From Gammaproteobacteria bacterium (lineage in GTDB: Bacteria; Pseudomonadota; Gammaproteobacteria; Steroidobacterales; Woeseiaceae), in the NCBI GenBank assembly GCA_029865385.1, contig JAOUGX010000009.1, positions 1 through 64,000 on the forward strand: DNA of 64,000 bases, in the 5' to 3' direction. Within the stretch, counting starts at the first letter, position 1. Every line of letters begins with the position of its first letter. The position numbers were made by a program, and so were the translations under genes. The notes under the pieces were generated by a model that made no database searches, was not told where the DNA came from, and saw only the letters and a list, made by a program, of their open reading frames with translations. Positions 1-64,000 of this stretch are shown piece after piece.

Positions 1-1
1 C

Positions 2-814
2 TGCTGGCCGGACGGTCCGTATGCGGTACAGACGCTCCCGAGGGCGAGCAAAGCCAAAGCGGGGCGGTGGATTGCCGGGGGCATCCGCGACCTCAGGCTG
101 CTACCCGCCGGGGAACTCAACGAAAAGCAACGACGGGTCCAGGCGATATGCTGCAACGGCGTAGCGGAATTGCTACCGGGCGCCGCACGATTCGTCGCCG
201 GGCTGGCGTACCCACGCTACTACCTCGACTTCGAAACCGTTTCGCCGGGCGTGCCCCGCTGGGCGGGGACCCGGCCTTACGAAGTCTTGCCCGTTCAGTG
301 GTCCTGTCACTATGAATCTGCGGCGGGTCAGTTGCGGCACGCGGAGTTCCTCGATTTGAGCGGCGTACCGCCCATGCGGCGCGTCGCCGAGTCCCTGATC
401 CGTGTGCTGGGCAAGGAGGGGCCGATCCTGACGTATTCGGGCTTCGAGCGCCGGGTAATAGACGGTCTGAGAGAACGGTTTCCGGACCTGGCTGTATCGC
501 TCGCGGCCGTGTTGCCAAGGCTCGTCGACCTGTTGCCGGTGGTCGAGCAGAATTACTACCACCCGGCAATGGCCGGCTCCTGGTCACTAAAGAACGTTGT
601 ACCCTGTATCGCGAGCGATCTGAAATACGAGGACTTGTCGGGAATTCAAGAAGGTACAGCGGCTTCCGAAGGTTATTTGGAGGCCATTGCTTCTACCACA
701 TCCGAGCCACGGCGGGAGCAACTTCGAGAGCAGCTGCTGGCTTACTGCCGATACGACACCGAAGCCATGGTTCGCCTCGTGCAGTTCTTCTCGGCCGGTG
801 CCGATCCGGGCTAG
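2..814 (+). CDS. DUF2779 domain protein, 3' part (5' end outside the window)
   Basis: The frame is open from base 2 to the TAG at 812-814, so the N-terminal part lies upstream of the window. The visible part contains a YYLDFET motif at about residue 73 of the fragment and YCRYDTEAM near the end. This is the arrangement of acidic residues seen in DEDD-type exonuclease folds and in DUF2779 proteins. DUF2779 proteins are large, poorly characterised and presumed to be nucleases; that role is inference. The stop codon shares a CTAG palindrome with the stop of the convergent minus-strand gene. The family assignment is fairly secure, but substrate and partners are unknown. Confidence 0.8.
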   Translation, partial: CWPDGPYAVQTLPRASKAKAGRWIAGGIRDLRLLPAGELNEKQRRVQAICCNGVAELLPGAARFVAGLAYPRYYLDFETVSPGVPRWAGTRPYEVLPVQWSCHYESAAGQLRHAEFLDLSGVPPMRRVAESLIRVLGKEGPILTYSGFERRVIDGLRERFPDLAVSLAAVLPRLVDLLPVVEQNYYHPAMAGSWSLKNVVPCIASDLKYEDLSGIQEGTAASEGYLEAIASTTSEPRREQLREQLLAYCRYDTEAMVRLVQFFSAGADPG

Positions 815-1065
815 ATCGGGAATTCCCTTTGCCCCGGCTGCCAGTGCGCCAGGCTGATATTCGCGGTGCCAATGCCCAAGGCCCGAACCCAGCGTGCGGC
901 GGCATCCAGTGTGACCCAGGTCTTGATCTTTCCTTTGCGGGTTTCGGCGGTGATCGATCCGTTCGGCGTGTTTGCCTCGATGTGGAAGCGGGCGCCGTGC
1001 CCAATGATATTGATCTTGCGGATCGCACCGGCCGCGACCATGGCCTTCAGCATTCTTTCATCCAT
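811..1065 (-). CDS. Small plasmid-type protein (ParC-like partition-associated family suspected)
   Basis: This 84-residue protein starts at an ATG with a good GGGGAAGC ribosome site upstream. It contains a KAMVAAGAIRKINI segment, a central beta-rich GARFHIEANT stretch and a C-terminal WVRALGIGTANISLAHWQPGQ segment. I recall this pattern from short proteins next to ribbon-helix-helix genes on broad-host-range plasmids, sometimes called ParC family, but I cannot confirm it here. The start overlaps the end of the upstream ribbon-helix-helix gene by 8 bases, so the two are probably one transcript. It may serve in plasmid or integrative-element maintenance; the function is inference. Confidence 0.6.
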   Translation of the reverse strand: MDERMLKAMVAAGAIRKINIIGHGARFHIEANTPNGSITAETRKGKIKTWVTLDAAARWVRALGIGTANISLAHWQPGQREFPI

Positions 1066-1252
1066 TTTGCTTCCCCGAAAACATTTCGCCCTGTTCTGGA
1101 ATAACGATGCCGGTCTGATCGCAGTGTCGCCTTATCAGCACTTCGACCATGTTGGCTACACTGCGGTGTTCCATGTCCGCCGCCTCCCGCACCGCTTCTT
1201 TCAGGCCGGGATCGATCCGCAGATTGAGGGTAGCGATCTTGGTTTTAGGCAT
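1058..1252 (-). CDS. Ribbon-helix-helix DNA-binding protein
   Basis: The protein has about 64 residues. An N-terminal strand (IATLNLRID) is followed by two helices (PGLKEAVREAADMEH and SVANMVEVLIRRHC). This is the ribbon-helix-helix fold of Arc/MetJ/CopG-type repressors, which bind DNA as dimers. I chose the ATG at 1252; an ATG at 1258 and a TTG at 1270 are also in frame. It overlaps the downstream small protein gene by 8 bases. A perfect short palindrome at 1287-1299 just upstream is a good candidate autoregulatory operator. The arrangement resembles plasmid maintenance or antitoxin loci, but no toxin is recognisable. Confidence 0.75.
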   Translation of the reverse strand: MPKTKIATLNLRIDPGLKEAVREAADMEHRSVANMVEVLIRRHCDQTGIVIPEQGEMFSGKQNG

Positions 1253-1286
1253 CGTCATCTTGCAACGCAAATGAGCAGCAAATGTA

Positions 1287-1299
1287 ACGCATTTTGCGT
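1287..1299. promoter_or_regulatory. Palindrome upstream of the ribbon-helix-helix gene, possible operator
   Basis: ACGCA-TTT-TGCGT is a perfect 5-bp inverted repeat. It lies about 35 bases upstream of the chosen start at 1252. A related AACGCAAAT string is at 1264-1272. Ribbon-helix-helix repressors commonly bind such short palindromes in their own promoters. Binding is inferred. Confidence 0.4.
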
Positions 1300-1396
1300 C
1301 ATAGTGGAAGCCCTAATGACAGGCGCGGCATAGATTCGGCAGACTGAGTCGCCTCGCGCCAAGAGTCTCTTTTCCCCATAAACCGATGCCGCCGCC

Positions 1397-2569
1397 GTGC
1401 CGAAACCCGCCGTATTGTGGAGCCATGCATTCCGCCCGTTTTTCCTGCTGAGCGGGCTCGCGGCCGTGACGGCCGTTTGTGCATGGATCCTGATCCTGCG
1501 CGGTGTCGGCATGCCGGTGCCGAATGTTCTGCAGTGGCACGGCCACGAGATGTTGGTGGGATTTGCGATGGCCACTATTGCAGGCTTTCTGCTAACGGCG
1601 GTGGCCACCTGGACCGGACGAAAGCCAGTGGATGGCGCGCCACTCGTTCTGCTCGCAATCTTCTGGATCGCGGGACGCTTTGCAATGGCTTTCGCCGCCG
1701 GCCTGCAGAGCTGGGAAGTCGCGGCTCTGGACATGCTTTTCCCTGTCTGGCTGTGCCTCCTGGTCGGACGCGAGATTTTCGCCGCGGAAAACCGCCGAAA
1801 TTACCCGATCGTTGCCATCACCGTATTACTCGCGTTACTGAACCTGGTTTACCACTTCGGCATAGCAGGCGTGATCCCGCGCGCGGACAGGTTGGTGCTG
1901 TATTTCTTCATTCACACGATTCTGCTGCTGATCACCGTTATCGGTGGCCGCATCCTGCCCAATTTCACAGCAAACTGGATGCGCAGCCACGGTACTCCCA
2001 GGCCGCCTGTCAACAGTGCATGGCTTGATCGCTTGACCATTGGAATGACCATTCTGCTTGGCGTGACCGGTAGCCTTTATGAGACGAGCAGCGCGGTGGG
2101 GTGGCTGGCAATCACCACTGCAATCCTTCATGCATGGCGCTTGAGCCAATGGCGGGGACTGGCAACTTTTCGCGAACCGCTGCTTTTCGTGCTGCATTTC
2201 AGTTACTTTTGGCTGCCGGTCGGATACGCGTTGCTCGGTCTTGCAATTGTCGCCGGCATGGGTACTGCTACAGGAGCACTGCATGTGCTCACGATGGGTG
2301 GCATCGGTGGCATGATTCTCTCGATGATTACCCGCGTGCCGCTGGGGCACACGGGCAGGCCATTGCATGCATCCAGGTTGACGGTCGTCGCCTACATCTC
2401 ATTGATCGTCGCCGTACTGCTTCGTGTATGGGGCCCTTTGGACAGCAAGCACTACCTCGGACTGCTGACTTATGCGGGGGTTGCCTGGTGCGCCGCATTT
2501 ACCATCTTCCTGATTGTCTACTGGCCGGTACTGACACAAGCGCGGGTTGACCAGCCGAAAAGCAGTTAA
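1397..2569 (+). CDS. nnrS: NnrS family heme-copper membrane protein
   Basis: This 390-residue polytopic membrane protein starts at GTG. It shows NnrS family signatures: HAFRPFFLLSG at residues 10-20, WHGHEMLVGF at 47-56 and a late GGIGGMILSMITRV segment. About twelve hydrophobic segments are visible. NnrS proteins bind heme and copper and protect cells against nitric oxide and nitrosative iron-sulfur damage. They are usually expressed with denitrification or NO-responsive genes, but no such gene is adjacent here. I saw no clear FNR or NsrR box upstream. The family assignment is strong. Confidence 0.93.
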   Translation: MPKPAVLWSHAFRPFFLLSGLAAVTAVCAWILILRGVGMPVPNVLQWHGHEMLVGFAMATIAGFLLTAVATWTGRKPVDGAPLVLLAIFWIAGRFAMAFAAGLQSWEVAALDMLFPVWLCLLVGREIFAAENRRNYPIVAITVLLALLNLVYHFGIAGVIPRADRLVLYFFIHTILLLITVIGGRILPNFTANWMRSHGTPRPPVNSAWLDRLTIGMTILLGVTGSLYETSSAVGWLAITTAILHAWRLSQWRGLATFREPLLFVLHFSYFWLPVGYALLGLAIVAGMGTATGALHVLTMGGIGGMILSMITRVPLGHTGRPLHASRLTVVAYISLIVAVLLRVWGPLDSKHYLGLLTYAGVAWCAAFTIFLIVYWPVLTQARVDQPKSS

Positions 2570-2678
2570 CGACCGCCTGCTTGTTGCGGCTTTGCTGGCG
2601 TCGCAGTGCGTGAAGCCGTTTAACGAGCCCTTAGTCTTACAATGAGCAACAAGAAGTCGTGGTACAGGGGTGTCAAGC

Positions 2679-3161
2679 ATGTCTCTCGCGTTGAACACAT
2701 GGAATAGGCTTAAGGCCCATGCACCGGGCAGGTGGCTGTTTTCCCGGATCGTGTGCTGGCGCGCTCCGTATTTCGCGTCGATCCGGCCGCTCTTCCTGGA
2801 GCTCGGTGAGGGTCGGGCCGTGGTCGGAATGAAAAAGCGTCGCCGCGTCACCAATCACATCGGAACCGTACATGCCATCGCAATGGCCAATCTTTGCGAA
2901 ATCGCGGCTGGAACCATGATGGAAGCATTGCTGGATTCCTCAATGCGCTGGATTCCCCGCTGCATGACGATTCATTACCTGTCCAAAGCGGCTACGTCCG
3001 TGCAGGCAAGGGCTGCAATGCCTGCGGTCACTGCGGCGATAGCGCAGGATGTCATCGTTGCGGTCATCGTTACGGATCAACAGGGGAAGGAAGTCGTGCG
3101 TGCCGAGATTACGATGTATGTCTCACCAAGATCGGGCGACCACAACGCAAATTGGAAATGA
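2679..3161 (+). CDS. DUF4442 hotdog-fold thioesterase-like protein
   Basis: The protein has 160 residues. I chose the ATG at 2679 because AGGGG lies 8 bases before it; a GTG at 2670 is less well placed. The central NHIGTVHAIAMANLCEIAAG segment and the SMRWIPRCMTIHYLSKA strand-helix pattern match the DUF4442/PaaI-like hotdog fold. Members act on acyl-CoA or acyl-ACP thioesters or are uncharacterised. The N-terminal APGRWLFSRIVCWRAPYFASI stretch is typical of DUF4442. The gene stands alone between NnrS and a DUF4389 gene, so context adds little. The substrate is unknown. Confidence 0.85.
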   Translation: MSLALNTWNRLKAHAPGRWLFSRIVCWRAPYFASIRPLFLELGEGRAVVGMKKRRRVTNHIGTVHAIAMANLCEIAAGTMMEALLDSSMRWIPRCMTIHYLSKAATSVQARAAMPAVTAAIAQDVIVAVIVTDQQGKEVVRAEITMYVSPRSGDHNANWK

Positions 3162-3220
3162 TTCCCTTCGATTCCGCGGTATGATGCATACACCCTGATT
3201 ACAGTAAACGAGGATCGGCA

Positions 3221-3595
3221 ATGAGCGATGCAACACCGCCGCGAGATCATGCTCCCGGCGATGGATCGGATGACGATGACACCGGGATCCATTCACTCGA
3301 GACCAACGTTAAATCGAAAGCGACGTGGCTACGTCTGGTATTCATGTTGGTCTTCGCGGCCCTGTATTTCGTTTCCCGCATGGTCCTGTTGGCTGTGGTA
3401 GTCCTGCAGTTTTTCTGGGTGCTGTTCAGTGGTGCCATCAACGAGCAACTACGGGCGCTCGGTCAGTCGCTGGCTGGTTACACCTACGAGATAGTGCGAT
3501 TCCTCACTTTCAATACCAATGTACGGCCGTTTCCGTTCGATACGCCGTGGCCACCATCGAAGGCTATCGAAGACGAGCCGGATGACGACGACTGA
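3221..3595 (+). CDS. DUF4389 domain membrane protein
   Basis: This 124-residue protein has a 25-residue acidic N-terminal tail and one long hydrophobic segment at about residues 38-70. It then carries the NEQLRALGQSLAGYTYEIVRFLTFNT region and a DEPDDDD C-terminus. The FNT...PFPFD pattern is characteristic of DUF4389 proteins, which are inner-membrane proteins of unknown function. It starts at ATG with an AACGAGGATCGGCA leader. It converges on the M20 peptidase gene. Confidence 0.85.
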   Translation: MSDATPPRDHAPGDGSDDDDTGIHSLETNVKSKATWLRLVFMLVFAALYFVSRMVLLAVVVLQFFWVLFSGAINEQLRALGQSLAGYTYEIVRFLTFNTNVRPFPFDTPWPPSKAIEDEPDDDD

Positions 3596-3606
3596 CAGGA
3601 TTCTCC

Positions 3607-5028
3607 TCAGTTTCCCGCCAACGTGTTAAGAATGCGGTACCAATGTTCGAGTGCACCGTAAAACTCGCGTACGGCAACCCGCTCGTTGAGGCCGTGTGAA
3701 AATTCGTCTTCCTCGCGAATGAATAGGCCCATCACACCATAGGTCGGCATGCCGGCAATCCGGGTCTCGCGGCCATCGGTCGCGTAGGCGGCCATGTACG
3801 GGATGATCGGAATGCCCGGGTAACGAGCGTGCACGGCATCGGTGACGGCGCTGACGACTTCTTCGTTGAGCTCGGAGGCAGGGCTGGCCCTGGGTTCGTC
3901 CAGCGTCACGATCTCGACTTCTGAATTGCCCGATACTTCAGCCAGGGTCTGTTTAACGCTGTCAAAGGCGACTCCGGGAAAAATTCGGCAGTTGATCGTG
4001 GCTGTCGCTGACTGAGGCAATGCGTTTTCCGCATGGCCGGCGGCCAGCATGGTTGCGACGCAGGTCGTCCGGGTTATGCCAACTTTGGCCGGATCACGAC
4101 TGATGATCTCGATTGCTTCCTGATCGTCCGGGTTCGCCGCAAAACGTCGCATGGCCTCGCCGGTTTCACCGGGGGTCATCGCGGCCATCTTTTCGAAAAA
4201 AACACGTGTGATGTCATTGGTCTGCACAGGAAACCGGTAAGCCTCGATATTCTTCAGGACGGTTGCCAGCTCGTATATGGCATTGTCATTGCGCGGCATC
4301 GAGCTGTGGCCACCCGGATTCCGGATCGTCAGTTGGAAGCTGGCGTAGGCTTTTTCCGCCGCCTGGATGTAATAGGCCTTCGCGTTGTTGTCGTGATCAA
4401 GCAAACCGCTGCCGCCATCGGCATTCAAGACATACTCGGCGTCCGTCAGGTTGCGATGCGTTGTAACCAGATCGCGTATCGTCTCCTGTAGCGTTTCTTC
4501 GTCCCCGGTGAATGCAATGACGAGATCGCGCGTCGGCGTAAAACCCTCCGCCCTGAGGCGCAGGAATGTCGAAGTGAGCGTAGTCACCCCAAACTTGTCA
4601 TCGAGTGTTCCACGACCGAAGAAGTAGCCATCCTCCTCCACCAGCGTGTAAGGATCCCGTTCCCAGTCCTGCGGCAGGGCATCGACAATGTCCATATGGC
4701 CAATCAGCAGGATTGGCTTGCGGCGCGATGACCCGTCACCACGGTAGCGTACAACCAGCGATGCTGTTTTCTCTCCTGTGGACAGGGCAAGCGGCAGTAC
4801 CTGCACATCTTCGTCGTCAAAACCGCCTTCGCGAAATCGCTCTGCGAGGTAATTCGCCAAATCCGGTACCTTTCCATGGCCGGCTGCCGAACGAATGGCA
4901 ATAATGTCGCGATAGATCTCAAGCGCCGTTACCTGGTAGTCGGCGGTGTAATAAGAGCTGTGATTTTGTGCGGCAGCCGGCAGAGCAGCGACCATGATTG
5001 CGGCGAAAGCTGTAAGCGCCCTGAACAT
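3607..5028 (-). CDS. Exported M20 family metallopeptidase
   Basis: The protein has 473 residues with an N-terminal signal peptide ending near AAAQN (residue 20). Metal ligands of the M20 family are visible: GHMDIVDA (H111, D113), GTLDDK (D143/D144) and TGDEE (E177/E178). A dimerisation or lid domain follows, and the C-terminal DEFSHGLNERV supplies the last histidine. M20 enzymes cleave dipeptides or N-acyl amino acids using two zinc ions. The signal peptide places it in the periplasm. It is one of several exported hydrolases here, which fits growth on peptides. The exact substrate is unknown. Confidence 0.92.
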   Translation of the reverse strand: MFRALTAFAAIMVAALPAAAQNHSSYYTADYQVTALEIYRDIIAIRSAAGHGKVPDLANYLAERFREGGFDDEDVQVLPLALSTGEKTASLVVRYRGDGSSRRKPILLIGHMDIVDALPQDWERDPYTLVEEDGYFFGRGTLDDKFGVTTLTSTFLRLRAEGFTPTRDLVIAFTGDEETLQETIRDLVTTHRNLTDAEYVLNADGGSGLLDHDNNAKAYYIQAAEKAYASFQLTIRNPGGHSSMPRNDNAIYELATVLKNIEAYRFPVQTNDITRVFFEKMAAMTPGETGEAMRRFAANPDDQEAIEIISRDPAKVGITRTTCVATMLAAGHAENALPQSATATINCRIFPGVAFDSVKQTLAEVSGNSEVEIVTLDEPRASPASELNEEVVSAVTDAVHARYPGIPIIPYMAAYATDGRETRIAGMPTYGVMGLFIREEDEFSHGLNERVAVREFYGALEHWYRILNTLAGN

Positions 5029-5156
5029 ATGGAATTCCTGTAAACCAGAGAAAAACTGCCACTAGGATAACCAATGCCGGGTCGGGCCGCGATGACTATG
5101 CGTTTTTGCGACGCCGGGCAGATTTCCCGCAGTTGAAAATTGCTAGATTCTGATTC

Positions 5157-5588
5157 ATGGACACTGATTTCCTGATTCGCAACTGGGGACTGCTTGCAGC
5201 GTCGGTTCTTCTGCTGGCGGTGGTGCTGAATGTAATCTTTCAGCGTCTGTGGCAATCTCCGTTCGGTCAGTTGCGCCGTGCCCTGACGGATTTGCAGGAA
5301 AGATCGCTTGCGGCCGCTAAAAGCGGAAAGTTTGCGGAGAAGGCCGAATCCCGACTGGATCGGATGTTGCAGGAGTCTGCGAAAATTCGCCCGAGCGAAC
5401 TGCAGGAAGCAAAAGGTGTGCTGCAGGATGCACGTGCACTGCAAAAAATCGCAAACGACAAGTTGATGATTGCCGAGAATCACGTTCGGCGAATCATTCA
5501 CGAGGAGTTTCCGCCGTATAAGCAGGATCGACTCCGCGAACGTTATTTGCGGCAGTCGGCCGCTGACAGACGGCCGTTTTCGTTCTGA
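5157..5588 (+). CDS. Conserved hypothetical membrane-anchored coiled-coil protein
   Basis: The protein has 143 residues. One transmembrane helix (about residues 11-28, LLAASVLLLAVVLNVIF) is followed by a charged helical domain rich in E, K, R and A, which ends in HEEFPPYKQDRLRERYL. It starts at ATG and is divergent from the M20 peptidase gene. I do not recognise a named family. The layout suggests an inner-membrane protein with a cytoplasmic coiled-coil domain. No function can be given. Confidence 0.75.
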   Translation: MDTDFLIRNWGLLAASVLLLAVVLNVIFQRLWQSPFGQLRRALTDLQERSLAAAKSGKFAEKAESRLDRMLQESAKIRPSELQEAKGVLQDARALQKIANDKLMIAENHVRRIIHEEFPPYKQDRLRERYLRQSAADRRPFSF

Positions 5589-5673
5589 CCGCGAAGCCCG
5601 CGATAAGTAGTTTTACGAATTAGAGATTCGGCACCGGCCGCGCAGAATGCCTCGGGATAGTGGAGGGCATGTC

Positions 5674-5778
5674 ATGGTCGAGATCGTTATCGTCGTTTGC
5701 AAAATCGCCGGCATTATTGCCGTGCTTAGCATCGGAGCAACGCTGCTGGGAATAGCACTCGGTAGAATTCGCGCTTAA
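5674..5778 (+). CDS. Putative 34-residue membrane protein
   Basis: This short frame starts at an ATG with a TGGAGGG ribosome site about 7 bases upstream. It encodes 34 residues, almost entirely one transmembrane helix (IVIVVCKIAGIIAVLSIGAT and following) with a short basic tail, GRIRA. The good ribosome site and coherent hydrophobic composition argue for a real small protein. Length alone cannot prove it. A similar small membrane protein is predicted at 28739-28840. Confidence 0.45.
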   Translation: MVEIVIVVCKIAGIIAVLSIGATLLGIALGRIRA

Positions 5779-5804
5779 ATTGCCGCAAGCCGGGTCGGAT
5801 GCGA

Positions 5805-7544
5805 TCAGCTCGCATCCTCGAGAATCAGTAGCGGATTATCTTCTTCAGCGGTCCAGCCTGCCCAGCCCGGGCCGCGCACAACCCGCCCGGGCATGGCGCC
5901 GGTGTGTTCGCCCCATTTCAGTACATGCACGCCGTTGACGAATACATGGTCCATCCCGGTCGCATAGCGATGTGGATCCTCGAAGGTAGCGTGATCGGTA
6001 ATCCTGTCCGGATCGAATACGATGACGTCAGCAAAAAAGCCTTCGGTCAGCTCGCCACGTTGCCTGATGTTGATGTTGTAAGCGGGTAAGGAAGTCAATC
6101 TTCGGATGGCTTCTTTGAGCGGGATAACACCCTCGTCTCGCGAATATTTGCCAAGAACTCGGGCAAAAGTTCCGTAAGCCCGTGGATGAGGATTGCTCAG
6201 CAGGAACGCACCCTCCGCAGCGAGTGCACCCGCATCCGAGCCGAAACTGATCCAGGGTTTCGCTACTTTCCTGCGAACATTGTCTTCCGACATCAGCACA
6301 TAGCCCACACCGACCCGGCTGTCATCTTCGATGACCAGGTCGATCGCAGTTTCGGCAGGTGTCGTGCCGCGCTCCTCGGCAACCTGGAGCAAGGTCTTGC
6401 CGGTCAGTACTTTCAGTTCCGCATTTTTGAAACCAAGCAGAATCATGTTCTCCGGACCCGTGCGGATGAACAGGTTCTCCCAGCCTTCGCCTGTTTGCTG
6501 CATTTCAGCGGCGACCCGGGCGCGGATTTCCGGATCTTTCAGACGCTCGACCCATTTGTCGTGCCCGCCTTCCTGGACCCACAGGGGCATCGAAGCGTCC
6601 AGCCCGGTTGCCGCGGCCGGGTAGGTGTAGATGTCGGCGCTGATCTCGAGCCCGGCACTGCGTGCGCTTTCGATCAGCTCGAATACCTTATCGAGCTTGT
6701 GCCAGTTCTCCCGACCTGCTGCCTTGAGGTGATAGATCTCTGCCGGTGCACCAGTCACGCTGGAAATTTTTATCAGCTCCTGAACGCCTTCTTGCAGGCG
6801 ATCACCCTCGGACCGGATGTGCGAGATATAGGCTCCGTCGTACTCGGCAGCAGCCTGAACCAGGGCAATGAGTTCGTTCGTGTCGGCAAAGCTGGCAGGC
6901 GCATAGATCAGTGATGAACCTACGCCGAGCGCGCCTTCGCGCATTGCCTGCCGAACCAGATCCTGCATGCGCGCAAGTTCCTCGGCGGTCGGCGGTCGAT
7001 TTTCGTAACCGATCTCGTGGATCCGGACCGTCGTGGCGCCGACGTACGAGGCGACATTCGGCGATATGCCTCGTGTGGCCAGATGGTCGAGATACTCACC
7101 GAGCGTGGTCCACGTGATATCGAACCGGATGTCGCCCTGGCGTGCCAGCATTTCCTTTTTCATGTCGGCATTCAGCGGGCCCATGGACTCGCCTTCACCC
7201 ATCACTTCGAGTGTGACGCCTTGCATGATGTCGCTCATGCCGCGGCCATCCTCGAGCAGTGATTCCGTCGCCCAGGACAGCATATTGATGAAGCCGGGCG
7301 CGACTGCCTTGCCACGCGCGTCATAGGCATGGTGCGCCGTGAATTCGCGGAGATCTCCTATGGCCGCAATCCGGTCGCCGGAAATGGCCAGGTCCGCGAC
7401 GATCGGGTCGTTGCCCAGCCCGTCATAGATTGTGCCGCCCCGAAGAATGATGTCGTAGTCGGCATCCTTGTTCCCGCAAGAGGCAATCAGCAGGGCCAAC
7501 AGCGGGAGCAGGCCACGCATTGCGAAACGAGCGAACTTCGACAT
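5805..7544 (-). CDS. D-aminoacylase-like amidohydrolase lipoprotein
   Basis: The protein has about 579 residues. I chose the ATG at 7544 (or the adjacent one at 7547), both behind GGGAG; the upstream in-frame extension overlaps the dipeptidase gene and is not expected to be translated. A signal peptide ends in a LIASC lipobox. The body matches N-acyl-D-amino-acid deacylases: DYDIILRGGTIYDGLGN, ISHIRSEGD, EIYHLKAAG, FGSDAGA. The first metal-binding HxH, normally in a GFIDxHxH context, is replaced by GFINMLSW, so catalysis may differ or be lost. It lies 31 bases after the M19 dipeptidase gene and is probably co-transcribed with it. It likely acts on D-residue peptides in the periplasm. Confidence 0.87.
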   Translation of the reverse strand: MSKFARFAMRGLLPLLALLIASCGNKDADYDIILRGGTIYDGLGNDPIVADLAISGDRIAAIGDLREFTAHHAYDARGKAVAPGFINMLSWATESLLEDGRGMSDIMQGVTLEVMGEGESMGPLNADMKKEMLARQGDIRFDITWTTLGEYLDHLATRGISPNVASYVGATTVRIHEIGYENRPPTAEELARMQDLVRQAMREGALGVGSSLIYAPASFADTNELIALVQAAAEYDGAYISHIRSEGDRLQEGVQELIKISSVTGAPAEIYHLKAAGRENWHKLDKVFELIESARSAGLEISADIYTYPAAATGLDASMPLWVQEGGHDKWVERLKDPEIRARVAAEMQQTGEGWENLFIRTGPENMILLGFKNAELKVLTGKTLLQVAEERGTTPAETAIDLVIEDDSRVGVGYVLMSEDNVRRKVAKPWISFGSDAGALAAEGAFLLSNPHPRAYGTFARVLGKYSRDEGVIPLKEAIRRLTSLPAYNINIRQRGELTEGFFADVIVFDPDRITDHATFEDPHRYATGMDHVFVNGVHVLKWGEHTGAMPGRVVRGPGWAGWTAEEDNPLLILEDAS

Positions 7545-7575
7545 CATGAAACTCCCGACAGGATCAGCTTCATTT

Positions 7576-8805
7576 TCACAGCGTTGTCGCCACTGCTTCA
7601 ACTTCACGCCATACGCGCAACAGGTTTCCACCGAGGATTTTTCGTATGTCTTCTTCGCTGTAGCCGCGGCGCAACAAGCCGGCAACCAGGTTCGGATAAC
7701 TGGACACATCTTTCAGTCCGATCGGAAGGCTGTCGCCGACACCATCGTAGTCCGAGCCGATGCCTACGTTGCTTACGCTCGTCAATTTGACGACGTGATC
7801 GAAATGATCCAGTACCTGGTCCAGCGTTGCAAAAGGATATTCGCCGTGTTCGGACGCGTACTTTTCGTTGAACGATTTCTCCAGGTCGTCGCTGGCTTCC
7901 AGCTGGTTGGCCTCGCGATATTCAGCATACGCTTCGCGACGCGCCGTACCGTACTCCCAGGCTGCCTGACTGATAAAGGCAGAGCCGAAGTTGATCATGA
8001 TGACACCGCCATTTTGCGCAAGGCGGACGATCATGTCGTCTGCCATATTGCGCTCCCATCCCGGAGTGAAATGCCTGGCGGACGAATGCGAAGCTATCGC
8101 CGGTGCTTTGGTGACTTCCATGACATCCCAGAATGCCTCGTCCGAGACATGGCTTATGTCGACCAAAATGCCAAGCCGGTTCATTTCGGCGACGACTTCC
8201 ACCCCGAATTCGCTCAGGCCGCCCCATTGCCGGTTGTCGTCGTAGGACGAGTCGGAAATGTGATTGGATAGTCCGTGCGCCAGCGTAACGTAGCGTATAC
8301 CCCGATCGTAAAAATGCCGGAGGTTGGCCAGGTCACCCTCGATCGGCGAGCCGTTTTCCATGCCCAGGGGGAGGGAGACGATTCCTCGCCTGAACTGTTC
8401 TTCCACATCGTCCGGCGAGCGTGCAATCGCGTGTTTTGCAGGATTGCTTGCAACAATTTTTTCGACCAGATCGATCAGTTCTTCGGCGACGCCCTTCGAG
8501 CGTCCCTCCGCCTCGAGCTCGGCGGGCGTGTAGATCGACATGAACGGCGCATTCAATCCACCGGCGACTGCCCGCGGATAGTCGTAGTCACCACTTTCAG
8601 TAGCCTTTGTCACGTCCTCCCATTTTTCTTCCAGCCGGTAGGGAACATCGATATGTGTGTCGATGATGATGGACTTTTTCGCAATGTCTTGCGCGCGCGC
8701 CGTAATGTTGCCAGCGGCCGCTTCCGCGGCGGGTTCTTTCTCCGGTGAACCGCAGGCAGCGATTGCAAGTACCAGCAGAGACGCAGTCATTGAGCGGAAA
8801 TTCAT
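7576..8805 (-). CDS. Membrane dipeptidase (M19, renal dipeptidase family) lipoprotein
   Basis: The protein has 409 residues from the ATG at 8805, which opens a lipoprotein signal with an AIAAC lipobox; the 14 in-frame residues upstream would spoil the signal. Zinc-site motifs of peptidase M19 are present: IIDTHIDVPYR, GMENGSPIEG (bridging Glu), VDISHVSDEAFW, ASHSSARHF and GIGSDYDGVG. M19 enzymes hydrolyse dipeptides, often with a D-residue at the C-terminus. That fits the neighbouring D-aminoacylase-like and YtcJ-like hydrolases, which are also lipoproteins on the same strand. This is probably a periplasmic D-amino acid peptide degradation operon (inference). Confidence 0.93.
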   Translation of the reverse strand: MNFRSMTASLLVLAIAACGSPEKEPAAEAAAGNITARAQDIAKKSIIIDTHIDVPYRLEEKWEDVTKATESGDYDYPRAVAGGLNAPFMSIYTPAELEAEGRSKGVAEELIDLVEKIVASNPAKHAIARSPDDVEEQFRRGIVSLPLGMENGSPIEGDLANLRHFYDRGIRYVTLAHGLSNHISDSSYDDNRQWGGLSEFGVEVVAEMNRLGILVDISHVSDEAFWDVMEVTKAPAIASHSSARHFTPGWERNMADDMIVRLAQNGGVIMINFGSAFISQAAWEYGTARREAYAEYREANQLEASDDLEKSFNEKYASEHGEYPFATLDQVLDHFDHVVKLTSVSNVGIGSDYDGVGDSLPIGLKDVSSYPNLVAGLLRRGYSEEDIRKILGGNLLRVWREVEAVATTL

Positions 8806-8924
8806 GCTTGTTCCTTTTTCGTATTTGTGGCTGCCGACGGCAAGCACGGCAGTATAGGGATTTCCATGCGCAAGGTCATCGCGGCGCTAGCGAAAAAAGG
8901 TGCGCTCTGCGCGAGATCAGATCT

Positions 8925-10628
8925 TCAGAACGCTTTATCGGTATACACCTCGACGCCATCCATCAATGTCTGCAGCACGCGCGCCTCGTTGATCTCCGAC
9001 GTCGGAATATCGAAGAGGTCCCGGTCCAGAACGATCAGGTCCGCGCGTTTGCCGACCTCGAGTGAACCGGTTAAAGCATCCAGTCGCATGACACGCGATG
9101 CGTTTCGCGTATACATTTCGAGTGCGGTCTGCAGGTCTACGCCCTGACCGGAACCGAGTTCCAGTCCCTCGTTAGTGAACGGATTCTTCCTGGTAATCGC
9201 CGTTTCGATCGCGTCCAGGGGGTTCAGCGACGACACGTCCCAGTCGCTGCCACCGATAATCAGCCCGCCGCCTTTCAGCACAGCGGCAACCGGGTAGAAC
9301 CTGTCGACCCGGTCTTTACCCACGAGGCCGATGGCTACTTCGATGTATTCATCCGGGTAACACCACATGCACTGAAAATCAGCTGCTACATGCAGCTCGC
9401 CGAAACGTGGAATGTCTTCGTCGTCAATAAGCTGCAGATGCACGATTTGGTGGCGGTTGTCGCTTGGCCCATTGACTGTAACAGCGTGTTCGTAGGCATC
9501 CAGTGCCGACCGAATTGCCGCGTCGCCGATCGCGTGCGTATGGATTTGCAAGCCCTCGGCATCCAGCTTCTGAAACAGCACTGCCAGTTCTTCGGCGGCG
9601 TAGAAGGGCGGAAAGTTTCCGCCATCGGTGTAGGGCTGCAGCATGAAGGATGTTTCCGTTTCGATCACGCCGTCGATGTAGACCTTGATCGAATCGGGAT
9701 TCAGATACTTGCCACGAAATGCGTCGCGTTTGGCGATGAGGTCATAGATGTCATTGCCGAATTTTCCGGCATCCCAGCCGATCGGAGACATTGAAGCGAA
9801 TACGCGAGCCGTCAGTTTTCCCGCTTCGTCCGCTGCCTTGTAGGCCCTGAGGTGCCGCTCCGCAAGTCCCGGCTCGGTATACGCTGTTATGCCGAATCGC
9901 CGGACATCGGCAAGACCGGTTCTGATTGCCGCGGCAAGTTCCGCAGGCGTTGCAGGTGGAATGTGACGTGCGACCAGTTCCATTGCTGCGTCACGCAGCA
10001 CTCCGATTGCATTACCGCGCCCATCCCGTTCGATTACGCCCTGCTCGGGATCCTTGGTACTTCTGTCGATGCCGGCAATGTGCAATGCGCGCGAGCTGAC
10101 CCAGGCACTGTGTCCGAATGAATCGACGAAGTAGGCGGGCCTGCCAGCAAAGATCTCGTCAAGCCAGGCCACCGGTGGACGACCGTTGGGAAAAGCCGCC
10201 AATGCCCATCGTGAACCTGTAACCCATTCATCCGGTTCCGCATCGCCGCTTCCAGCGCAGGCTTCCAGTATTTCCCGGATCAGGTCCGGATCCCGCTCGT
10301 CCTCGAGATTGCAACCTGCCTTGCCCAGTCCTGCCGCCAGCACATGGGCGTGACTGTCGAGAAATCCGGGCATCAGCATCCGTTGTGCAAGGTCAGTCAC
10401 TTCGGTCTGCTCATCGATGAATCGGGCTGCCGCTGTGGAAGACCCGGCGAAGACGATCACGCCATCCCGGATGGCGATTGCCTCGACCTTGCGGCGCTCC
10501 TCGTCAAACGTGTAAACCGCGCCATTGAGATACACCCTATCCGCCGGTGGTGGCGGTGCGTTGTCGCAGGATGCGATCAATCCGCAGGTTGGCAGAAACA
10601 ACAACAAAAAATGGCGTAATCGCGTCAT
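8925..10628 (-). CDS. YtcJ-like amidohydrolase lipoprotein
   Basis: The protein has 567 residues with a lipoprotein signal (LIASC lipobox near residue 21). Amidohydrolase-3/YtcJ landmarks are GFLDSHAHVLAAG (metal-binding HxH), HTHAIGDAAIRSAL and GGSDWDVSSLNP (catalytic Asp). The C-terminal VGKRADLIVLDRDLF closes the composite beta domain. Such enzymes hydrolyse formamides, N-acyl compounds or cyclic amides; specificity cannot be read from sequence. It is separated by about 120 bases from the dipeptidase gene and only 8 bases from the TPR protein gene upstream, so it is probably co-transcribed with the latter. Confidence 0.9.
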   Translation of the reverse strand: MTRLRHFLLLFLPTCGLIASCDNAPPPPADRVYLNGAVYTFDEERRKVEAIAIRDGVIVFAGSSTAAARFIDEQTEVTDLAQRMLMPGFLDSHAHVLAAGLGKAGCNLEDERDPDLIREILEACAGSGDAEPDEWVTGSRWALAAFPNGRPPVAWLDEIFAGRPAYFVDSFGHSAWVSSRALHIAGIDRSTKDPEQGVIERDGRGNAIGVLRDAAMELVARHIPPATPAELAAAIRTGLADVRRFGITAYTEPGLAERHLRAYKAADEAGKLTARVFASMSPIGWDAGKFGNDIYDLIAKRDAFRGKYLNPDSIKVYIDGVIETETSFMLQPYTDGGNFPPFYAAEELAVLFQKLDAEGLQIHTHAIGDAAIRSALDAYEHAVTVNGPSDNRHQIVHLQLIDDEDIPRFGELHVAADFQCMWCYPDEYIEVAIGLVGKDRVDRFYPVAAVLKGGGLIIGGSDWDVSSLNPLDAIETAITRKNPFTNEGLELGSGQGVDLQTALEMYTRNASRVMRLDALTGSLEVGKRADLIVLDRDLFDIPTSEINEARVLQTLMDGVEVYTDKAF

Positions 10629-10636
10629 TAAAACAC

Positions 10637-12856
10637 TCAGGTCGATTCGACCTTTGCCCGAAGACTGTCGAGATTGCTCGCTTCTTCGGCCTGAATCAGC
10701 CGGTCGCGCATGACACGCAGATAGCCGTCGAGCTCGTCGCTCATGCGCTGGAATCGCGAGTCGCCGCGCACGCTTTCGAGGTAAGGATCCATGTCGATCG
10801 TCCAGCTGTCGAAGAAGATCGTACCCCGAAAACCCTGGTCGATCGCGTCCCGCAATGCCGCCAACGCGTCTTCCTTGCGACCTAGGAGCGCGTAAATTTG
10901 CACATCGAGAATACCGAAACCGAAAGTACCCAGGCGAGGCAGCGACTCGACCAGCTCCAGCACCGACGACAGCAGCTTGAATGCCGTCTCGTCATTGCCT
11001 TGCCGCTGCTCGATATAGGCAAGTCTGACGACATCCCGGGCAGTGTATCGGTCGATAGTGAATTCGGCATCGCTGGCAAGAATCGGATTGGCTTGCAGTG
11101 TCCACCTTTTCGCTGACTCGAGATTGCCGGAGAGAAGGGCGGCATCTCCGGCGATCTTGTAAATGTATTTTGCAGGTACGCGGCCGCTGTCGATTGCATC
11201 GGCGAACTGTGCATGTGCTTCGCCAAACTTCCCATCCAGTAATACATGGAATGCGCCGACCAATGGATAAAAGGGATCGGATGTCGGAATGCTGTCGAGC
11301 TCGGCCCGTGCCCGATCGTACTCGCCTATCTCGGCGAGAACGCCGAGCTTCATATTGCCGGCGATTCTGATACCGCCGCTGAGCCTTTCCGCTTTTTCGT
11401 GCCACGCGTAGGCTTCATCGAGTCGTCCCATTCCCCAAAGCTGAATGGCAATGTATTCGTGAATGGTTGGCCAGTCATTATGAATGCGTACGGCCTCCAG
11501 CCACAGGCGCATCGCCTCGTCGGACTGGCCCCGCTTGGCGTAGATCATTGGCAGGTTGGAATAGGGAATACGTCCAAGCGGATCAAGCTCCATCGACTTC
11601 TGGTACAGCTCGATTGCTTCGTCAAGCCGCTCTTCGGTATCCCGAAGCGACGCGAACCACATGTAGGCGCTCGCATGATTCGGATTCAGCGCGATGGCTC
11701 TGCGAAATGCGGCTTCCGCGTCCAGATTTTTTGTACCAATACGCGTGTGCGACCACTGGCTGGAATTCATCAGGCCAAGAATAGCGTAGGCGTCGGCCAG
11801 GTTTGGATCCAGCGCCAGAGCATTGTCGATGCTTTCCTGCGCTGCCCGGGTTGCCTCCTCTTCCGAAAGATCCGCGTGATTGATCCACAGCAATAGGTTG
11901 GCCTCTGCCAGTCCTGCGTGCGCATCCGCGTAGCGGGGATCAAGCGCAATCGCTTCCTGAAACTGCTCACGCGCTGTCCTCGTCGTTTCGAGAAGGCGTT
12001 TGTACAAATTATTCTTGGCTTCCTTGTACAGGCGATATGCGCGCAGATCCGTTGTTGGAATCACTGCCATTCGCACCTGCTCGTCCGGCGATAGCGTTGC
12101 CTGCAGCGCAGCCGCAACCGACTCCGAAACTTCACTCTGTATCGAGAAAATGTTTTGCATGGTCAATTGCCGGTCAAAAGTCTTCGCCCACACATGTTCA
12201 TCCGTTCGCGCATCTATCAACTGCAGGTTGATACGCACATCGTCACCGATCCGCTGTACCGCGCCCTCCAGAATGGCTTGCACACCAAGCTCTGCCGCGA
12301 TTTGCCTCAGGTTTCGGGTTGTATCGCGGTATTCCATGACCGATGTGCGCGAAATGACTTTCAGCGCCTTGATATTGGCGAGCCTGGTCAGCAAGTCATC
12401 GTGTATACCATCGGAAAAAAGCAGATTCTCCGGGTCGCTGCTGCGGCTGGTAAAAGGCAGGACCGCAATCGACTTGATATCTGCCGCGACTCCTGGCTCG
12501 CTGTCGCGAATTCCAGTTACGTTGAATGTGATCGATACGGCGAGTGCAATAACGAGCAGTGCAATTAGTGCATAATTCAGTTTTTGGCCCGACGCAGGAT
12601 CGACCGGGCTTGTCCGGTCGACATTCCTGTCCAGCCGAACTCCGTCCGGTGTTACCTCGAATATCCAGGCGAACACAATTGCGATAACGAAACCGGCAAT
12701 GACGGCGATGACATACAGCTGGAATACTCGCTCGGATGCGCCGAATGTCGGCAATAACACAGAGCCCGCTTCGATGATGATCCAGGCCACCAGGGCGTAA
12801 GCGGCAGCAACGCGCAGGACGTTGCGTCTTCGAAGTTCGGCGACGAGGCTTTTCAT
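10637..12856 (-). CDS. TolB-like/TPR membrane protein without a DNA-binding or cyclase domain
   Basis: The protein has 739 residues. A short N-terminal helix (LVAELRRRNVLRVAAAYALV) runs into transmembrane segments at about residues 20-65. A second hydrophobic segment lies near 93-112. A TolB-like/FlgO-like domain follows (IAVLPFTSRSSDPENLLFSDG, GVQAILEGAVQRIGDDVRI). The rest is TPR repeats, with many AxxxLGLxxxxLxDA-type turns. Relatives often carry an adenylate cyclase or CadC-type winged helix at the N-terminus; here both are missing. It probably senses or scaffolds at the inner membrane. Compare the protein at 37483, which keeps the winged helix. Confidence 0.85.
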   Translation of the reverse strand: MKSLVAELRRRNVLRVAAAYALVAWIIIEAGSVLLPTFGASERVFQLYVIAVIAGFVIAIVFAWIFEVTPDGVRLDRNVDRTSPVDPASGQKLNYALIALLVIALAVSITFNVTGIRDSEPGVAADIKSIAVLPFTSRSSDPENLLFSDGIHDDLLTRLANIKALKVISRTSVMEYRDTTRNLRQIAAELGVQAILEGAVQRIGDDVRINLQLIDARTDEHVWAKTFDRQLTMQNIFSIQSEVSESVAAALQATLSPDEQVRMAVIPTTDLRAYRLYKEAKNNLYKRLLETTRTAREQFQEAIALDPRYADAHAGLAEANLLLWINHADLSEEEATRAAQESIDNALALDPNLADAYAILGLMNSSQWSHTRIGTKNLDAEAAFRRAIALNPNHASAYMWFASLRDTEERLDEAIELYQKSMELDPLGRIPYSNLPMIYAKRGQSDEAMRLWLEAVRIHNDWPTIHEYIAIQLWGMGRLDEAYAWHEKAERLSGGIRIAGNMKLGVLAEIGEYDRARAELDSIPTSDPFYPLVGAFHVLLDGKFGEAHAQFADAIDSGRVPAKYIYKIAGDAALLSGNLESAKRWTLQANPILASDAEFTIDRYTARDVVRLAYIEQRQGNDETAFKLLSSVLELVESLPRLGTFGFGILDVQIYALLGRKEDALAALRDAIDQGFRGTIFFDSWTIDMDPYLESVRGDSRFQRMSDELDGYLRVMRDRLIQAEEASNLDSLRAKVEST

Positions 12857-13013
12857 GGCTGCGGATTATAGGCGAAACACGGCTCTAATGCGGCAGTTGG
12901 ATTGCCGGCTCGCCCGAAGGTTCACGGTTATTGCAGGCGCTGTCGGCTGCCGAAAATATTGCTAAACTCGCGCCTGATTTCCGCAATCCCGAATGTTCGA
13001 GCGAGGTCCAGCC

Positions 13014-13862
13014 ATGTCATTCCAACGCCAGTCCTGTATTTTCATTGCAGCAATACTGCTGAGCGCTTGCGGCCAGGGAAATGACGCGCCGTCAACGACG
13101 GATCCGATGCCTTCTGACACCGTGGCGCCCGATATTCGCGGCGAAGAAGTGAGCTACGAATCCGGTGGGGTCCAGCTCAAAGGCTACCTTGCATACGATG
13201 CAGCAAGGAGTGGAGCTCGGCCCGGTGTATTGGTCGTCCACGAATGGTGGGGGCACAACGAGTATGTTCGCGAAAGGGCGCGAATGCTGGCCGGATTGGG
13301 TTACACCGCGTTTGCACTGGATATGTACGGAGACGGAAAGCAGGCAGCACACCCATCAGACGCGCAGAAATTCATGATGGAAGCGCTTGCCGATTTGCAA
13401 GCCGCCGAAGCGCGTTTTCTCGCCGCCTCGTCGGTGCTGCAAGATCACTCGAGCACGGACCCCGAAAAAATTGCCGCTATCGGATATTGCTTCGGTGGTG
13501 CGGTCGTGTTGCACATGGCACGGAAAGGTACAGACCTCGACGTCGTCGCCAGCTTTCATGGCAGCCTGGGCACCGAGTCACCTGCGGAGCCGGGCGCATT
13601 CAAGGGACGTATGCTGGTTGCGCACGGTGGGGCCGATCCCTTTGTTCCGCAAGCCGAAGTGGATGCGTTCAATCGGGAAATGGAGGCGGCTGGCGTCGAT
13701 CTGGAATTCGTGACATACCCAGGCGTAATGCACAGCTTCACGAATCCGGGGGCGACCGAAGTCGGAGTCGAATTCGATTTGCCGCTGCGCTACGACGAAG
13801 CCGCGGACCAGGACAGCTGGGCAAGGTTGCAGGCGCTTCTCCGCGAAACGTTTGGCGATTAG
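13014..13862 (+). CDS. Dienelactone hydrolase family lipoprotein
   Basis: The protein has 282 residues. I chose the ATG at 13014 because GAGG sits 7 bases upstream and it opens a lipoprotein signal with an LLSAC lipobox. The alpha/beta-hydrolase core shows HEWWGHNEYVRERA, GYCFGGAV (nucleophile Cys) and the terminal VMHSFTNPG (catalytic His). Dienelactone hydrolases open lactones or cleave esters. As a lipoprotein this one would act in the periplasm, unlike the cytosolic catabolic enzyme ClcD. It converges on the PLP decarboxylase gene. The substrate is unknown. Confidence 0.92.
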   Translation: MSFQRQSCIFIAAILLSACGQGNDAPSTTDPMPSDTVAPDIRGEEVSYESGGVQLKGYLAYDAARSGARPGVLVVHEWWGHNEYVRERARMLAGLGYTAFALDMYGDGKQAAHPSDAQKFMMEALADLQAAEARFLAASSVLQDHSSTDPEKIAAIGYCFGGAVVLHMARKGTDLDVVASFHGSLGTESPAEPGAFKGRMLVAHGGADPFVPQAEVDAFNREMEAAGVDLEFVTYPGVMHSFTNPGATEVGVEFDLPLRYDEAADQDSWARLQALLRETFGD

Positions 13863-13892
13863 CCGGATTCCCGGATTGGCGCAGCGAGGTTC

Positions 13893-15389
13893 TCAGCCGG
13901 CCGCCGTGACTTCCTGGGCAATCGAGACGACGCTAGCTACCAGCAGATCGAAATCCTCGCGCCGGCTGCGATGATTGCAGTTGGCCACGCGAATCGAGAA
14001 ATTTCCATTTAGCACTGTCGACGACGGCGCCGCTATTCCTCGCTCCTGCAAAGTCATCAGCACCTCTGCATTGAGTTTGTCGAGTTCTTTCGGGCCGAGG
14101 CCCTGGTGGATAAAACGAAAGTTGACAATGTTGAGCGATGTCGGAGCCAGCAATTCGAGGTTCGGGTGTTGCTCAACGAGATCCGATAGATACCGGGCTT
14201 GAGCGATGTTCTGTTCGATCTGTTCCCCGTACCGCTTCGATCCTTCGGTTTTCAGTCCCATCCATGCCCGCAGCGCCTTGAAAGATCGCGACAACTGCAC
14301 GCCGTATTCCGAAAAATTCAAAGGTCCGGATGCCAGTCCGCGATCCAGGTTCCTGAGGTAAGACGGCAGCACGGAAAAAGTGTTCCTGTGGGCCGTCTGG
14401 TTCTTGACCAGCACGCAGCCGCAGTCGTACTGCACGTACAGCCATTTGTGCAGATCGAATGCGAGAGAGTCGGCACGTTCCAGACCGGCAACAAGTTCGC
14501 GGGATCGTGCAGACATTCTGACGAACGCGCCGAAAGCGGCATCCGCATGCAACCAGAGCCCGTGCTCTGCGGCGATATCTGCGAGCGTGACAAGCGGGTC
14601 AATCGCTCCGGTGTTAACAGTGCCGGCATTTGCGATGAGGCAGGCGGGCTGATGGCCCGCTGCGCTGTCAGACTTTATGGCTGCAAGCAGCGCCTCGACA
14701 TCAATCGTGAAGTCTTTTCGTACGGGAATGGTGTGCAGGGAGTCGCTGCCCAGTCCCATCAACTCGATCGCCTTGCGCACGGACGAGTGCGATTCCGAAG
14801 ACGCGTAAAACATCTGCCTGGGGCGGCCGGTCGAACTGACACCGAGCGTTCGCAAATCGCTGCCCGCCGTATGGTTTCTTGCCACGGCGAGTCCGACCAG
14901 GTTGGCCATGGAGCCGCCGCTGACGAGCAGGCCGCTGGCATCCCCGGGGTAATCGAGCATTTGTTTCAGCCAGTCGAGCAACTGGATTTCGACGTGAGTC
15001 GAGGCGACCTCGTCGAAGCCCAGTCCCGCCGCGTTCATGGTCGAGATCACCATGTCGGCGATCAGTTGCGTGGGTGTCCCGGTGCCGCCGACCCAACTCC
15101 AGAATCGCGGATGAATATTCCCGGTCGGGTAGGGGAGGATGTCTTCACGAACGCGTTCGTAAACGTCCGCTGCCGGCGTGGGCTCGTCCGGTAGCGGCGC
15201 GGAAAACAGAGCCTTTGAGGATTCGGGGAGCGGCTGCCAAACGGGGCGCTGACGCACAGTCCGGAGGTAGTCGACCATGTCGTCGAGCGCACGATGTCCG
15301 AGCGCGCGAAATTCTTCCCAGTCATCCGGGTCGAGTGACTTCTCCGGCACTTGTGCACTGTCTTTTCGCGAGTTCAAGCTAACAACCAC
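13893..15389 (-). CDS. PLP-dependent group II (aromatic-type) amino acid decarboxylase
   Basis: The protein has about 498 residues from the GTG at 15389. TTG at 15377 and GTG at 15350 are alternatives, and none has a strong ribosome site. The conserved domain starts at LDPDDWEEFRALGHRALDDM. Signatures include ESHSSVRKAIELMGLG, ANAGTVNTGAIDPL, LHADAAFGAF and DLHKWLYVQYDCG, in which the Lys binds pyridoxal phosphate. This is the aromatic-L-amino-acid/glutamate decarboxylase superfamily. Substrate choice (Tyr, Trp, Phe or another amino acid) cannot be decided from sequence. It is cytosolic and monocistronic by context. Confidence 0.92.
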   Translation of the reverse strand: MVVSLNSRKDSAQVPEKSLDPDDWEEFRALGHRALDDMVDYLRTVRQRPVWQPLPESSKALFSAPLPDEPTPAADVYERVREDILPYPTGNIHPRFWSWVGGTGTPTQLIADMVISTMNAAGLGFDEVASTHVEIQLLDWLKQMLDYPGDASGLLVSGGSMANLVGLAVARNHTAGSDLRTLGVSSTGRPRQMFYASSESHSSVRKAIELMGLGSDSLHTIPVRKDFTIDVEALLAAIKSDSAAGHQPACLIANAGTVNTGAIDPLVTLADIAAEHGLWLHADAAFGAFVRMSARSRELVAGLERADSLAFDLHKWLYVQYDCGCVLVKNQTAHRNTFSVLPSYLRNLDRGLASGPLNFSEYGVQLSRSFKALRAWMGLKTEGSKRYGEQIEQNIAQARYLSDLVEQHPNLELLAPTSLNIVNFRFIHQGLGPKELDKLNAEVLMTLQERGIAAPSSTVLNGNFSIRVANCNHRSRREDFDLLVASVVSIAQEVTAAG

Positions 15390-15521
15390 TCTCGTATGCA
15401 GATCTGCCAGCACGGTAGCCTGTCCTTGACCGTGCCAGCAATAGAAAATTGAATGAACTTGCGGCCTGAACAAGGCGAATCGATGCGGGTCGAATGTCTT
15501 TCATCAACCGGAGTACAAGGT

Positions 15522-16037
15522 ATGCCTTCCACAGAGAACTTCTTCAGAGCTTGCCTCTTGTTTCCCGCATCGCTGCTGGCCGCAACTGTCCCTGACGGCA
15601 GGTCAGATCTGACACAGTTGCTGGTGTGCGCCGAGACCGAATTCAGCCGTGCAGCCGAGAGGCGCGACCTGCCGGCATTTCTCCGTTTCGTGGATCCGGA
15701 TGCGAGATTTGCGAACAATATTGTGGCGAGGGGCAAGGAGGAAATTGCCGCCGCCTGGGGGGCGGTATTCCGTTCCGATGGACCCGCAATGCGTTGGCGG
15801 CCAGCGATTACCGAAGTTTCAGCGGATGGCCGGCTGGGGCTCAGCCGGGGTCCCTACCGGTCTCTTCGAACGGGCGAGAATGGCGAAATCACAGTGTCCT
15901 GGGGACATTTCATTTCCACCTGGCGCAGGAACGACGACGGCGATTGGCGGGTCATGTTTGATTCCGGTGGCGACGACGGCATGACGCCGAGCGCTGCCGA
16001 AATCGAATTACTGAACAGCGAGCCGTCTTGCCCCTGA
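15522..16037 (+). CDS. Exported NTF2-like (DUF4440/SnoaL) protein
   Basis: The protein has 171 residues from the ATG at 15522, which has GGAG 8 bases upstream. A short hydrophobic signal-like segment (FFRACLLFPASLLAATV) opens the protein. The cone-fold pattern LTQLLVCAETEFSRAAERRDLPAFLRFVDPDARF followed by HFISTWRRNDDGDWRVMFD is typical of DUF4440. These are small-ligand-binding or enzyme folds, usually of unknown role. It is divergent from the decarboxylase gene. A second protein of this fold is at 21973-22437. Confidence 0.8.
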   Translation: MPSTENFFRACLLFPASLLAATVPDGRSDLTQLLVCAETEFSRAAERRDLPAFLRFVDPDARFANNIVARGKEEIAAAWGAVFRSDGPAMRWRPAITEVSADGRLGLSRGPYRSLRTGENGEITVSWGHFISTWRRNDDGDWRVMFDSGGDDGMTPSAAEIELLNSEPSCP

Positions 16038-16177
16038 ACGGGGTTGCTGTTTTACATAAGCCCGGTAAACGGCCGGCCGGCACTGGCAATTTCGCGTATG
16101 TCCTTGCTATTTTTCGCATGTGATATCAAAATAATATCACTTTGAATGGTTTTTCCGATTCACGCAGGGAGGTCACT

Positions 16178-17047
16178 ATGACCCGGGAAGTTGCGAGAAA
16201 AGTATCCTCCGGATACACGATGCTTGTTGTCTTGGCGGTAGCACAGTTTGTCAGCGGCTACCTGGTCTATCTGGCTGCGCGAGAGCAGTCGGTGGCAGGC
16301 ATTATCGTCGCGATGATCCTGCTCATGGTCGTGCTGATATTGTGGGCCGGATTTTTCATGGTGCACCCGAACGAGGCAAAGGTTCTGCAGTTGTTCGGTA
16401 GCTATGTGGGAACGGCGCGCGACCCCGGCCTGCGGTGGGCAAATCCTTTCTATGCCAAGACCAAGGTGTCGACCCGCGTGCGGAATTTCGAGAGCGGCAA
16501 GCTGAAGGTCAACGATTCGCTTGGCAGTCCTATCGAGATCGCAGCAGTGGTCGTGTGGAAGGTTTTCGACACGGCCGAGGCCATATTCGAGGTAGATGAC
16601 TACGAGGAGTTCGTACACATCCAGAGTGAATCTGCATTGCGAAATCTTTCTACGTCCTACCCCTATGAACCCCATGAAGGGGACGGAATCGCTTTGCGCA
16701 GCCATCCCGCCGAGATCGCTGGTGCACTTCGCGAGGAAATCCAGGAACGGCTGGAGGAAGCCGGCATCAGCGTCATCGAAGCTCGCATCAGTCACTTGGC
16801 CTATGCACCGGAAATCGCGCACGCAATGTTGCGGCGACAACAGGCGTCGGCAGTAATCGCGGCCCGTACGCAGATCGTTGCCGGAGCCGTCGGCATGGTG
16901 CAAATGGCCTTGCAGCAACTCGCTGCCGGAAACATCGTGGAGCTCGACGAAGAGCGAAAAGCAGCAATGGTAGGCAATCTGCTGACGGTTCTGTGCAGCG
17001 AGGAGAGTGCCCGGCCAGTGCTTAATACCGGTTCGCTTTACACCTGA
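16178..17047 (+). CDS. SPFH/Band 7 domain protein
   Basis: The protein has 289 residues. The ATG at 16178 has a strong GGGAGG site. Two transmembrane helices lie at about residues 13-33 and 41-60. The SPFH domain follows, with [48 protein letters not shown] and a YPYEPHEGD segment. The C-terminal helical part ([20 protein letters not shown]) matches bacterial SPFH proteins of the flotillin-like superfamily. It is followed by an Arc-type DNA-binding protein, a pairing I recognise from other proteobacteria. It is expected in the inner membrane, forming scaffolds or holding proteases. Confidence 0.92.
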
Positions 17048-17096
17048 GCGCAGCAAGAGAAGTGCACAGGCTTACGCCGAAAAAGTCCCACTGCTC

Positions 17097-17267
17097 ATGA
17101 GCGCTCGAAAACCGTTCGCGCTGCGCATCGACGAGAAAACGCTGGCTGCAATGCAGCGCTGGGCGAATGACGATCTGCGTTCCCTGAACGCGCAGATCGA
17201 GTTCGTTTTGCGCGAGGCCCTGCGCAAGGCCGGCCGGCTTCCGAAGCAGAGAGAGGTCGGAGATTAG
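17097..17267 (+). CDS. Arc family ribbon-helix-helix protein
   Basis: This 56-residue protein has an N-terminal KPFALRIDEKTLAAM strand-helix and the helix SLNAQIEFVLREALRKAG. This is the Arc-repressor-like ribbon-helix-helix fold (compare PFxLRxpxxLxxxI in Arc). I chose the ATG at 17097; the ribosome site is weak, suggesting coupling to the SPFH gene 49 bases upstream. It probably regulates the SPFH operon or another target; no toxin gene is adjacent. Confidence 0.78.
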   Translation: MSARKPFALRIDEKTLAAMQRWANDDLRSLNAQIEFVLREALRKAGRLPKQREVGD

Positions 17268-17305
17268 CCCCGGGTATCCGGGCTGCGGTGCTATCATCAG
17301 CGGCA

Positions 17306-17455
17306 ATGAACCTGCTGATGCTGATCCTGATTTTCCTAGGCGTGCTGGCTGCCAGCGGCGTGTTCTACATCGCCTGGAGATTGTCGTCAGACGACTTCAT
17401 TGATGTCTCGTCGGAGACTGACGAAAAGGAAGAGCCGGGCGATGCGAAAGAGTGA
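17306..17455 (+). CDS. Putative 49-residue membrane protein
   Basis: An ATG at 17306 opens a 49-residue frame. It has one transmembrane helix (residues 2-25, MLILIFLGVLAASGVFYIAW) and an acidic cytoplasmic or periplasmic tail ending GDAKE. It lies 38 bases after the Arc-type gene on the same strand and its stop lies in the loop of a strong hairpin. The composition and position support a real small gene in the SPFH set, but I do not recognise the family. Confidence 0.5.
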   Translation: MNLLMLILIFLGVLAASGVFYIAWRLSSDDFIDVSSETDEKEEPGDAKE

Positions 17456-17475
17456 AAACATTCGCCCGGCTCTTC
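17429..17475 (-). terminator. Hairpin between convergent genes, likely terminator for the DUF3300 gene
   Basis: A perfect 14-bp inverted repeat (17429-17442 and 17462-17475, arm GAAGAGCCGGGCGA) has a 19-base loop. Read on the minus strand it is followed by CCTTTTC, a short T run, as in an intrinsic terminator. On the plus strand there is no T run. It sits 60 bases beyond the stop of the DUF3300 gene and overlaps the end of the small membrane protein gene. Confidence 0.65.
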
Positions 17476-17534
17476 ACAAAACTCCGGCCTGACCGGGGAG
17501 TCTGCCGGAGTTGCTGACGCACTCCAGATTTCGC

Positions 17535-19121
17535 CTACCGCCTGCGGCTGCTTCTCGACTGCTGCGAATCGCGCGTTGAGGCTTGTGATTGCCGGTCGGC
17601 GGCGCTGCGGTTCTCGCGACGATTCTGCGCAGCGGCCGGTGGGGTTGGATTCTCAGACCTGGTTTCTCCGCTTCTTGGCGCCCGCTGACTGTCGCGGCTT
17701 TCTGCGGCGCGTTGCGGCCTGGCGTCTGCAGAAGATTCACGACGAGGCTGTTGCGGTGCCTGCCGCGCAGCGTCGGACCTGGGCGGCCGGTTCAACGTAT
17801 CGTCCCGTCGTACCACCGGCTGCGGGCGATTCACGCGATCGCGTATATAAGGTTCGCGAGTTGCATTGTTGCTTGTCGTGACCGGTTGCCGGACGTTATC
17901 TGCCGAAGTGCGCGAACCGGCTCGCGATTCGGCACGGTCGTCGCTGCGTGCTTCGGGGCGTTCGCGAAAGCGGATCGGCTCGCTGCGAGACTGCCGGTTT
18001 GCGTCGCTACTGTGCTGCGACCGGTCGTTCTGCCAGTTATTGCCTCGCGATGTTTGTACGGTGCGGTTCCCGGCAGAATAGCGGACGGCATCGCTGCCGA
18101 CCGAATCCCGGCGAGACACGTCGCGATCGCGGTAACTGCGCGTTCTTGAACTGTATTGTCCGGGCCGCGTGCCCGCATGCGATCTCGGACGCCAGTAGTC
18201 GCCGTCGCGATGGCGATTCGATGAGTAGTGCGTCGAGTTGTTAACGTACCAGCGGTTATAGATGTGCACGCTGGGGCGACGGTAGTAGTGGCCGTAGTAA
18301 CTGTGGCCGTAGTAGGGATGACCCCAGTAACTGTAGTGGTGGACATGCAGGTTGTGGCTTGTCCAGCCAATGCGGTAGGCCGTGGTCACGCCCCAGAAGT
18401 AGCCGTTGTAAAACGAGTAGCCGACCGGGTACGGGTAGTAATAGACCGGGTAGGGACGCGGATAATAGTAGTAGACGGGCGTAACCTGGCGAACCACAAC
18501 TCGTTCCGGTTCGTAGTAGGGAACGTAAATGATTTCGTCGTTGACCGGCACGATCTCGATGATGCCGTCGTCATTGTTGACCGTCTGGTATTTGTCGGAT
18601 TTCAGGTTGCCGGCAGCGTAAGCCCGGTCGCGAAACGATTCGACTGCGTTGATGACGTCCGGCTGCTGATTGACCACCGCATCGCCGAGTTGCCAGGTCC
18701 AGTCAATGTCCTCATCCATCATCCGCAATACTTCCGGATAATTCAGCAGTGCCGTAACGGACTCGTCCCAGTCTTCGTCCGGCTGCAATGACGAATCTTT
18801 CTCGTACTGCTCAAGGAAGCGCGCCGCCTGAACAATTTCCAGCGGATACGTTGATGCGGGAAGGACAATTGCGAGCAGATCGTCCGGATACAGGGCGACC
18901 GGGCCGACCAGCTCTTCGAGCTCCGCGGGACCCAGCAGGGCAGGGGCGTCAAAGTCGCCGGCGTCTCGCACGGTAGAATCGAGCGCGGCTGAACTGCTCA
19001 GCGGATTGCCGTTTGCGTCGACGGGCACCTGCGCCATCGCTGGCGAAGCGCCGCTCAATGTGCCCAGGGCCGCAACCAACACGCTGCCCATGAGCCTGAC
19101 TTTCCACGATTGCCTGTCCAT
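17535..19121 (-). CDS. DUF3300 domain protein with low-complexity tail
   Basis: The protein has 528 residues. The ATG at 19121 has AGGAGG upstream and opens a signal peptide ending in SPAMAQ. The DUF3300 core begins ELEELVGPVALYPDDLLAIVLPASTYPLEIVQAARFL. Next comes a tract rich in Tyr and His (about residues 200-300, PYYGHSYYGHYYRR). The final 200 residues are a low-complexity R/S/D/Q tail. DUF3300 proteins are exported proteins of unknown role. The repetitive H/Y and R/S regions suggest a structural or envelope-associated protein, which is inference. Confidence 0.88.
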   Translation of the reverse strand: MDRQSWKVRLMGSVLVAALGTLSGASPAMAQVPVDANGNPLSSSAALDSTVRDAGDFDAPALLGPAELEELVGPVALYPDDLLAIVLPASTYPLEIVQAARFLEQYEKDSSLQPDEDWDESVTALLNYPEVLRMMDEDIDWTWQLGDAVVNQQPDVINAVESFRDRAYAAGNLKSDKYQTVNNDDGIIEIVPVNDEIIYVPYYEPERVVVRQVTPVYYYYPRPYPVYYYPYPVGYSFYNGYFWGVTTAYRIGWTSHNLHVHHYSYWGHPYYGHSYYGHYYRRPSVHIYNRWYVNNSTHYSSNRHRDGDYWRPRSHAGTRPGQYSSRTRSYRDRDVSRRDSVGSDAVRYSAGNRTVQTSRGNNWQNDRSQHSSDANRQSRSEPIRFRERPEARSDDRAESRAGSRTSADNVRQPVTTSNNATREPYIRDRVNRPQPVVRRDDTLNRPPRSDAARQAPQQPRRESSADARPQRAAESRDSQRAPRSGETRSENPTPPAAAQNRRENRSAADRQSQASTRDSQQSRSSRRR

Positions 19122-19219
19122 AACAGCCTCCTGGCTATCTGCGCCAAAACCGGCGCAATTCAGTGATCGTGACCGAATAGTAGGCACCACTACCTGAACA
19201 GGCCCTTAACCTGCCTGGC

Positions 19220-20665
19220 CTATTGCATTTGCCGGACCTTTTTTCCCAGCCAGCCGACCGCTGCGTCAATGTCGTCCGACCACTGGTGACCAAAGCTGAG
19301 GCGCGCGAAGTTCCGGTAGCGGCGGCATGGGGAAAAAATGGAGCCGGGCGCAATACTGATGCCGGCCGAAATTGCGGCTTCGAACAATTCCTCGGAATCC
19401 ACTGACTCCGGCAGTTCCACCCACAGTACGGAACCGCCGACGGGTTTCGAGGTGCGGGTTTGCCGCGGGAAATGCTCCGCAACCAGGCCGCGCATGCGCT
19501 CGGCATTCGTCTGCAGGACCGGGCGCAGCGATTTCAGGTAGCGGTCATAGTCGCCGCCGGCCATGAATTCGGCCAGGGTCAATTGTTGCAATAGACCCGA
19601 AGAACAGGAATAGGATCGCTTCAAACGATTGACTTTGTCCCGGTATTGACCGCTCAAGAGCCAGCCAATACGGTAACCCGGCGCAGCGGTTTTGGAGAAA
19701 GACCCGCAAGTCATCACCCGCCCGCTGCGGGAATAAGCTTCAACCGGTTTAGGACGGTGGCCGTCGAACAGCAGTTCACCGTAGACATCGTCTTCGATCA
19801 GTACGATGTCGCGTTGATCGATGATTTCCGCGAGCTCCCTGCGCTTTTCCTCGGGCATCGATACCCCGAGCGGGTTGCACAGCGTTGTCGAGAACATGCA
19901 AACCCGCACGGGGTGTGTGTCCAGTGTTTTTCGCAGCGCATCGAGCATGACGCCTTCTTCCGGACAGGTCTCCACTTCAATCGCCAGCATGCCGAGGCTG
20001 TCGATCAATTCGAGCAAGCCGTGGTAGGTCGGGGATTCGACTGCGATCACATCGCCCTTCTGCGCGACGCAGCGCAGCGCCAGCAACAAAGCCTCCTGGG
20101 CGCCGTTGGTGATGCAGATATCATCAGGATCCACGCGACTGCCCAGCGTGTCGAGCTGGCGAAAGGCGATTTGTCGCCGGAGCCCGGGTTCTCCGATGGT
20201 CGGCGCGTAAGCCAGGCTGCGATCTTCGGCTCGCGACATGACGCGTTTCATTGCGCGGTTCAGGGCTTTGGCCGCGGGGCGCGCCATGCATGGATTCGCA
20301 ATTCCCAGCGGAACGACACCCGGCTGGTAGAGTCCTTCGTAAACGCGGTCCATCAGGCTTCTGCCACGGACCAGCGAGGGCTTGGCATTGCGGCGAAAGC
20401 GCGGCGCGGGACGCACGATATCGTTCAACTTCACGCCCCGCACATAAAACCCGGACTGTGGGCGCGACTCGACGCGGCGCTGGCGCTCCAGTTCGACGTA
20501 AGCCTGGCGAACCGTTGGAACACTGACACCTATGCGCTTGCTCATGCGCCGAAGCGAGGGCAAACGATCGCCTGGCTTCAGCGTCCCGGTCTCGATATTT
20601 TCTGCAATCAGATCAATGACTTGACGGTACAGGTAATCGCCGTTTCCCTTATCGACTGCGAGCAT
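19220..20665 (-). CDS. MocR-type regulator (GntR winged helix plus aminotransferase fold)
   Basis: The protein has 481 residues. The N-terminal GntR winged helix (YRQVIDLIAENIETGTLKPG, LPSLRRMSKRIGVSVPTVRQ) covers residues 11-75. It is followed by a fold-type I aminotransferase domain with CGSFSKTAAPGYRIGW, in which the Lys binds pyridoxal phosphate. MocR proteins are transcription factors that often control a divergent gene; here that gene encodes an EamA exporter. A good sigma-70 promoter overlapping short direct repeats lies just upstream (20701-20730). Autoregulation and control of the exporter are likely. Confidence 0.92.
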   Translation of the reverse strand: MLAVDKGNGDYLYRQVIDLIAENIETGTLKPGDRLPSLRRMSKRIGVSVPTVRQAYVELERQRRVESRPQSGFYVRGVKLNDIVRPAPRFRRNAKPSLVRGRSLMDRVYEGLYQPGVVPLGIANPCMARPAAKALNRAMKRVMSRAEDRSLAYAPTIGEPGLRRQIAFRQLDTLGSRVDPDDICITNGAQEALLLALRCVAQKGDVIAVESPTYHGLLELIDSLGMLAIEVETCPEEGVMLDALRKTLDTHPVRVCMFSTTLCNPLGVSMPEEKRRELAEIIDQRDIVLIEDDVYGELLFDGHRPKPVEAYSRSGRVMTCGSFSKTAAPGYRIGWLLSGQYRDKVNRLKRSYSCSSGLLQQLTLAEFMAGGDYDRYLKSLRPVLQTNAERMRGLVAEHFPRQTRTSKPVGGSVLWVELPESVDSEELFEAAISAGISIAPGSIFSPCRRYRNFARLSFGHQWSDDIDAAVGWLGKKVRQMQ

Positions 20666-20700
20666 AACTGTTCACATTACATTTTCACAAAATTGCCACT

Positions 20701-20730
20701 GTTATAGTTTCATCCTGCCAGTATAGTCAA
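20701..20730 (-). promoter_or_regulatory. Promoter of the MocR gene with overlapping direct repeats
   Basis: On the minus strand TTGACT (20725-20730) and TATAAC (20701-20706) are separated by 18 bases, close to the sigma-70 consensus. The predicted transcript start is about 30 bases before the MocR start codon. TATAGT occurs twice on the plus strand (20703-20708 and 20722-20727), 19 bases apart. Such direct repeats are typical MocR binding sites. The remaining gap to 21022 shows no gene; I could not identify the plus-strand promoter with confidence. Confidence 0.6.
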
Positions 20731-21022
20731 GCCTGAATTCGGCCGATTCGAGCCAGCACGGAGCCATGCACAGCAAACGACATCACGATGAAACGGGCGG
20801 ATCAGAGGTCAGCTTGACGCATGCAGCCGGGGACAGCCGTCAGCTTTGGCACAGGGCATTAAGCTTGCTGGGCGGCCCGGCGCTGCGACTGCACCACTAC
20901 CGGGGCGTTCGCACGCGCCTGTTGCATGATGCACTTGAAGTCCGTGAAAACCGTCAGGCCGGAAAGCGGCTCCGTGCGCAGCGTGGAGATATGTGCAAAT
21001 CTGCCTCAGGCAGTGTCGGAGC

Positions 21023-22045
21023 GTGAGCAACCTGGCGCTTTACATCGTAACCGTGGCCGTCTGGGGTACCACGTGGATCGCCATCGAATTCCAGCTGGGC
21101 GTGGTAGCGCCAGAGGTATCGGTATTCTATCGCTACGTGCTGGCTTCGCTGCTGCTGTTCGCCTGGTGCCGTGCCCGCGGCCTGAATCTGAAATTCGAAC
21201 TGGGCGCGCACAGAAGCTTCATGCTTCTCGGCCTGCTGCTTTTTTGTCTGAACTACGTGTTGACGTACTACGCACAGCAGTACATCACATCGGCGCTTTC
21301 GGCCATCGCATTTTCCACCATGTTGTGGATGAACATTCTCAACGCCCGGATTTTTTTCGGTGTTCGTGCCGGTTGGCGCGTGCTGATTGGTTCGGTTCTT
21401 GGCATTGCCGGTATCGCGGTGCTGTTTCTTCCGCAAATCGGCGAGTTTTCGTTCTCTGACGCGACGCTGTTTGGCACATCGATCTGCGTGGTTGGCGCCT
21501 ACATTGCATCGCTAGGCAACATGGCCTCGCAAAGCGCACAAAGCCAGGGTCTGCCGATCATGCAATCCAATGCGTGGGGCATGTTGTACGGGGCAATCCT
21601 GACCGGTGCGATTGCACTGGCGCAGGGACTGGAATTTACTTTCGAGGCTTCGCTTTCCTATGTCGTCTCGTTGCTATATCTCAGTATTTTCGGATCCGTT
21701 ATTGCGTTCGGTGCTTACCTGACATTGCTCGGACGCATCGGTGCACACCGCGCCGGCTACGCAATGGTGATGTTTCCCGTTGTCGCGCTGGTTATCTCCT
21801 TCTTTTTCGAAGGGCTGGAGCCGCGCCTGTCGATCTTCGGCGGCATTGCGCTGGTCATCGCGGGAAACCTGCTGATACTCGAAAGCAGGAAACGTGTGGT
21901 GGTCCGGGTCGCCGCAACGGCGGGCTCGCTGGCGCCCGTCGCCGTGACTGCGGCCAGCGACCCGGTCGCTGGTCAGTCGTCGTCGCCGCCGTGCCAGGAA
22001 ATGAATTTCCAGACGCCGTCGTCACGCACCAAAACGTCGGTATAG
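21023..22045 (+). CDS. EamA family (DMT) metabolite exporter
   Basis: The protein has about 340 residues with ten transmembrane helices and two EamA repeats. The start NLALYIVTVAVWGTTWIAIE is the classic EamA opening, so I prefer the GTG at 21023; an ATG at 20993 is in frame but adds a non-hydrophobic lead. EamA proteins export amino acids or other small metabolites. Control by the divergent MocR-type regulator is likely. The last 40 or so residues after LESRKR are unlike the family and run antisense through the end of the convergent NTF2-like gene, overlapping it by 73 bases. Confidence 0.9.
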   Translation: MSNLALYIVTVAVWGTTWIAIEFQLGVVAPEVSVFYRYVLASLLLFAWCRARGLNLKFELGAHRSFMLLGLLLFCLNYVLTYYAQQYITSALSAIAFSTMLWMNILNARIFFGVRAGWRVLIGSVLGIAGIAVLFLPQIGEFSFSDATLFGTSICVVGAYIASLGNMASQSAQSQGLPIMQSNAWGMLYGAILTGAIALAQGLEFTFEASLSYVVSLLYLSIFGSVIAFGAYLTLLGRIGAHRAGYAMVMFPVVALVISFFFEGLEPRLSIFGGIALVIAGNLLILESRKRVVVRVAATAGSLAPVAVTAASDPVAGQSSSPPCQEMNFQTPSSRTKTSV

Positions 22046-22437
22046 CGGCCGTTGGAAATCTTTAACTCAGCGCCTTTCTGACGAGTTGCGCTCGTATAGA
22101 GGTAATGCGCGATTGCCATGTCACCATGCACGACAATCGACAACGGGTACAGCTCATGCTCCAGGGTTTCGGTTTGTTTCGACGAAAATTCGTCCCACAT
22201 GCGAACTGAAGACTTGGTCCGCGGTGCCGGGGATTCATTCGGCCAGCCGACGAAATCGGCGACCAGCAGTTCGTCGATCCACTTGTTGTCGCCACGTTCA
22301 TTGCGTTCCCACTGGTCTTCGATGACCGACCATACCGCTGCCTGATCGCTTGCGGCCTGCTGCTGCGCAGTCGAGATACCCCATCCGAGGATCAGTGAAA
22401 TCGTTGTTAATGCAATCAGCCTGCGTTTCCCGGTCAT
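21973..22437 (-). CDS. Exported NTF2-like (DUF4440) protein
   Basis: The protein has 154 residues with a signal peptide (RRLIALTTISLILGWGISTAQ). The body contains VWSVIEDQWERNERGDNKWI, a SFVGWP-like strand (ADFVGWPNES), and ends VRDDGVWKFISWHGGDDD, the usual DUF4440 C-terminal strand. It probably binds a small ligand in the periplasm, and no enzymatic role can be assigned. Its 3' end overlaps the convergent exporter gene by 73 bases, which is unusual for two real genes and suggests that the exporter gene has lost its original stop. Confidence 0.85.
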   Translation of the reverse strand: MTGKRRLIALTTISLILGWGISTAQQQAASDQAAVWSVIEDQWERNERGDNKWIDELLVADFVGWPNESPAPRTKSSVRMWDEFSSKQTETLEHELYPLSIVVHGDMAIAHYLYTSATRQKGAELKISNGRYTDVLVRDDGVWKFISWHGGDDD

Positions 22438-22552
22438 GACTCATTCCTTACGTTGGCGTTTCGTCAAATTGACGTTTGCTTGAGTTTAGTCGGAATCCAT
22501 TGGCTGGCCAACCGGCCGCCGGCGATTCACTCCGTGCAACGGGATCAACGGA

Positions 22553-23095
22553 TCAATGCGGCATTGCCTGCAGCTCGGTCAGCGACAGGTAGTCGGGGTG
22601 GTAGAACTCGGTGATGGTTGCGTAGGGAATGCGCAGCCCGTCCCTGATGACGTCGAATCGGTACTCGTAGGTCGCGAGTACGGTGGTCGGCTGAATACGC
22701 ATCATCATTGGCAGGTCGGGAAAATCGGCAGCGCGCGCGGTGCCGAATTCCAGGCTTGTTTTGTCGATGCGCCAACCTGCTCCACGAAAAACCTGGCCAA
22801 TCGATGCGCCCGCAACGACCTGACTGTGTTCGACTTCAATGCGTGTATCGAGCGGCAACTCGAAACGGACAACGGCGAAGGTTCGACAAATCCGGCCATC
22901 GGCTTCATTGCTGTACAGGTTGGAAATTCTCTGGGCGTCATCGGCCCACAGCACCTCGACGCCATAACTGCCGAAGCGTCGTTCGATACGATCGCTGTTC
23001 AGAAACTCCGTCTGGCTGGCGCACGCGCACACCAATGCCAGCGCGCAAATGACAATCAGATGCCGAAATTGGCAACAAAAAGGCATATAAATCAT
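22553..23095 (-). CDS. Hypothetical lipoprotein
   Basis: The protein has 180 residues with a lipoprotein signal (HLIVICALALVCACASQ). Conserved-looking stretches are RIERRFGSYGVEVLWADDAQRISNLYS, FAVVRFE and YATITEFYHPDYLSLTELQ. I do not recognise the family. ATG codons at 23095 and 23086 are both possible starts and neither has a good ribosome site. It lies 31 bases downstream of the OsmC gene on the same strand, so it is possibly co-transcribed. Location is predicted at the inner face of the outer membrane or the periplasm. Confidence 0.75.
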   Translation of the reverse strand: MIYMPFCCQFRHLIVICALALVCACASQTEFLNSDRIERRFGSYGVEVLWADDAQRISNLYSNEADGRICRTFAVVRFELPLDTRIEVEHSQVVAGASIGQVFRGAGWRIDKTSLEFGTARAADFPDLPMMMRIQPTTVLATYEYRFDVIRDGLRIPYATITEFYHPDYLSLTELQAMPH

Positions 23096-23126
23096 ATAGC
23101 TAAGGATTCTTTTTCAAGTATATTCA

Positions 23127-23564
23127 TCAAGTATCGAACAGCACATCGGCCTGCAGATCCGGCATGGCCTTGAGAGAATTGGTGATCAGGCAGGCGTGCT
23201 CCGCCTTCTGCAATAACTTGCGGGCTTTCGTCTCATCGCTGCCGGCCGGAACGGTCAATTTCACAACGATATCGAATGACGTGAACTGAGTGCCGCTCGG
23301 CGTGCGATCCAGCTTGCCCTGCACTGCACATTGCAGCGCCGACCAGCCGAAACGGGATGCCCTGGCAATAGCCTTGAAAGACAGCACAAAACAGTCGGCG
23401 ACAGCAGCAATGAGAAGGGTTTCCGGGGACCACTGATCGCCCGGTCCGCCAAATTCTGCGGGCGCCGCGGATTGCAGCGTAGTAAGTCCATTGCTCGACA
23501 ACTCGACATTGCTGTCCGGGTTCAACGAGGCCGTTACCGAGTAGTGGTGTGGAAATTCCTGCAT
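23127..23564 (-). CDS. OsmC family peroxiredoxin-like protein
   Basis: The protein has 145 residues from the ATG at 23564, preceded by GAAGGG. OsmC-fold features are present: FGGPGDQWSPETLLIAAVADCFVLSF with the first Cys, and QKAEHACLITNSL with the second. The two cysteines form the redox pair that reduces organic hydroperoxides in OsmC/Ohr proteins. It is cytosolic. This is the YhfA/OsmC-like branch rather than Ohr, judged by overall layout. It is probably the first gene of a two-gene transcript with the lipoprotein gene. Confidence 0.9.
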   Translation of the reverse strand: MQEFPHHYSVTASLNPDSNVELSSNGLTTLQSAAPAEFGGPGDQWSPETLLIAAVADCFVLSFKAIARASRFGWSALQCAVQGKLDRTPSGTQFTSFDIVVKLTVPAGSDETKARKLLQKAEHACLITNSLKAMPDLQADVLFDT

Positions 23565-23716
23565 AATCGCGCCCTTCAAGATGTGCCAGTAACAGAGAAC
23601 ACGGCCCTTTCGAGGGAAATTCAAGCGGAAGGCGAAAATTTCCATCGTGCGTGCATCCGAATTCCTGCTTGCGGCATCTATACCGAATAATCCCTGGAAC
23701 ACACCGGAGCCAGCAA

Positions 23717-25477
23717 ATGAGTCTACGACATTGGGCAGCGGCGCTGATCGTCGCAACGATTTTCAGCAGCAGCGGATCGGCAGCAAAGGACAAGGACTGG
23801 GTAGCGCTCAGCAATGCGCACGCGGCTGTTGTTCTGGAGGCGCTGTCCAAATACAGCCCGGAGGGTGCCGGCAGCCTCGGAATCGACGGCTTTGACGAAG
23901 CGGTTACGGACCTCGGCCCGAATATCTACGAGCGCGGCATGGCCGATTCGGCGACGTTGTTGGCGGAGCTCAAACTCCGGCTCGAAAAGGAAGCGCATCC
24001 CATCGTGCGCCAGGATATCCAGATACTGATCAAGGCGGTTGAGGACAGCATGCGCTCATCGGAGCTCAATCGCGCGAACATGCTGCCGTATTACAACATC
24101 AGCCAGCAGGTGTTTGGCGGCGTACGAGCACTGATTGATCCACAGGTGTCGCGGGATCGATACCCGGCGGCCGTCATCCGGGTCAAGCGATATGCTGGTC
24201 TTGAAGAAGGGTACGAGCCGATCACCGAGCAGGCAAAGGCACGGACGATCGAGCGATTCGATGTCAAGGGCCTGAGCGGACCGTACCGGGGCGAAGTCGA
24301 ACAGGATCTGCAAAGGGGCGAAACGTTTATTGCAGGCATCGAGCAGCTGTTGGCCGGCACGGATCTTCAGGAATGGCAGGAACCGTATGCGACGCTTGCA
24401 GGACAGCTTCGGGATTACAACGACTGGGTGCGGGAAGAGATTCTGCCGCGTGCCAGGGAAGACTTCAGGCTTCCGCCGGTAATGTACGAAGACGCCCTGC
24501 GAAACTGGGGCGTCGATGCTTCGCCCGAGCAGCTGATACAGACGGCAACCCAGGGCTACATGGACATTCGCAATGAAATGGAAGTCATCGGCGGACTGGT
24601 TGCGAAAGAAAAAGGCTACGGATCGTCCGATTACCGGGACGTCATCGGCAAGCTCAAGGAAGAAGGGGCCATTGACGGCGACAAGCTGCTCGATCATTAC
24701 CAGCAGGTCCTCGGCAAAATCGAAAAATTTCTCGAAGCCGAGCGCATTATCAGCCTGCCGGATCGGCCGGCCGGAATCCGCATCGGAACGGCCGCCGAAA
24801 CCGCCGCGCAACCCGCACCGCATCTCGACCCGCCACGCATGATCGGCAATACCGGCGAATATCCCTATTTCGTCATTCCATTGATCGTGCAGAACGACGA
24901 CGGCTCCTGGCCGCAGACGGACGATACCTACGAAGCGGGCGCCTGGACGCTGACCGCGCACGAAGCGAGGCCCGGCCATGAAATGCAGTTTTCCAGCATG
25001 ATCGAGGCCGGTGTATCGGTTGCCCGAGCGATCTTCGCCTTCAACAGCACCAACGTCGAGGGCTGGGGATTGTATGCGGAAGCCATCGCCAAACCGTACA
25101 TGCCTCTGGAAGGGCAGTTGATCAGCCTGCAATACAGGCTGATGCGGGCGGCCCGCATGTTCCTCGACCCGATGCTGAACCTCGGATTGATTTCGCCGGA
25201 GGACGCCAAGCGGCTGATCATGGAGGACATCGTCATCGGCGAGACCTGGGCGCAGAACGAGATCGAGCGATACACCTATCGCATGCCCGGCCAGGCGACT
25301 GCCTATTTCTATGGCTATACCAAAATGCAGGCATTGCGAACGCAGACGGAACTGGCACTGCGGGATGACTTCGATCAACAGGCGTTTCACGATTTCGTCC
25401 TGGCGCAAGGCATGCTGCCGCCCGAATTGCTGAAAAAGGCAGTTATGGAGGACTTCGTGCCGTCCATGCGCAATTGA
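23717..25477 (+). CDS. Exported DUF885 metallopeptidase-like protein
   Basis: The protein has 586 residues. The ATG at 23717 has GGAG 7 bases upstream and begins a signal peptide (HWAAALIVATIFSSSGSAA). The DUF885 signature LTAHEARPGHEMQF is near residue 415 and is the presumed zinc site (HExxxGH). It is followed by NVEGWGLYAEAIA with the family Glu. DUF885 proteins resemble M3/M32-like helical metallopeptidases, but few have been characterised. Export and context with M19, M20 and amidohydrolase genes suggest a role in peptide degradation. A shorter antisense open frame is a coding shadow. Confidence 0.92.
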   Translation: MSLRHWAAALIVATIFSSSGSAAKDKDWVALSNAHAAVVLEALSKYSPEGAGSLGIDGFDEAVTDLGPNIYERGMADSATLLAELKLRLEKEAHPIVRQDIQILIKAVEDSMRSSELNRANMLPYYNISQQVFGGVRALIDPQVSRDRYPAAVIRVKRYAGLEEGYEPITEQAKARTIERFDVKGLSGPYRGEVEQDLQRGETFIAGIEQLLAGTDLQEWQEPYATLAGQLRDYNDWVREEILPRAREDFRLPPVMYEDALRNWGVDASPEQLIQTATQGYMDIRNEMEVIGGLVAKEKGYGSSDYRDVIGKLKEEGAIDGDKLLDHYQQVLGKIEKFLEAERIISLPDRPAGIRIGTAAETAAQPAPHLDPPRMIGNTGEYPYFVIPLIVQNDDGSWPQTDDTYEAGAWTLTAHEARPGHEMQFSSMIEAGVSVARAIFAFNSTNVEGWGLYAEAIAKPYMPLEGQLISLQYRLMRAARMFLDPMLNLGLISPEDAKRLIMEDIVIGETWAQNEIERYTYRMPGQATAYFYGYTKMQALRTQTELALRDDFDQQAFHDFVLAQGMLPPELLKKAVMEDFVPSMRN

Positions 25478-25520
25478 TCGACGCCTTGCACTGAGAACAG
25501 GCAGTGCTGCGCTTCGGCGC

Positions 25521-25526
25521 TATAAT
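25521..25526 (+). promoter_or_regulatory. Consensus -10 element for the zinc-ribbon/SDR/queCE operon
   Basis: TATAAT lies 30 bases before the TTG start at 25556. I see no matching -35 element at 16-19 bases spacing, so this is a weak prediction based on position in the gap between the DUF885 gene and the operon. Confidence 0.3.
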
Positions 25527-25555
25527 CCCGGCAGTAAAGCCTCGGGAGCAGCCGC

Positions 25556-25915
25556 TTGGACCATGAGATCGTTTGCTATCGCTGCGGCGCGTCGTTGCGA
25601 GAGTTGTCATTGCCCCTGTCGCGCCAGGATGAATGCCCGGAGTGCGAAAACTATCTGCACGTGTGCCGCATGTGCGTGCACTTCGACCGGCACGTTCCGA
25701 AGCAATGTCGGGAGGACGATGCCGAAGAAGTCCTGGAAAAAGAGCGGCCCAATTTCTGTGACTGGTTCGAAGCGGCAAGCGATACTTTTGACAGTCGCAG
25801 GGCACAGCAGGCCGAGCAGGCGAAACAAGCGCTTACATCCCTTTTCGGCGACGCGGATTCCGGTCCGCCGGAACCTGACGAGGCGCTGAAACGGGCAGAG
25901 GACCTCTTCAAATGA
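25556..25915 (+). CDS. Small zinc-ribbon protein
   Basis: The protein has 119 residues starting at TTG, with GGGAG 7 bases upstream. Three CxxC pairs (CYRC, CPEC, CRMC) in the first 45 residues form one or more zinc ribbons. They are followed by HFDRHVPKQCREDDAEEVLEKERPNFCDWF, a conserved-looking acidic helix. The C-terminal part is charged and helical. The final ATGA overlaps the start of the SDR gene, so translation is coupled. The function is unknown, and a role as a protein- or RNA-binding adaptor is only a guess. Confidence 0.85.
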   Translation: MDHEIVCYRCGASLRELSLPLSRQDECPECENYLHVCRMCVHFDRHVPKQCREDDAEEVLEKERPNFCDWFEAASDTFDSRRAQQAEQAKQALTSLFGDADSGPPEPDEALKRAEDLFK

Positions 25916-26979
25916 GTATGGATCGACGCCGTTTCATGCGTCTCGGCGCGGGAGCTGCCATCGCGCCGTTGCTGCCTGGTTGCGGCGGCGATGGCAAGGT
26001 GCCGGCAACGGGCGTACCTCGAAGCGATTTCGATGAAGATTCGACCGCCGAAGAGGTTACGGAGGGTATCGATCTAAAAGGCAAGATAGCCGTGGTAACC
26101 GGCTGCACGTCCGGCATTGGTTACGAGACCATGCGCGTGCTTGCCAGGCGCGGCTGCTATGTCATCGGAACCGGACGCACGCTGCAGTCAGCACAGAAGG
26201 CATGCTCGAGCGTCATTGGCGTCACCACGCCGGTCCAGCTGGAATTGTCGGACTTCGATTCTGTCGCGGCCTGTGCAGACGCCATTCGCTCGCTTAATTC
26301 TCCGATTGACATGCTGATCTGCAATGCCGGCATGCGTGGCAGTGATTACGAAACAGCTTATGGCGTAGAAAAACATTTCGTGGTGAATCACCTGGGGCAC
26401 TTCATTCTGGTCTATCGATTACTGGAGAGAATGTACCTCGCGTGGCAGGGAAGGGTCGTTGTAGTTGCGAGCCGGGCCGCGTATCGGAGCGCGCCCGAGG
26501 ACGGAATTCAGTTCGACGACCTGCGCATGACGCGGGATTACAGTCCTGGGCGTGCCTATGCGCATTCCAAGCTGGCGAACGTCCTTTTTTCGCTGGAGCT
26601 CGCGCGCCTGCTGAAGGGCACGCGGATTACATCCAACGCACTGCATCCGGGAGTAATCGATACCAACATTGCCAGGAACGTCTCCGTCATCGCACGCGGT
26701 GCGTTCAGCGCGTGGACCAGTATGACGGGCAAAAGCATTGAACAGGGCGCAGCGACCAGTTGCTTCGTGGCAACCAGCCCGTTACTCGGCAGTACCAGCG
26801 GCCAATATTTCGAAGACTGCAATGCGGTGACTGTGACAGGGGGCAGTCACATGCATGACAGCGAGCAGGCGAGCCGACTGTGGCTGGCATCGGAAGAACT
26901 GACCCGGGATTACCTGGTTGAAATCAAGCGACCTGACTGGAACGAATTTGAAAACGGCATCCGCAAGAAAAAAGAATGA
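25912..26979 (+). CDS. SDR oxidoreductase with a Tat lipoprotein signal
   Basis: The protein has 355 residues. The N-terminus carries twin arginines (MDRRRFMRLGAG) and a LLPGC lipobox, so export by the Tat system and lipidation are predicted. A classical short-chain dehydrogenase follows: VVTGCTSGIGYE for NAD(P) binding, ICNAGMRG for the NAG motif, VVASRAAYRS for the Ser, and YAHSK for the catalytic Tyr and Lys. It resembles retinol dehydrogenase/WW-oxidoreductase-type SDRs. Export of a soluble-cofactor enzyme is unusual; folding with bound cofactor before Tat export could explain it. It is embedded in the queCE operon. Confidence 0.9.
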   Translation: MSMDRRRFMRLGAGAAIAPLLPGCGGDGKVPATGVPRSDFDEDSTAEEVTEGIDLKGKIAVVTGCTSGIGYETMRVLARRGCYVIGTGRTLQSAQKACSSVIGVTTPVQLELSDFDSVAACADAIRSLNSPIDMLICNAGMRGSDYETAYGVEKHFVVNHLGHFILVYRLLERMYLAWQGRVVVVASRAAYRSAPEDGIQFDDLRMTRDYSPGRAYAHSKLANVLFSLELARLLKGTRITSNALHPGVIDTNIARNVSVIARGAFSAWTSMTGKSIEQGAATSCFVATSPLLGSTSGQYFEDCNAVTVTGGSHMHDSEQASRLWLASEELTRDYLVEIKRPDWNEFENGIRKKKE

Positions 26980-27646
26980 TCAGCGGGCGCTGGTTGTCTT
27001 TTCGGGCGGGCAGGATTCCACTACCTGCCTGTTCTGGGCGATGCGGGAATACGGTACCGCGTCGGTCGAGACGCTGACCTTCGATTATGGGCAGCGGCAC
27101 CGCATTGAGTTGTCTGCTGCAAAACAAGTCGCCGATTTCGCGGGAGTGAAGAACACGGTATTGCCGATAAATACGTTTGCCGCACTGGGCGGTAATGCGA
27201 TTACCGATTCGAAGGTCGAAGTACCGCGATCGAGCCACTCGGTGGATCAGGCGTTGCCAGCAACGTTCGTGCCCGGGCGCAATCTCGTTTTCCTGACCTA
27301 TGCGGCGGCGTTTGCCTGGCAGCGCGACATCCGTCATCTGGTTACAGGGGTCGCGCAGACCGATTACAGCGGCTATCCCGACTGTCGCCAGGAAACAATC
27401 GCCGCTTTGCAAAACTGTCTGTGCCTTGCAATGGAACGCGACTTCGAGATTCACACGCCGCTCATGCATCTTTCGAAAGGGCAAACGGTCGAACTCGCTG
27501 TCGAGCTGGGGGCACTGCAAGCGCTGGGCCTGTCGCATACCTGTTACAACGGCGAGCGCCCACCCTGTGGCAATTGCGCGGCCTGCGAGCTGCGTGCCAA
27601 AGGCTTCGCGGAAGCCGGTGTTGCCGACCCGTTGCTTTCGTCATGA
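26948..27646 (+). CDS. queC: 7-cyano-7-deazaguanine synthase QueC
   Basis: The protein has about 232 residues. The ATP pyrophosphatase loop SGGQDSTTC is near residue 18, and the C-terminal zinc site is CYNGERPPCGNCAAC. QueC converts 7-carboxy-7-deazaguanine to preQ0 on the way to queuosine. There is no in-frame ATG; I chose TTG at 26948 inside the end of the SDR gene. A TTG at 26918 is also possible. The ATG at 26977 is out of frame. The stop overlaps the queE start by ATGA. Confidence 0.93.
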   Translation: MKTASARKKNDQRALVVFSGGQDSTTCLFWAMREYGTASVETLTFDYGQRHRIELSAAKQVADFAGVKNTVLPINTFAALGGNAITDSKVEVPRSSHSVDQALPATFVPGRNLVFLTYAAAFAWQRDIRHLVTGVAQTDYSGYPDCRQETIAALQNCLCLAMERDFEIHTPLMHLSKGQTVELAVELGALQALGLSHTCYNGERPPCGNCAACELRAKGFAEAGVADPLLSS

Positions 27647-28281
27647 CATATTCTGTGAAAGAAATGTATTACACACTGCAGGGCGAGGGTGCTCAAACCG
27701 GGCGCCCGGCTGTGTTTCTGCGCTTCGCCGGCTGCAATCTCTGGTCGGGTCGCGAAATGCATCGTGCAGCGGCAACGTGCAGATTCTGCGACACCGATTT
27801 CGTCGGCGTGGATGGCCCCGGCGGCGGAAAATTTGACACGGCGGACGATCTGGCACGGGCCGTCAGGCAGGCCTGGCCATCCGGAACCGGTGCTCCTTAC
27901 GTAGTCTGCACAGGCGGCGAACCACTGCTGCAACTCGATTCGTCAGCGATAGCGGCGCTGCACAGTGCCGGTTTCGAAATTGGCGTCGAGACCAACGGGA
28001 CCATTGCTGCGCCGGCCGGGATCGACTGGATTTGCGTCAGTCCGAAAGCAGCGGCAGCACTGCAGCAAAGAAGTGGCCACGAATTGAAACTCGTGTATCC
28101 GCAAATCGAATCCGAGGCGCAGCCCGAAAAGTTCGCAGGCATGGACTTCCGTCATTTTTTTCTGCAGCCACTGGACGACGACAATCGACTCGTCAATACG
28201 CAGTCGGCCATTCGATACTGCCTGGCACATCCGGAATGGAAATTGTCATTGCAAACCCACAAACTTATCGGCATTCCCTGA
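27643..28281 (+). CDS. queE: 7-carboxy-7-deazaguanine synthase QueE
   Basis: The protein has 212 residues from the ATG at 27643. It is a radical SAM enzyme of queuosine synthesis. The cluster motif is CX14CX2C (CNLW...CRFCDTDF) rather than the canonical CX3CX2C, a known QueE variant. GGEPLLQLD binds SAM. It starts inside the queC stop, so the two are translationally coupled. No queD or queF is visible in the window. Confidence 0.94.
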   Translation: MTYSVKEMYYTLQGEGAQTGRPAVFLRFAGCNLWSGREMHRAAATCRFCDTDFVGVDGPGGGKFDTADDLARAVRQAWPSGTGAPYVVCTGGEPLLQLDSSAIAALHSAGFEIGVETNGTIAAPAGIDWICVSPKAAAALQQRSGHELKLVYPQIESEAQPEKFAGMDFRHFFLQPLDDDNRLVNTQSAIRYCLAHPEWKLSLQTHKLIGIP

Positions 28282-28291
28282 GCAAACCGAG

Positions 28292-28720
28292 ATGAACCAG
28301 AAGACCGGACTCAATCACCGAATGCTCCGCTGGGTCGTCGCCCTCGGCGTCGGATTCGCCCTGGCCATTCTTGCTTTCGATCGCATTTCCGATCCGCAAC
28401 CCCGTTTACAAAGGATGCGCGAGGAGGCTGTCGTGTTGACGGCCAGGGAAATTTTGCAGAGTTACGTTTCGCCGCTCGATGATTTCGAAGTGGTTGATCC
28501 GCTATCGCCGGACCGGAAGGTCGGCAAAGTCTTCGTTTATCCTGCGGGTGACGGATGGGAAGTGTCCGGACATTACAGGAGAAACCGCGCTGACAACTGG
28601 CACCCGTACCTGATCAGTCTTGATGCGCGCATGGATCTCGTGTCGCTGGCCGTCAGGGACGGCAATGACCGGCTGATAGGCATGTCGGCGCAGGATCCGA
28701 AATTTTCGGCCGTTCCCTGA
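28292..28720 (+). CDS. Hypothetical membrane-anchored protein
   Basis: The protein has 142 residues with one N-terminal transmembrane helix (LRWVVALGVGFALAILAF). A soluble domain follows, with REEAVVLTAREILQSYVSP, KVFVYPAGDGWEVSGHYRRN and SAQDPKFSAV. I do not recognise a family. It starts 10 bases after queE and is probably the last gene of the operon. The soluble part is likely periplasmic. Confidence 0.75.
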   Translation: MNQKTGLNHRMLRWVVALGVGFALAILAFDRISDPQPRLQRMREEAVVLTAREILQSYVSPLDDFEVVDPLSPDRKVGKVFVYPAGDGWEVSGHYRRNRADNWHPYLISLDARMDLVSLAVRDGNDRLIGMSAQDPKFSAVP

Positions 28721-28738
28721 CGCTGCTGTCCGGCGACT

Positions 28739-28840
28739 TCATGCCAGCCAGTAAATCAGCCCGAGAAGGGTCGTTGCGTAGATTGCACCGAGTATCAGCA
28801 CACCGGTCTCGATTTCCAATCCCAGCTCATAAGTTGACAT
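28739..28840 (-). CDS. Putative 33-residue membrane protein
   Basis: The ATG at 28840 has GGGGAG 7 bases upstream. It encodes 33 residues with an acidic start (STYELGLEIETG) and one transmembrane helix (VLILGAIYATTLLGLIYW). The strong ribosome site and coherent topology support a real gene that standard gene finders would miss. It is divergent from the ABC export operon. No family is recognised. Confidence 0.5.
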   Translation of the reverse strand: MSTYELGLEIETGVLILGAIYATTLLGLIYWLA

Positions 28841-29032
28841 TTTCGTTCTCCCCAACAATTGATCCGATGATCGGATTCTGCGAGTAGCCGGCACCGCAGA
28901 CTTGAAGATCCGCTGACTATTGGTTGACGCGGGCCTGATGATTTCCTGATTTCGTTGTTTCCAAACGATTTCGCCGTTTCGTGCATCTAAGCAATCAACA
29001 AGCCACAGCAACGGGCGGCCGGGGAGAAAGCA

Positions 29033-30310
29033 CTGAAAATCGCGGACACATCGGGCCAGGACATCCGGCTGGAGCCCGCAAAAAGACGAAATCGCACGGT
29101 AATCGCGAGCTCTGTGGTCCTGGTCAGCATTGCGGCGATATGGATGGCGGGACCGGCATTGCAGCGCTGGGCAGCCGCGACTGTCACCGTTCCCATGGAC
29201 CGTCTGCGCGTGGCAACGGTTACGCGCGGGGACCTGGTCCGGGACGTGTCCGTCCAAGGGCGAGTCGTTGCCGCGATCAGTCCGACGCTTTATGCCTCCG
29301 CTCCGGGCAGCATAACGCTTCTGGTCGAGGCCGGTGCTTCGGTCGAGGCAGGACAGATACTCGCGACCGTCGATAGCCCGGAACTCACCAATCAGCTTCG
29401 CCAGGCCGAGGCCTTGCTCGGACAACAAAGCATCGAGCTCGAGCGCCAGCGGATCGAATCCCGGCAACTGGCGCTGGAAAAGCGCAAGGCCGCCGACCTG
29501 GCCGAGGTTGCGCTGATCGCTGCCAACCGTGAAAAACGCCGCGCGGACGAGGGTCACGCCCGGTCAATCATTTCTGTCATTGATTTCGAGAAGGCCCAGG
29601 ATGACCTTCGCAATGCGGAACTGGCACACGCACATGCGGTCGCCGATGCCGATTTGTTCGATGAGCGACTGACTTTCGAACTTCGCGCAAGCGAGCTTTC
29701 GCTGCAGCGCCAGCAATTGCTGGTTGATGAATTGCAACGGCGGGTCGATGGCCTGGCAATCGCTTCGCCAGTCAGCGGCATAGTCGGGGATATGCTGGTC
29801 GCGCAGAAAGCGGCTGTTTCGCGCGACACGCCGGTGATGTCGGTCGTCGATCTCTCGCAATTCGAAGTCGAAGCGCAGATTCCCGAGAGCTACGCCGACG
29901 ATCTGGTCATCGGCATGCAGGCAGAAATCATGATCGGTACTTCTGCCTATGCCGGCATGCTGAGTGCCGTATCCCCGGAAATAACGGCGAACCAGGTCAG
30001 CAGCCGAATCCGCTTCGTAGGCGAGATGCCCGGCAATATCCGGCAAAACCAGCGACTGACCACGCGAGTACTGCTTGAGGAACGCCCCGGCGTGCTGATG
30101 TTGCAACGCGGCCAGTTCCTGGAGAGCGGGGGTGGTCGTGTTGCGTACGTCCTGGATAGCAAGGGACTGGCGGTCCGCCGACCGATTTCGATTGGGGCCC
30201 GAAGCCTTGCTGCCGTAGAAATCGCAAGCGGTCTGGCCGAAGGCGACCGGGTCATCATTTCCGGAACCGAACAATTCAGAAGCGCCGAGTCGGTGCTGAT
30301 CACCAATTGA
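29033..30310 (+). CDS. Periplasmic adaptor of ABC exporter (MacA/HlyD family)
   Basis: The protein has about 425 residues. I place the start at CTG 29033, because GGGGAG is 7 bases upstream and no ATG, GTG or TTG exists in frame between the preceding stop (28988) and the GTG at 29114. The extra N-terminus (KIADTSGQDIRLEP) precedes the single transmembrane helix, whereas the GTG would cut into it. Barrel-sandwich (VQGRVVAAISPTLYASAPGS) and long coiled-coil domains (about 115-220) follow, as in HlyD/MacA adaptors. It works with the ATPase and two permeases downstream; no outer-membrane channel is encoded here. Confidence 0.88.
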   Translation: MKIADTSGQDIRLEPAKRRNRTVIASSVVLVSIAAIWMAGPALQRWAAATVTVPMDRLRVATVTRGDLVRDVSVQGRVVAAISPTLYASAPGSITLLVEAGASVEAGQILATVDSPELTNQLRQAEALLGQQSIELERQRIESRQLALEKRKAADLAEVALIAANREKRRADEGHARSIISVIDFEKAQDDLRNAELAHAHAVADADLFDERLTFELRASELSLQRQQLLVDELQRRVDGLAIASPVSGIVGDMLVAQKAAVSRDTPVMSVVDLSQFEVEAQIPESYADDLVIGMQAEIMIGTSAYAGMLSAVSPEITANQVSSRIRFVGEMPGNIRQNQRLTTRVLLEERPGVLMLQRGQFLESGGGRVAYVLDSKGLAVRRPISIGARSLAAVEIASGLAEGDRVIISGTEQFRSAESVLITN

Positions 30311-30333
30311 TACTTCAAGGCGGGAGCGGTGCA

Positions 30334-31032
30334 ATGCTAAACATGAAAGACGTATCGAAGATCTATCGCACGGAATCGGTCGAGACGCATGCGTTGCGGG
30401 AATTCTCATTCGACGTCGACGAAGGCGAATTCATTTCCGTTACCGGGCCATCCGGATCCGGTAAGACGACCTTCCTCAATATCGCTGGATTGCTCGAGGA
30501 ATTCTCCGGTGGCACCTATGAGCTGGACGGATGCAACGTGACCAATTTGAATGATCGCGAGCGTTCACGGCTGCGCAACGAGAAGATCGGGTTCATCTTC
30601 CAGAGCTTCAACCTGATTCCGGAACTCGACGTTTTTGACAATGTTGACGTTCCTCTACGCTACCGCAAATTCAGCTCAGCCGAACGGCGCAAGCGTATTG
30701 ACAGGGTCATCGACCTGGTCGGGCTGGGGTCACGGGCTCACCATCTGCCGTCTCAGCTTTCCGGCGGGCAGCAGCAACGGGTAGCCATTGCACGCGCCCT
30801 TGCCGGTGAACCTCGCTTTCTGCTGGCCGACGAGCCGACGGGAAATCTTGATTCGCAGATGGCCGAGAGCGTCATGGAGTTGCTGGAAGATATAAACCGC
30901 AACGGCACGACCATCATCATGGTCACCCACGAGAAGAACCTCGCCAAGCGCGCGCGACGAAACATCTTCATGCGCGACGGCTGCGTCAGCAACAACGATT
31001 CGGCTTTGCATCTTGCGGCAAGCAGCGCCTGA
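30334..31032 (+). CDS. ABC transporter ATPase (MacB/LolD type)
   Basis: The protein has 232 residues. The ATG at 30334 has GGAG 7 bases upstream; an ATG at 30343 is also possible. Walker A is GPSGSGKTTF, the Q-loop lies in FIFQSFNLIPELDVFDNVDVP, the signature is LSGGQQQR and Walker B is FLLADEPTGNLD. The sequence is of the MacB/LolD/FtsE class, which powers mechanotransmission rather than classical transport. Its partners are the two permease genes directly downstream and the adaptor upstream. Confidence 0.95.
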   Translation: MLNMKDVSKIYRTESVETHALREFSFDVDEGEFISVTGPSGSGKTTFLNIAGLLEEFSGGTYELDGCNVTNLNDRERSRLRNEKIGFIFQSFNLIPELDVFDNVDVPLRYRKFSSAERRKRIDRVIDLVGLGSRAHHLPSQLSGGQQQRVAIARALAGEPRFLLADEPTGNLDSQMAESVMELLEDINRNGTTIIMVTHEKNLAKRARRNIFMRDGCVSNNDSALHLAASSA

Positions 31033-31046
31033 GCGGGAGTGCAAAA

Positions 31047-32366
31047 ATGATCTCCTATTACGCCAAATTGGGATTGCTGAGTATTCGGCAGAACCCGGTA
31101 TTGAGTGCACTGATGGTTGCTGCCATCGCAACCGGGATTGGTGCCTGCATGACTATCGTGAATATCGACTACGTCATGAGCGGCAATCCGATACCGCACC
31201 GGTCGTCGTTGCTGTACCACGTCCAGCTGGACAGCTGGGATCCTTACGAAGCGGCCGAAGAACCGAACGAGCCGCCAGACCAGGTGACCTACCTCGATGG
31301 GACCGCACTCCTGAAGGCAGGAAAAGCGCGACGCCAGGTTTTGAGTTACCGCACCGGCCGGGTGATTCAACCGGATGGTGACGGGCAGCTGCCGTTCCAG
31401 GTTTCCAGTCGCAGTACTTCCGCCGACTTTTTTTCGATGTTCGATGTGCCGTTCCTGTATGGGAGCGCCTGGGACAAAGCAGCGGACGACAGTGCTGCTT
31501 ATGTCGTTGTATTGGGTCGCGAGGTCAATGAACAATTGTTCGGCGGGCAAGACCCGGTCGGACGGAATGTCGTAATGAATGGGGATACTTATCGCGTTAC
31601 AGGCGTGCTGGACAACTGGCAGCCGACGCCCAAATTCTATGACGTATCGAATCAGTCGTTCGGCGAAGTGGAAGAGGTCTATTTTCCGCTCAGCGTAAGC
31701 ATCGCCGAAGAATTGTCGAGCAGCGGCAATACCAATTGCTGGAAGCCGGTTCCTGAAACTACCTGGCAGGCCTTCCTGAACTCGGAATGCGTCTGGATGC
31801 AACTATGGGTTGAGCTGCACGGTGAAACCGAGCGGTCGGATTACCTGGCCTACCTGGACGCTTACGTCGAGTCACAAAAAGCGATTGGCCGGTTCCCGAG
31901 GCCGCTGAACAACCGTCTCTATAATGTCATGGAGTGGATGCAAAACCAGGAAGTGGTCGAGAGCGACGTAAAGGTTCTGCTGGGTCTTGCGGTGCTGTTC
32001 CTTGTTGTGTGCCTGCTGAACACGATTGGCCTGCTGCTTGCCAAGATAATGCGACGGGCCGGTGATATCGGGCTACGTCGTGCACTCGGCGCATCGCGAA
32101 ACGCCGTCTTCGCACAGTACATTGTCGAGGCTGGCCTGATCGGTATCGTTGGCGGGGTCGCCGGCATCGGCATGACCATGCTTGGCCTGCAGGGCATCAG
32201 GATTTTGTACGGCGAATTCGATTTCATCGATCGCCTGGTGCACCTTGACTGGATAATGATGTCGACAGCGATCATCCTGGCAATCGTTTCCGCGCTGGCC
32301 GCGGCGCTGTATCCGACGTGGCGTGCCTGTGGCATCCATCCGGCCAGTCAACTGAAATCCCTTTAG
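31047..32366 (+). CDS. ABC transporter permease with MacB_PCD domain (first of two)
   Basis: The protein has 439 residues, with GGGAG before the ATG. One N-terminal transmembrane helix (about 18-40) is followed by a large periplasmic MacB_PCD domain (about 45-295). Three C-terminal helices form a FtsX domain (VLLGLAVLFLVVCLLNTIGLLLAK; GLRRALGASRNAVFAQYIVEA). It pairs with the next permease as a heterodimer. Likely a substrate-exporting, peptide or toxin efflux pump or lipoprotein handler; the substrate is not readable. Confidence 0.92.
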   Translation: MISYYAKLGLLSIRQNPVLSALMVAAIATGIGACMTIVNIDYVMSGNPIPHRSSLLYHVQLDSWDPYEAAEEPNEPPDQVTYLDGTALLKAGKARRQVLSYRTGRVIQPDGDGQLPFQVSSRSTSADFFSMFDVPFLYGSAWDKAADDSAAYVVVLGREVNEQLFGGQDPVGRNVVMNGDTYRVTGVLDNWQPTPKFYDVSNQSFGEVEEVYFPLSVSIAEELSSSGNTNCWKPVPETTWQAFLNSECVWMQLWVELHGETERSDYLAYLDAYVESQKAIGRFPRPLNNRLYNVMEWMQNQEVVESDVKVLLGLAVLFLVVCLLNTIGLLLAKIMRRAGDIGLRRALGASRNAVFAQYIVEAGLIGIVGGVAGIGMTMLGLQGIRILYGEFDFIDRLVHLDWIMMSTAIILAIVSALAAALYPTWRACGIHPASQLKSL

Positions 32367-32380
32367 TTTCGGAGACTAGT

Positions 32381-33598
32381 ATGGAAATCGGACCAATCTG
32401 GCGAGCGATGTCGCGCAACAAGACCAGCTACTTGCTGATTGCGATGCAGATCGCGGTAACCATGGCAATAATGGTGAACGCATTCTCGATAATTCAGGAG
32501 CGTTCGAGAATGATGGCTCGACCTAGTGGCGTTGACGAGGACAATATTTTCTACCTCAGCAGTATTGGTTTTCTGCCGGAATTTGACGGTCGCTCGGCTT
32601 CCGAAGAGGATCTCGATGCGCTTCGCAGGTTCCCGGGCGTAGCCAACGCGATCATGACCAATACGGTACCGCTGCAAGGCGGCGGCTGGTCGCAAGGCTT
32701 GCGCACCGAGCCCGGCGAGGAAATCGAAAGCATCGGTGTCGCAGTGTATTTCGTGGATGAGCACGGTATCGACACGTTCGATGTCAACCTGACTCAAGGC
32801 AGGAATTTTGCGCCCACCGAAATCATGATGTTCGATCCGGATGCCAATGGCGCCCGCTGGCCGGACAAGATAATTATTACCCAGGCGATGGCCGAGGCCT
32901 TGTTTCCGGATTCGCCGAACGACGCGATCGGCAGGACCGTATACATCGAGGACGACCTTCCGATAACCATCATCGGGGTTCTGCAACGGATGCAGGCAGC
33001 CTGGAAAGAATGGTCCGGTGTGGAGCGCGCCATGCTGGTGCCAATGAAGCGCAAGCAGAACAGTTTTCGTTACGTAATTCGTGCCGAACCAGGGTATCGG
33101 GATGAACTGATGCCGCAGATCGAAAAAATGCTGGCGGAGAAGAATACCGGCCGAATTATCCGCGGTATGACGACGATGACCGAGACCCGCGAAAGAAGTT
33201 ATCTGGAGGACTCGGCGATGATCAAGCTGCTGGTGTTTATCGTGGGTGTGCTGACGGCAATTACCGGGCTTGGCATCGTCGGGCTTGCCAGTTTCAGCGT
33301 AGCAAGACGAAGCAAGCAAATCGGTGTGCGTCGCGCACTGGGTGCCACCAGGCCGGCAATACTGCGCTATTTCATGCTGGAAAATTTCCTGATCAGCAGC
33401 GTCGGTGTTGTCGGCGGAGCACTCCTCGCTGTAGGGCTGAACGTCTGGATGGTGCACGCTTTCGACCTGACACCGATCGCCTGGTACGTCATCCCCACGG
33501 CGATGCTGATTCTGTGGCTGGTTGGGCAACTGGCAGTCTTCGGGCCCGCCCGGCGAGCCACGCTCGTATCCCCTGCAGTAGCAACGCGTGCTGTCTAG
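32381..33598 (+). CDS. ABC transporter permease with MacB_PCD domain (second of two)
   Basis: The protein has 405 residues. The ATG at 32381 has GGAG 6 bases upstream. It has the same layout as the first permease: a TM helix at about residues 17-37, a periplasmic domain, then a FtsX domain with GVRRALGATRPAILRYFMLE. The two share little sequence outside the FtsX core, so they diverged long ago. Its TAG stop shares a CTAG palindrome with the convergent hypothetical gene. Confidence 0.93.
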   Translation: MEIGPIWRAMSRNKTSYLLIAMQIAVTMAIMVNAFSIIQERSRMMARPSGVDEDNIFYLSSIGFLPEFDGRSASEEDLDALRRFPGVANAIMTNTVPLQGGGWSQGLRTEPGEEIESIGVAVYFVDEHGIDTFDVNLTQGRNFAPTEIMMFDPDANGARWPDKIIITQAMAEALFPDSPNDAIGRTVYIEDDLPITIIGVLQRMQAAWKEWSGVERAMLVPMKRKQNSFRYVIRAEPGYRDELMPQIEKMLAEKNTGRIIRGMTTMTETRERSYLEDSAMIKLLVFIVGVLTAITGLGIVGLASFSVARRSKQIGVRRALGATRPAILRYFMLENFLISSVGVVGGALLAVGLNVWMVHAFDLTPIAWYVIPTAMLILWLVGQLAVFGPARRATLVSPAVATRAV

Positions 33599-34461
33599 AT
33601 TCCGGGTTTCAGCCGTGCCTCCTGACTCAGCACTGCCAGTGTCTGGTTGCGAGCCGTTTCCTCGCGCCAGTTGAAAACGTTCATTTCTATGAACACAAAG
33701 GCTACCAGCCACAGGAACGCGTCCCAGAAATCGACGAAATCTCCTTTGAAACCCCAGTAGACAGCAGCCAGAAAGAGAATCGCATAGATGAAGAATTTGC
33801 TGGTGTTGCTTATCCGCAGTATCAGTCCCTCCAGTTTGCCGCGCTCCTGCAAGCGCACATCGATTTCGAGGTTCAGCACCACGAGCAGCCAGACTCCGGC
33901 GTTGATGACGTCGACCCAGGCAAGTCGGAATATTTCCGTATACGACGACTGGTCGACCAGCGTCGGCATCCCGGCATATTGAAAAAACGTATTTGCGCTC
34001 GAGAACGTATCGCAATTCTCGGCGGTGATGACCTCGTACTGGTCGAGTGTGACGGCATAGGTCCAGTTGCCATCGACTATGGAACAGAGATTGCTGATGC
34101 CGTCAGCCAGGTTCGTAACGCTGACAAATTCCAGATTCACGATGTAACCGTAAAATGCGTAAACGATGAACGTGTAGCAGAACAATCGCAGCCCGTGCAG
34201 CGTCCAGACAACAGGGCGAGTGAAATGCTCGTCTGACAGGATATTGGTTTCGGTCTCGAACATCAGCAGAAGAACAAGCCATGCCATGGTATCAATCGTT
34301 GCCGCGTAAGCCTCGATGACGTTTGAGCCTGGAATGCCATGCGGATACTGCACCAGCGCGGCCGACCATTCTTCCATGAAGAACAGGTATACGTTTAGCG
34401 CGAGTAGCGAATAGATGCCGTACTTGAATAGCTGAAACAGCTGATATCGATTTATAGTCAA
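33595..34461 (-). CDS. Hypothetical polytopic membrane protein
   Basis: The protein has 288 residues if it starts at TTG 34461; the ribosome site is weak. About six hydrophobic segments are visible: LFKYGIYSLLALNVYLF, TMAWLVLLLMF, LFCYTFIVYAFYGYIV, INAGVWLLVVLNL, FFIYAILFLAAVYWGF and FLWLVAFVFIEMNVF. Between them lies a periplasmic loop with two Cys (about residues 126 and 150). It ends with a charged tail. I do not recognise a family. It is convergent with the ABC operon and its stop overlaps that of the last permease gene by 4 bases. Confidence 0.78.
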   Translation of the reverse strand: MTINRYQLFQLFKYGIYSLLALNVYLFFMEEWSAALVQYPHGIPGSNVIEAYAATIDTMAWLVLLLMFETETNILSDEHFTRPVVWTLHGLRLFCYTFIVYAFYGYIVNLEFVSVTNLADGISNLCSIVDGNWTYAVTLDQYEVITAENCDTFSSANTFFQYAGMPTLVDQSSYTEIFRLAWVDVINAGVWLLVVLNLEIDVRLQERGKLEGLILRISNTSKFFIYAILFLAAVYWGFKGDFVDFWDAFLWLVAFVFIEMNVFNWREETARNQTLAVLSQEARLKPGI

Positions 34462-34568
34462 ATCTGACTCGGCTCCGCGTCTAATGAAGGCTGTTGCGAT
34501 TCTGCCAGTATTGCCGGGGCGCAGCTACGCACGATTGCCGGACGAAGAGGGTAGCCGGGTGCTTTCAC

Positions 34569-35726
34569 TCAGGTATCGGCCGTTTTCTCCAGCAGCTCCG
34601 ATTCGGTCTCGACCCCTGCGTAGTACACCCAGACGTTTTCTTCCCCGGTCAGCAACTCGATGTACTTGGGGTGTACGAATAACGTCTCACGCCCGGACTT
34701 GTACTCGCGAAGAATGCCGATGTCGCAAAGTTGCTTGAGGTATACCGACGCTGTCTGCCGCTGTGCGATATTCGCCGTAACCAGATTCTGGATCCGGCAA
34801 TAAGGCTGCTTGAACAAAGCCTCAATCAACTCCCAGGAATACGTCTTGGGTAGCTGGGACTGTACGAACTGGCCGGTATGCTGCATCAATTCGCGAATCG
34901 CCTTGATCTTTTCCGTGGTCCAGGTGCAGGTCTCCTGCACGCCATCCAGCATGAAAAGTATCCAGGGTTCCCAGGCCTGGTCTGCGGTCACGTCGAGCAA
35001 CAGCCGGTAATAATCGGCCTTGTGTTCGATGATGTGGCGGCTGAGATAGAGAATGGGCGAATCGAGCAGGCGTTGTTCGACGAGGAAAAGGATGTTCAGG
35101 ATACGCCCGGTTCGTCCGTTGCCGTCGGTGAACGGGTGGATCGCTTCGAACTGGTAGTGCTGGATCGCCATGCGGATCAGTGGATCGATGTCCGTGTTCT
35201 CGTGCATGAATGCCTGCCAGTTTTCCAGCTTTTGTTGAATCAGGCTTTGGCCTGTGGGGGGCGTATAGATGACCTTGCCGGTCTTGCGATTGGTCAGCTT
35301 CGTCCCAGAATCAGCTCGAATGTCCAGCTCTATATCTTTGATAGTGCTACAAATTTGAATCGCCATGTCGGTGGTCAGCATACGACGCTGCACCATCTTG
35401 CTGCCTTCGAACAAGGCCGTTCGGTAGCGCAGAGCCTCTTTGGTCGCCGGGTCGGCCTTGTCCTCGGCGATCCCGACAAACTCGAACAGTTTGTCGGTCG
35501 TCGTCACGATGTTTTCGATTTCCGAACTGGCGCGGGCTTCGAGCAGCGGCAGGGCATTGACCAGTACCGCCGAATTCGGGATCAGCTCCGCTGCCTGCTT
35601 GAGTTCCGCCAGGGCGACCCTGGCTTCGATGCAGCGCTTTAAAATCTCTTTGTTTTCAACCATTTCTACCGGCGGAGGCAAGTCTGGTAATGAGTTGTAA
35701 GGGATGCTGGGATCAAAATCGGACAT
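34569..35726 (-). CDS. Class II Fic family protein with C-terminal winged helix
   Basis: The protein has 385 residues from the ATG at 35726, with GGAG 7 bases upstream. A Fic_N region at the start contains an inhibitory helix motif SSEIEN (residues 67-72, fitting S/TxxxE-G/N). The catalytic loop [12 protein letters not shown] is at 197-208, and a DNA-binding-like winged helix lies at about 290-350. Fic enzymes transfer AMP or other phosphate groups onto target proteins; the N-terminal motif marks a class II, self-inhibited form. An array of six palindromes upstream suggests tight autoregulation, perhaps by the protein's own winged helix (inference). Confidence 0.93.
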
Positions 35727-35756
35727 ACAGGGGCTCCGGTGCTGAGGTCGTCGCTA

Positions 35757-35961
35757 TCGACATGTAGGGTCTATATGTCGATAAACAGCAGATATTTCGA
35801 CATATACGGACAATCCGTCGTCGAAATCGACAGGTCCTGACAATATGTCGAAAAAACAGCAATAAATCGACACATGCCTGAATTCTGTTCATCACGTCGA
35901 CATGCCCCCTAAATATGTCGATAAACGGTCCTTTTTTCGACAGGTGCGGAGTATATGTCGA
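35757..35961. repeat. Array of six phased 25-bp palindromes with 70-bp period upstream of fic
   Basis: The unit is TCGACA-N13-TGTCGA, 25 bp. Sites start at 35757, 35797, 35827, 35867, 35897 and 35937, so the starts alternate 40 and 30 bp apart, an exact 70-bp period repeated three times. Ten of twelve half-sites are perfect. The two exceptions are the right half of the second site (CGTCGT, 35816) and of the fourth (TGTTCA, 35886). Steps of 30 and 40 bp are close to whole helical turns, so a protein would line up on one DNA face. The array fills most of the 318-bp gap between fic and the M20 gene. Confidence 0.85.
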
Positions 35962-36044
35962 TCCGCTGGACAGAAAAGTGACACAGGTTCAGGTCCGGGC
36001 AGCCAGGCGCCCCCGGAGCGCAAGATTATGTCAAGCGCTGCAGA

Positions 36045-37346
36045 TCAGCGGGCATCCGGATAATCGAGCACAAATCCAACGTGGGCGCGCACGCCGACTA
36101 TCAACGCGTCTTCGTTGGAATCAAAAAACGGCGAGTGATTGGCAGGTGCCTGGCCGGCTGCAACGCCTTCCTTGTTGATACCGAGCATCAGGTATAGGCC
36201 CGGGATGCGTTTCTGGAAATACGAGTAATCCTCTGCGCCGGTAATCAGGCCGTGCTCAACGACCTTGTCCGCTCCGGCTGCCCATTGCAGCGACGGCATC
36301 ATCTTCTGCAGCAGCGCCGGATCGTTTCCGGTTACCGGTGTCGATCCGCCGATCGTGACTTCCGCCGTAGCGCCCGCCGCTTCGGCGATCAGCGTGACGG
36401 TCTTTTTGAGCTTCGCGTGCAGCTGCTCGCGGACGCCGGCATCGAACGTGCGGATGGTCCCGTCCATGACCACATCGTCTGGGATGATATTGCCGCGAAC
36501 GCCGCCGTGAATGCTGCCGATCGTGATGACGGCCGGACCTTTGGTGCTATCCAACTGCCGGCTCGGAATAGCCTGCAGTGCGGTCATGACCTGCGCGGCA
36601 ACGCTGATCGGATCGACACCGGCCCATGGCGACGAACCGTGTGTCTGGCGTCCCTTTATGACGATTCGCAGACTGTCCGCCGCGGCCATGAAACTCCCGG
36701 CGCGGTAATTGAGGGTTCCCGCCGGCACCGGCCATGCGTGCAAGCCGAAGATCGCCTCTGGCGCATCCGGCCCGTCCAGTACCCCTTCCCGGATCATCAT
36801 CTCGGCACCGCCGTCCTCGTTTCCGGGCGGACCTTCCTCGGCGGGCTGGAAGATGAATTTGACGGTGCCGCGGATGCGATCCCTATTTTCAGCCAGCACT
36901 TCGGCGGCCCCCATCAGCATCGCGACATGCGTGTCATGACCGCAGGCATGCATGACATCGACCTCGTTGCCGTTGTATTCACCCTTGGCTTTCGACGCGA
37001 AAGGCAGCCCGGTTTGCTCGCGAACAGGCAGACCGTCCATATCGGCGCGAAGCGCGACCACGGGACCCGGTTGTCCGCCTTTCAGCGTGCCAACCACGCC
37101 GGTATGAGCGATGCCCGTTTCCACTTTGTCGAATCCCAGCGATCGCAGATGACTTGCCACTTTTTCTGCAGTGCGAAATTCCCGGTTCGACAACTCGGGA
37201 TTCTGGTGGATGTCGCGCCGCCATTCGATGACTTTCGGCTTCACGGAGGCAAAGGACTCGTCGAGTGCCTGTCCTAATCCCTGAGCGAATAACTCGGCGG
37301 CTGGCAACACGAGTGCAATGGCAACAACAATCCGTGAAATCTTCAT
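36045..37346 (-). CDS. Exported M20 family amidohydrolase (hippurate hydrolase-like)
   Basis: The protein has 433 residues from the ATG at 37346, which opens a signal peptide (SRIVVAIALVLPAAELFAQ). The M20D motif HACGHDTHVAMLMGAAEVL carries the Cys/His zinc ligands and AEEGPPGNEDGGAEMM the acidic pair. Family members split N-acyl amino acids such as hippurate or indole-acetyl conjugates. Export fits a periplasmic scavenging role. It is divergent from the ToxR-type regulator gene, which may control it. Confidence 0.93.
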   Translation of the reverse strand: MKISRIVVAIALVLPAAELFAQGLGQALDESFASVKPKVIEWRRDIHQNPELSNREFRTAEKVASHLRSLGFDKVETGIAHTGVVGTLKGGQPGPVVALRADMDGLPVREQTGLPFASKAKGEYNGNEVDVMHACGHDTHVAMLMGAAEVLAENRDRIRGTVKFIFQPAEEGPPGNEDGGAEMMIREGVLDGPDAPEAIFGLHAWPVPAGTLNYRAGSFMAAADSLRIVIKGRQTHGSSPWAGVDPISVAAQVMTALQAIPSRQLDSTKGPAVITIGSIHGGVRGNIIPDDVVMDGTIRTFDAGVREQLHAKLKKTVTLIAEAAGATAEVTIGGSTPVTGNDPALLQKMMPSLQWAAGADKVVEHGLITGAEDYSYFQKRIPGLYLMLGINKEGVAAGQAPANHSPFFDSNEDALIVGVRAHVGFVLDYPDAR

Positions 37347-37482
37347 GGCAACGTTCTCCATTTCCATTGGTTCGAAAGTGACGCGCAGTGTATCGCAGAG
37401 TTTGCGGCGAAAAAGATGCAATTCCAGTACACTGCGGCAAAACCGGGCGACCGGACAACAATAAGACGGGGCTCGAGCACGT

Positions 37483-39363
37483 ATGCCGGCGTATGACGAT
37501 TTGCGTAAGGGCTTCCAATTGGGGGACTGGCAGGTCCTTCCCGATCGTGGCCTTTTGCGGCAGGGAGACACCGAACTGCACGTCGAGCCGCTACCGATGG
37601 ACGTGCTGGTGGTCCTGGCGAGCCAGCAAGGTGACGTCGTCAGCAAGGATCAGCTGGTCGAGGCCGTTTGGCACGGCCGGCCGGTTAGCGACGAAGTCAT
37701 CACCCGCTGCATTTCCGTCATTCGACGATCTCTTGGCGACGATGCCAAGGCCCCGGTGTTTGTCGAGAATGTTCCTCGAAGGGGCTATCGGCTCAAGTTG
37801 CCCATTACCGTGTCTGGCAGCGCCGAAAGCCAGCATGAAGTACCGGTTGTTGCGGCACAGACTGCCTACGTGTGGCCTTTGATCGGCGGGTTTGCTGCGT
37901 TGCTGGTCGTTGTCGGGTTCGCGCTCTTTTATCAGCGCTGGCAGGACGATGCGATCCGATCGGTCGTCGTTTTTCCATTCCAGTGCGATGTTGAAAAGGA
38001 GCACCTCTGCTTCGGCTTCTCAGAAGCGCTGACGAGCACCCTGTTTCGACTTGAGGGTCTGCGGGTGGTGAAAAGTCGCGAGCCATTTGAGAAGGGAAAA
38101 AAGACGCGGGACATCATAGATGAATTCAAGGTCGACGCCGTAGTTGAAGGTAAGGTTCGCTACGACGGCCATCGATTCACGGTTGTTGCCGACCTCATTG
38201 ACGGACGCAATGCCAAGGTTCTGTTTTCCAACGTTTACGATGGCGGAGAAGAAACGATTTTCGACTTGCAGGAAAAGGTTGCGGCGGACGTCAGGGATCG
38301 ACTGACCGGAAAAACCGGGGCCTCACATGTGGTCGCGACACGTCCGGCCAGTTTCGCCGTTTTCGACAAGTATTCAGAAGGACTGTACGAGTTCGAGAAA
38401 CGCTCGGTAGCGTCTATACGACAGGCGATCACGCTGTTTCAGGAAACGATCGAGCTGGATCCAAAATTTGGCACGGCCTATTTCATGCTGTCTTATGCCT
38501 ACGCGCTGCTGCCGGAATACGCTGACGAGGCGCAGGATGCGATGTACGTACGAGCGCTCGAAGTAGCGGCACAGGGTGTTCGTATGGACCCTTCCATTGC
38601 CGACGCGACTGCGACGGTGGATGCTTTTATTGCTCACAAGCGCGGCGAATGGATTGTGGCTGAGAGCGGCTACCAGCGGGCACTGCGATCCGACATCGTC
38701 TACCCGTTGACTCATCAGCTTTATTCCCGCCTGCTGGCCAGCGTGGGACGACTTGATGCATCGCTCGAACAGGCGAAACGTGCGCGCGAGCTGGATCCGC
38801 AGTCCGCCGTATTGATCTCGCGTCTGGCGATGGCCCATTTCTGGGTCGGCAACCTTGAAGACGCCGAGCGCCTTTTTGCACGTGCGCACGGCATGAACCT
38901 GCAGTCTCCTATCCAGGACCTGGCCTATGCCTTGTTCAAGATCAACCAGGGCAGAGTCGACGAGGCCCGCCAACTGGCAAAAGACGGCCTGAACAAGTAC
39001 GGCGCAGACAGCCGCTGGGTGGATCCGGTATTCGACGGTATCGATGATCCTTCAAAGTACGACGCCTCGCACAGCTTGGTCGGCGAGATGTCGGCCGGCG
39101 GCTTGCTGCCGCCAAGGGTCGAGATCACCTTGTGGGCAATTTTGCGGGATGCAGATCGGGCCATGCAGGTTGCACGTCGTCTCAGGTCCGAAGGAGAGGT
39201 ATTTGAGGCTGAGCTACTCTTCATCCCGCAATTTCGCCTTATTCGCGAACATCCGGAGTTTCCGGCTCTGATGGACGCAATCGGTTTGACGGAGTATTGG
39301 AACAGTGTCGGCTGTCGGTGGGAAGACGATGCCGTGCGTTGCAACGCTACCGGCACGCGCTGA
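37483..39363 (+). CDS. ToxR/CadC-type winged-helix membrane regulator with TPR domain
   Basis: The protein has 626 residues. An OmpR/CadC winged helix (residues 10-107, with VVSKDQLVEAVWHGRPVSDE and ENVPRRGYRL) is followed by one transmembrane helix (about 130-150). A TolB-like domain comes next and then TPR-type repeats. It would bind DNA in the cytoplasm and sense signals through the periplasmic part. The periplasmic half resembles the protein at 10637. It is divergent from the exported M20 gene, a likely target. Confidence 0.9.
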   Translation: MPAYDDLRKGFQLGDWQVLPDRGLLRQGDTELHVEPLPMDVLVVLASQQGDVVSKDQLVEAVWHGRPVSDEVITRCISVIRRSLGDDAKAPVFVENVPRRGYRLKLPITVSGSAESQHEVPVVAAQTAYVWPLIGGFAALLVVVGFALFYQRWQDDAIRSVVVFPFQCDVEKEHLCFGFSEALTSTLFRLEGLRVVKSREPFEKGKKTRDIIDEFKVDAVVEGKVRYDGHRFTVVADLIDGRNAKVLFSNVYDGGEETIFDLQEKVAADVRDRLTGKTGASHVVATRPASFAVFDKYSEGLYEFEKRSVASIRQAITLFQETIELDPKFGTAYFMLSYAYALLPEYADEAQDAMYVRALEVAAQGVRMDPSIADATATVDAFIAHKRGEWIVAESGYQRALRSDIVYPLTHQLYSRLLASVGRLDASLEQAKRARELDPQSAVLISRLAMAHFWVGNLEDAERLFARAHGMNLQSPIQDLAYALFKINQGRVDEARQLAKDGLNKYGADSRWVDPVFDGIDDPSKYDASHSLVGEMSAGGLLPPRVEITLWAILRDADRAMQVARRLRSEGEVFEAELLFIPQFRLIREHPEFPALMDAIGLTEYWNSVGCRWEDDAVRCNATGTR

Positions 39364-39368
39364 AATTC

Positions 39369-39794
39369 CTAGTCGTCGATTTTGCTTCGCATCTGCTTGA
39401 GACGGCCCCGTCGCGTTTTCGAATCCACGCGTTTCTTGCGCGCTGCCTTGCTCGGTTTTGTGGGCTTGCGCTTGACCGGCCGAACGGTCGCCATTCGAAT
39501 CAGCGTCGCGAGCTTCTGCAGAGCATCTTCGCGATTCTTCTCCTGGCTGCGTGTAGACTGTGACTTGATCACGATGACACCGGCATCACTGATACGGCGA
39601 TCGGCTATGGCGAGCAGCCTCTCCTTGACCTCATCGCTCAATGATCGCGAAGCGTGGATATCGAATCGCAGGTGAATTGCCGTCGAAACCTTGTTGACAT
39701 TCTGCCCGCCGGCGCCTTGTGATCGAATCGCGCTGAGTTGAATTTCCTCGAGCGGTATTTCGATCTGCTCATTGATAATCAGTTCGCCGGCCAC
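39369..39794 (-). CDS. arfB: Alternative ribosome-rescue factor ArfB
   Basis: The protein has 141 residues from the GTG at 39794, close to the 140 residues of E. coli ArfB. The GGQ motif (GAGGQNVNKVST, residues 28-39) hydrolyses peptidyl-tRNA. The basic C-terminal tail (RPVKRKPTKPSKAARKK onward) enters the empty mRNA channel. The GTG lies one base after the TGA of the PHP gene, so translation is coupled. In-frame codons further upstream run inside the PHP gene. Confidence 0.92.
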   Translation of the reverse strand: MAGELIINEQIEIPLEEIQLSAIRSQGAGGQNVNKVSTAIHLRFDIHASRSLSDEVKERLLAIADRRISDAGVIVIKSQSTRSQEKNREDALQKLATLIRMATVRPVKRKPTKPSKAARKKRVDSKTRRGRLKQMRSKIDD

Positions 39795-39795
39795 T

Positions 39796-40641
39796 TCACC
39801 ACGCGTCCCAGACCGGCTTGAGGTGGGACGGCAATGCGGTTTGCCGGCCAAGCTCCGACCAGGCGGCACCCGGACGATGAAAATCTGACCCCGTCGAGGC
39901 GAGCAAGCCCTTTTCCGCGGCAAGTTCCGCCAGTTTCCTGGTCAGCTCCGGCGATTGCTTGCCCGAGACTACTTCCATGGCGGTACCGCCGGCCTCGACA
40001 AACTCGTCAGCAAGGACGCCGAGTTTGGTATTCGTGAGTCTGTAATGTGCCGGGTGCGCGAGGACCGCCATGCCGCCGGCGTCGCGAATCCATGACGTAA
40101 CCGATGCAACAGGGGGCCAGCCGCGCTGGATGTCTCCGATCTTGCCGCGACCCAGATAACGCTTGAAGGCTTGCCGTTCGTCGCGAACAGCAGCAATCGA
40201 AACGAGGAATTTCGCAAAGTGCGGCCGTCCGATATTGTCACCACCGGCGAACGCTCTGGCACCTTCCATGGCATGGTCAAATCCCTTCTTTTCGAGACGC
40301 CCGGCAATTTGTTCCGCGCGTTCCACCCTGGAGTTCTGCTGGGCCTCAAGTTCTTTCAGCAACGAACTACTTTCCAGTCGAATCCTTAGCCCGACCACAT
40401 GCACACTGCGTCCGTGCCAGTTCGCTGACAGTTCAACGCCAGGACACAGCATGACGCCGTCAATGAGGTCGCAATCGAACTCCCCGTAAGCATCAATAGT
40501 ATCGTGGTCGGTAATCGCAAGGCATGCGACACCGTTCTCCCGCGCGCGCGAAATCAGCGCCAGCGGTGTCAGCTCACCGTCGGATGCCGTCGTATGGGAG
40601 TGCAGATCGAAAATCATTTCGTTTGGTTTTTCAGGCGCCAT
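39796..40641 (-). CDS. PHP domain phosphoesterase (YciV/RNase AM type)
   Basis: The protein has 281 residues. The PHP metal motifs are DLHSHTTASDGEL, ITDHDTID, LAHPAHYRL and GSDFHRPG. E. coli YciV (RNase AM) removes 5' nucleotides from RNA, and some relatives cleave 3',5'-bisphosphonucleotides. I chose the ATG at 40641 behind AGGGTG; the ATG at 40617 is an alternative. It is in an operon with arfB. Confidence 0.9.
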   Translation of the reverse strand: MAPEKPNEMIFDLHSHTTASDGELTPLALISRARENGVACLAITDHDTIDAYGEFDCDLIDGVMLCPGVELSANWHGRSVHVVGLRIRLESSSLLKELEAQQNSRVERAEQIAGRLEKKGFDHAMEGARAFAGGDNIGRPHFAKFLVSIAAVRDERQAFKRYLGRGKIGDIQRGWPPVASVTSWIRDAGGMAVLAHPAHYRLTNTKLGVLADEFVEAGGTAMEVVSGKQSPELTRKLAELAAEKGLLASTGSDFHRPGAAWSELGRQTALPSHLKPVWDAW

Positions 40642-40749
40642 CACCCTGGGATTCGTGAGGGCATTATAGCGGGTGATTGTACATACACGCGTTGGCTGAA
40701 TGTGTGAGAATCAGCCGCTACGTTGTTTCAGCAAGCCAACAGGTCGGCA

Positions 40750-41943
40750 ATGTCCCTGCGTAATCTCAGCGTTCTGTTTCTCTGTCAGCTGATCTCCGCA
40801 ACCGGTTCTTTCGTGATCGTGACCCTCGGCGGCATTATCGGGGCAAAGTTGGCGGGCAATCCGGCCTTTTCGACATTGCCTGTGTCCCTGATGGTGGTAT
40901 GCGTTGCGTTTACTACCATTCCCGCAACCATGCTGATGCGCCGCATTGGTCGCAGAGCCGGTTTCATGCTGGCGTCGCTGTCTGCGGCTGGCGCGGTAAT
41001 ACTTGCCGCCGTGGCGCTCTCGGCCCAGAGCTTCCTGCTTTTCGTCGTGTCGGCGGGATTGTTCGGCGTCAACATGGCGTTTACACAGCAGTACCGCTAT
41101 GCCGCCGCCGAAAGCGTCGATGCACGGTTTACAGCACGTGCCATATCCCTCGTTCTGGTTGGAGCGATCGGCGGTGCATTCGCGGGAAACGAGCTGGTCG
41201 TCAGGGGACAACACTGGCTGGGCAACGGTGAATACACAGGGACGCTGGCCGCGCTTGCCGGACTTTACGTCGTACAGTGCCTGCTATTCCTGTTGCTGGC
41301 GCCGCTACGCGGCGAAGCCGTTACGGAGCCTGCAAAGAGTCGCCGTCAACTGGTCGAGATAGTGCGTCAGCCCGTTTACCTGGTGGCGATGGTCAGTGGG
41401 GCTGTTGCTTATGGCGTAATGACCTTCATCATGACGGCAACGCCACTCAGCATGCACATAAACGACGGTTTTCCCATCGAGGACACGGCGAAGATCATTC
41501 GCAGCCACGTACTGGGTATGTACGTGCCGTCGCTTTTTTCCGGTTTTCTGCTGGACCGTATCGGTACTGTAAAGATCATGGCGATCGGCGTGTTCGCTCT
41601 TGCGGGTGCCTGTGGAATCGCGTTGCAGGGCCATACCTACGGGCATTACTGGTACGCGTTGATCCTGCTGGGTGTCGGCTGGAATTTTCTATACGTCGGC
41701 GGCACTACAATGCTCACACTGACCTATTCGATCAACGAGAGATTCCGAGCGCAGGGTGTCAACGAATTCGCCGTTTTCGGTTCCTCCGCCACGGCATCCC
41801 TGCTGGCAGGCATCGTCATTCATTATTTCAACTGGACTTTGCTGGTCGCATTGCCACTGATTCCGCTGGCTCTGGTTCTGGTTGGGCTTTTCCTCGTCCG
41901 AGAAGACGTCCTGCTGCGCAGATTCTCAACAGGTCCGGCATAG
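40750..41943 (+). CDS. MFS transporter
   Basis: The protein has 397 residues with twelve transmembrane segments. The MFS A-like motif RRIGRRAGFM follows helix 2 (about residues 62-71), and LLDRIGTVKIMAIGV matches in the second half. I chose the ATG at 40750 with AGG nearby. It is 3 bases from the FAD oxidoreductase gene, so the two are probably co-transcribed. The substrate is unknown. Confidence 0.92.
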   Translation: MSLRNLSVLFLCQLISATGSFVIVTLGGIIGAKLAGNPAFSTLPVSLMVVCVAFTTIPATMLMRRIGRRAGFMLASLSAAGAVILAAVALSAQSFLLFVVSAGLFGVNMAFTQQYRYAAAESVDARFTARAISLVLVGAIGGAFAGNELVVRGQHWLGNGEYTGTLAALAGLYVVQCLLFLLLAPLRGEAVTEPAKSRRQLVEIVRQPVYLVAMVSGAVAYGVMTFIMTATPLSMHINDGFPIEDTAKIIRSHVLGMYVPSLFSGFLLDRIGTVKIMAIGVFALAGACGIALQGHTYGHYWYALILLGVGWNFLYVGGTTMLTLTYSINERFRAQGVNEFAVFGSSATASLLAGIVIHYFNWTLLVALPLIPLALVLVGLFLVREDVLLRRFSTGPA

Positions 41944-41946
41944 CGA

Positions 41947-43359
41947 ATGCTGCAAAGCCCGGGCGAAAAAAGTACACATCCGCGCGCAAAGCGCCTTTAC
42001 GACTCGAGCCTGTATCAGTTCGACGCTGTCGAACCCTCCTGTTGGGAAGCCAGCGCCGGCGAGCATGAGGTTGACAGCCCTGCGCTGACGCATGATTGCA
42101 GTTGTGACGTTGCAATAATCGGAGGTGGCTATACAGGTTTGTCCACCGCGTATCACCTGGCAAAGCATCATCACGTCGATGTCCGGGTTCTGGAAGCAGG
42201 GCACCTCGGGTGGGGTGCATCGGGCAGGAACGGCGGATTCTGTAGCCTCGGTGGGAGTAAGCTCGGGCTCGAAAAAGCGATTTCCAGATTCGGTGTCGAT
42301 GCAGTTCGTCACTACTGGAAGTCACAGGTTGAAGGCGTGGAACTTGTGCTCAACCTGATTGCCGACGAAAAAATCGACGCCCAGGTAGCTGGAGACGCCG
42401 AACTGGATATCGCTTACTCGGCAAAGTCATTCGCCGATCTGAATGCCTATGCCAAAACCCAGCGTCTGCTGCTGGGCCTCGATACCTCGGCTATTTCGCG
42501 TGAGGAATTTCGCGAACGGTATTTCGATTCGCCGCAACAGCACGGCGCGATTCGCATTCGACCAACCGTCGGGCTGCATCCACTGCGTTTCTTGCGCGGG
42601 CTCGCAGGTGCCGCATTGTCCGGCGGTGCAATGCTCCATGCCCACAGCGAAGTTGTCAGCTGGACGAAAGTCGGGGACAGGCACTTGCTCAGCACGGCCG
42701 GCGGAACCGTCCGCGCCGCTAAAGTGGTAATGGCCGCCAACGGATTCATGCCGGAACACTTGCATACGTCCTTTGTCGGACGACCGATGCCGATGATCAG
42801 TGCGATCGTCGTAACGCGACCCTTGACTGAAGATGAACTCGCCGCACAGCGGTGGCAGACTTTTTGTCCTTCGATAACAGCCAGAAATCTGCTCAACTAT
42901 TTTCGTCTGCTTCCCGACAAACGATTCCTGTTCGGCGGCAGGGGACACTCGAGCGGCAGCAAAGCCGGCACCGAAAAGAACTACGCCGGACTGACCGGGC
43001 GATTGCGGCAACTCTGGCCATCGTGGCGAGGCGTGCCAATCGAATACCAGTGGCAGGGACTGGTTTGTTTTACGCGCAGGCTCACACCATCGATCGGCAG
43101 ACTAGCTGACGATCCAAGTGTTTTTTTCGGCTTCGGCTATCACGGCAACGGGGTCAACACAGCGACCTGGGCGGGTAGAGAACTGGCGAAATGGATTGCA
43201 AGCAGCGAAGGAAAATCCGTGCCGGACAGCATTCCGCAGATGGTTGTCGGAATGAGCGATCGATTCCCGCTGGCTGCGATGCGCCTGTGGTTTTTGCGTG
43301 CACGCCTCGCCGTGATGCGCGCTGCCGATCAGATTGATGTTCTCAGAAGCGGAAGTTAA
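41947..43359 (+). CDS. FAD-dependent oxidoreductase (DAO family, PuuB-like)
   Basis: The protein has 470 residues. The dinucleotide-binding motif DVAIIGGGYTGLSTAYHLA is near residue 54, followed by EAGHLGWGASGRNGGFCS. The C-terminal FFGFGYHGNGVNTATWAGRELA completes the DAO fold. This resembles gamma-glutamylputrescine oxidase and related amine oxidases; the exact substrate is unknown. The preceding transporter may supply it. The 3' end overlaps the convergent barrel-protein gene by 17 bases. Confidence 0.92.
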   Translation: MLQSPGEKSTHPRAKRLYDSSLYQFDAVEPSCWEASAGEHEVDSPALTHDCSCDVAIIGGGYTGLSTAYHLAKHHHVDVRVLEAGHLGWGASGRNGGFCSLGGSKLGLEKAISRFGVDAVRHYWKSQVEGVELVLNLIADEKIDAQVAGDAELDIAYSAKSFADLNAYAKTQRLLLGLDTSAISREEFRERYFDSPQQHGAIRIRPTVGLHPLRFLRGLAGAALSGGAMLHAHSEVVSWTKVGDRHLLSTAGGTVRAAKVVMAANGFMPEHLHTSFVGRPMPMISAIVVTRPLTEDELAAQRWQTFCPSITARNLLNYFRLLPDKRFLFGGRGHSSGSKAGTEKNYAGLTGRLRQLWPSWRGVPIEYQWQGLVCFTRRLTPSIGRLADDPSVFFGFGYHGNGVNTATWAGRELAKWIASSEGKSVPDSIPQMVVGMSDRFPLAAMRLWFLRARLAVMRAADQIDVLRSGS

Positions 43360-44002
43360 ACCCGAGCGACACGACCGGGTACGCCTTCAATGCGTCAAAG
43401 TCATCCTCTAATTCGCTGCGTTCGATCTCCAGTTGCGACTGGAAGGTGGGGTTGTTCGCCAGCGTGCCGTCGGACGTCAGCGTAACCTGCGGATCACCCT
43501 GCCAAAGCACGCCGAAATCCAGTGTCATGCCGACTTTGTTGAACAGGCTGAAATCGAATCCAGCGCCGAGGTAAGGTGACAAGCTGTCAAAAGTTGTATT
43601 GCTTCTCAATGTCCCGACTTCCGCTGCGGAATAACTGACACCACCGATGTCGTAGCTTGTGCCTGGATCGCTGACCATCGGAATCTCGTTGCCATTTGAG
43701 AACGCGCCAACCGAGATTCGGAACGGACTGGCGGGGAACAGCAAGTTTGCCGTACCGTAGTAAGTACTCAGACTCAAGGTGGCATCGTAGTTGATGCCGG
43801 CCTGAGAGCCGCTCTCTTCATAGTCATAGGCGTTGGCGCCAAGCCGTAGATCAAGCCAGGGAATCGGGCGCCAGGCGCCTTCAACTCCGATGCCAAGCGT
43901 TCCAACCTTGGCACCAACCCAAAAATCATCGGCGACAGCGCTGCTGCCTCCGCCCAGGAGTATCGCGCACATCAATGCCGCGAGCTGTTTGCTGAATTTC
44001 AT
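43343..44002 (-). CDS. Outer-membrane beta-barrel protein (hypothetical)
   Basis: The protein has 219 residues from the ATG at 44002. The signal peptide ends near SSAVADD. Alternating hydrophobic/polar strands follow (FWVGAKVGTLGIGVEGAW, WLDLRLGANAYDY, PYLGAGFDFSLF), and the protein closes with FNFRF, the terminal Phe of barrel proteins. A perfect CRP-type box (44081-44096) lies 79 bases upstream, so expression is likely under CRP/Vfr control. Function beyond a small porin- or OmpW-like barrel is unknown. Confidence 0.82.
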   Translation of the reverse strand: MKFSKQLAALMCAILLGGGSSAVADDFWVGAKVGTLGIGVEGAWRPIPWLDLRLGANAYDYEESGSQAGINYDATLSLSTYYGTANLLFPASPFRISVGAFSNGNEIPMVSDPGTSYDIGGVSYSAAEVGTLRSNTTFDSLSPYLGAGFDFSLFNKVGMTLDFGVLWQGDPQVTLTSDGTLANNPTFQSQLEIERSELEDDFDALKAYPVVSLGFNFRF

Positions 44003-44080
44003 GGTTCTTTTTCCCGATTTGCCCGTCGCGAATCCGGCCGAAGCCTTGTCTGCAGAGTAGACCCGCTGTACAGGATGAAC

Positions 44081-44096
44081 TGTGAGGCATATCACA
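44081..44096. promoter_or_regulatory. Perfect CRP-type box TGTGA-N6-TCACA
   Basis: TGTGA GGCATA TCACA matches the E. coli CRP consensus at every conserved position. It lies 79-94 bases upstream of the barrel-protein start and about 150 upstream of the peptide gene on the other strand. It may serve either gene. CRP/Vfr binding is inferred from known consensus. Confidence 0.6.
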
Positions 44097-44244
44097 GCCA
44101 CGATCGGCAATGTCCACCGGATCGGCGAAAAAGTGCCAGTTTCGCTCGCTTTTGCTTAGAAATGTGAACTCGTGCGGTTTGTGCCAAGGGCTATTGTCGA
44201 GTGGCGCACGATGCGCGAAATGAAATCAACAAGGAGGTTTAATC

Positions 44245-44433
44245 ATGCGACTCTTAAATGAGCAGGAAATGAATATTGTTTGCGGCGCCCATGGGCAGTG
44301 CACACCGGCAAATTCATACGGGGGTGTAACTAATCCGAGTTCGATAGGTTCCGACCTCATCGCGATTTATGAGGGTCTCGTATTCGCTACGTCTCACGTA
44401 ATCGAGCGTGTAGCCAACGGATTATCGAGATAG
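44245..44433 (+). CDS. Small bacteriocin-precursor-like peptide (possible RiPP)
   Basis: The peptide has 62 residues with a perfect AAGGAGG site 7 bases before the ATG, suggesting strong translation. The start MRLLNEQEMNIVCGA follows the pattern of double-glycine leaders (hydrophobics at regular steps, acidic residues, ending in G-A/G). A predicted core HGQCTPANSYGGV...ANGLSR of about 47 residues would follow. There is no C39 peptidase ABC transporter beside it, but a CPBP membrane protease gene converges on it with a 40-base overlap. A MacAB-like exporter lies 11-15 kb away. The peptide's nature is inference. Confidence 0.6.
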   Translation: MRLLNEQEMNIVCGAHGQCTPANSYGGVTNPSSIGSDLIAIYEGLVFATSHVIERVANGLSR

Positions 44434-45281
44434 GCACCGGACTCATCGGGCTGCTCTGGCGGCCCGATGAGTCGCTTCGAGACCAAAAGGGCGGCCAATA
44501 AAAGGCTAACCACCAAGAGCGCCGTCGCCAAAGTGCCCACACCAACCGTAGCTTGAGTCACTTCGCTGGGGATCCATTGACCATTTAAGCAACGCCAATC
44601 GAATTGTGTCGCCAGGTTGTAGCTGGAATGTGCGCACACAGATATCCACAGAGCACAAGAGTTTCGTGTGGCAAATGCAAAGTAAACGCCGATCACGAAT
44701 GCCGGGAATATTGTCTGCACATTATGGATGATGGCAAAGACTAGCGACGACACCAGAATGGCGAATATCGGCGTATGGTTTGACAGGCGGTGAAGAATCA
44801 GACCGCGAAAAACAGATTCTTCGATTAAGGGCACTGATAGTGCCATAACGAAAATTCCGAGAAACAAATGAGCTACCGGGGGGCATTGCCAGGACAATTG
44901 CGGACCAATTGAAACTGTCGGGGAATCAACCAGCAGGAGTCCGAAGGCCGTCATCGCAATCATGCCTCCCCAATACGCGAGACGCAGAACCAAACCGAGT
45001 CCAACACCGATAACAACGACGCGTACGCTAAGCATTTGCGAGCGGAACAGTAGGAGCAACCTATGTCCATGCTTTTGCAGTACCGGGTACATCAACACCG
45101 CTAAAATTAGCGGCACGACAAAGTAGCTCAAATGCGTAGCAACATTCGCATCGTAACCACTGTTTAAAAGGCGCATTCGAAAGTAACTGTGAGCTATGAA
45201 AGCCGCGGTTTCGAATAGAAGGATGGCGGCCAAAGGAACGCGAAACCATTCCTCATCGATTTTGCTGTTCGTGAATTTCAT
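44394..45281 (-). CDS. CPBP (Abi/CAAX-like) intramembrane metalloprotease
   Basis: The protein has 295 residues from the ATG at 45281 (a TTG at 45287 is also possible). About eight transmembrane helices are visible. CPBP motifs are present: EESVFRGLI (EExxxR), FAIIHN (FxxxH) and HSSYN (HxxxN). The family includes Rce1-like proteases and bacteriocin-immunity or maturation proteins (PlnI, Abi). It faces the peptide gene at 44245 and the two overlap by 40 bases. Maturation or immunity towards that peptide is plausible but unproven. Confidence 0.9.
   Translation of the reverse strand: MKFTNSKIDEEWFRVPLAAILLFETAAFIAHSYFRMRLLNSGYDANVATHLSYFVVPLILAVLMYPVLQKHGHRLLLLFRSQMLSVRVVVIGVGLGLVLRLAYWGGMIAMTAFGLLLVDSPTVSIGPQLSWQCPPVAHLFLGIFVMALSVPLIEESVFRGLILHRLSNHTPIFAILVSSLVFAIIHNVQTIFPAFVIGVYFAFATRNSCALWISVCAHSSYNLATQFDWRCLNGQWIPSEVTQATVGVGTLATALLVVSLLLAALLVSKRLIGPPEQPDESGAYLDNPLATRSIT
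44440..44473. terminator. Perfect 12-bp-arm hairpin just after the peptide gene
   Basis: GACTCATCGGGC (44440-44451) and GCCCGATGAGTC (44462-44473) are perfect reverse complements with a 10-base loop. The hairpin begins 7 bases after the peptide stop and lies inside the coding sequence of the CPBP gene. No T run follows on either strand, so it may protect the 3' end of the peptide transcript or terminate weakly. Confidence 0.5.
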
Positions 45282-45400
45282 GCGCAACGTTCAGTGCTTG
45301 CCAAACTTGCGATATTGTTTCCAGCGCTACAGCGACGCCAGATCCGAATCCTGGCAGAACGGCGGGATATTCAACTTGTAGGGATTGGTTCAGCCGTGAT

Positions 45401-46594
45401 TTAAGAAACTTGCTGCTGCGAATAGCCGTACTTCGTGTAAATGGTATCCCGTTTTTTTGGATCGATGTTGATTCGACTCAGATCGCCGGACACCTGCTTC
45501 AGCGACAGCAGCCGTTTGTCCATGACCCGGTACCAGAGCGACGGAATATAGGCGAGCAGGTACGAGCCGAAGTATCCACTGGGCAGGCTGGGAAGGTCGT
45601 CGAAGTGGCGTAGTGACTGATAGCGACGCATAGGATGGGCATGGTGATCGGAGTGTCGTTCCAGGTGAAACAGGACCAGGTTGCTGTACACATGGTTGCT
45701 GTTCCAGGAGTGCAGTGGCTGGCATCGCTCGTATCGGCCGTTCTCGTCCTTGCTGCGTAGCAGGCCGTAATGCTCGATATAGTTGGCGCTGGTGAGCTGC
45801 CACCACGCGAAAACGTTGTGGATCAGCAGGAAGAAGATCATCGACCAGCCCAAAGCGACGACCAGGCCGAGCTGCAGAATCGCAGTCAAGGTCAACGACT
45901 GCAGGATTTCGTTGTCGACATTCCAGGCGGATTTGCCGTTGCGACCGAGCCGTTCCTTTTCTATCGCCCATGCTCTGCGAAAGGCACCCGGTACTTCCCT
46001 CAGGGCAAACCTGTAAATCGATTCCCCCATTCGAGAGCTGGCCGGGTCCTCTGGTGTGGCGACATCGCGATGATGTCCGAGGTTGTGCTCGATACTGAAA
46101 TGACCATAAGCCGGTACCGCCAACACCAGCTTCGCCAGATTCCTTTCGAGACGCGATTTCTTGTGGCCGAGTTCGTGGCCTGTGTTAATTCCCAAACCAC
46201 TGGTCATCCCTGCAACGGCCGCCAGGCCGACGAAAGCCCAAATGCTTAGGCCTTGGCTGCCGGCCCACCAAGCAGCACCCACCAGGCTTACAAAGTGCAG
46301 TGGGACAACCGCGTAAGTCAGGTATCGGTAATAGGGATCCTGATCCAGTTGCGGAACGATGGCCTCAGGCGGGTTCTGCCGATCTTCGCCGAAAAGATAA
46401 TCCAGCGCGGGACCGAGAAGATAGGCAAATGCCAGCGGCAGCAGTAACCAGGCTTCGTATCCCGTTTGCGCATGCAACCAGATGCCGGCAAACGGCTGCA
46501 ACGGATAGACGACAGAGAGCATCCACAGCCAGCGTTTGCCATCAACATAGTCGATAAGCTCACCGGACGGCAGCGCGGTGCTGAAACTCTTCAT
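45401..46594 (-). CDS. alkB: Alkane 1-monooxygenase AlkB
   Basis: The protein has 397 residues. The ATG at 46594 has GGAG 8 bases upstream. The non-heme diiron histidine boxes are complete: HELGHKK (140-146), EHNLGHH (169-175) and HSDHHAHP (314-321), plus HSWNSNH (295-301). Six transmembrane segments fit the family. AlkB hydroxylates medium-chain alkanes to 1-alkanols using electrons from rubredoxin; no rubredoxin or reductase gene is in this window. It is divergent from a lipoprotein cytochrome c. Two palindromes lie in the shared upstream region. Confidence 0.96.
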   Translation of the reverse strand: MKSFSTALPSGELIDYVDGKRWLWMLSVVYPLQPFAGIWLHAQTGYEAWLLLPLAFAYLLGPALDYLFGEDRQNPPEAIVPQLDQDPYYRYLTYAVVPLHFVSLVGAAWWAGSQGLSIWAFVGLAAVAGMTSGLGINTGHELGHKKSRLERNLAKLVLAVPAYGHFSIEHNLGHHRDVATPEDPASSRMGESIYRFALREVPGAFRRAWAIEKERLGRNGKSAWNVDNEILQSLTLTAILQLGLVVALGWSMIFFLLIHNVFAWWQLTSANYIEHYGLLRSKDENGRYERCQPLHSWNSNHVYSNLVLFHLERHSDHHAHPMRRYQSLRHFDDLPSLPSGYFGSYLLAYIPSLWYRVMDKRLLSLKQVSGDLSRINIDPKKRDTIYTKYGYSQQQVS

Positions 46595-46632
46595 CGCATG
46601 CACTCCTTTGAATCGCAGTCGAAGCCAGGATA

Positions 46633-46653
46633 ATTGTCGGAATTCTATACAAT
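46633..46653. promoter_or_regulatory. Inverted repeat in the alkB/cytochrome c divergent region (first)
   Basis: ATTGT (46633-46637) and ACAAT (46649-46653) form an inverted repeat with 11 bases between, lying 39 bases upstream of alkB. It abuts the second palindrome (46654). It could be a regulator site for alkB; no regulator gene is adjacent. Confidence 0.35.
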
Positions 46654-46675
46654 ATTCGGGCGAAAAGTCCCGAAT
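46654..46675. promoter_or_regulatory. Inverted repeat in the alkB/cytochrome c divergent region (second)
   Basis: ATTCGGG (46654-46660) and CCCGAAT (46669-46675) are perfect 7-bp arms with 8 bases between. It lies 60 bases upstream of alkB and 55 bases before the chosen cytochrome start. It could be an operator or a short transcript hairpin. Confidence 0.4.
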
Positions 46676-46729
46676 TTGCAGCACGCAATCCCGACAAACA
46701 GCGTTATAGTTGACCAGTACATCCGCAGC

Positions 46730-47302
46730 ATGGAAAACGAAAAAAACCAAACTATGCATCGCGACAGAATATCTACTAATTCGAAATTTGAAATACGCGT
46801 CTTGATTGCGGCTGCTTTCGTTCCACTGCTCGTAGCCTGCGGCAAGGAAACAAGTTCCGACGATGCGGGAAATCCATCGACAGGAACACGGACTTTTGCG
46901 GACTTCGCAGACCAGCCGCTGCTGTCAAATGCCGAATATTTATCATCCGCTCCTTACGTCTCGGCAGATCAAGAACTCGGGGAGCGTATCGCCATGCAGT
47001 GTCGCGCTTGTCACTCCTTCGAGGCGGGTGGAGCGACGTTGCTAGGTCCGAATCTGGCTGGCCTGTTTGGCAGGCCGTCCGCCGCAGATAAGAATTTCAG
47101 CTATTCACCGGCACTGAGGGACGCGGGAATCGCCTGGACACCGGCCGCGCTGGATGCGTGGCTGGCGGAACCTTCGCGATTTCTGCCAGGGAACCGGATG
47201 GCATTTGCCGGCATTCGCGAACCGGCGAATCGCGATGCACTCATTGCCTTTATGCTGATCGCAACGGATACGGCATCCGACAGGGACACCGATGGTGAAT
47301 AG
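46730..47302 (+). CDS. Lipoprotein c-type cytochrome
   Basis: The protein has 190 residues from the ATG at 46730; ATG 46754 is also possible and the ribosome site is weak in both cases. A lipoprotein signal ends in LLVAC (Cys37). A class I cytochrome c follows: CRACH (91-95) binds heme and GNRMAFAG gives the axial Met157. It is membrane-tethered in the periplasm. It lies back-to-back with alkB, but AlkB is not known to use cytochrome c; a terminal respiratory or dehydrogenase partner is more likely. Confidence 0.88.
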   Translation: MENEKNQTMHRDRISTNSKFEIRVLIAAAFVPLLVACGKETSSDDAGNPSTGTRTFADFADQPLLSNAEYLSSAPYVSADQELGERIAMQCRACHSFEAGGATLLGPNLAGLFGRPSAADKNFSYSPALRDAGIAWTPAALDAWLAEPSRFLPGNRMAFAGIREPANRDALIAFMLIATDTASDRDTDGE

Positions 47303-47374
47303 CGGACCCCGCGACTTCACCGAGCGGGCGCAGCGCATGGTGCCGAACCGACCGGTCGCAAGATTGTCGAATAA

Positions 47375-47863
47375 ATGAAGCAGGAGAAGGAATTGGCTTT
47401 AGCACAACCGACAGGCACGGACACAGAACTTCGCGGCATCCTGGATCGGCGAGCCTTTGGCTGGCGTACTGTCGCGCTAGGCTTTCTTCGTTCGAGGCGA
47501 AAATTGACCCGCAGATTGTCCGAACTCCAACCCGTCTACACTGACTGGCACCATCCCTGGCTCTTCTTTCTCGCAGTTGGCACGATGCTGCTCAGCAGTA
47601 TGGATGCTTTTTTTACCCTGCAGCTGCTCGATCGAGGCTTTTATGAGGCCAATCCGTTAATGGCCGTGCTGATGGGTCATGGAACCCTGGTATTTTCCGT
47701 TTCCAAAATGCTTCTGACGGGTTTTGGCGTGTTGACGCTGGTGTATTTGTCGAGGCACCGTTTCCTCAACCGCTTTCGGACCGGACTGATTCTGACGTCG
47801 GCTTTCAGCTTCTATGCCTGCCTCGTTTGCTATGAATTCGTCTGGTTGATCCACGAGTTGTGA
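47375..47863 (+). CDS. DUF5658 domain membrane protein
   Basis: The protein has 162 residues. A basic cytoplasmic lead (about residues 1-60, RSRRKLTRRLSE) is followed by three transmembrane helices: FFLAVGTMLLSSMDAFFTLQ, VFSVSKMLLTGFGVLTLVYL and GLILTSAFSFYACLVCYEFV. The MDAFFTLQLL...GFYEANPLMA motif is the DUF5658 hallmark. The function is unknown. Confidence 0.85.
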   Translation: MKQEKELALAQPTGTDTELRGILDRRAFGWRTVALGFLRSRRKLTRRLSELQPVYTDWHHPWLFFLAVGTMLLSSMDAFFTLQLLDRGFYEANPLMAVLMGHGTLVFSVSKMLLTGFGVLTLVYLSRHRFLNRFRTGLILTSAFSFYACLVCYEFVWLIHEL

Positions 47864-47989
47864 TTATGGCCGGAGAAGCGCCGGCTTTCCCTCAGCCTGA
47901 GGCATGAGCTAAACTAGCGCCCCTTTTTTCGGCCGCCTGCTGCGCGGCTCAGACAGCGCGCCGACCGAGCGCGCCCGCTGGCATAGCAA

Positions 47990-50875
47990 ATGACCATTTC
48001 CGTTAAGGAACAACTCGAAAACAGCGCCTTGTTCGGCAGCAATGCCAATGATGTGGAAGCCCTGTACGAGCAATTTGTTGAAAATCCCGATTCCGTTCCG
48101 GACGGATGGCGGCGCTATTTCCGCTCCCTGGCCGAGGGCAGCGATCGCCGCGAAGTACTTCACTCGCCGATACGGCAACGCCTTGCAGCGCAACCACGTG
48201 CCGGACGAACCAACGGCAAGTCCGCAGCAATCAGTACGCAGTTCGCCGCCGGATCAATCGAAAAACAGGCGGCTGTTTCGCGGCTGATCCAGGTACACAG
48301 CCTGCGTGGCCATCAGATTGCAGATATCGATCCGCTCGGACTGATGGACCGGCATGTGCCCGGCGTTCTCAAGCTCGATTACCTCGGGCTGACCGAAGCC
48401 GACATGGATTCGGAGTTCTATACCGGAGGGCTGGCCGGCACCGGCAACAGCCGCATGAAGCTGCGGGAAATACTCGCGCTACTCAAGAAGATCTACAACG
48501 GCAAGATCGGCGCCGAGTTTGCGCACGTGTCCCGCGCGCGCGAAAGATTGTGGCTCCGCAAGCATTTCGAGCAGGGAGTGGTATCCGCGGCCCTGAAGAA
48601 CGAAGAACGGCTTGAGATCCTGGAAAAACTCACCTGTGCGGAAGGTATCGAGCGATACCTGCATACCCGATTCGTAGGACAGAAGCGGTTCTCGCTTGAA
48701 GGCGGCGAAAGCCTGATCCCGATGCTCGACGATCTGATTCAGCAGGGCGGTATTTCCGGCGTCAAAGAACTGGTAATCGGCATGGCACATCGCGGCCGAA
48801 TTAATGTCCTGGTCAACGTGCTGGGCAAATCGCCGGAGGAATTGTTCGAAGAATTCGAGGGTAACGTGGACCCGGCTGAAATGAAGGGCTCAGGCGACGT
48901 CAAATACCACAAGGGCTTCTCGGCCGATATGAAAACGCCGGGCGGCAATATGCACATTGCGCTCGCATTCAATCCCTCGCACCTGGAAATCGTAGATCCG
49001 GTGGTTGAAGGATCGGTGCGTGCCAGGCAGCAGCGCCGCGGCGACACCGATAGGCAGGAAGTCTTGCCCGTGCTGATTCACGGTGATGCTGCGTTCTCGG
49101 GTCAGGGCGTCGTGACCGAGACTTTCCAGATGTCACAGACCAACGGCTTCCGCACCGGCGGCACCATTCATATCGTCGTTAACAATCAGATCGGATTTAC
49201 GATGAGCCGGCCGAGCGATGCCCGGTCAACCACGTACTGCAGCGATGTCGCCAAAATGATCGAGGCGCCGATTTTCCATGTCAACGGCGACGATCCCGAG
49301 GCGGTGATTTTCGTAACCAGGCTGGCACTGGAATACCGGCAGAAGTTTCGTAAGGACGTCGTAATCGATCTCGTCTGTTACCGACGACACGGCCATAACG
49401 AAGCCGACGAACCGAGTGCGACTCAACCGGTCATGTACGGGCGGATCAAAAACCACAGGACAACGCGGGAGCTGTATGCCGAGAAGCTGATAGCTGCCGG
49501 AGTGACGGACAAGGGCGGTGTCTCAAAGATGCAGGAAGACTATCGCGACAGGCTGGATCGCGGCGAACCCGTTCCCAGTTCATCATTGGGCCTGATCGGA
49601 AACGAGTATACGGTTAACTGGGGGCCGTACCTCGATGCAAGCTGGGACGAAGAAGTCGATACGACTCTCAGTCCGGCGAAAGTGACCGCCCTTGCCAAGA
49701 AACTGACAACGCTGCCCGCCGGCATGACGCTGCATGGCCGGGTGCAGAGGATTATCAGCGAACGCAAGCGTATGGCCGCCGGCGAGATAGACATGGACTG
49801 GGGATTTGCCGAATCGATGGCCTATGCCGGTCTCATCGATCAGGGCTTCGATTGCCGTATTACCGGTCAGGACAGTGGGCGCGGTACCTTTTTTCACCGA
49901 CACGCGGTTCTGCACGACCAGAATAATCGACAGGAATACATCCCGCTGCAGACGATTTCTGACAGGCCCGGTTCGTTTCGCGTGATCGATTCCCTGTTAT
50001 CGGAGGAGGCCGTTCTCGGGTTCGAATACGGCTACGCGACCACTGAGCCCAACACGCTGGTGGTATGGGAGGCTCAGTTCGGAGATTTCGCGAACGGCGC
50101 GCAGGTTGTCATCGATCAGTTCATCAGCTCCGGCGAAGCCAAGTGGGGTCGCCTGTGCGGTCTGACCCTGTTTCTGCCGCATGGCTACGAAGGCCAGGGT
50201 CCCGAGCACAGTTCGGCCCGTCTCGAACGATTCCTGCAACTGTGTGCCGAACACAATATCCAGGTCTGTATTCCGTCGACGCCCGCACAGATGTTTCACA
50301 TGATTCGCCGGCAGATGCTCCGCAAGTACCGCAAGCCGCTGATCGTAATGACGCCTAAGAGCCTGTTGCGGCATAAGATGTCCGTGTCTGCGCTCGCGGA
50401 ATTGTCGAACGGCTCGTTTCAGCTTGTCATACGCGATGACGCGGAAATACCCGCAAAGGGGATCAAGCGCCTGGTTTTCTGCAGCGGCAAAGTGTACTAC
50501 GACCTTCAGGAGGCGCGCGAATTGCACAGTCTGACCAATGTCGCGCTGGTCCGCATCGAGCAACTGTACCCGTTTCCGATTGATGAATATGCCGCGGCGA
50601 TCGCGATGTATCCGAATGCGGACGATATTGTCTGGTGCCAGGAGGAACCGCAGAATCAAGGTGCCTGGTATCAGATCCGACACAGACTTCAGGAACCGCT
50701 GCAAGACAAGCAGCAACTTTATTATGCGGGTCGAACAGGCGCCGCTGCACCCGCGTCAGGCGTATTCAAATTACACACCCAGCAGCAGCAGGCGCTGGTC
50801 GAGGCCGCGTTGGACGTGCAGACAAAGGCAACGCGCTCAGCCAAACCGAGAGGAAAGGACAGCAAGAAAAAATGA
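47990..50875 (+). CDS. sucA: 2-oxoglutarate dehydrogenase E1 component
   Basis: The protein has 961 residues, slightly longer than E. coli SucA (933). The N-terminal [21 protein letters not shown] anchors it to the complex. [30 protein letters not shown] and [19 protein letters not shown] form the thiamine diphosphate site. It decarboxylates 2-oxoglutarate in the TCA cycle. The TGA stop overlaps the sucB ATG (ATGA). No other TCA gene precedes it. Confidence 0.97.
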
Positions 50876-52137
50876 GTATTGAAATCAAAGTTCCGGCATT
50901 ACCGGAATCGGTCAGCGATGCGACGCTGGTCGCATGGCATAAGAAGCCGGGTGATGCAGTGAAACGGGACGAGAACCTGGTTGACCTCGAGACCGACAAG
51001 GTTGTCCTCGAAGTTCCTGCGCCGGCAGACGGTGTGTTGCAAAAGATATTGATCGAGGATGGAAAGACGGTGACTGCCGGCGACGTTCTGGCTGTTCTGG
51101 ACGAGGGAGCGTCGCCCGCAGCGGATGAAAAAGTCGATTCCACCAAGGAAGACGTTGCCAGCAAGGAAGAAGCGGAGCCCGCAGACGATGACGATGAGCA
51201 GAAAACGAAGGAAAAGCCGGCCGAGACCGGAGGCAGTGCTCACAAGCTGAGCCCCGCAGTTCGCCGCCTTCTTGACGAACACGATCTCGACGCAACGATT
51301 GTTGCCGGCAGCGGAAAAGACGGCCGAATCACGAAATCCGACGTTATGGCCTATTTGAAGGGCCACAGCGACGAAAATGTAGCGCCGGCAGATCCTGGCC
51401 CGGAGATGGCTACCGCTTCTGCATCGACGGGCGGCGCGCGCACCGAGGAGCGCGTACCAATGACCAGGCTTCGCGCGAAAATCGCCGAACGCATGGTCCA
51501 GGCACAACATGCAGCTGCCATGTTGACGACTTTCAATGAGATCGACCTGACCAAGGTGATCTCACTGCGAACCAGATACAAAGAGTCATTCGAGAAAGAG
51601 CACGGCGTTCGACTCGGATATATGTCGTTTTTTGCCAAGGCCGTAGTGGAAGCGCTGAAAAAATATCCGGTCGTCAATGCATCCGTTGAAGGCAACGAGA
51701 TTATTTATCACAACTATTTTGATATTGGCATTGCTGTATCGTCGGAACGTGGTCTGATGGTCCCGGTATTGCGTAATGTCGACGAGATGAGTTTTGCCGA
51801 AATCGAAGCCAGCCTTGCTGCGCTGGGAAAGAAAGCCAAAGACGGCACGATGAGTATGGAAGACCTGACGGGCGGTACGTTTACGATTACAAACGGCGGA
51901 ATATTCGGCTCGATGATGTCGACGCCGATCCTGAATCCGCCCCAAAGCGGCATTCTCGGTATGCACGCGATCCAGGAGCGGCCAATGGCGGTCGATGGAC
52001 AAGTTGTGGTCAGGCCGATGATGTACGTCGCGTTAACCTACGATCACCGAATAATCGATGGCAAGGAAGCGGTACAGTTCCTGGTCAGCATCAAGCAGTC
52101 GCTGGAGGATCCCGGCCGATTGCTCCTCCACGTATAA
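50872..52137 (+). CDS. sucB: Dihydrolipoyllysine succinyltransferase (E2)
   Basis: The protein has 421 residues. A lipoyl domain (residues 1-77, lipoylated Lys43 in [12 protein letters not shown]) is followed by an acidic/Lys-rich linker. An E3-binding domain (about 121-160, [19 protein letters not shown]) and the catalytic domain with YDHRIIDG (His about 392) complete it. It transfers the succinyl group to CoA. It starts inside the sucA stop codon. Confidence 0.97.
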
Positions 52138-52149
52138 GCAGATTAATCA

Positions 52150-53577
52150 ATGAGTAGAAAGTTTGATGTCGTCGTCATTGGCGCAGGACCTGCCGGCTAC
52201 ATAGCCGCCATTCGCGCCAGCCAGCACGGTATGACCGTGGCATGCATAGATGAGTGGGTTAATCGGGACGGCAGTAACGCATTTGGCGGAACATGCCTTA
52301 ATGCCGGCTGCATCCCGTCCAAAGCCTTGCTCGAATCGTCCGAGTTGTTCCATCGCGCGGAGCATGAGTTCAGCAAGCACGGCATTCAGCACAAGGGCGT
52401 GACGATGGACATCGCGGCTATGCAGAGTCGCAAGGATGGCATCGTAAGACAGCTGACAGGGGGAATTGCCGGCCTGTTCAAGGCGAGCAAGGTCGAGGGA
52501 CTGGTGGGTCACGGTCGCCTGCTTGCGGATAAAAAAGTCGAGTTCACCGCAAAGGGTGCCAAGCCGGAAACTATAGAAGCGCGCTACGTCGTATTGGCGT
52601 CGGGATCGGTACCGGTTGAATTGTCGGTGGCGAAATTCGACGGGAAACGAATCGTCGACTCCTGGGATGCGCTCGACTTTGACGCGGTACCAAAACGACT
52701 TGGGGTTATCGGAGCGGGGGTCATCGGGCTGGAACTTGGCAGTGTCTGGAATCGGCTTGGCGCGGAAGTCGTTGTGCTCGAAGCCATGGACGATTTTCTT
52801 TTTATGGCGGACCGGGAAATCGCCAAAGAAGCAGCGAAGCAGTTCAAGAAACAGGGGCTCGATGTTCGCCTCGGCGCAAAGATGACAGCAGCGAAAGTGA
52901 AGGGTAAGTCGGTACTGGTGGATTACGAGGACAAGTCTGGCAAGCAATCGCTGGAAGTCGACAAGCTGGTGGTTGCCGTCGGTCGACGACCGTTTACCGG
53001 GGAGCTGCTGGCGGACGATGCGGGCGTGAAGCTCGACTCCCGCGGCTTCATCGAAGTCGATCACGAATGCCGGACCAGCGCAAAGGGTGTGTTTGCAGTG
53101 GGGGATTGTGTTCGTGGCCCGATGCTGGCGCACAAAGGGTCGGAAGAGGGCGTGATGGCAGCCGATCTGATAGCCGGTGAAATCGCGGAGTTGAATTACA
53201 ACGTCATTCCTTCCGTCATTTACACGGCCCCGGAGATCGCCTGGGTCGGAAAGACCGAAGAGGAGGTCAAAGCCAGTGGCCGTGCTTACAAGACCGGCTC
53301 TTTTCCTTTCGCTGCGAGCGGACGGGCCAAAGCTATGGAGCAGACCGCAGGCATGGTAAAGATCGTTGCCGCGAAGGACGACGACGAGATTCTCGGCGTG
53401 CACATTCTCGGTCCGATGGCGGGAGAACTGATTTCGGAAGCAGTCCTTGCGATGGAGTTCTCGGCCAGCACGGAGGACTTGCAGCGAACAATCCATGCGC
53501 ACCCCAGTTTGGCCGAAGCTGTCCACGAGGCGGCGCTGGCAGTGGACAAGAAAGCGTTGAATTTCCCGAACCGCTGA
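52150..53577 (+). CDS. lpdA: Dihydrolipoyl dehydrogenase (E3)
   Basis: The protein has 475 residues. FAD binding is at DVVVIGAGPAGYIAA (residues 6-20). The redox disulfide is GGTCLNAGCIPSK (Cys49/Cys54) and NAD binding is at LGVIGAGVIGLELG. The C-terminal HAHPSLAEAVHEAAL holds the His-Glu pair. It reoxidises lipoamide in the oxoglutarate dehydrogenase complex. It starts 12 bases after sucB, so this is one operon. A 459-residue antisense frame is a shadow. Confidence 0.97.
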   Translation: MSRKFDVVVIGAGPAGYIAAIRASQHGMTVACIDEWVNRDGSNAFGGTCLNAGCIPSKALLESSELFHRAEHEFSKHGIQHKGVTMDIAAMQSRKDGIVRQLTGGIAGLFKASKVEGLVGHGRLLADKKVEFTAKGAKPETIEARYVVLASGSVPVELSVAKFDGKRIVDSWDALDFDAVPKRLGVIGAGVIGLELGSVWNRLGAEVVVLEAMDDFLFMADREIAKEAAKQFKKQGLDVRLGAKMTAAKVKGKSVLVDYEDKSGKQSLEVDKLVVAVGRRPFTGELLADDAGVKLDSRGFIEVDHECRTSAKGVFAVGDCVRGPMLAHKGSEEGVMAADLIAGEIAELNYNVIPSVIYTAPEIAWVGKTEEEVKASGRAYKTGSFPFAASGRAKAMEQTAGMVKIVAAKDDDEILGVHILGPMAGELISEAVLAMEFSASTEDLQRTIHAHPSLAEAVHEAALAVDKKALNFPNR

Positions 53578-53595
53578 GATTCGAGCTGGCTGCCG

Positions 53596-55728
53596 TCAGT
53601 TCTTGCGTTTTACCGCCGTAACGTTAGGCAGCTGTTCGAGACGATTTATCACGCGACTTAATGCGGCCAGACCCGGAACCGATATCGAAAGCTCCATAAC
53701 TGCCTGAAGTTTCTGCTTGTCGGAGCGGGTCTGGACACCATCGATGCTGATTTTCTCGTCAGACAGTACGGTACTGATGTCGCGTAGCAGTCCCTGCCGG
53801 TCGTATGCGAACAGTTGTAGTTCAGCCGGATAGCTGGCATTGGACGATTCGCCCCAGTCGACCTCGATTACCCGTTCGGGATGTCGCGCGTGCAATCCCA
53901 TGTAGTTGCCGCAGTCTTGCCTATGAATGCTGACCCCGCGGCCCAGCGTAATGTATCCAACAATGTTCTCCGGCGGTACCGGACGGCAGCAGCGCGCGAA
54001 ATTGCACATCAGGTCGCCAACACCGCTGACCGCAATTTGCTGCGACGCTGTGCCATGTGTGGGTTTATGGCGGCGTGTTTGCGAAAATGCTTCAGGTGCG
54101 TTTCCGCGAAGCTGCTGGGCGGACGTGGCAATCGCGGCGGGAGTGAGGTCACCGGATCCCAACGCGACATAAAGCGCCTCGCTGTCCGGCAGTTTCATCT
54201 GCCGGGCAATGGTATCCACGCCGAGGTCTTTCAGGTTCAATCGATCGAGTTCGCGGTCGAGGATTTCGCGGCCTTGCTTACGGTGCTGATCCTTGTCCAG
54301 CAATCGAAACCAGTTGCGAACCTTGGCACGACTCCGGGCCGACGCCAGGTAACCCAGTTGCGGACTCAGCCAGTCGCGACTCGGCAAAGGCTTGCTGCCG
54401 GTAATAATCTCAATCTTGTCGCCGTTCTTAACCTTGTAGGTCAGCTGCACGATGCGCCCGTTCACCTTGGCACCTCGACATCGATGGCCAACCTCGGTGT
54501 GAACATGGTAAGCGAAATCAAGCGGCGTCGAATTGGCAGGCATCTCGACTACATCGCCTTTGGGACTGACCGCATAAACCCGGTCTTCGAACAGGTCATC
54601 GCGCATTCGATCGAGTAGATCGTCGTCCTTGTCGGTTGGTTCGAGCAATTGTCTGAGGAACTGGATTTTTTGATCGAAAGCCGCCTGAGCTGCAACGCCT
54701 TCCTTGTACTTCCAGTGCGCGGCAACACCGAGTTCTGCGTGTTGATGCATTTGGTGAGTACGAATCTGCACTTCAACCGTCTGACCGTTAGGGCCGATGA
54801 CTGCGGTATGCAGTGACTGGTAGTTGTTGTCCTTGGGATGAGCAATGTAATCGTCGAATTCCCCGGGCAGATACGACCAGAGGTTATGCACGATTCCCAG
54901 AGCCGTGTAGCAATCCTTGACGTTACCCACCAGGACTCTGACAGCACGAATATCAAAGATGCGATCCAGTCCGATTCCCTTGCGTTGCATCTTTCGCCAT
55001 ATGCTGAAAATATGCTTCGGTCGACCGGTGATGTCCGCGACTATTCCGTTTTCCGCAAGTTCTGCACGTAGCCTGCCGGTTACTTCTCCGATGAAGTCTT
55101 CTCGTTCATTACGTTTTTGCTTCAGCGCCTGTGCAATTCGTTTGTAAGTCTCAGGTTCGAGATAACGCAGCGAAAGGTCCTCCAGTTCCCATTTCAGCTG
55201 CCAGACTCCGAGTCGATTGGCCAGTGCTGCGTAAATCTCGCGCGTTTCGATCGCCATGGCCCGTTGCATCTCCGGCGTTGCGGCCTTTGCCTCGCGAAGG
55301 CGGTGCAACTGTTCGGCGATTCGTATCAGAACAAGGCGTGCGTCGGAGACGACCGCGAGTAGCATCTTGCGGAGCGCTTCCGACTGCTGCGTGGCCAGAG
55401 CCTCGCCAGGACGCCAGTCGGGTGGCAGCGAGAAACGCCCGAGTTGTACAAGACCGTCGATCGTGTCTGCAAGCTCAGCAACCGGACTTGGTTCGAGGTC
55501 CGTCCGCTCCAAGATGCCGTCACGCACCAGAGGATAGATCTCCGCTGAGGCCACAAGCTCCGGCGCCAGTCCGAGTGATTCGCTGATCGACGCGATAGCA
55601 GCGCCTTCGGCCCGGGCAGCTGCGAGCCGGGGATGATCCGGAAGGGTCGAGAGAAATTCCCGGGCATGCGCGACGATACCGCCCCGTTCGCTGCTCTTTT
55701 CCGGATTTTCGCGTGCAGAAGTGACCAT
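53596..55728 (-). CDS. relA: GTP pyrophosphokinase RelA
   Basis: The protein has 710 residues. The N-terminal pseudo-hydrolase region lacks the HD dyad. The synthetase domain has RPKHIFSIWRKMQ, DRIFDIRAVRV and PGEFDDYIAHPKDNNYQS; the EFDD fits the ExDD signature of monofunctional RelA rather than RxKD of SpoT. TGS, zinc-finger (CNFARCCRPVP) and ACT domains follow. It makes (p)ppGpp on stalled ribosomes. It is convergent with lpdA (18 bases) and divergent from yebC. Confidence 0.97.
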   Translation of the reverse strand: MVTSARENPEKSSERGGIVAHAREFLSTLPDHPRLAAARAEGAAIASISESLGLAPELVASAEIYPLVRDGILERTDLEPSPVAELADTIDGLVQLGRFSLPPDWRPGEALATQQSEALRKMLLAVVSDARLVLIRIAEQLHRLREAKAATPEMQRAMAIETREIYAALANRLGVWQLKWELEDLSLRYLEPETYKRIAQALKQKRNEREDFIGEVTGRLRAELAENGIVADITGRPKHIFSIWRKMQRKGIGLDRIFDIRAVRVLVGNVKDCYTALGIVHNLWSYLPGEFDDYIAHPKDNNYQSLHTAVIGPNGQTVEVQIRTHQMHQHAELGVAAHWKYKEGVAAQAAFDQKIQFLRQLLEPTDKDDDLLDRMRDDLFEDRVYAVSPKGDVVEMPANSTPLDFAYHVHTEVGHRCRGAKVNGRIVQLTYKVKNGDKIEIITGSKPLPSRDWLSPQLGYLASARSRAKVRNWFRLLDKDQHRKQGREILDRELDRLNLKDLGVDTIARQMKLPDSEALYVALGSGDLTPAAIATSAQQLRGNAPEAFSQTRRHKPTHGTASQQIAVSGVGDLMCNFARCCRPVPPENIVGYITLGRGVSIHRQDCGNYMGLHARHPERVIEVDWGESSNASYPAELQLFAYDRQGLLRDISTVLSDEKISIDGVQTRSDKQKLQAVMELSISVPGLAALSRVINRLEQLPNVTAVKRKN

Positions 55729-55813
55729 TTTGCGCTTTTTGTATGGTGTGCCGAGTCGATTTAGCCGGTATCATACGCCCTGATTTTGGGCAACACATTA
55801 CACAACGGTCATC

Positions 55814-56557
55814 ATGGCAGGTCACAGCAAGTGGGCGAACATCCAGCACCGCAAGGGCGCCCAGGACAAAAAGCGCGGCAAGGTTTTCACCAAACTGATC
55901 AAGGAGATAACGGTCGCGGCAAGAATGGGCGGCAGTGATATCGCATCCAATCCCCGGCTACGTCTCGCAGTCGATAAAGGCAAGGCGCAGAGCCTGCCAA
56001 AAGATAACATCGATCGCGCGATCAAACGCGGCGCTGGCGAACTCGAGGGCAGCGACTATCAGGAGATCCGCTATGAAGGATATGGTCCCGGCGGCACGGC
56101 AGTTATCGTTGATGCGATGACAGACAATCGCAACCGCACCGTAGCCGATGTGCGCCATGCATTCTCGAAATTCGGCGGCAATCTCGGTGCTGATGGTTCA
56201 GTCAGTTACCTGTTCAATCATGTCGGATTCCTTTTCTATCCCCCGGGTAGTAATGAAGACAGGATCATGGAGGCGGCGATCGAGGCGGGTGCCGAAGACG
56301 TTGTGGTAGACAGGGACGGTTCCATTGAGGTGCTGACCGACCCTGCAGATTTCGAATCCGTGCGGGATGCCATGCAGGCAGCCGGACTCAAAGCGGAAAG
56401 TGCGGAATTAACGATGCGCGCGAGCACCTCCGCCGAACTCGACTTGGACACGGCGAATTCGATGGTAAAAATGCTGGAAATGCTCGAAGACCTGGACGAC
56501 GTGCAGAATGTATACAGCAACGCCGATATTGCCGATGAAATACTCGCGCAGCTTTGA
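55814..56557 (+). CDS. yebC: YebC/PmpR family protein
   Basis: The protein has 247 residues. The family start [20 protein letters not shown] and the [20 protein letters not shown] motif are intact. YebC-type proteins act as regulators and, more recently, as translation factors helping at proline stretches. It is followed 8 bases later by ruvC, the standard gammaproteobacterial order. Confidence 0.97.
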
Positions 56558-56565
56558 GGTGACAC

Positions 56566-57087
56566 TTGAGTGAGCCGTTGCGAGTGCTTGGTATCGATCC
56601 CGGATCGAGGCTGACCGGCTTTGGCGTGCTCGATTTCAACGGCGATAAGGCGACTTACATTGCGAGTGGCGGGATCAATTGCGCGAACGGCGAGTTTGCT
56701 GATCGGCTCAAGATCATTTTTCGATCCGTATCGGAAATTGTCGCCGAATACAGACCGAGTGTAGTCGCAATCGAAAGCGTTTTCGTTAATCGCAGTGCCG
56801 GAAGTGCGTTGAAACTGGGACATGCCCGATCGGCCGCGATATGTGCGACTTTTTCTTTTGATGTCACGGTCGTCGAGTATTCCCCGCGTGAAATCAAGCA
56901 GGCCATAGTCGGAAGCGGCGCGGCCACCAAGGAACAGATTCAGCACATGGTGAAATCCCTGCTGTCGCTCGGAGGCGAACCCAGCCCCGACGCAGCCGAT
57001 GCGCTTGCAGCGGCAATTTGCTACGGGCATCAGCGTCGTATGAAAAATCGACTGAGCGACCGGCAACTGCTCGCGAGGCGCCGATGA
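56566..57087 (+). CDS. ruvC: Crossover junction endodeoxyribonuclease RuvC
   Basis: The protein has 173 residues and starts at TTG, supported by GAGG 6 bases upstream and by the conserved LRVLGIDPGSRLTGFG. Catalytic acidic residues are Asp11, Glu70 (AIESVFVN) and the C-terminal DAADALAAAI pair. It cuts Holliday junctions. The TGA overlaps the ruvA ATG. Confidence 0.97.
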   Translation: MSEPLRVLGIDPGSRLTGFGVLDFNGDKATYIASGGINCANGEFADRLKIIFRSVSEIVAEYRPSVVAIESVFVNRSAGSALKLGHARSAAICATFSFDVTVVEYSPREIKQAIVGSGAATKEQIQHMVKSLLSLGGEPSPDAADALAAAICYGHQRRMKNRLSDRQLLARRR

Positions 57088-57671
57088 TCGGCTCACTACG
57101 TGGCGTCCTGACGGCAAAACGCGCTCCGCAAATCATTATCGAGTGTCATGGCGTCGGCTACCAGGTAGAAACGCCCATGTCGACATTTCTCGAATTGCCC
57201 CTTATCGGCAAGGAAGTATTCCTGTACACCCATCTTCAGGTGCGCGAGGATGCCCAAACGCTTTACGGTTTTGCCAGCGAGGAAGAGAAAACGCTGTTTC
57301 GCACCTTGCTGAAGGTCAGCGGAGTTGGCGCCAAGATGGCGCTTTCTGTACTCACTGCCATGTCGGTTGGCGATTTCGAGCGTTGCGTCAGGCATGAGGA
57401 TACGGCCATGCTGATCAAGATTCCCGGTGTCGGGCGGAAAACAGCTGAACGATTGATCATTGAAATGCGTGATCGGATCGAGAAGGGGACTGCGATTGGC
57501 AGCAGCAGGCCGGCGTCCACTGCGGATGATCCACGCAGCGAAGCCGTCGACGCTTTGATCGCACTCGGCTACAAACCGCCGGAAGTGAAGCGCCTGTTGT
57601 CACAACTCGATACTGACGGAAAATCGTCGGCCGACATAATTCGGCTTGCGCTGAAACAAGCGGTTAACTGA
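57084..57671 (+). CDS. ruvA: Holliday junction branch migration protein RuvA
   Basis: The protein has 195 residues from the ATG at 57084. It begins MIGSLRGVLTAKR. The OB-fold (VGYQVETPMSTFLELP) is followed by helix-hairpin-helix motifs (VSGVGAKMALSVL, IPGVGRKTAERLI). A C-terminal domain binds RuvB (SEAVDALIALGYKPPEV). It overlaps ruvC by 4 bases. Confidence 0.97.
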   Translation: MIGSLRGVLTAKRAPQIIIECHGVGYQVETPMSTFLELPLIGKEVFLYTHLQVREDAQTLYGFASEEEKTLFRTLLKVSGVGAKMALSVLTAMSVGDFERCVRHEDTAMLIKIPGVGRKTAERLIIEMRDRIEKGTAIGSSRPASTADDPRSEAVDALIALGYKPPEVKRLLSQLDTDGKSSADIIRLALKQAVN

Positions 57672-57674
57672 TTC

Positions 57675-58724
57675 ATGGCTGGCATAGAACACGACAGAAT
57701 TTCGACTTCGGCTTCCCGCGACGAAGACGGTGCCTTCGACCGTGCCATTCGTCCCAAATCGCTCGTTGACTACGTTGGGCAACCGACAGTCAAGGAGCAG
57801 ATGCGAATTTTCATCACCGCGGCGCGTAACAGAAAGGAAGCGCTGGATCACGTGCTGATTTTCGGCCCGCCCGGCCTTGGCAAGACTACGCTGGCGCATA
57901 TCATCGCGAACGAGATGCAAGTCAACCTGCGGCAGACGGCCGGCCCGGTGCTGGAACGTCCCGGCGATCTGGCCGCAATCCTGACGAACCTCGAGCCGAA
58001 CGATGTGCTGTTCGTCGACGAAATTCATCGCCTGAGCCCGGTCGTCGAGGAAGTTCTCTACCCGGCAATGGAAGACTTTCAATTGGATATCATGATCGGT
58101 GAAGGGCCGGCAGCAAGGTCGATCAAGCTGGATTTGCCTCCATTTACGCTGGTCGGCGCGACCACTCGGGCCGGCTTGCTGACCTCGCCGTTACGCGACC
58201 GGTTCGGCATCGTGCAGCGGCTCGAGTTTTACTCTGTCGATGAGCTCGAGGCGATCGCGCATCGATCGGCAGGCATTTTAAACCTGCCGCTCGAAGCGGC
58301 AGGCGCAACGCAGATTGCGGCACGGGCAAGAGGCACGCCACGCATTGTCAACCGGCTGCTGCGGCGGGTCCGGGACTTTGCCGAAGTGCAGGCCGACGGC
58401 GCAGTCACCGAAGCGGTCGCAGTGAGTGCCATGGACATGCTCGAGGTCGACCCGAACGGATTCGATGCCATGGATCGACGCTTGCTGCTAACCATCATCG
58501 ACAAGTTTGACGGCGGGCCGGTTGGAATCGAGAGCCTTGCCGCCGCTGTCAGCGAAGAACGTGGCACGATCGAAGACGTGCTCGAACCCTACCTGATACA
58601 GCAGGGATTCATGATGCGCACTGCACGCGGCCGCGTTGCCACGCGAAACGCCTATCTGCTTTTCGGGCTGGCTCCGCCTGCCAGGGAGAGCATTCCGGAA
58701 TTGCCACTTTTCGACAAGTCATGA
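57675..58724 (+). CDS. ruvB: Holliday junction DNA helicase RuvB
   Basis: The protein has 349 residues. Walker A is [10 protein letters not shown], Walker B is [11 protein letters not shown] and sensor 1 is GATTRAG. The C-terminal winged helix ends [15 protein letters not shown]. It is the motor for branch migration with RuvA. It starts 3 bases after ruvA. Confidence 0.98.
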
Positions 58725-58734
58725 GTGCCCGGCC

Positions 58735-59154
58735 ATGAACGGCAAAAGCAATGGCAAGACCTTCGTCTGGCCCATCCGGGTCTACTACGAAGACAGCGAT
58801 GCCCAGGGCGTCGTCTACTACGCAAACTACTTTCGCTTCATGGAACGAGCGCGAACGGAGTGGATTCGCTCGTTGGGGATCGAACAGGACGTGCTGATGT
58901 ACAGGGAACGACGCATCTTTGTCGTGGTCGATACCGAGGCGCAGTTCGTATCTCCGGCCAGGTTCAACGACCAGCTGGCCGTTACGGCGGAGCTTCTCGA
59001 ACTGTCCGGGGCGAGTTTTCAAGTAGGGCAAGACATTTTTCGCAACAATACTGACGGTGAGTTGTTGTGTCGTGGCACCATACGCGCCGCATATCTCAAC
59101 GCGGACACGCTTAAACCCGCCCGTCTGCCTGAGTCTCTTTTCAAGGATTTCTGA
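58735..59154 (+). CDS. ybgC: Acyl-CoA thioester hydrolase YbgC
   Basis: The protein has 139 residues from the ATG at 58735. The hotdog motif YYEDSDAQGVVYYANYFRFMERAR (broken here only by position) holds the catalytic Asp. It is the usual first gene of the tol-pal operon. It probably hydrolyses short acyl-CoA or acyl-ACP. It is 10 bases from ruvB. Confidence 0.95.
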   Translation: MNGKSNGKTFVWPIRVYYEDSDAQGVVYYANYFRFMERARTEWIRSLGIEQDVLMYRERRIFVVVDTEAQFVSPARFNDQLAVTAELLELSGASFQVGQDIFRNNTDGELLCRGTIRAAYLNADTLKPARLPESLFKDF

Positions 59155-59156
59155 AT

Positions 59157-59846
59157 ATGACAACCGACATGTCGATTATCAGCCTGATTATGGGCGCCAG
59201 CCTTATTGTGCAGTTCGTATTGGTGACGCTGCTGAGCGCTTCGTTCGTCTCCTGGAGCATCATCTTCACGAAGCGCAGGTTGATCCGGCGGACCAAGACA
59301 GCATCGGACGAATTCGAGGCGAATTTCTGGTCCGGCGGCGACCTCAATACGCTTTACCGCAACGCGACGCGGCAAAAAGACGGAAGTGTCGGCATGGCCA
59401 GCATTTTCGAGGCCGGATTTCGCGAGTTCAACCGCGGCTCGCAACAGGACGACATCCAGCCGGACAAGTTGCTCGAGGAAAGCCGCCGTGCCATGCACAT
59501 TGCTCAGATGCGCGAGGTCGACCGGCTCGAGCAAAGTCTTGCGACGCTGGCGACCATAGGCTCGACCAGCCCGTATATCGGATTGTTCGGCACCGTCATC
59601 GGCATCATGAATTCGTTCATGGGTCTCGGTAATGCTCAAACAGCAACACTTGCGCAGGTGGCGCCGGGTATCGCCGAAGCTCTGATCGCGACGGCGATGG
59701 GTCTCGTTGCGGCCATTCCGGCCGTGGTTGCCTTCAACCGTTACGCGGACAAGGTGGCGCGACTCGAGATTCGGTACGACGGTTTCACGGAAGAATTCCT
59801 GAGCATCCTGCAACGCCATGCGCGCGCCAAGAAGAGGAGCGCCTGA
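59157..59846 (+). CDS. tolQ: Tol-Pal system protein TolQ
   Basis: The protein has 229 residues with three transmembrane helices (about 15-38, 136-160, 172-194). The MotA/TolQ/ExbB core is TIGSTSPYIGLFGTVIGIMN and APGIAEALIATAMGL. It uses the proton gradient with TolR to energise TolA at the division site. It starts 2 bases after ybgC. Confidence 0.97.
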   Translation: MTTDMSIISLIMGASLIVQFVLVTLLSASFVSWSIIFTKRRLIRRTKTASDEFEANFWSGGDLNTLYRNATRQKDGSVGMASIFEAGFREFNRGSQQDDIQPDKLLEESRRAMHIAQMREVDRLEQSLATLATIGSTSPYIGLFGTVIGIMNSFMGLGNAQTATLAQVAPGIAEALIATAMGLVAAIPAVVAFNRYADKVARLEIRYDGFTEEFLSILQRHARAKKRSA

Positions 59847-59847
59847 C

Positions 59848-60300
59848 ATGCCGTCGCCACTGCAAAAGCGGAAATTGATGGCGGAAATCAACGTCGTGCC
59901 ATACATCGACGTGATGCTGGTTTTGCTGATCATATTCATGGTGACCGCGCCACTGCTGACACAGGGAGTCAAAGTGGACCTGCCGAAATCAGGCGCGGAA
60001 CCGATCGTAGCCGAACCCGATCATCTGCCGCTGGTACTGAGTGTAGACGCAGCGGGCAACCTCTATCTCAATCGCGGCGGCAATGAGGGTGACGAAGAGA
60101 AGCCGGTCGGCAGCAAGGAAATTGTCGCCCGGACGGCCTCGGTCCTGAGAAATCGGCCGGAGACACCAGTCCTGGTTAAAGCCGATCGGGCGGTACCGTA
60201 TGGCAACGTTGTCGGCGCCATGGTGCTTTTGCAGCAAGGCGGCGCCGACAGCGTCGGATTCGTCACGGATCCTCTCGACACCTATCCGGTGCCCGAGTAA
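59848..60300 (+). CDS. tolR: Tol-Pal system protein TolR
   Basis: The protein has 150 residues from the ATG at 59848. The helix NVVPYIDVMLVLLIIFMVTA carries the proton-binding Asp. The periplasmic part ends with VPYGNVVGAMVLLQQGGADS. Stator partner of TolQ. The ATG follows the tolQ stop by one base. Confidence 0.97.
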   Translation: MPSPLQKRKLMAEINVVPYIDVMLVLLIIFMVTAPLLTQGVKVDLPKSGAEPIVAEPDHLPLVLSVDAAGNLYLNRGGNEGDEEKPVGSKEIVARTASVLRNRPETPVLVKADRAVPYGNVVGAMVLLQQGGADSVGFVTDPLDTYPVPE

Positions 60301-60312
60301 GGAAAAACCGCG

Positions 60313-61140
60313 ATGCTTCGCGACACTTACAACATCATCCCGACTTTTCTGGCAGCCGTGTTGCACCTTGCAGTGCTCGCGGCAACCGTGTTCGTCGTCG
60401 ACTTCACGCGGCCCGCGCATCCGATCATCCCGCTGGCGATAAGCGCCACACTGGTTACCGAGGAACAATTGGCCCAGGCGCCGGAAATTACACCGCCGAA
60501 AGTCGTAGATCCTGAACCTGAACCTGAACCGCTGAAACCACTACCGGATCCTGAAGAGGAGGTGCGCCGCGCGGCGGAGGAACAGAAGCGTCTCGAAGAC
60601 CTGCGCGTCGAGCAGGAAAGAATTCGTCAGGAGAAAGCGGCGGAGGAGAAGCGCAAGGAGCAGGCGGAAGCCGAGCGCAAGAAGCGCGAAGAAGCCGAGC
60701 GGGAGCGGCGGGAGAAAGAAGCGGAACGGAAGCGCCAGGAAGATATCGAACGGCAGCAGAAAGAAAACGAGCGCTTGCGCAAAGAGGCCGAACTGGCGGC
60801 GTTGCAGGACCGTCGCAATGCCGAGATCAAGGCGGAGGAAGAGCGTCTGGCGGCGATGAATGCAGGCCTGCAGGAACGCTATATCCTGTCCATTCGCAAT
60901 CAAATCTATCGCAACTGGTCGCCGCCTGCCAGCGCACGATTCGGCAGCGAATGCGAGGTGATAGTGCGTCAGGTTCCCGGAGGCGAGGTGGTCGGATTGA
61001 CAATTCTGAAATGCGACGGAGACGAGGCGTTGCGGCGTTCGGTCGAGTCGGCCGTGTACAAGGCATCACCGTTGCCATTGCCACCGGATCAAAGTGTTTT
61101 TGACAGAAACTTGCGGTTAATACTGAAAACGGAACAATAG
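60313..61140 (+). CDS. tolA: Tol-Pal system protein TolA
   Basis: The protein has 275 residues, shorter than the E. coli protein (421) because the helical domain is short. One transmembrane helix (about residues 12-35, LAAVLHLAVLAATVFVV) is followed by a proline stretch (PEPEPEPLKPLPDPEEE). A long K/E/R-rich coiled coil (about 80-190) and a C-terminal TonB-like domain (RYILSIRNQIYRNWSPP) complete it. It links the inner membrane to Pal and TolB. Confidence 0.95.
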   Translation: MLRDTYNIIPTFLAAVLHLAVLAATVFVVDFTRPAHPIIPLAISATLVTEEQLAQAPEITPPKVVDPEPEPEPLKPLPDPEEEVRRAAEEQKRLEDLRVEQERIRQEKAAEEKRKEQAEAERKKREEAERERREKEAERKRQEDIERQQKENERLRKEAELAALQDRRNAEIKAEEERLAAMNAGLQERYILSIRNQIYRNWSPPASARFGSECEVIVRQVPGGEVVGLTILKCDGDEALRRSVESAVYKASPLPLPPDQSVFDRNLRLILKTEQ

Positions 61141-61156
61141 AGAGGACCAGCGCCTC

Positions 61157-62476
61157 ATGCGGAAATCATTTATGCCATTTGCACCACGATTGATTGCAAT
61201 CCTGATCCTTTCCCTGAGCGGTCTCGCCGCAAGGGCCGAACTCGTCATCGAGATCACCAAGGGCGTTGGCCAGCGTACGCCTGTCGCCATCGTTCCGTTT
61301 GGCTGGGAAGGGAGTGACGCCGGCGCGCCGCTGGACGTAGCCCGTGTCATTGCAGCAGATCTCGAGCGCAGCGGACGCTTTGACGCGATTGACGAAAAGG
61401 ACATGCTGCAGAAGCCCACGACCGGCGTGGAAGTGGATTTCGACGACTGGGCGATACTGGGCGTCGAGGCGGTGGTGGTCGGCAAGCTGACGCAAACCGG
61501 AGACAACGCCTACAGCCTGCAATTTCAGCTGTTTGACGTCTTCAAGCGCCAGCAGCTGGTTGGTTACCGGATGCCGGCCAGTCGCGGCACCATGCGCATT
61601 GCCGCGCATCGTGCGGCAGACATGATCTACGAAAAGCTCACCGGTATTCCCGGAGTATTCGGCACGCAGGTTGCCTATGTAACGTCAAAGGGCCAGGACC
61701 GCGACAAGACTTATACGCTGGTCGTGTCGGATGCTGACGGTGAAAACGAAAATACGATCATGGAATCGAGAGATCCGATCATGTCACCGGCATGGTCGCC
61801 AGACAGTCGCAGGCTGGCCTACGTGTCTTTCGAGGGGAATCAGTCGAGTATATTCGTGCAGACGCTGCGCACCGGAAACCGGGTTAAAGTCTCCAGTCTC
61901 CCCGGAATCAATGGATCCCCTGCGTTTTCACCGGATGGCAGGAAGCTGGTGTTGACGCTTGGCGGTGTCGACGGCAACCTGGATATTCACATTCTGGACC
62001 TGAGCACGAGGGAACTGACACGCCTCACGACCAACCGGTCGATCGACACCGAGGGCAGTTGGTCGCCCGATGGACGCCAGATCTACTTTACGTCAGACCG
62101 CAGTGGAGGCCCGCAGATCTACCGTATCGGCATAAATGGGGGAGATCCCGAGCGGATAACCTTCGAAGGCAGCTATAATGCGCGTCCGCGACTTTCACCC
62201 GATGGCAGCAAGCTGGCGCTGGTGCATCTGGACAGGGGGAACTACCGGATCGGGGTGCTGGACATGGCGAGAAAAGAATTGCTGATCGTCTCGACCGGCA
62301 ATCAGGATGAATCGCCCAGTTTCGCACCGAACAGCGATTCACTAATATACGCAACCCGTCAGGGTCGCAACGGGGTCCTTGAAACCGTTTCGGCCGACGG
62401 GTTGGTGCGCAGTCGGCTTGCCTCGGGGCAATCCGATGTTCGTGAGCCGGTCTGGTCGCCGTTTCCCCGTTATTAA
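61157..62476 (+). CDS. tolB: Tol-Pal system protein TolB
   Basis: The protein has 439 residues with a signal peptide (LIAILILSLSGLAARAE). An N-terminal TolB domain is followed by a six-bladed beta-propeller with repeated SPAWSPDSRRLAYVSFE, SPAFSPDGRKLVLTL and TEGSWSPDGRQIYFTS blades. The periplasmic partner of Pal and TolA. After its stop there is an AT-rich gap of about 100 bases before pal. Confidence 0.97.
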   Translation: MRKSFMPFAPRLIAILILSLSGLAARAELVIEITKGVGQRTPVAIVPFGWEGSDAGAPLDVARVIAADLERSGRFDAIDEKDMLQKPTTGVEVDFDDWAILGVEAVVVGKLTQTGDNAYSLQFQLFDVFKRQQLVGYRMPASRGTMRIAAHRAADMIYEKLTGIPGVFGTQVAYVTSKGQDRDKTYTLVVSDADGENENTIMESRDPIMSPAWSPDSRRLAYVSFEGNQSSIFVQTLRTGNRVKVSSLPGINGSPAFSPDGRKLVLTLGGVDGNLDIHILDLSTRELTRLTTNRSIDTEGSWSPDGRQIYFTSDRSGGPQIYRIGINGGDPERITFEGSYNARPRLSPDGSKLALVHLDRGNYRIGVLDMARKELLIVSTGNQDESPSFAPNSDSLIYATRQGRNGVLETVSADGLVRSRLASGQSDVREPVWSPFPRY

Positions 62477-62575
62477 GGCGGTGCAGATTTAAAGTAGTAT
62501 TTCAATTAAATAGTTTAAGATATTGGAATTACGATCGTTTCCTATTCACTTGGGCATTTGAAAAGGTTTACAGAC

Positions 62576-63103
62576 ATGAAGATTTCTAATTGGGTCCTGG
62601 CCGCGTTTCTGGCGCTTGGCCTGGCAGCTTGTTCGAAAAACACCATCCCGGATCCGGATACGACCAGCGATGGCAGCATGGTCGGCGGGAATGACGCGAG
62701 TACCGGCGGATACGGTTCCGATGGCATGGGAGCAGGAGAGTCGTTCGGCGACGAGATGGCGACGGATGATGAGATGGCGATGGTCATCTATTTCGATTTC
62801 GACGAGTCCGAACTGCGACCGGAATACACGGACCTGCTCGCACGTCACGCAACCCACCTGGCCAATAATCCGCGCGTGAACGCGCGGCTCGAAGGACATG
62901 CGGACGAGAGAGGATCGCGCGAATACAACATCGGCCTGGGTGAGCGGCGGTCGCAAACCGTGCGCAGGATGCTGCTTATTCAGGGAGCGTCGGCTAACCA
63001 GATATCGACCGTCAGTTTTGGTGAAGAGCGGCCAGCGGCATTCGGTAGCGATGAAGAATCCTACACGCTGAACCGTCGCGTCGAAATCAAGTACACGCAA
63101 TAA
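62576..63103 (+). CDS. pal: Peptidoglycan-associated lipoprotein Pal
   Basis: The protein has 175 residues from the ATG at 62576. The lipobox is GLAAC near residue 18. A Gly/Met-rich linker precedes the OmpA-like domain: VIYFDFDESELRPEY, LEGHADERGSREYNIGLGERR and NRRVEIKY. It anchors the outer membrane to peptidoglycan. The AT-rich gap in front may hold its own promoter. Confidence 0.96.
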   Translation: MKISNWVLAAFLALGLAACSKNTIPDPDTTSDGSMVGGNDASTGGYGSDGMGAGESFGDEMATDDEMAMVIYFDFDESELRPEYTDLLARHATHLANNPRVNARLEGHADERGSREYNIGLGERRSQTVRRMLLIQGASANQISTVSFGEERPAAFGSDEESYTLNRRVEIKYTQ

Positions 63104-63114
63104 GGACCTCTTAG

Positions 63115-63876
63115 GTGAAGAATTGCCGCTTGCAATGGTTCGCCATGCTGCCTGCCGTTGCGCTCAGCGCCTGTGCGCTCACACCGCCGTCGGAGGATCC
63201 GGTTCTGATTCAGCTGGATGAACTGGATCGCCGGCTGGCGGCGGTCGAGCGAATTCTGGCAAACGGCAGCCTCGTGGAGCTCACGGTGCAATCGGACGAA
63301 TTGCAAAGGCAGGGCGCCGAATTACAGGGCCGCGTCGAATCGCTCGAGCACGAGAGCGCGACCACCGCGAGCCGCCAGCGTGATCTGTACGTCGATCTCG
63401 ACGAGCGGCTGCTGGCGCTCGAAGAAAGCGTGAAGGTTGCGGCCGGGCAGGCAGGGACACCGTCGTCAGGCCAGTTGCCAGTGCCTGGAGGCTCCGATCG
63501 CGATAACTACCAGGCTGCGCTCGAACTCATCAAAGAGCAGCGTTACGATGCGGCCGAAAAGGCGTTCAAGCAGTTTCTTACGACTTTTCCGGACAGCCAA
63601 ATGGCGGACAACGCGCAATACTGGCTGGCTGAAGCCTATTACGTCACGAATCGCTTCGACGAGGCCCTCAAGCAATTTACGACTGTGGTCAATAATTACC
63701 CGAGATCGCGCAAAGTTCCGGACGCTCTGTTGAAGATGGGATTTTGCAGCTATGAACTCAAGCGATGGAACGATGCCAGGGCAGCGCTCGGTCGGGTTCA
63801 GGCTGAATTTGCCGATACGACCGCGGCCCGACTTGCGGAGCAACGTCTGACCCGGATGTCTGAAGAAGGTCACTAA
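63115..63876 (+). CDS. cpoB: Cell division coordinator CpoB (YbgF)
   Basis: The protein has 253 residues starting at GTG with AAGGA upstream. The signal ends ALSAC, which could be a lipobox, unlike the usual soluble CpoB. A coiled-coil stretch (about 25-105) is followed by TPR repeats (NYQAALELIKEQRYDAAEKAF, AQYWLAEAYYVTNRFDEALKQF). It couples Tol-Pal action to cell wall synthesis. Confidence 0.94.
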   Translation: MKNCRLQWFAMLPAVALSACALTPPSEDPVLIQLDELDRRLAAVERILANGSLVELTVQSDELQRQGAELQGRVESLEHESATTASRQRDLYVDLDERLLALEESVKVAAGQAGTPSSGQLPVPGGSDRDNYQAALELIKEQRYDAAEKAFKQFLTTFPDSQMADNAQYWLAEAYYVTNRFDEALKQFTTVVNNYPRSRKVPDALLKMGFCSYELKRWNDARAALGRVQAEFADTTAARLAEQRLTRMSEEGH

Positions 63877-63890
63877 TCCCGCTTCCCGGC

Positions 63891-63918
63891 TTGTCATTTA
63901 TGCTCGGTCCGGTATCAT
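63891..63918 (+). promoter_or_regulatory. Promoter of tRNA-Lys
   Basis: TTGTCA (63891-63896) and TATCAT (63913-63918) are 16 bases apart, close to sigma-70 consensus. A GC-rich stretch (CCCGGCC) follows, as in stringently controlled stable-RNA promoters. The tRNA starts about 36 bases later. A GCCGGC-TGCCC-GCCGGC inverted repeat lies between (63923-63939). Confidence 0.55.
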
Positions 63919-63954
63919 CCCGGCCGGCTGCCCGCCGGCTGACAGGAACAAATC

Positions 63955-64000
63955 GGGGCGTTAGCTCAGTGGTAGAGCATTCGGCTTTTAACCGACTGGT
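63955..64000 (+). tRNA. tRNA-Lys (TTT anticodon), 3' part cut by the window end
   Basis: The acceptor strand GGGGCGT (63955-63961) is followed by TA, D-stem GCTC/GAGC and the anticodon loop CTTTTAA with anticodon TTT at about 63987-63989. The variable region and T arm lie beyond the window. tRNA-Lys after the tol-pal operon is known from pseudomonads. Confidence 0.92.

What the first reader, a model, noticed from the sequence alone, without database searches (positions are those of the whole stretch)
35757..35961. Six evenly phased 25-bp palindromes with an exact 70-bp period in front of a Fic gene
TCGACA-N13-TGTCGA occurs six times with starts 40, 30, 40, 30 and 40 bp apart. Ten of twelve half-sites are exact, while the N13 and linker bases have diverged, so the sites appear to be under selection. 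Spacing near whole helical turns suggests cooperative binding on one DNA face. Only the class II Fic gene lies close downstream (30 bp), and its own winged helix could be the binder. I know of no described Fic operator of this form.
Basis: partly seen in the sequence, partly recalled or inferred. Interest (0 to 1): 0.82.

Follow-up and report, generated by a model that had tools for sequence, protein, structure and literature searches.

The report
Self-repression DNA array of Fic toxin
The evenly spaced palindromes are most likely the landing strip that a bacterial toxin-like enzyme (SoFic, a phage-defence AMPylating protein) uses to shut down its own gene; the same 70-base lattice occurs in front of this gene across Proteobacteria, including Escherichia coli.

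Summary
Confirmed and extended. Six TCGACA-N13-TGTCGA palindromes (10 of 12 half-sites exact) lie just upstream of fic, which encodes a SoFic orthologue with a C-terminal winged helix. The repeat is really a lattice of half-sites spaced 19/21/19/11 bp (period 70). All 58 distinct Woeseiaceae fic loci have it. Among 107 family genomes, exact arrays occur in 54 of 65 with fic and 0 of 42 without; in the window's genome they occur only at fic. The lattice recurs in other Gammaproteobacteria, on alphaproteobacterial plasmids and upstream of the chromosomal E. coli SoFic gene (7.4 copies of a 70-bp unit). The 11-bp step, TGTCGA-N5-TCGACA (17 bp), is often the spacer of a sigma-70-like promoter. Divergent relatives keep the spacing but use other half-sites (TGTCGC, TGTATA, TGTTAA), with matching recognition-helix changes. 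Best reading: Fic binds this array and represses its own promoter. Binding is inferred, not shown. One Fic autorepressor with a single palindrome (CccR of Yersinia) is known; a phased, expandable, promoter-embedding array for the SoFic family appears undescribed. Not supported: strict one-face phasing.

The parts
34569..35726 (-). fic: class II Fic adenylyltransferase, SoFic orthologue (385 aa) with Fic_N, Fic and C-terminal SoFic-like winged helix; recognition helix about residues 323-335
   Evidence: Pfam PF13784, PF02661, PF21248; NCBIfam NF046030 597.5 bits, cut-off 550; PADLOC SoFic; phmmer to SoFic 9tch/3eqx; AlphaFold2 model and Foldseek to 3zcn
35757..35781 (.). palindrome 1, TCGACA-N13-TGTCGA, exact
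35797..35821 (.). palindrome 2, left half exact, right half CGTCGT
35827..35851 (.). palindrome 3, exact
35867..35891 (.). palindrome 4, left half exact, right half TGTTCA
35897..35921 (.). palindrome 5, exact
35937..35961 (.). palindrome 6, exact; contains the predicted -10 box
35950..35955 (-). predicted -10 box TATACT of the fic promoter at the outer edge of the array
   Evidence: TATACT follows the outermost 17-bp module in about 50 of 58 Woeseiaceae loci and not the inner modules
35956..35972 (-). 17-bp operator module TGTCCA-N5-TCGACA forming the predicted promoter spacer
35973..35978 (-). position of the -35 box (CTTTTC, poor match to TTGACA)
   Evidence: weak

Best explanation
The array is the autogenous operator of the SoFic gene. 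Shown by sequence: half-sites TCGACA/TGTCGA lie on a fixed 19/21/19/11-bp lattice (period 70) in front of SoFic orthologues, are not found elsewhere in the own genome, and the 17-bp N5 module coincides with the spacer of a sigma-70-like promoter. Inferred: SoFic dimers, bridged by their N-terminal helices, place the recognition helices of two C-terminal winged helices on neighbouring half-sites, fill the lattice cooperatively and block RNA polymerase, so that a toxic AMPylator is kept at a low, self-limited level. The array grows and shrinks by 70-bp promoter-operator units, which would tune repression strength and the amount of Fic held on DNA.
For: Half-sites in 58/58 distinct Woeseiaceae loci, mean 9.2 per 300 bp against 0.48 in shuffles, and sharp peaks at 19, 21, 11, 30, 40 and 70 bp. 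Exact arrays in 54 of 65 fic-positive and 0 of 42 fic-negative genomes; unique to fic in the own genome. Neighbouring genes differ (93 upstream families in 146 loci) while the array stays with fic. Same lattice at distant orthologues, on alphaproteobacterial plasmids L183-L184 and upstream of the E. coli SoFic-family gene, whose protein matches PDB 9vjc end to end, with a 7.4-copy 70-bp array. N5 module as promoter spacer: TTGACC-[TGTCGCTGTGAACGACA]-TAAACT in L096, TTGACA-[TGTCGATGTTATAGACA]-TATTCT in L140, GTGACA-[TGTCGATGACAACGACA]-TATTAT in E. coli. Orthologues with other half-sites have other recognition helices: TGTCGA with [15 protein letters not shown] with RQAASRYL, TGTATA with SR[LI]TATKYL, TGTTAA with [ST]RQTAAKYL. 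Precedent: CccR autorepression (PMC9755527).
Against: No binding or expression data exist here. The half-site/helix covariation rests on few independent switches: 8 changes on the clade-A tree, one well-supported independent pair for the GC class, and other alignment columns score as high, so the helix as a whole is not significantly enriched. Arg328 alone also occurs with TGTCGA (L091, L172). The -35 box in Woeseiaceae is poor. In the 40-45% identical clade many loci show no significant lattice (31 of 56 do, several weakly). No paper found shows sequence-specific DNA binding by SoFic (PMC10628234 says DNA binding had not been demonstrated).
Confidence: 0.83

Rival explanations
1. Another regulator encoded elsewhere (for example a GntR- or TetR-type repressor) binds the array and controls fic.
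For: Binding by Fic is not shown (no call could test it); inverted hexamers with a fixed gap, as found, are typical of many dimeric repressors.
Against: The array travels with fic between orders, onto plasmids and next to unrelated genes and occurs at no other locus in the own genome, and fic itself carries a DNA-binding domain. A co-transferred regulator was not seen next to fic.
Confidence: 0.1
2. The palindromes act as RNA hairpins in the fic leader (translation or termination control).
For: In Woeseiaceae the predicted promoter is at the outer edge, so most of the array would be transcribed.
Against: The everted N15 and N5 pairs are as regular as the N13 pairs; in E. coli and many others the promoter-like module is next to the gene and most of the array lies upstream of it; Rfam gives no match above threshold.
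Confidence: 0.04
3. A selfish or structural repeat (MITE, REP, CRISPR-like or VNTR) that happens to lie by fic.
For: The unit looks expanded in tandem, and the outermost module lies at distances from the ATG that differ by 70-bp steps between relatives.
Against: Absent elsewhere in the genome, absent from 42 fic-negative relatives, units diverged except at half-sites so that Tandem Repeats Finder sees none in the window, yet spacing and half-sites are kept over large protein divergence.
Confidence: 0.03

Closest known systems
CccR of Yersinia pseudotuberculosis (class II Fic with C-terminal HTH; PMC9755527)
   Same: A Fic enzyme with its own DNA-binding domain and inverted repeats at its own promoter; autorepression proven by footprint, gel shift and lacZ.
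   Different: One palindrome, AGATAATCAT-N26-ATGATAATCT, against a 70-bp lattice of TCGACA half-sites with N5/N13/N15 gaps here; CccR is only distantly related to SoFic (29% identity with 45% coverage, per the paper) and is a T6SS effector.
SoFic / EcSofic anti-phage AMPylase (PMC3667792, PMC12249575)
   Same: The window's protein is a member of this family; the E. coli family member's gene carries a 7.4-copy array of the same 70-bp lattice.
   Different: The EcSofic paper covers catalysis, toxicity, dimerization and the AS1 antitoxin; the passages read hold no operator or native-promoter study.
CbFic2 of Coxiella burnetii (PMC10628234)
   Same: Class II Fic with a wHTH; DNA binding alters activity and oligomeric state.
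   Different: Tested with random DNA only; no specific site is known.
Class I FicTA toxin-antitoxin modules
   Same: Toxic Fic enzyme under tight control; autoregulation is typical of such modules (own knowledge).
   Different: Here the inhibitory helix and the putative repressor domain are in the same polypeptide, so no separate antitoxin gene is needed for autorepression.

Membership tests
SoFic protein family (NCBIfam NF046030) | Full-length match above the curated cut-off | tested here: met
   597.5 bits against 550; PADLOC SoFic 3.4e-121
SoFic protein family (NCBIfam NF046030) | Fic motif HPFx[D/E]GNGRxxR and N-terminal inhibitory motif [S/T]xxxE[G/N] (class II) | tested here: met
   H197[11 protein letters not shown] and S67SEIEN72 in the window protein; Fic motif in 153 of 155 and inhibitory motif in 150 of 155 aligned relatives
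SoFic protein family (NCBIfam NF046030) | C-terminal winged-helix domain | tested here: met
   PF21248 4.7e-35; helices 312-317 and 323-335 and strands 340-344/347-351 in the model
SoFic protein family (NCBIfam NF046030) | Anti-phage activity by AMPylation | not testable with these tools
   needs experiment
Autorepressing Fic regulators (CccR type) | Inverted repeats overlapping the promoter of the fic gene | tested here: met
   the promoter itself is a prediction
Autorepressing Fic regulators (CccR type) | Specific binding by the Fic protein and derepression in its absence | not testable with these tools
   inferred from linkage and covariation only
Autorepressing Fic regulators (CccR type) | CccR operator AGATAATCAT-N26-ATGATAATCT | tested here: not met
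   half-site sequence and gaps differ; so it works like CccR but is not the CccR operator
CRISPR array | Near-identical repeats separated by unique spacers | tested here: not met
   only hexamers are conserved; no tandem repeat detected by TRF; cas genes were not searched for

The most novel reading that the evidence does not exclude
The array is more than a repressor site: it is a DNA 'antitoxin' or reservoir. Lattice-bound SoFic dimers are held, through the winged helix that contacts the AMPylase domain, in an inactive or deAMPylating state; array length sets how much toxin is stored, and events that strip or titrate the DNA (such as phage takeover) release active enzyme.
Probability: 0.17. 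Interest if true: 0.87.

Novelty: new variant of a known kind. Interest (0 to 1): 0.68.

Why it matters
How SoFic-type phage-defence toxins are kept quiet is open, and DNA binding by SoFic had not been demonstrated when PMC10628234 was written. The conserved lattice names the exact sites, the expected register and the residues to test, and the same lattice sits in front of the gene in E. coli, where it can be tested at once. The lineage-specific half-sites also offer a natural specificity code for this winged helix, and the domain that would bind DNA is the one reported to control EcSofic toxicity (PMC12249575).

Tried and rejected
Chance: excluded by density and genome-wide uniqueness. Regulation of the neighbour: the adjacent M20 peptidase gene ends, rather than starts, at the array, and neighbours vary. 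Link to a second Fic gene of the genome (C184): it has no such sites upstream. A seemingly fic-less array in genome G062 proved to be a contig that ends within the start of fic. Rfam: nothing above threshold. A test that the whole recognition helix is enriched for motif-associated columns was not significant (Mann-Whitney p 0.27 and 0.19), so I rest only on the class-diagnostic positions 322, 324, 325, 327 and 328. Independent-pairs test: too few independent switches for significance. Shewanella SoFic's own promoter could not be located in the sampled genomes. Salmonella plasmid loci were seen but deliberately not fetched.

Full report
What is there. The window lies in a gammaproteobacterial genome assembly whose closest named relatives are Woeseiaceae. 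On the minus strand, fic (34569-35726, 385 aa) follows the 3' end of an M20 peptidase gene (36045-37346, minus strand), leaving a 318-bp gap that holds the array at 35757-35961. Six TCGACA-N13-TGTCGA palindromes start 40, 30, 40, 30 and 40 bp apart; 10 of 12 half-sites are exact. fic is a full SoFic-family member: NCBIfam equivalog above cut-off, PADLOC SoFic, Fic_N + Fic + SoFic-like_C, intact catalytic and class II inhibitory motifs. The AlphaFold2 model (mean pLDDT 74.5) resembles Shewanella SoFic 3zcn and places a recognition helix at 323-335 and a wing at 340-351.

The unit is a half-site lattice. Taking 58 distinct Woeseiaceae orthologues, each has at least 5 exact half-sites within 300 bp (mean 9.2; 0.48 in dinucleotide shuffles). 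Distances between half-sites fall almost only on 19 (TCGACA to TGTCGA), 21 and 11 (TGTCGA to TCGACA), and 30, 40, 70 for like half-sites. So the order is 19, 21, 19, 11, summing to 70. Flanking preferences extend each half-site to about A-TCGACA-Y-R-T. At 10.5 bp per turn these are about 1.8, 2.0, 1.8 and 1.05 turns, and 70 bp is 6.67 turns; the array therefore winds around the helix rather than keeping to one face.

Link to fic. Among 107 genomes of the family, an exact double palindrome with a 5-15 bp gap occurs in 54 of 65 that have fic and in none of 42 that do not (Fisher p = 7e-20; genomes are related, so this is descriptive). The hits that were listed lie directly upstream of fic; one apparent exception is a contig that ends within the start of fic. 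In the own genome the 46-bp three-half-site pattern with up to 2 mismatches is found only here. Upstream neighbours fall in 93 families over 146 loci, so what is conserved is fic plus array. Upstream genes of mixed orientation make control of a neighbour unlikely.

Wider spread. Outside the family, 37 of 41 distinct clade-A loci (49-72% identity) show a significant lattice, 28 of them with TGTCGA. These include Alcanivorax (L091), Mesorhizobium plasmids (L183, L184) and a Cedecea plasmid (L186); two paralogues in one further genome (L241, L242) also carry it. In E. coli 278 of 5,426 complete genomes hold a chromosomal SoFic-family fic; the one read has 7.4 copies of a 70-bp unit with half-sites TGTCGA and TAAACA. 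Its protein matches PDB 9vjc over all 358 residues, an entry code that the EcSofic paper names (PMC12249575). [quoted passage not shown]

Promoter. The 11-bp step gives a 17-bp module TGTCGA-N5-TCGACA, the ideal length of a sigma-70 spacer, and in many clade-A loci it is flanked by -35- and -10-like hexamers: TTGACC...TAAACT (L096, L170), TTGACA...TATTCT (L140), TTGACG...TAAGCT (L138), GTGACA...TATTAT (E. coli). In Woeseiaceae the outermost module is followed by TATACT in about 50 of 58 loci, the inner modules are not, and the outermost module sits at distances from the ATG that differ by about 70 bp among relatives. I read this as tandem duplication of a promoter-operator unit with the outer promoter kept. 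In the window this predicts -10 at 35950-35955 (minus strand) with a weak -35 at 35973-35978.

Who binds. A lattice finder applied to each locus separately gives different half-sites in different lineages at the same 19/21 spacing: TGTCGA, TGTCGC, TGTTCA, TGTGCA, TGTTCG in clade A, and TGTATA, TGTTAA, TGTAAA in the 40-45% identical clade (31 of 56 loci, several weak). The finder only tried hexamers of the form TGTxyz, so the TGT core is assumed there; the earlier scan over all hexamers found the same motifs. L235 uses TGCACT with the promoter TTGACA-[17 bp]-TATTCT. The recognition helices differ accordingly: KRQTASVYL (TGTCGA), RQAASRYL (TGTCGC), R[LI]TATKYL (TGTATA), RQTAAKYL (TGTTAA), RPTATKYL or RPTAMKYL (TGTAAA). 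In clade A, positions 322, 325 and 328, one face of the helix, are among the best discriminators. The limits are stated plainly: other columns score as well, helix-wide enrichment is not significant, and few switches are independent on the tree. I therefore count this as supporting, not decisive, evidence that Fic reads its own operator.

Mechanism. Shown: the lattice, its linkage to fic, its coincidence with promoter-like modules, and lineage-specific half-sites. From literature: EcSofic is a dimer through N-terminal helices and its C-terminal domain controls toxicity (PMC12249575); CccR, a distant relative, represses its own promoter through one palindrome (PMC9755527). Inferred: SoFic dimers fill the lattice and occlude the promoter, giving self-limiting expression of a toxic enzyme. 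An added role of the array as an allosteric or storage device is possible but untested.

Known or new. Fic autorepression as such is known from CccR. I found no description of a SoFic operator, a 70-bp operator lattice, or the E. coli array in the literature searched, which excludes most subscription papers and preprints. I file it as a new variant of a known kind.

Noticed in passing
L240:912-1431: Upstream of the chromosomal E. coli SoFic-family fic lies a 7.4-copy, 70-bp tandem array with two half-site types, TGTCGA and TAAACA; 233 E. coli genomes carry a near-identical stretch.
   Followed up: partly
L150, L193, L213 and other loci of the 40-45% identity clade: A sister clade of SoFic-like proteins has TGTATA/TATACA inverted repeats with period about 40-41 bp, without the 11-bp step.
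   Followed up: partly
L005 (own genome, contig C184): The genome has a second, unrelated Fic gene with a C-terminal HTH-like end and no TCGACA lattice upstream.
   Followed up: partly
L183, L184, L185: On alphaproteobacterial plasmids the SoFic gene sits next to site-specific integrase and, in two of the three, plasmid replication or partition genes, suggesting movement as an accessory cassette.
   Followed up: no
L241, L242: One genome carries two SoFic paralogues about 66 kb apart, each with its own lattice, so they may cross-regulate.
   Followed up: no
L131: One Woeseiaceae fic copy has an in-frame stop, and absence of fic is frequent in the family (42 of 107 genomes, some incomplete).
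   Followed up: no
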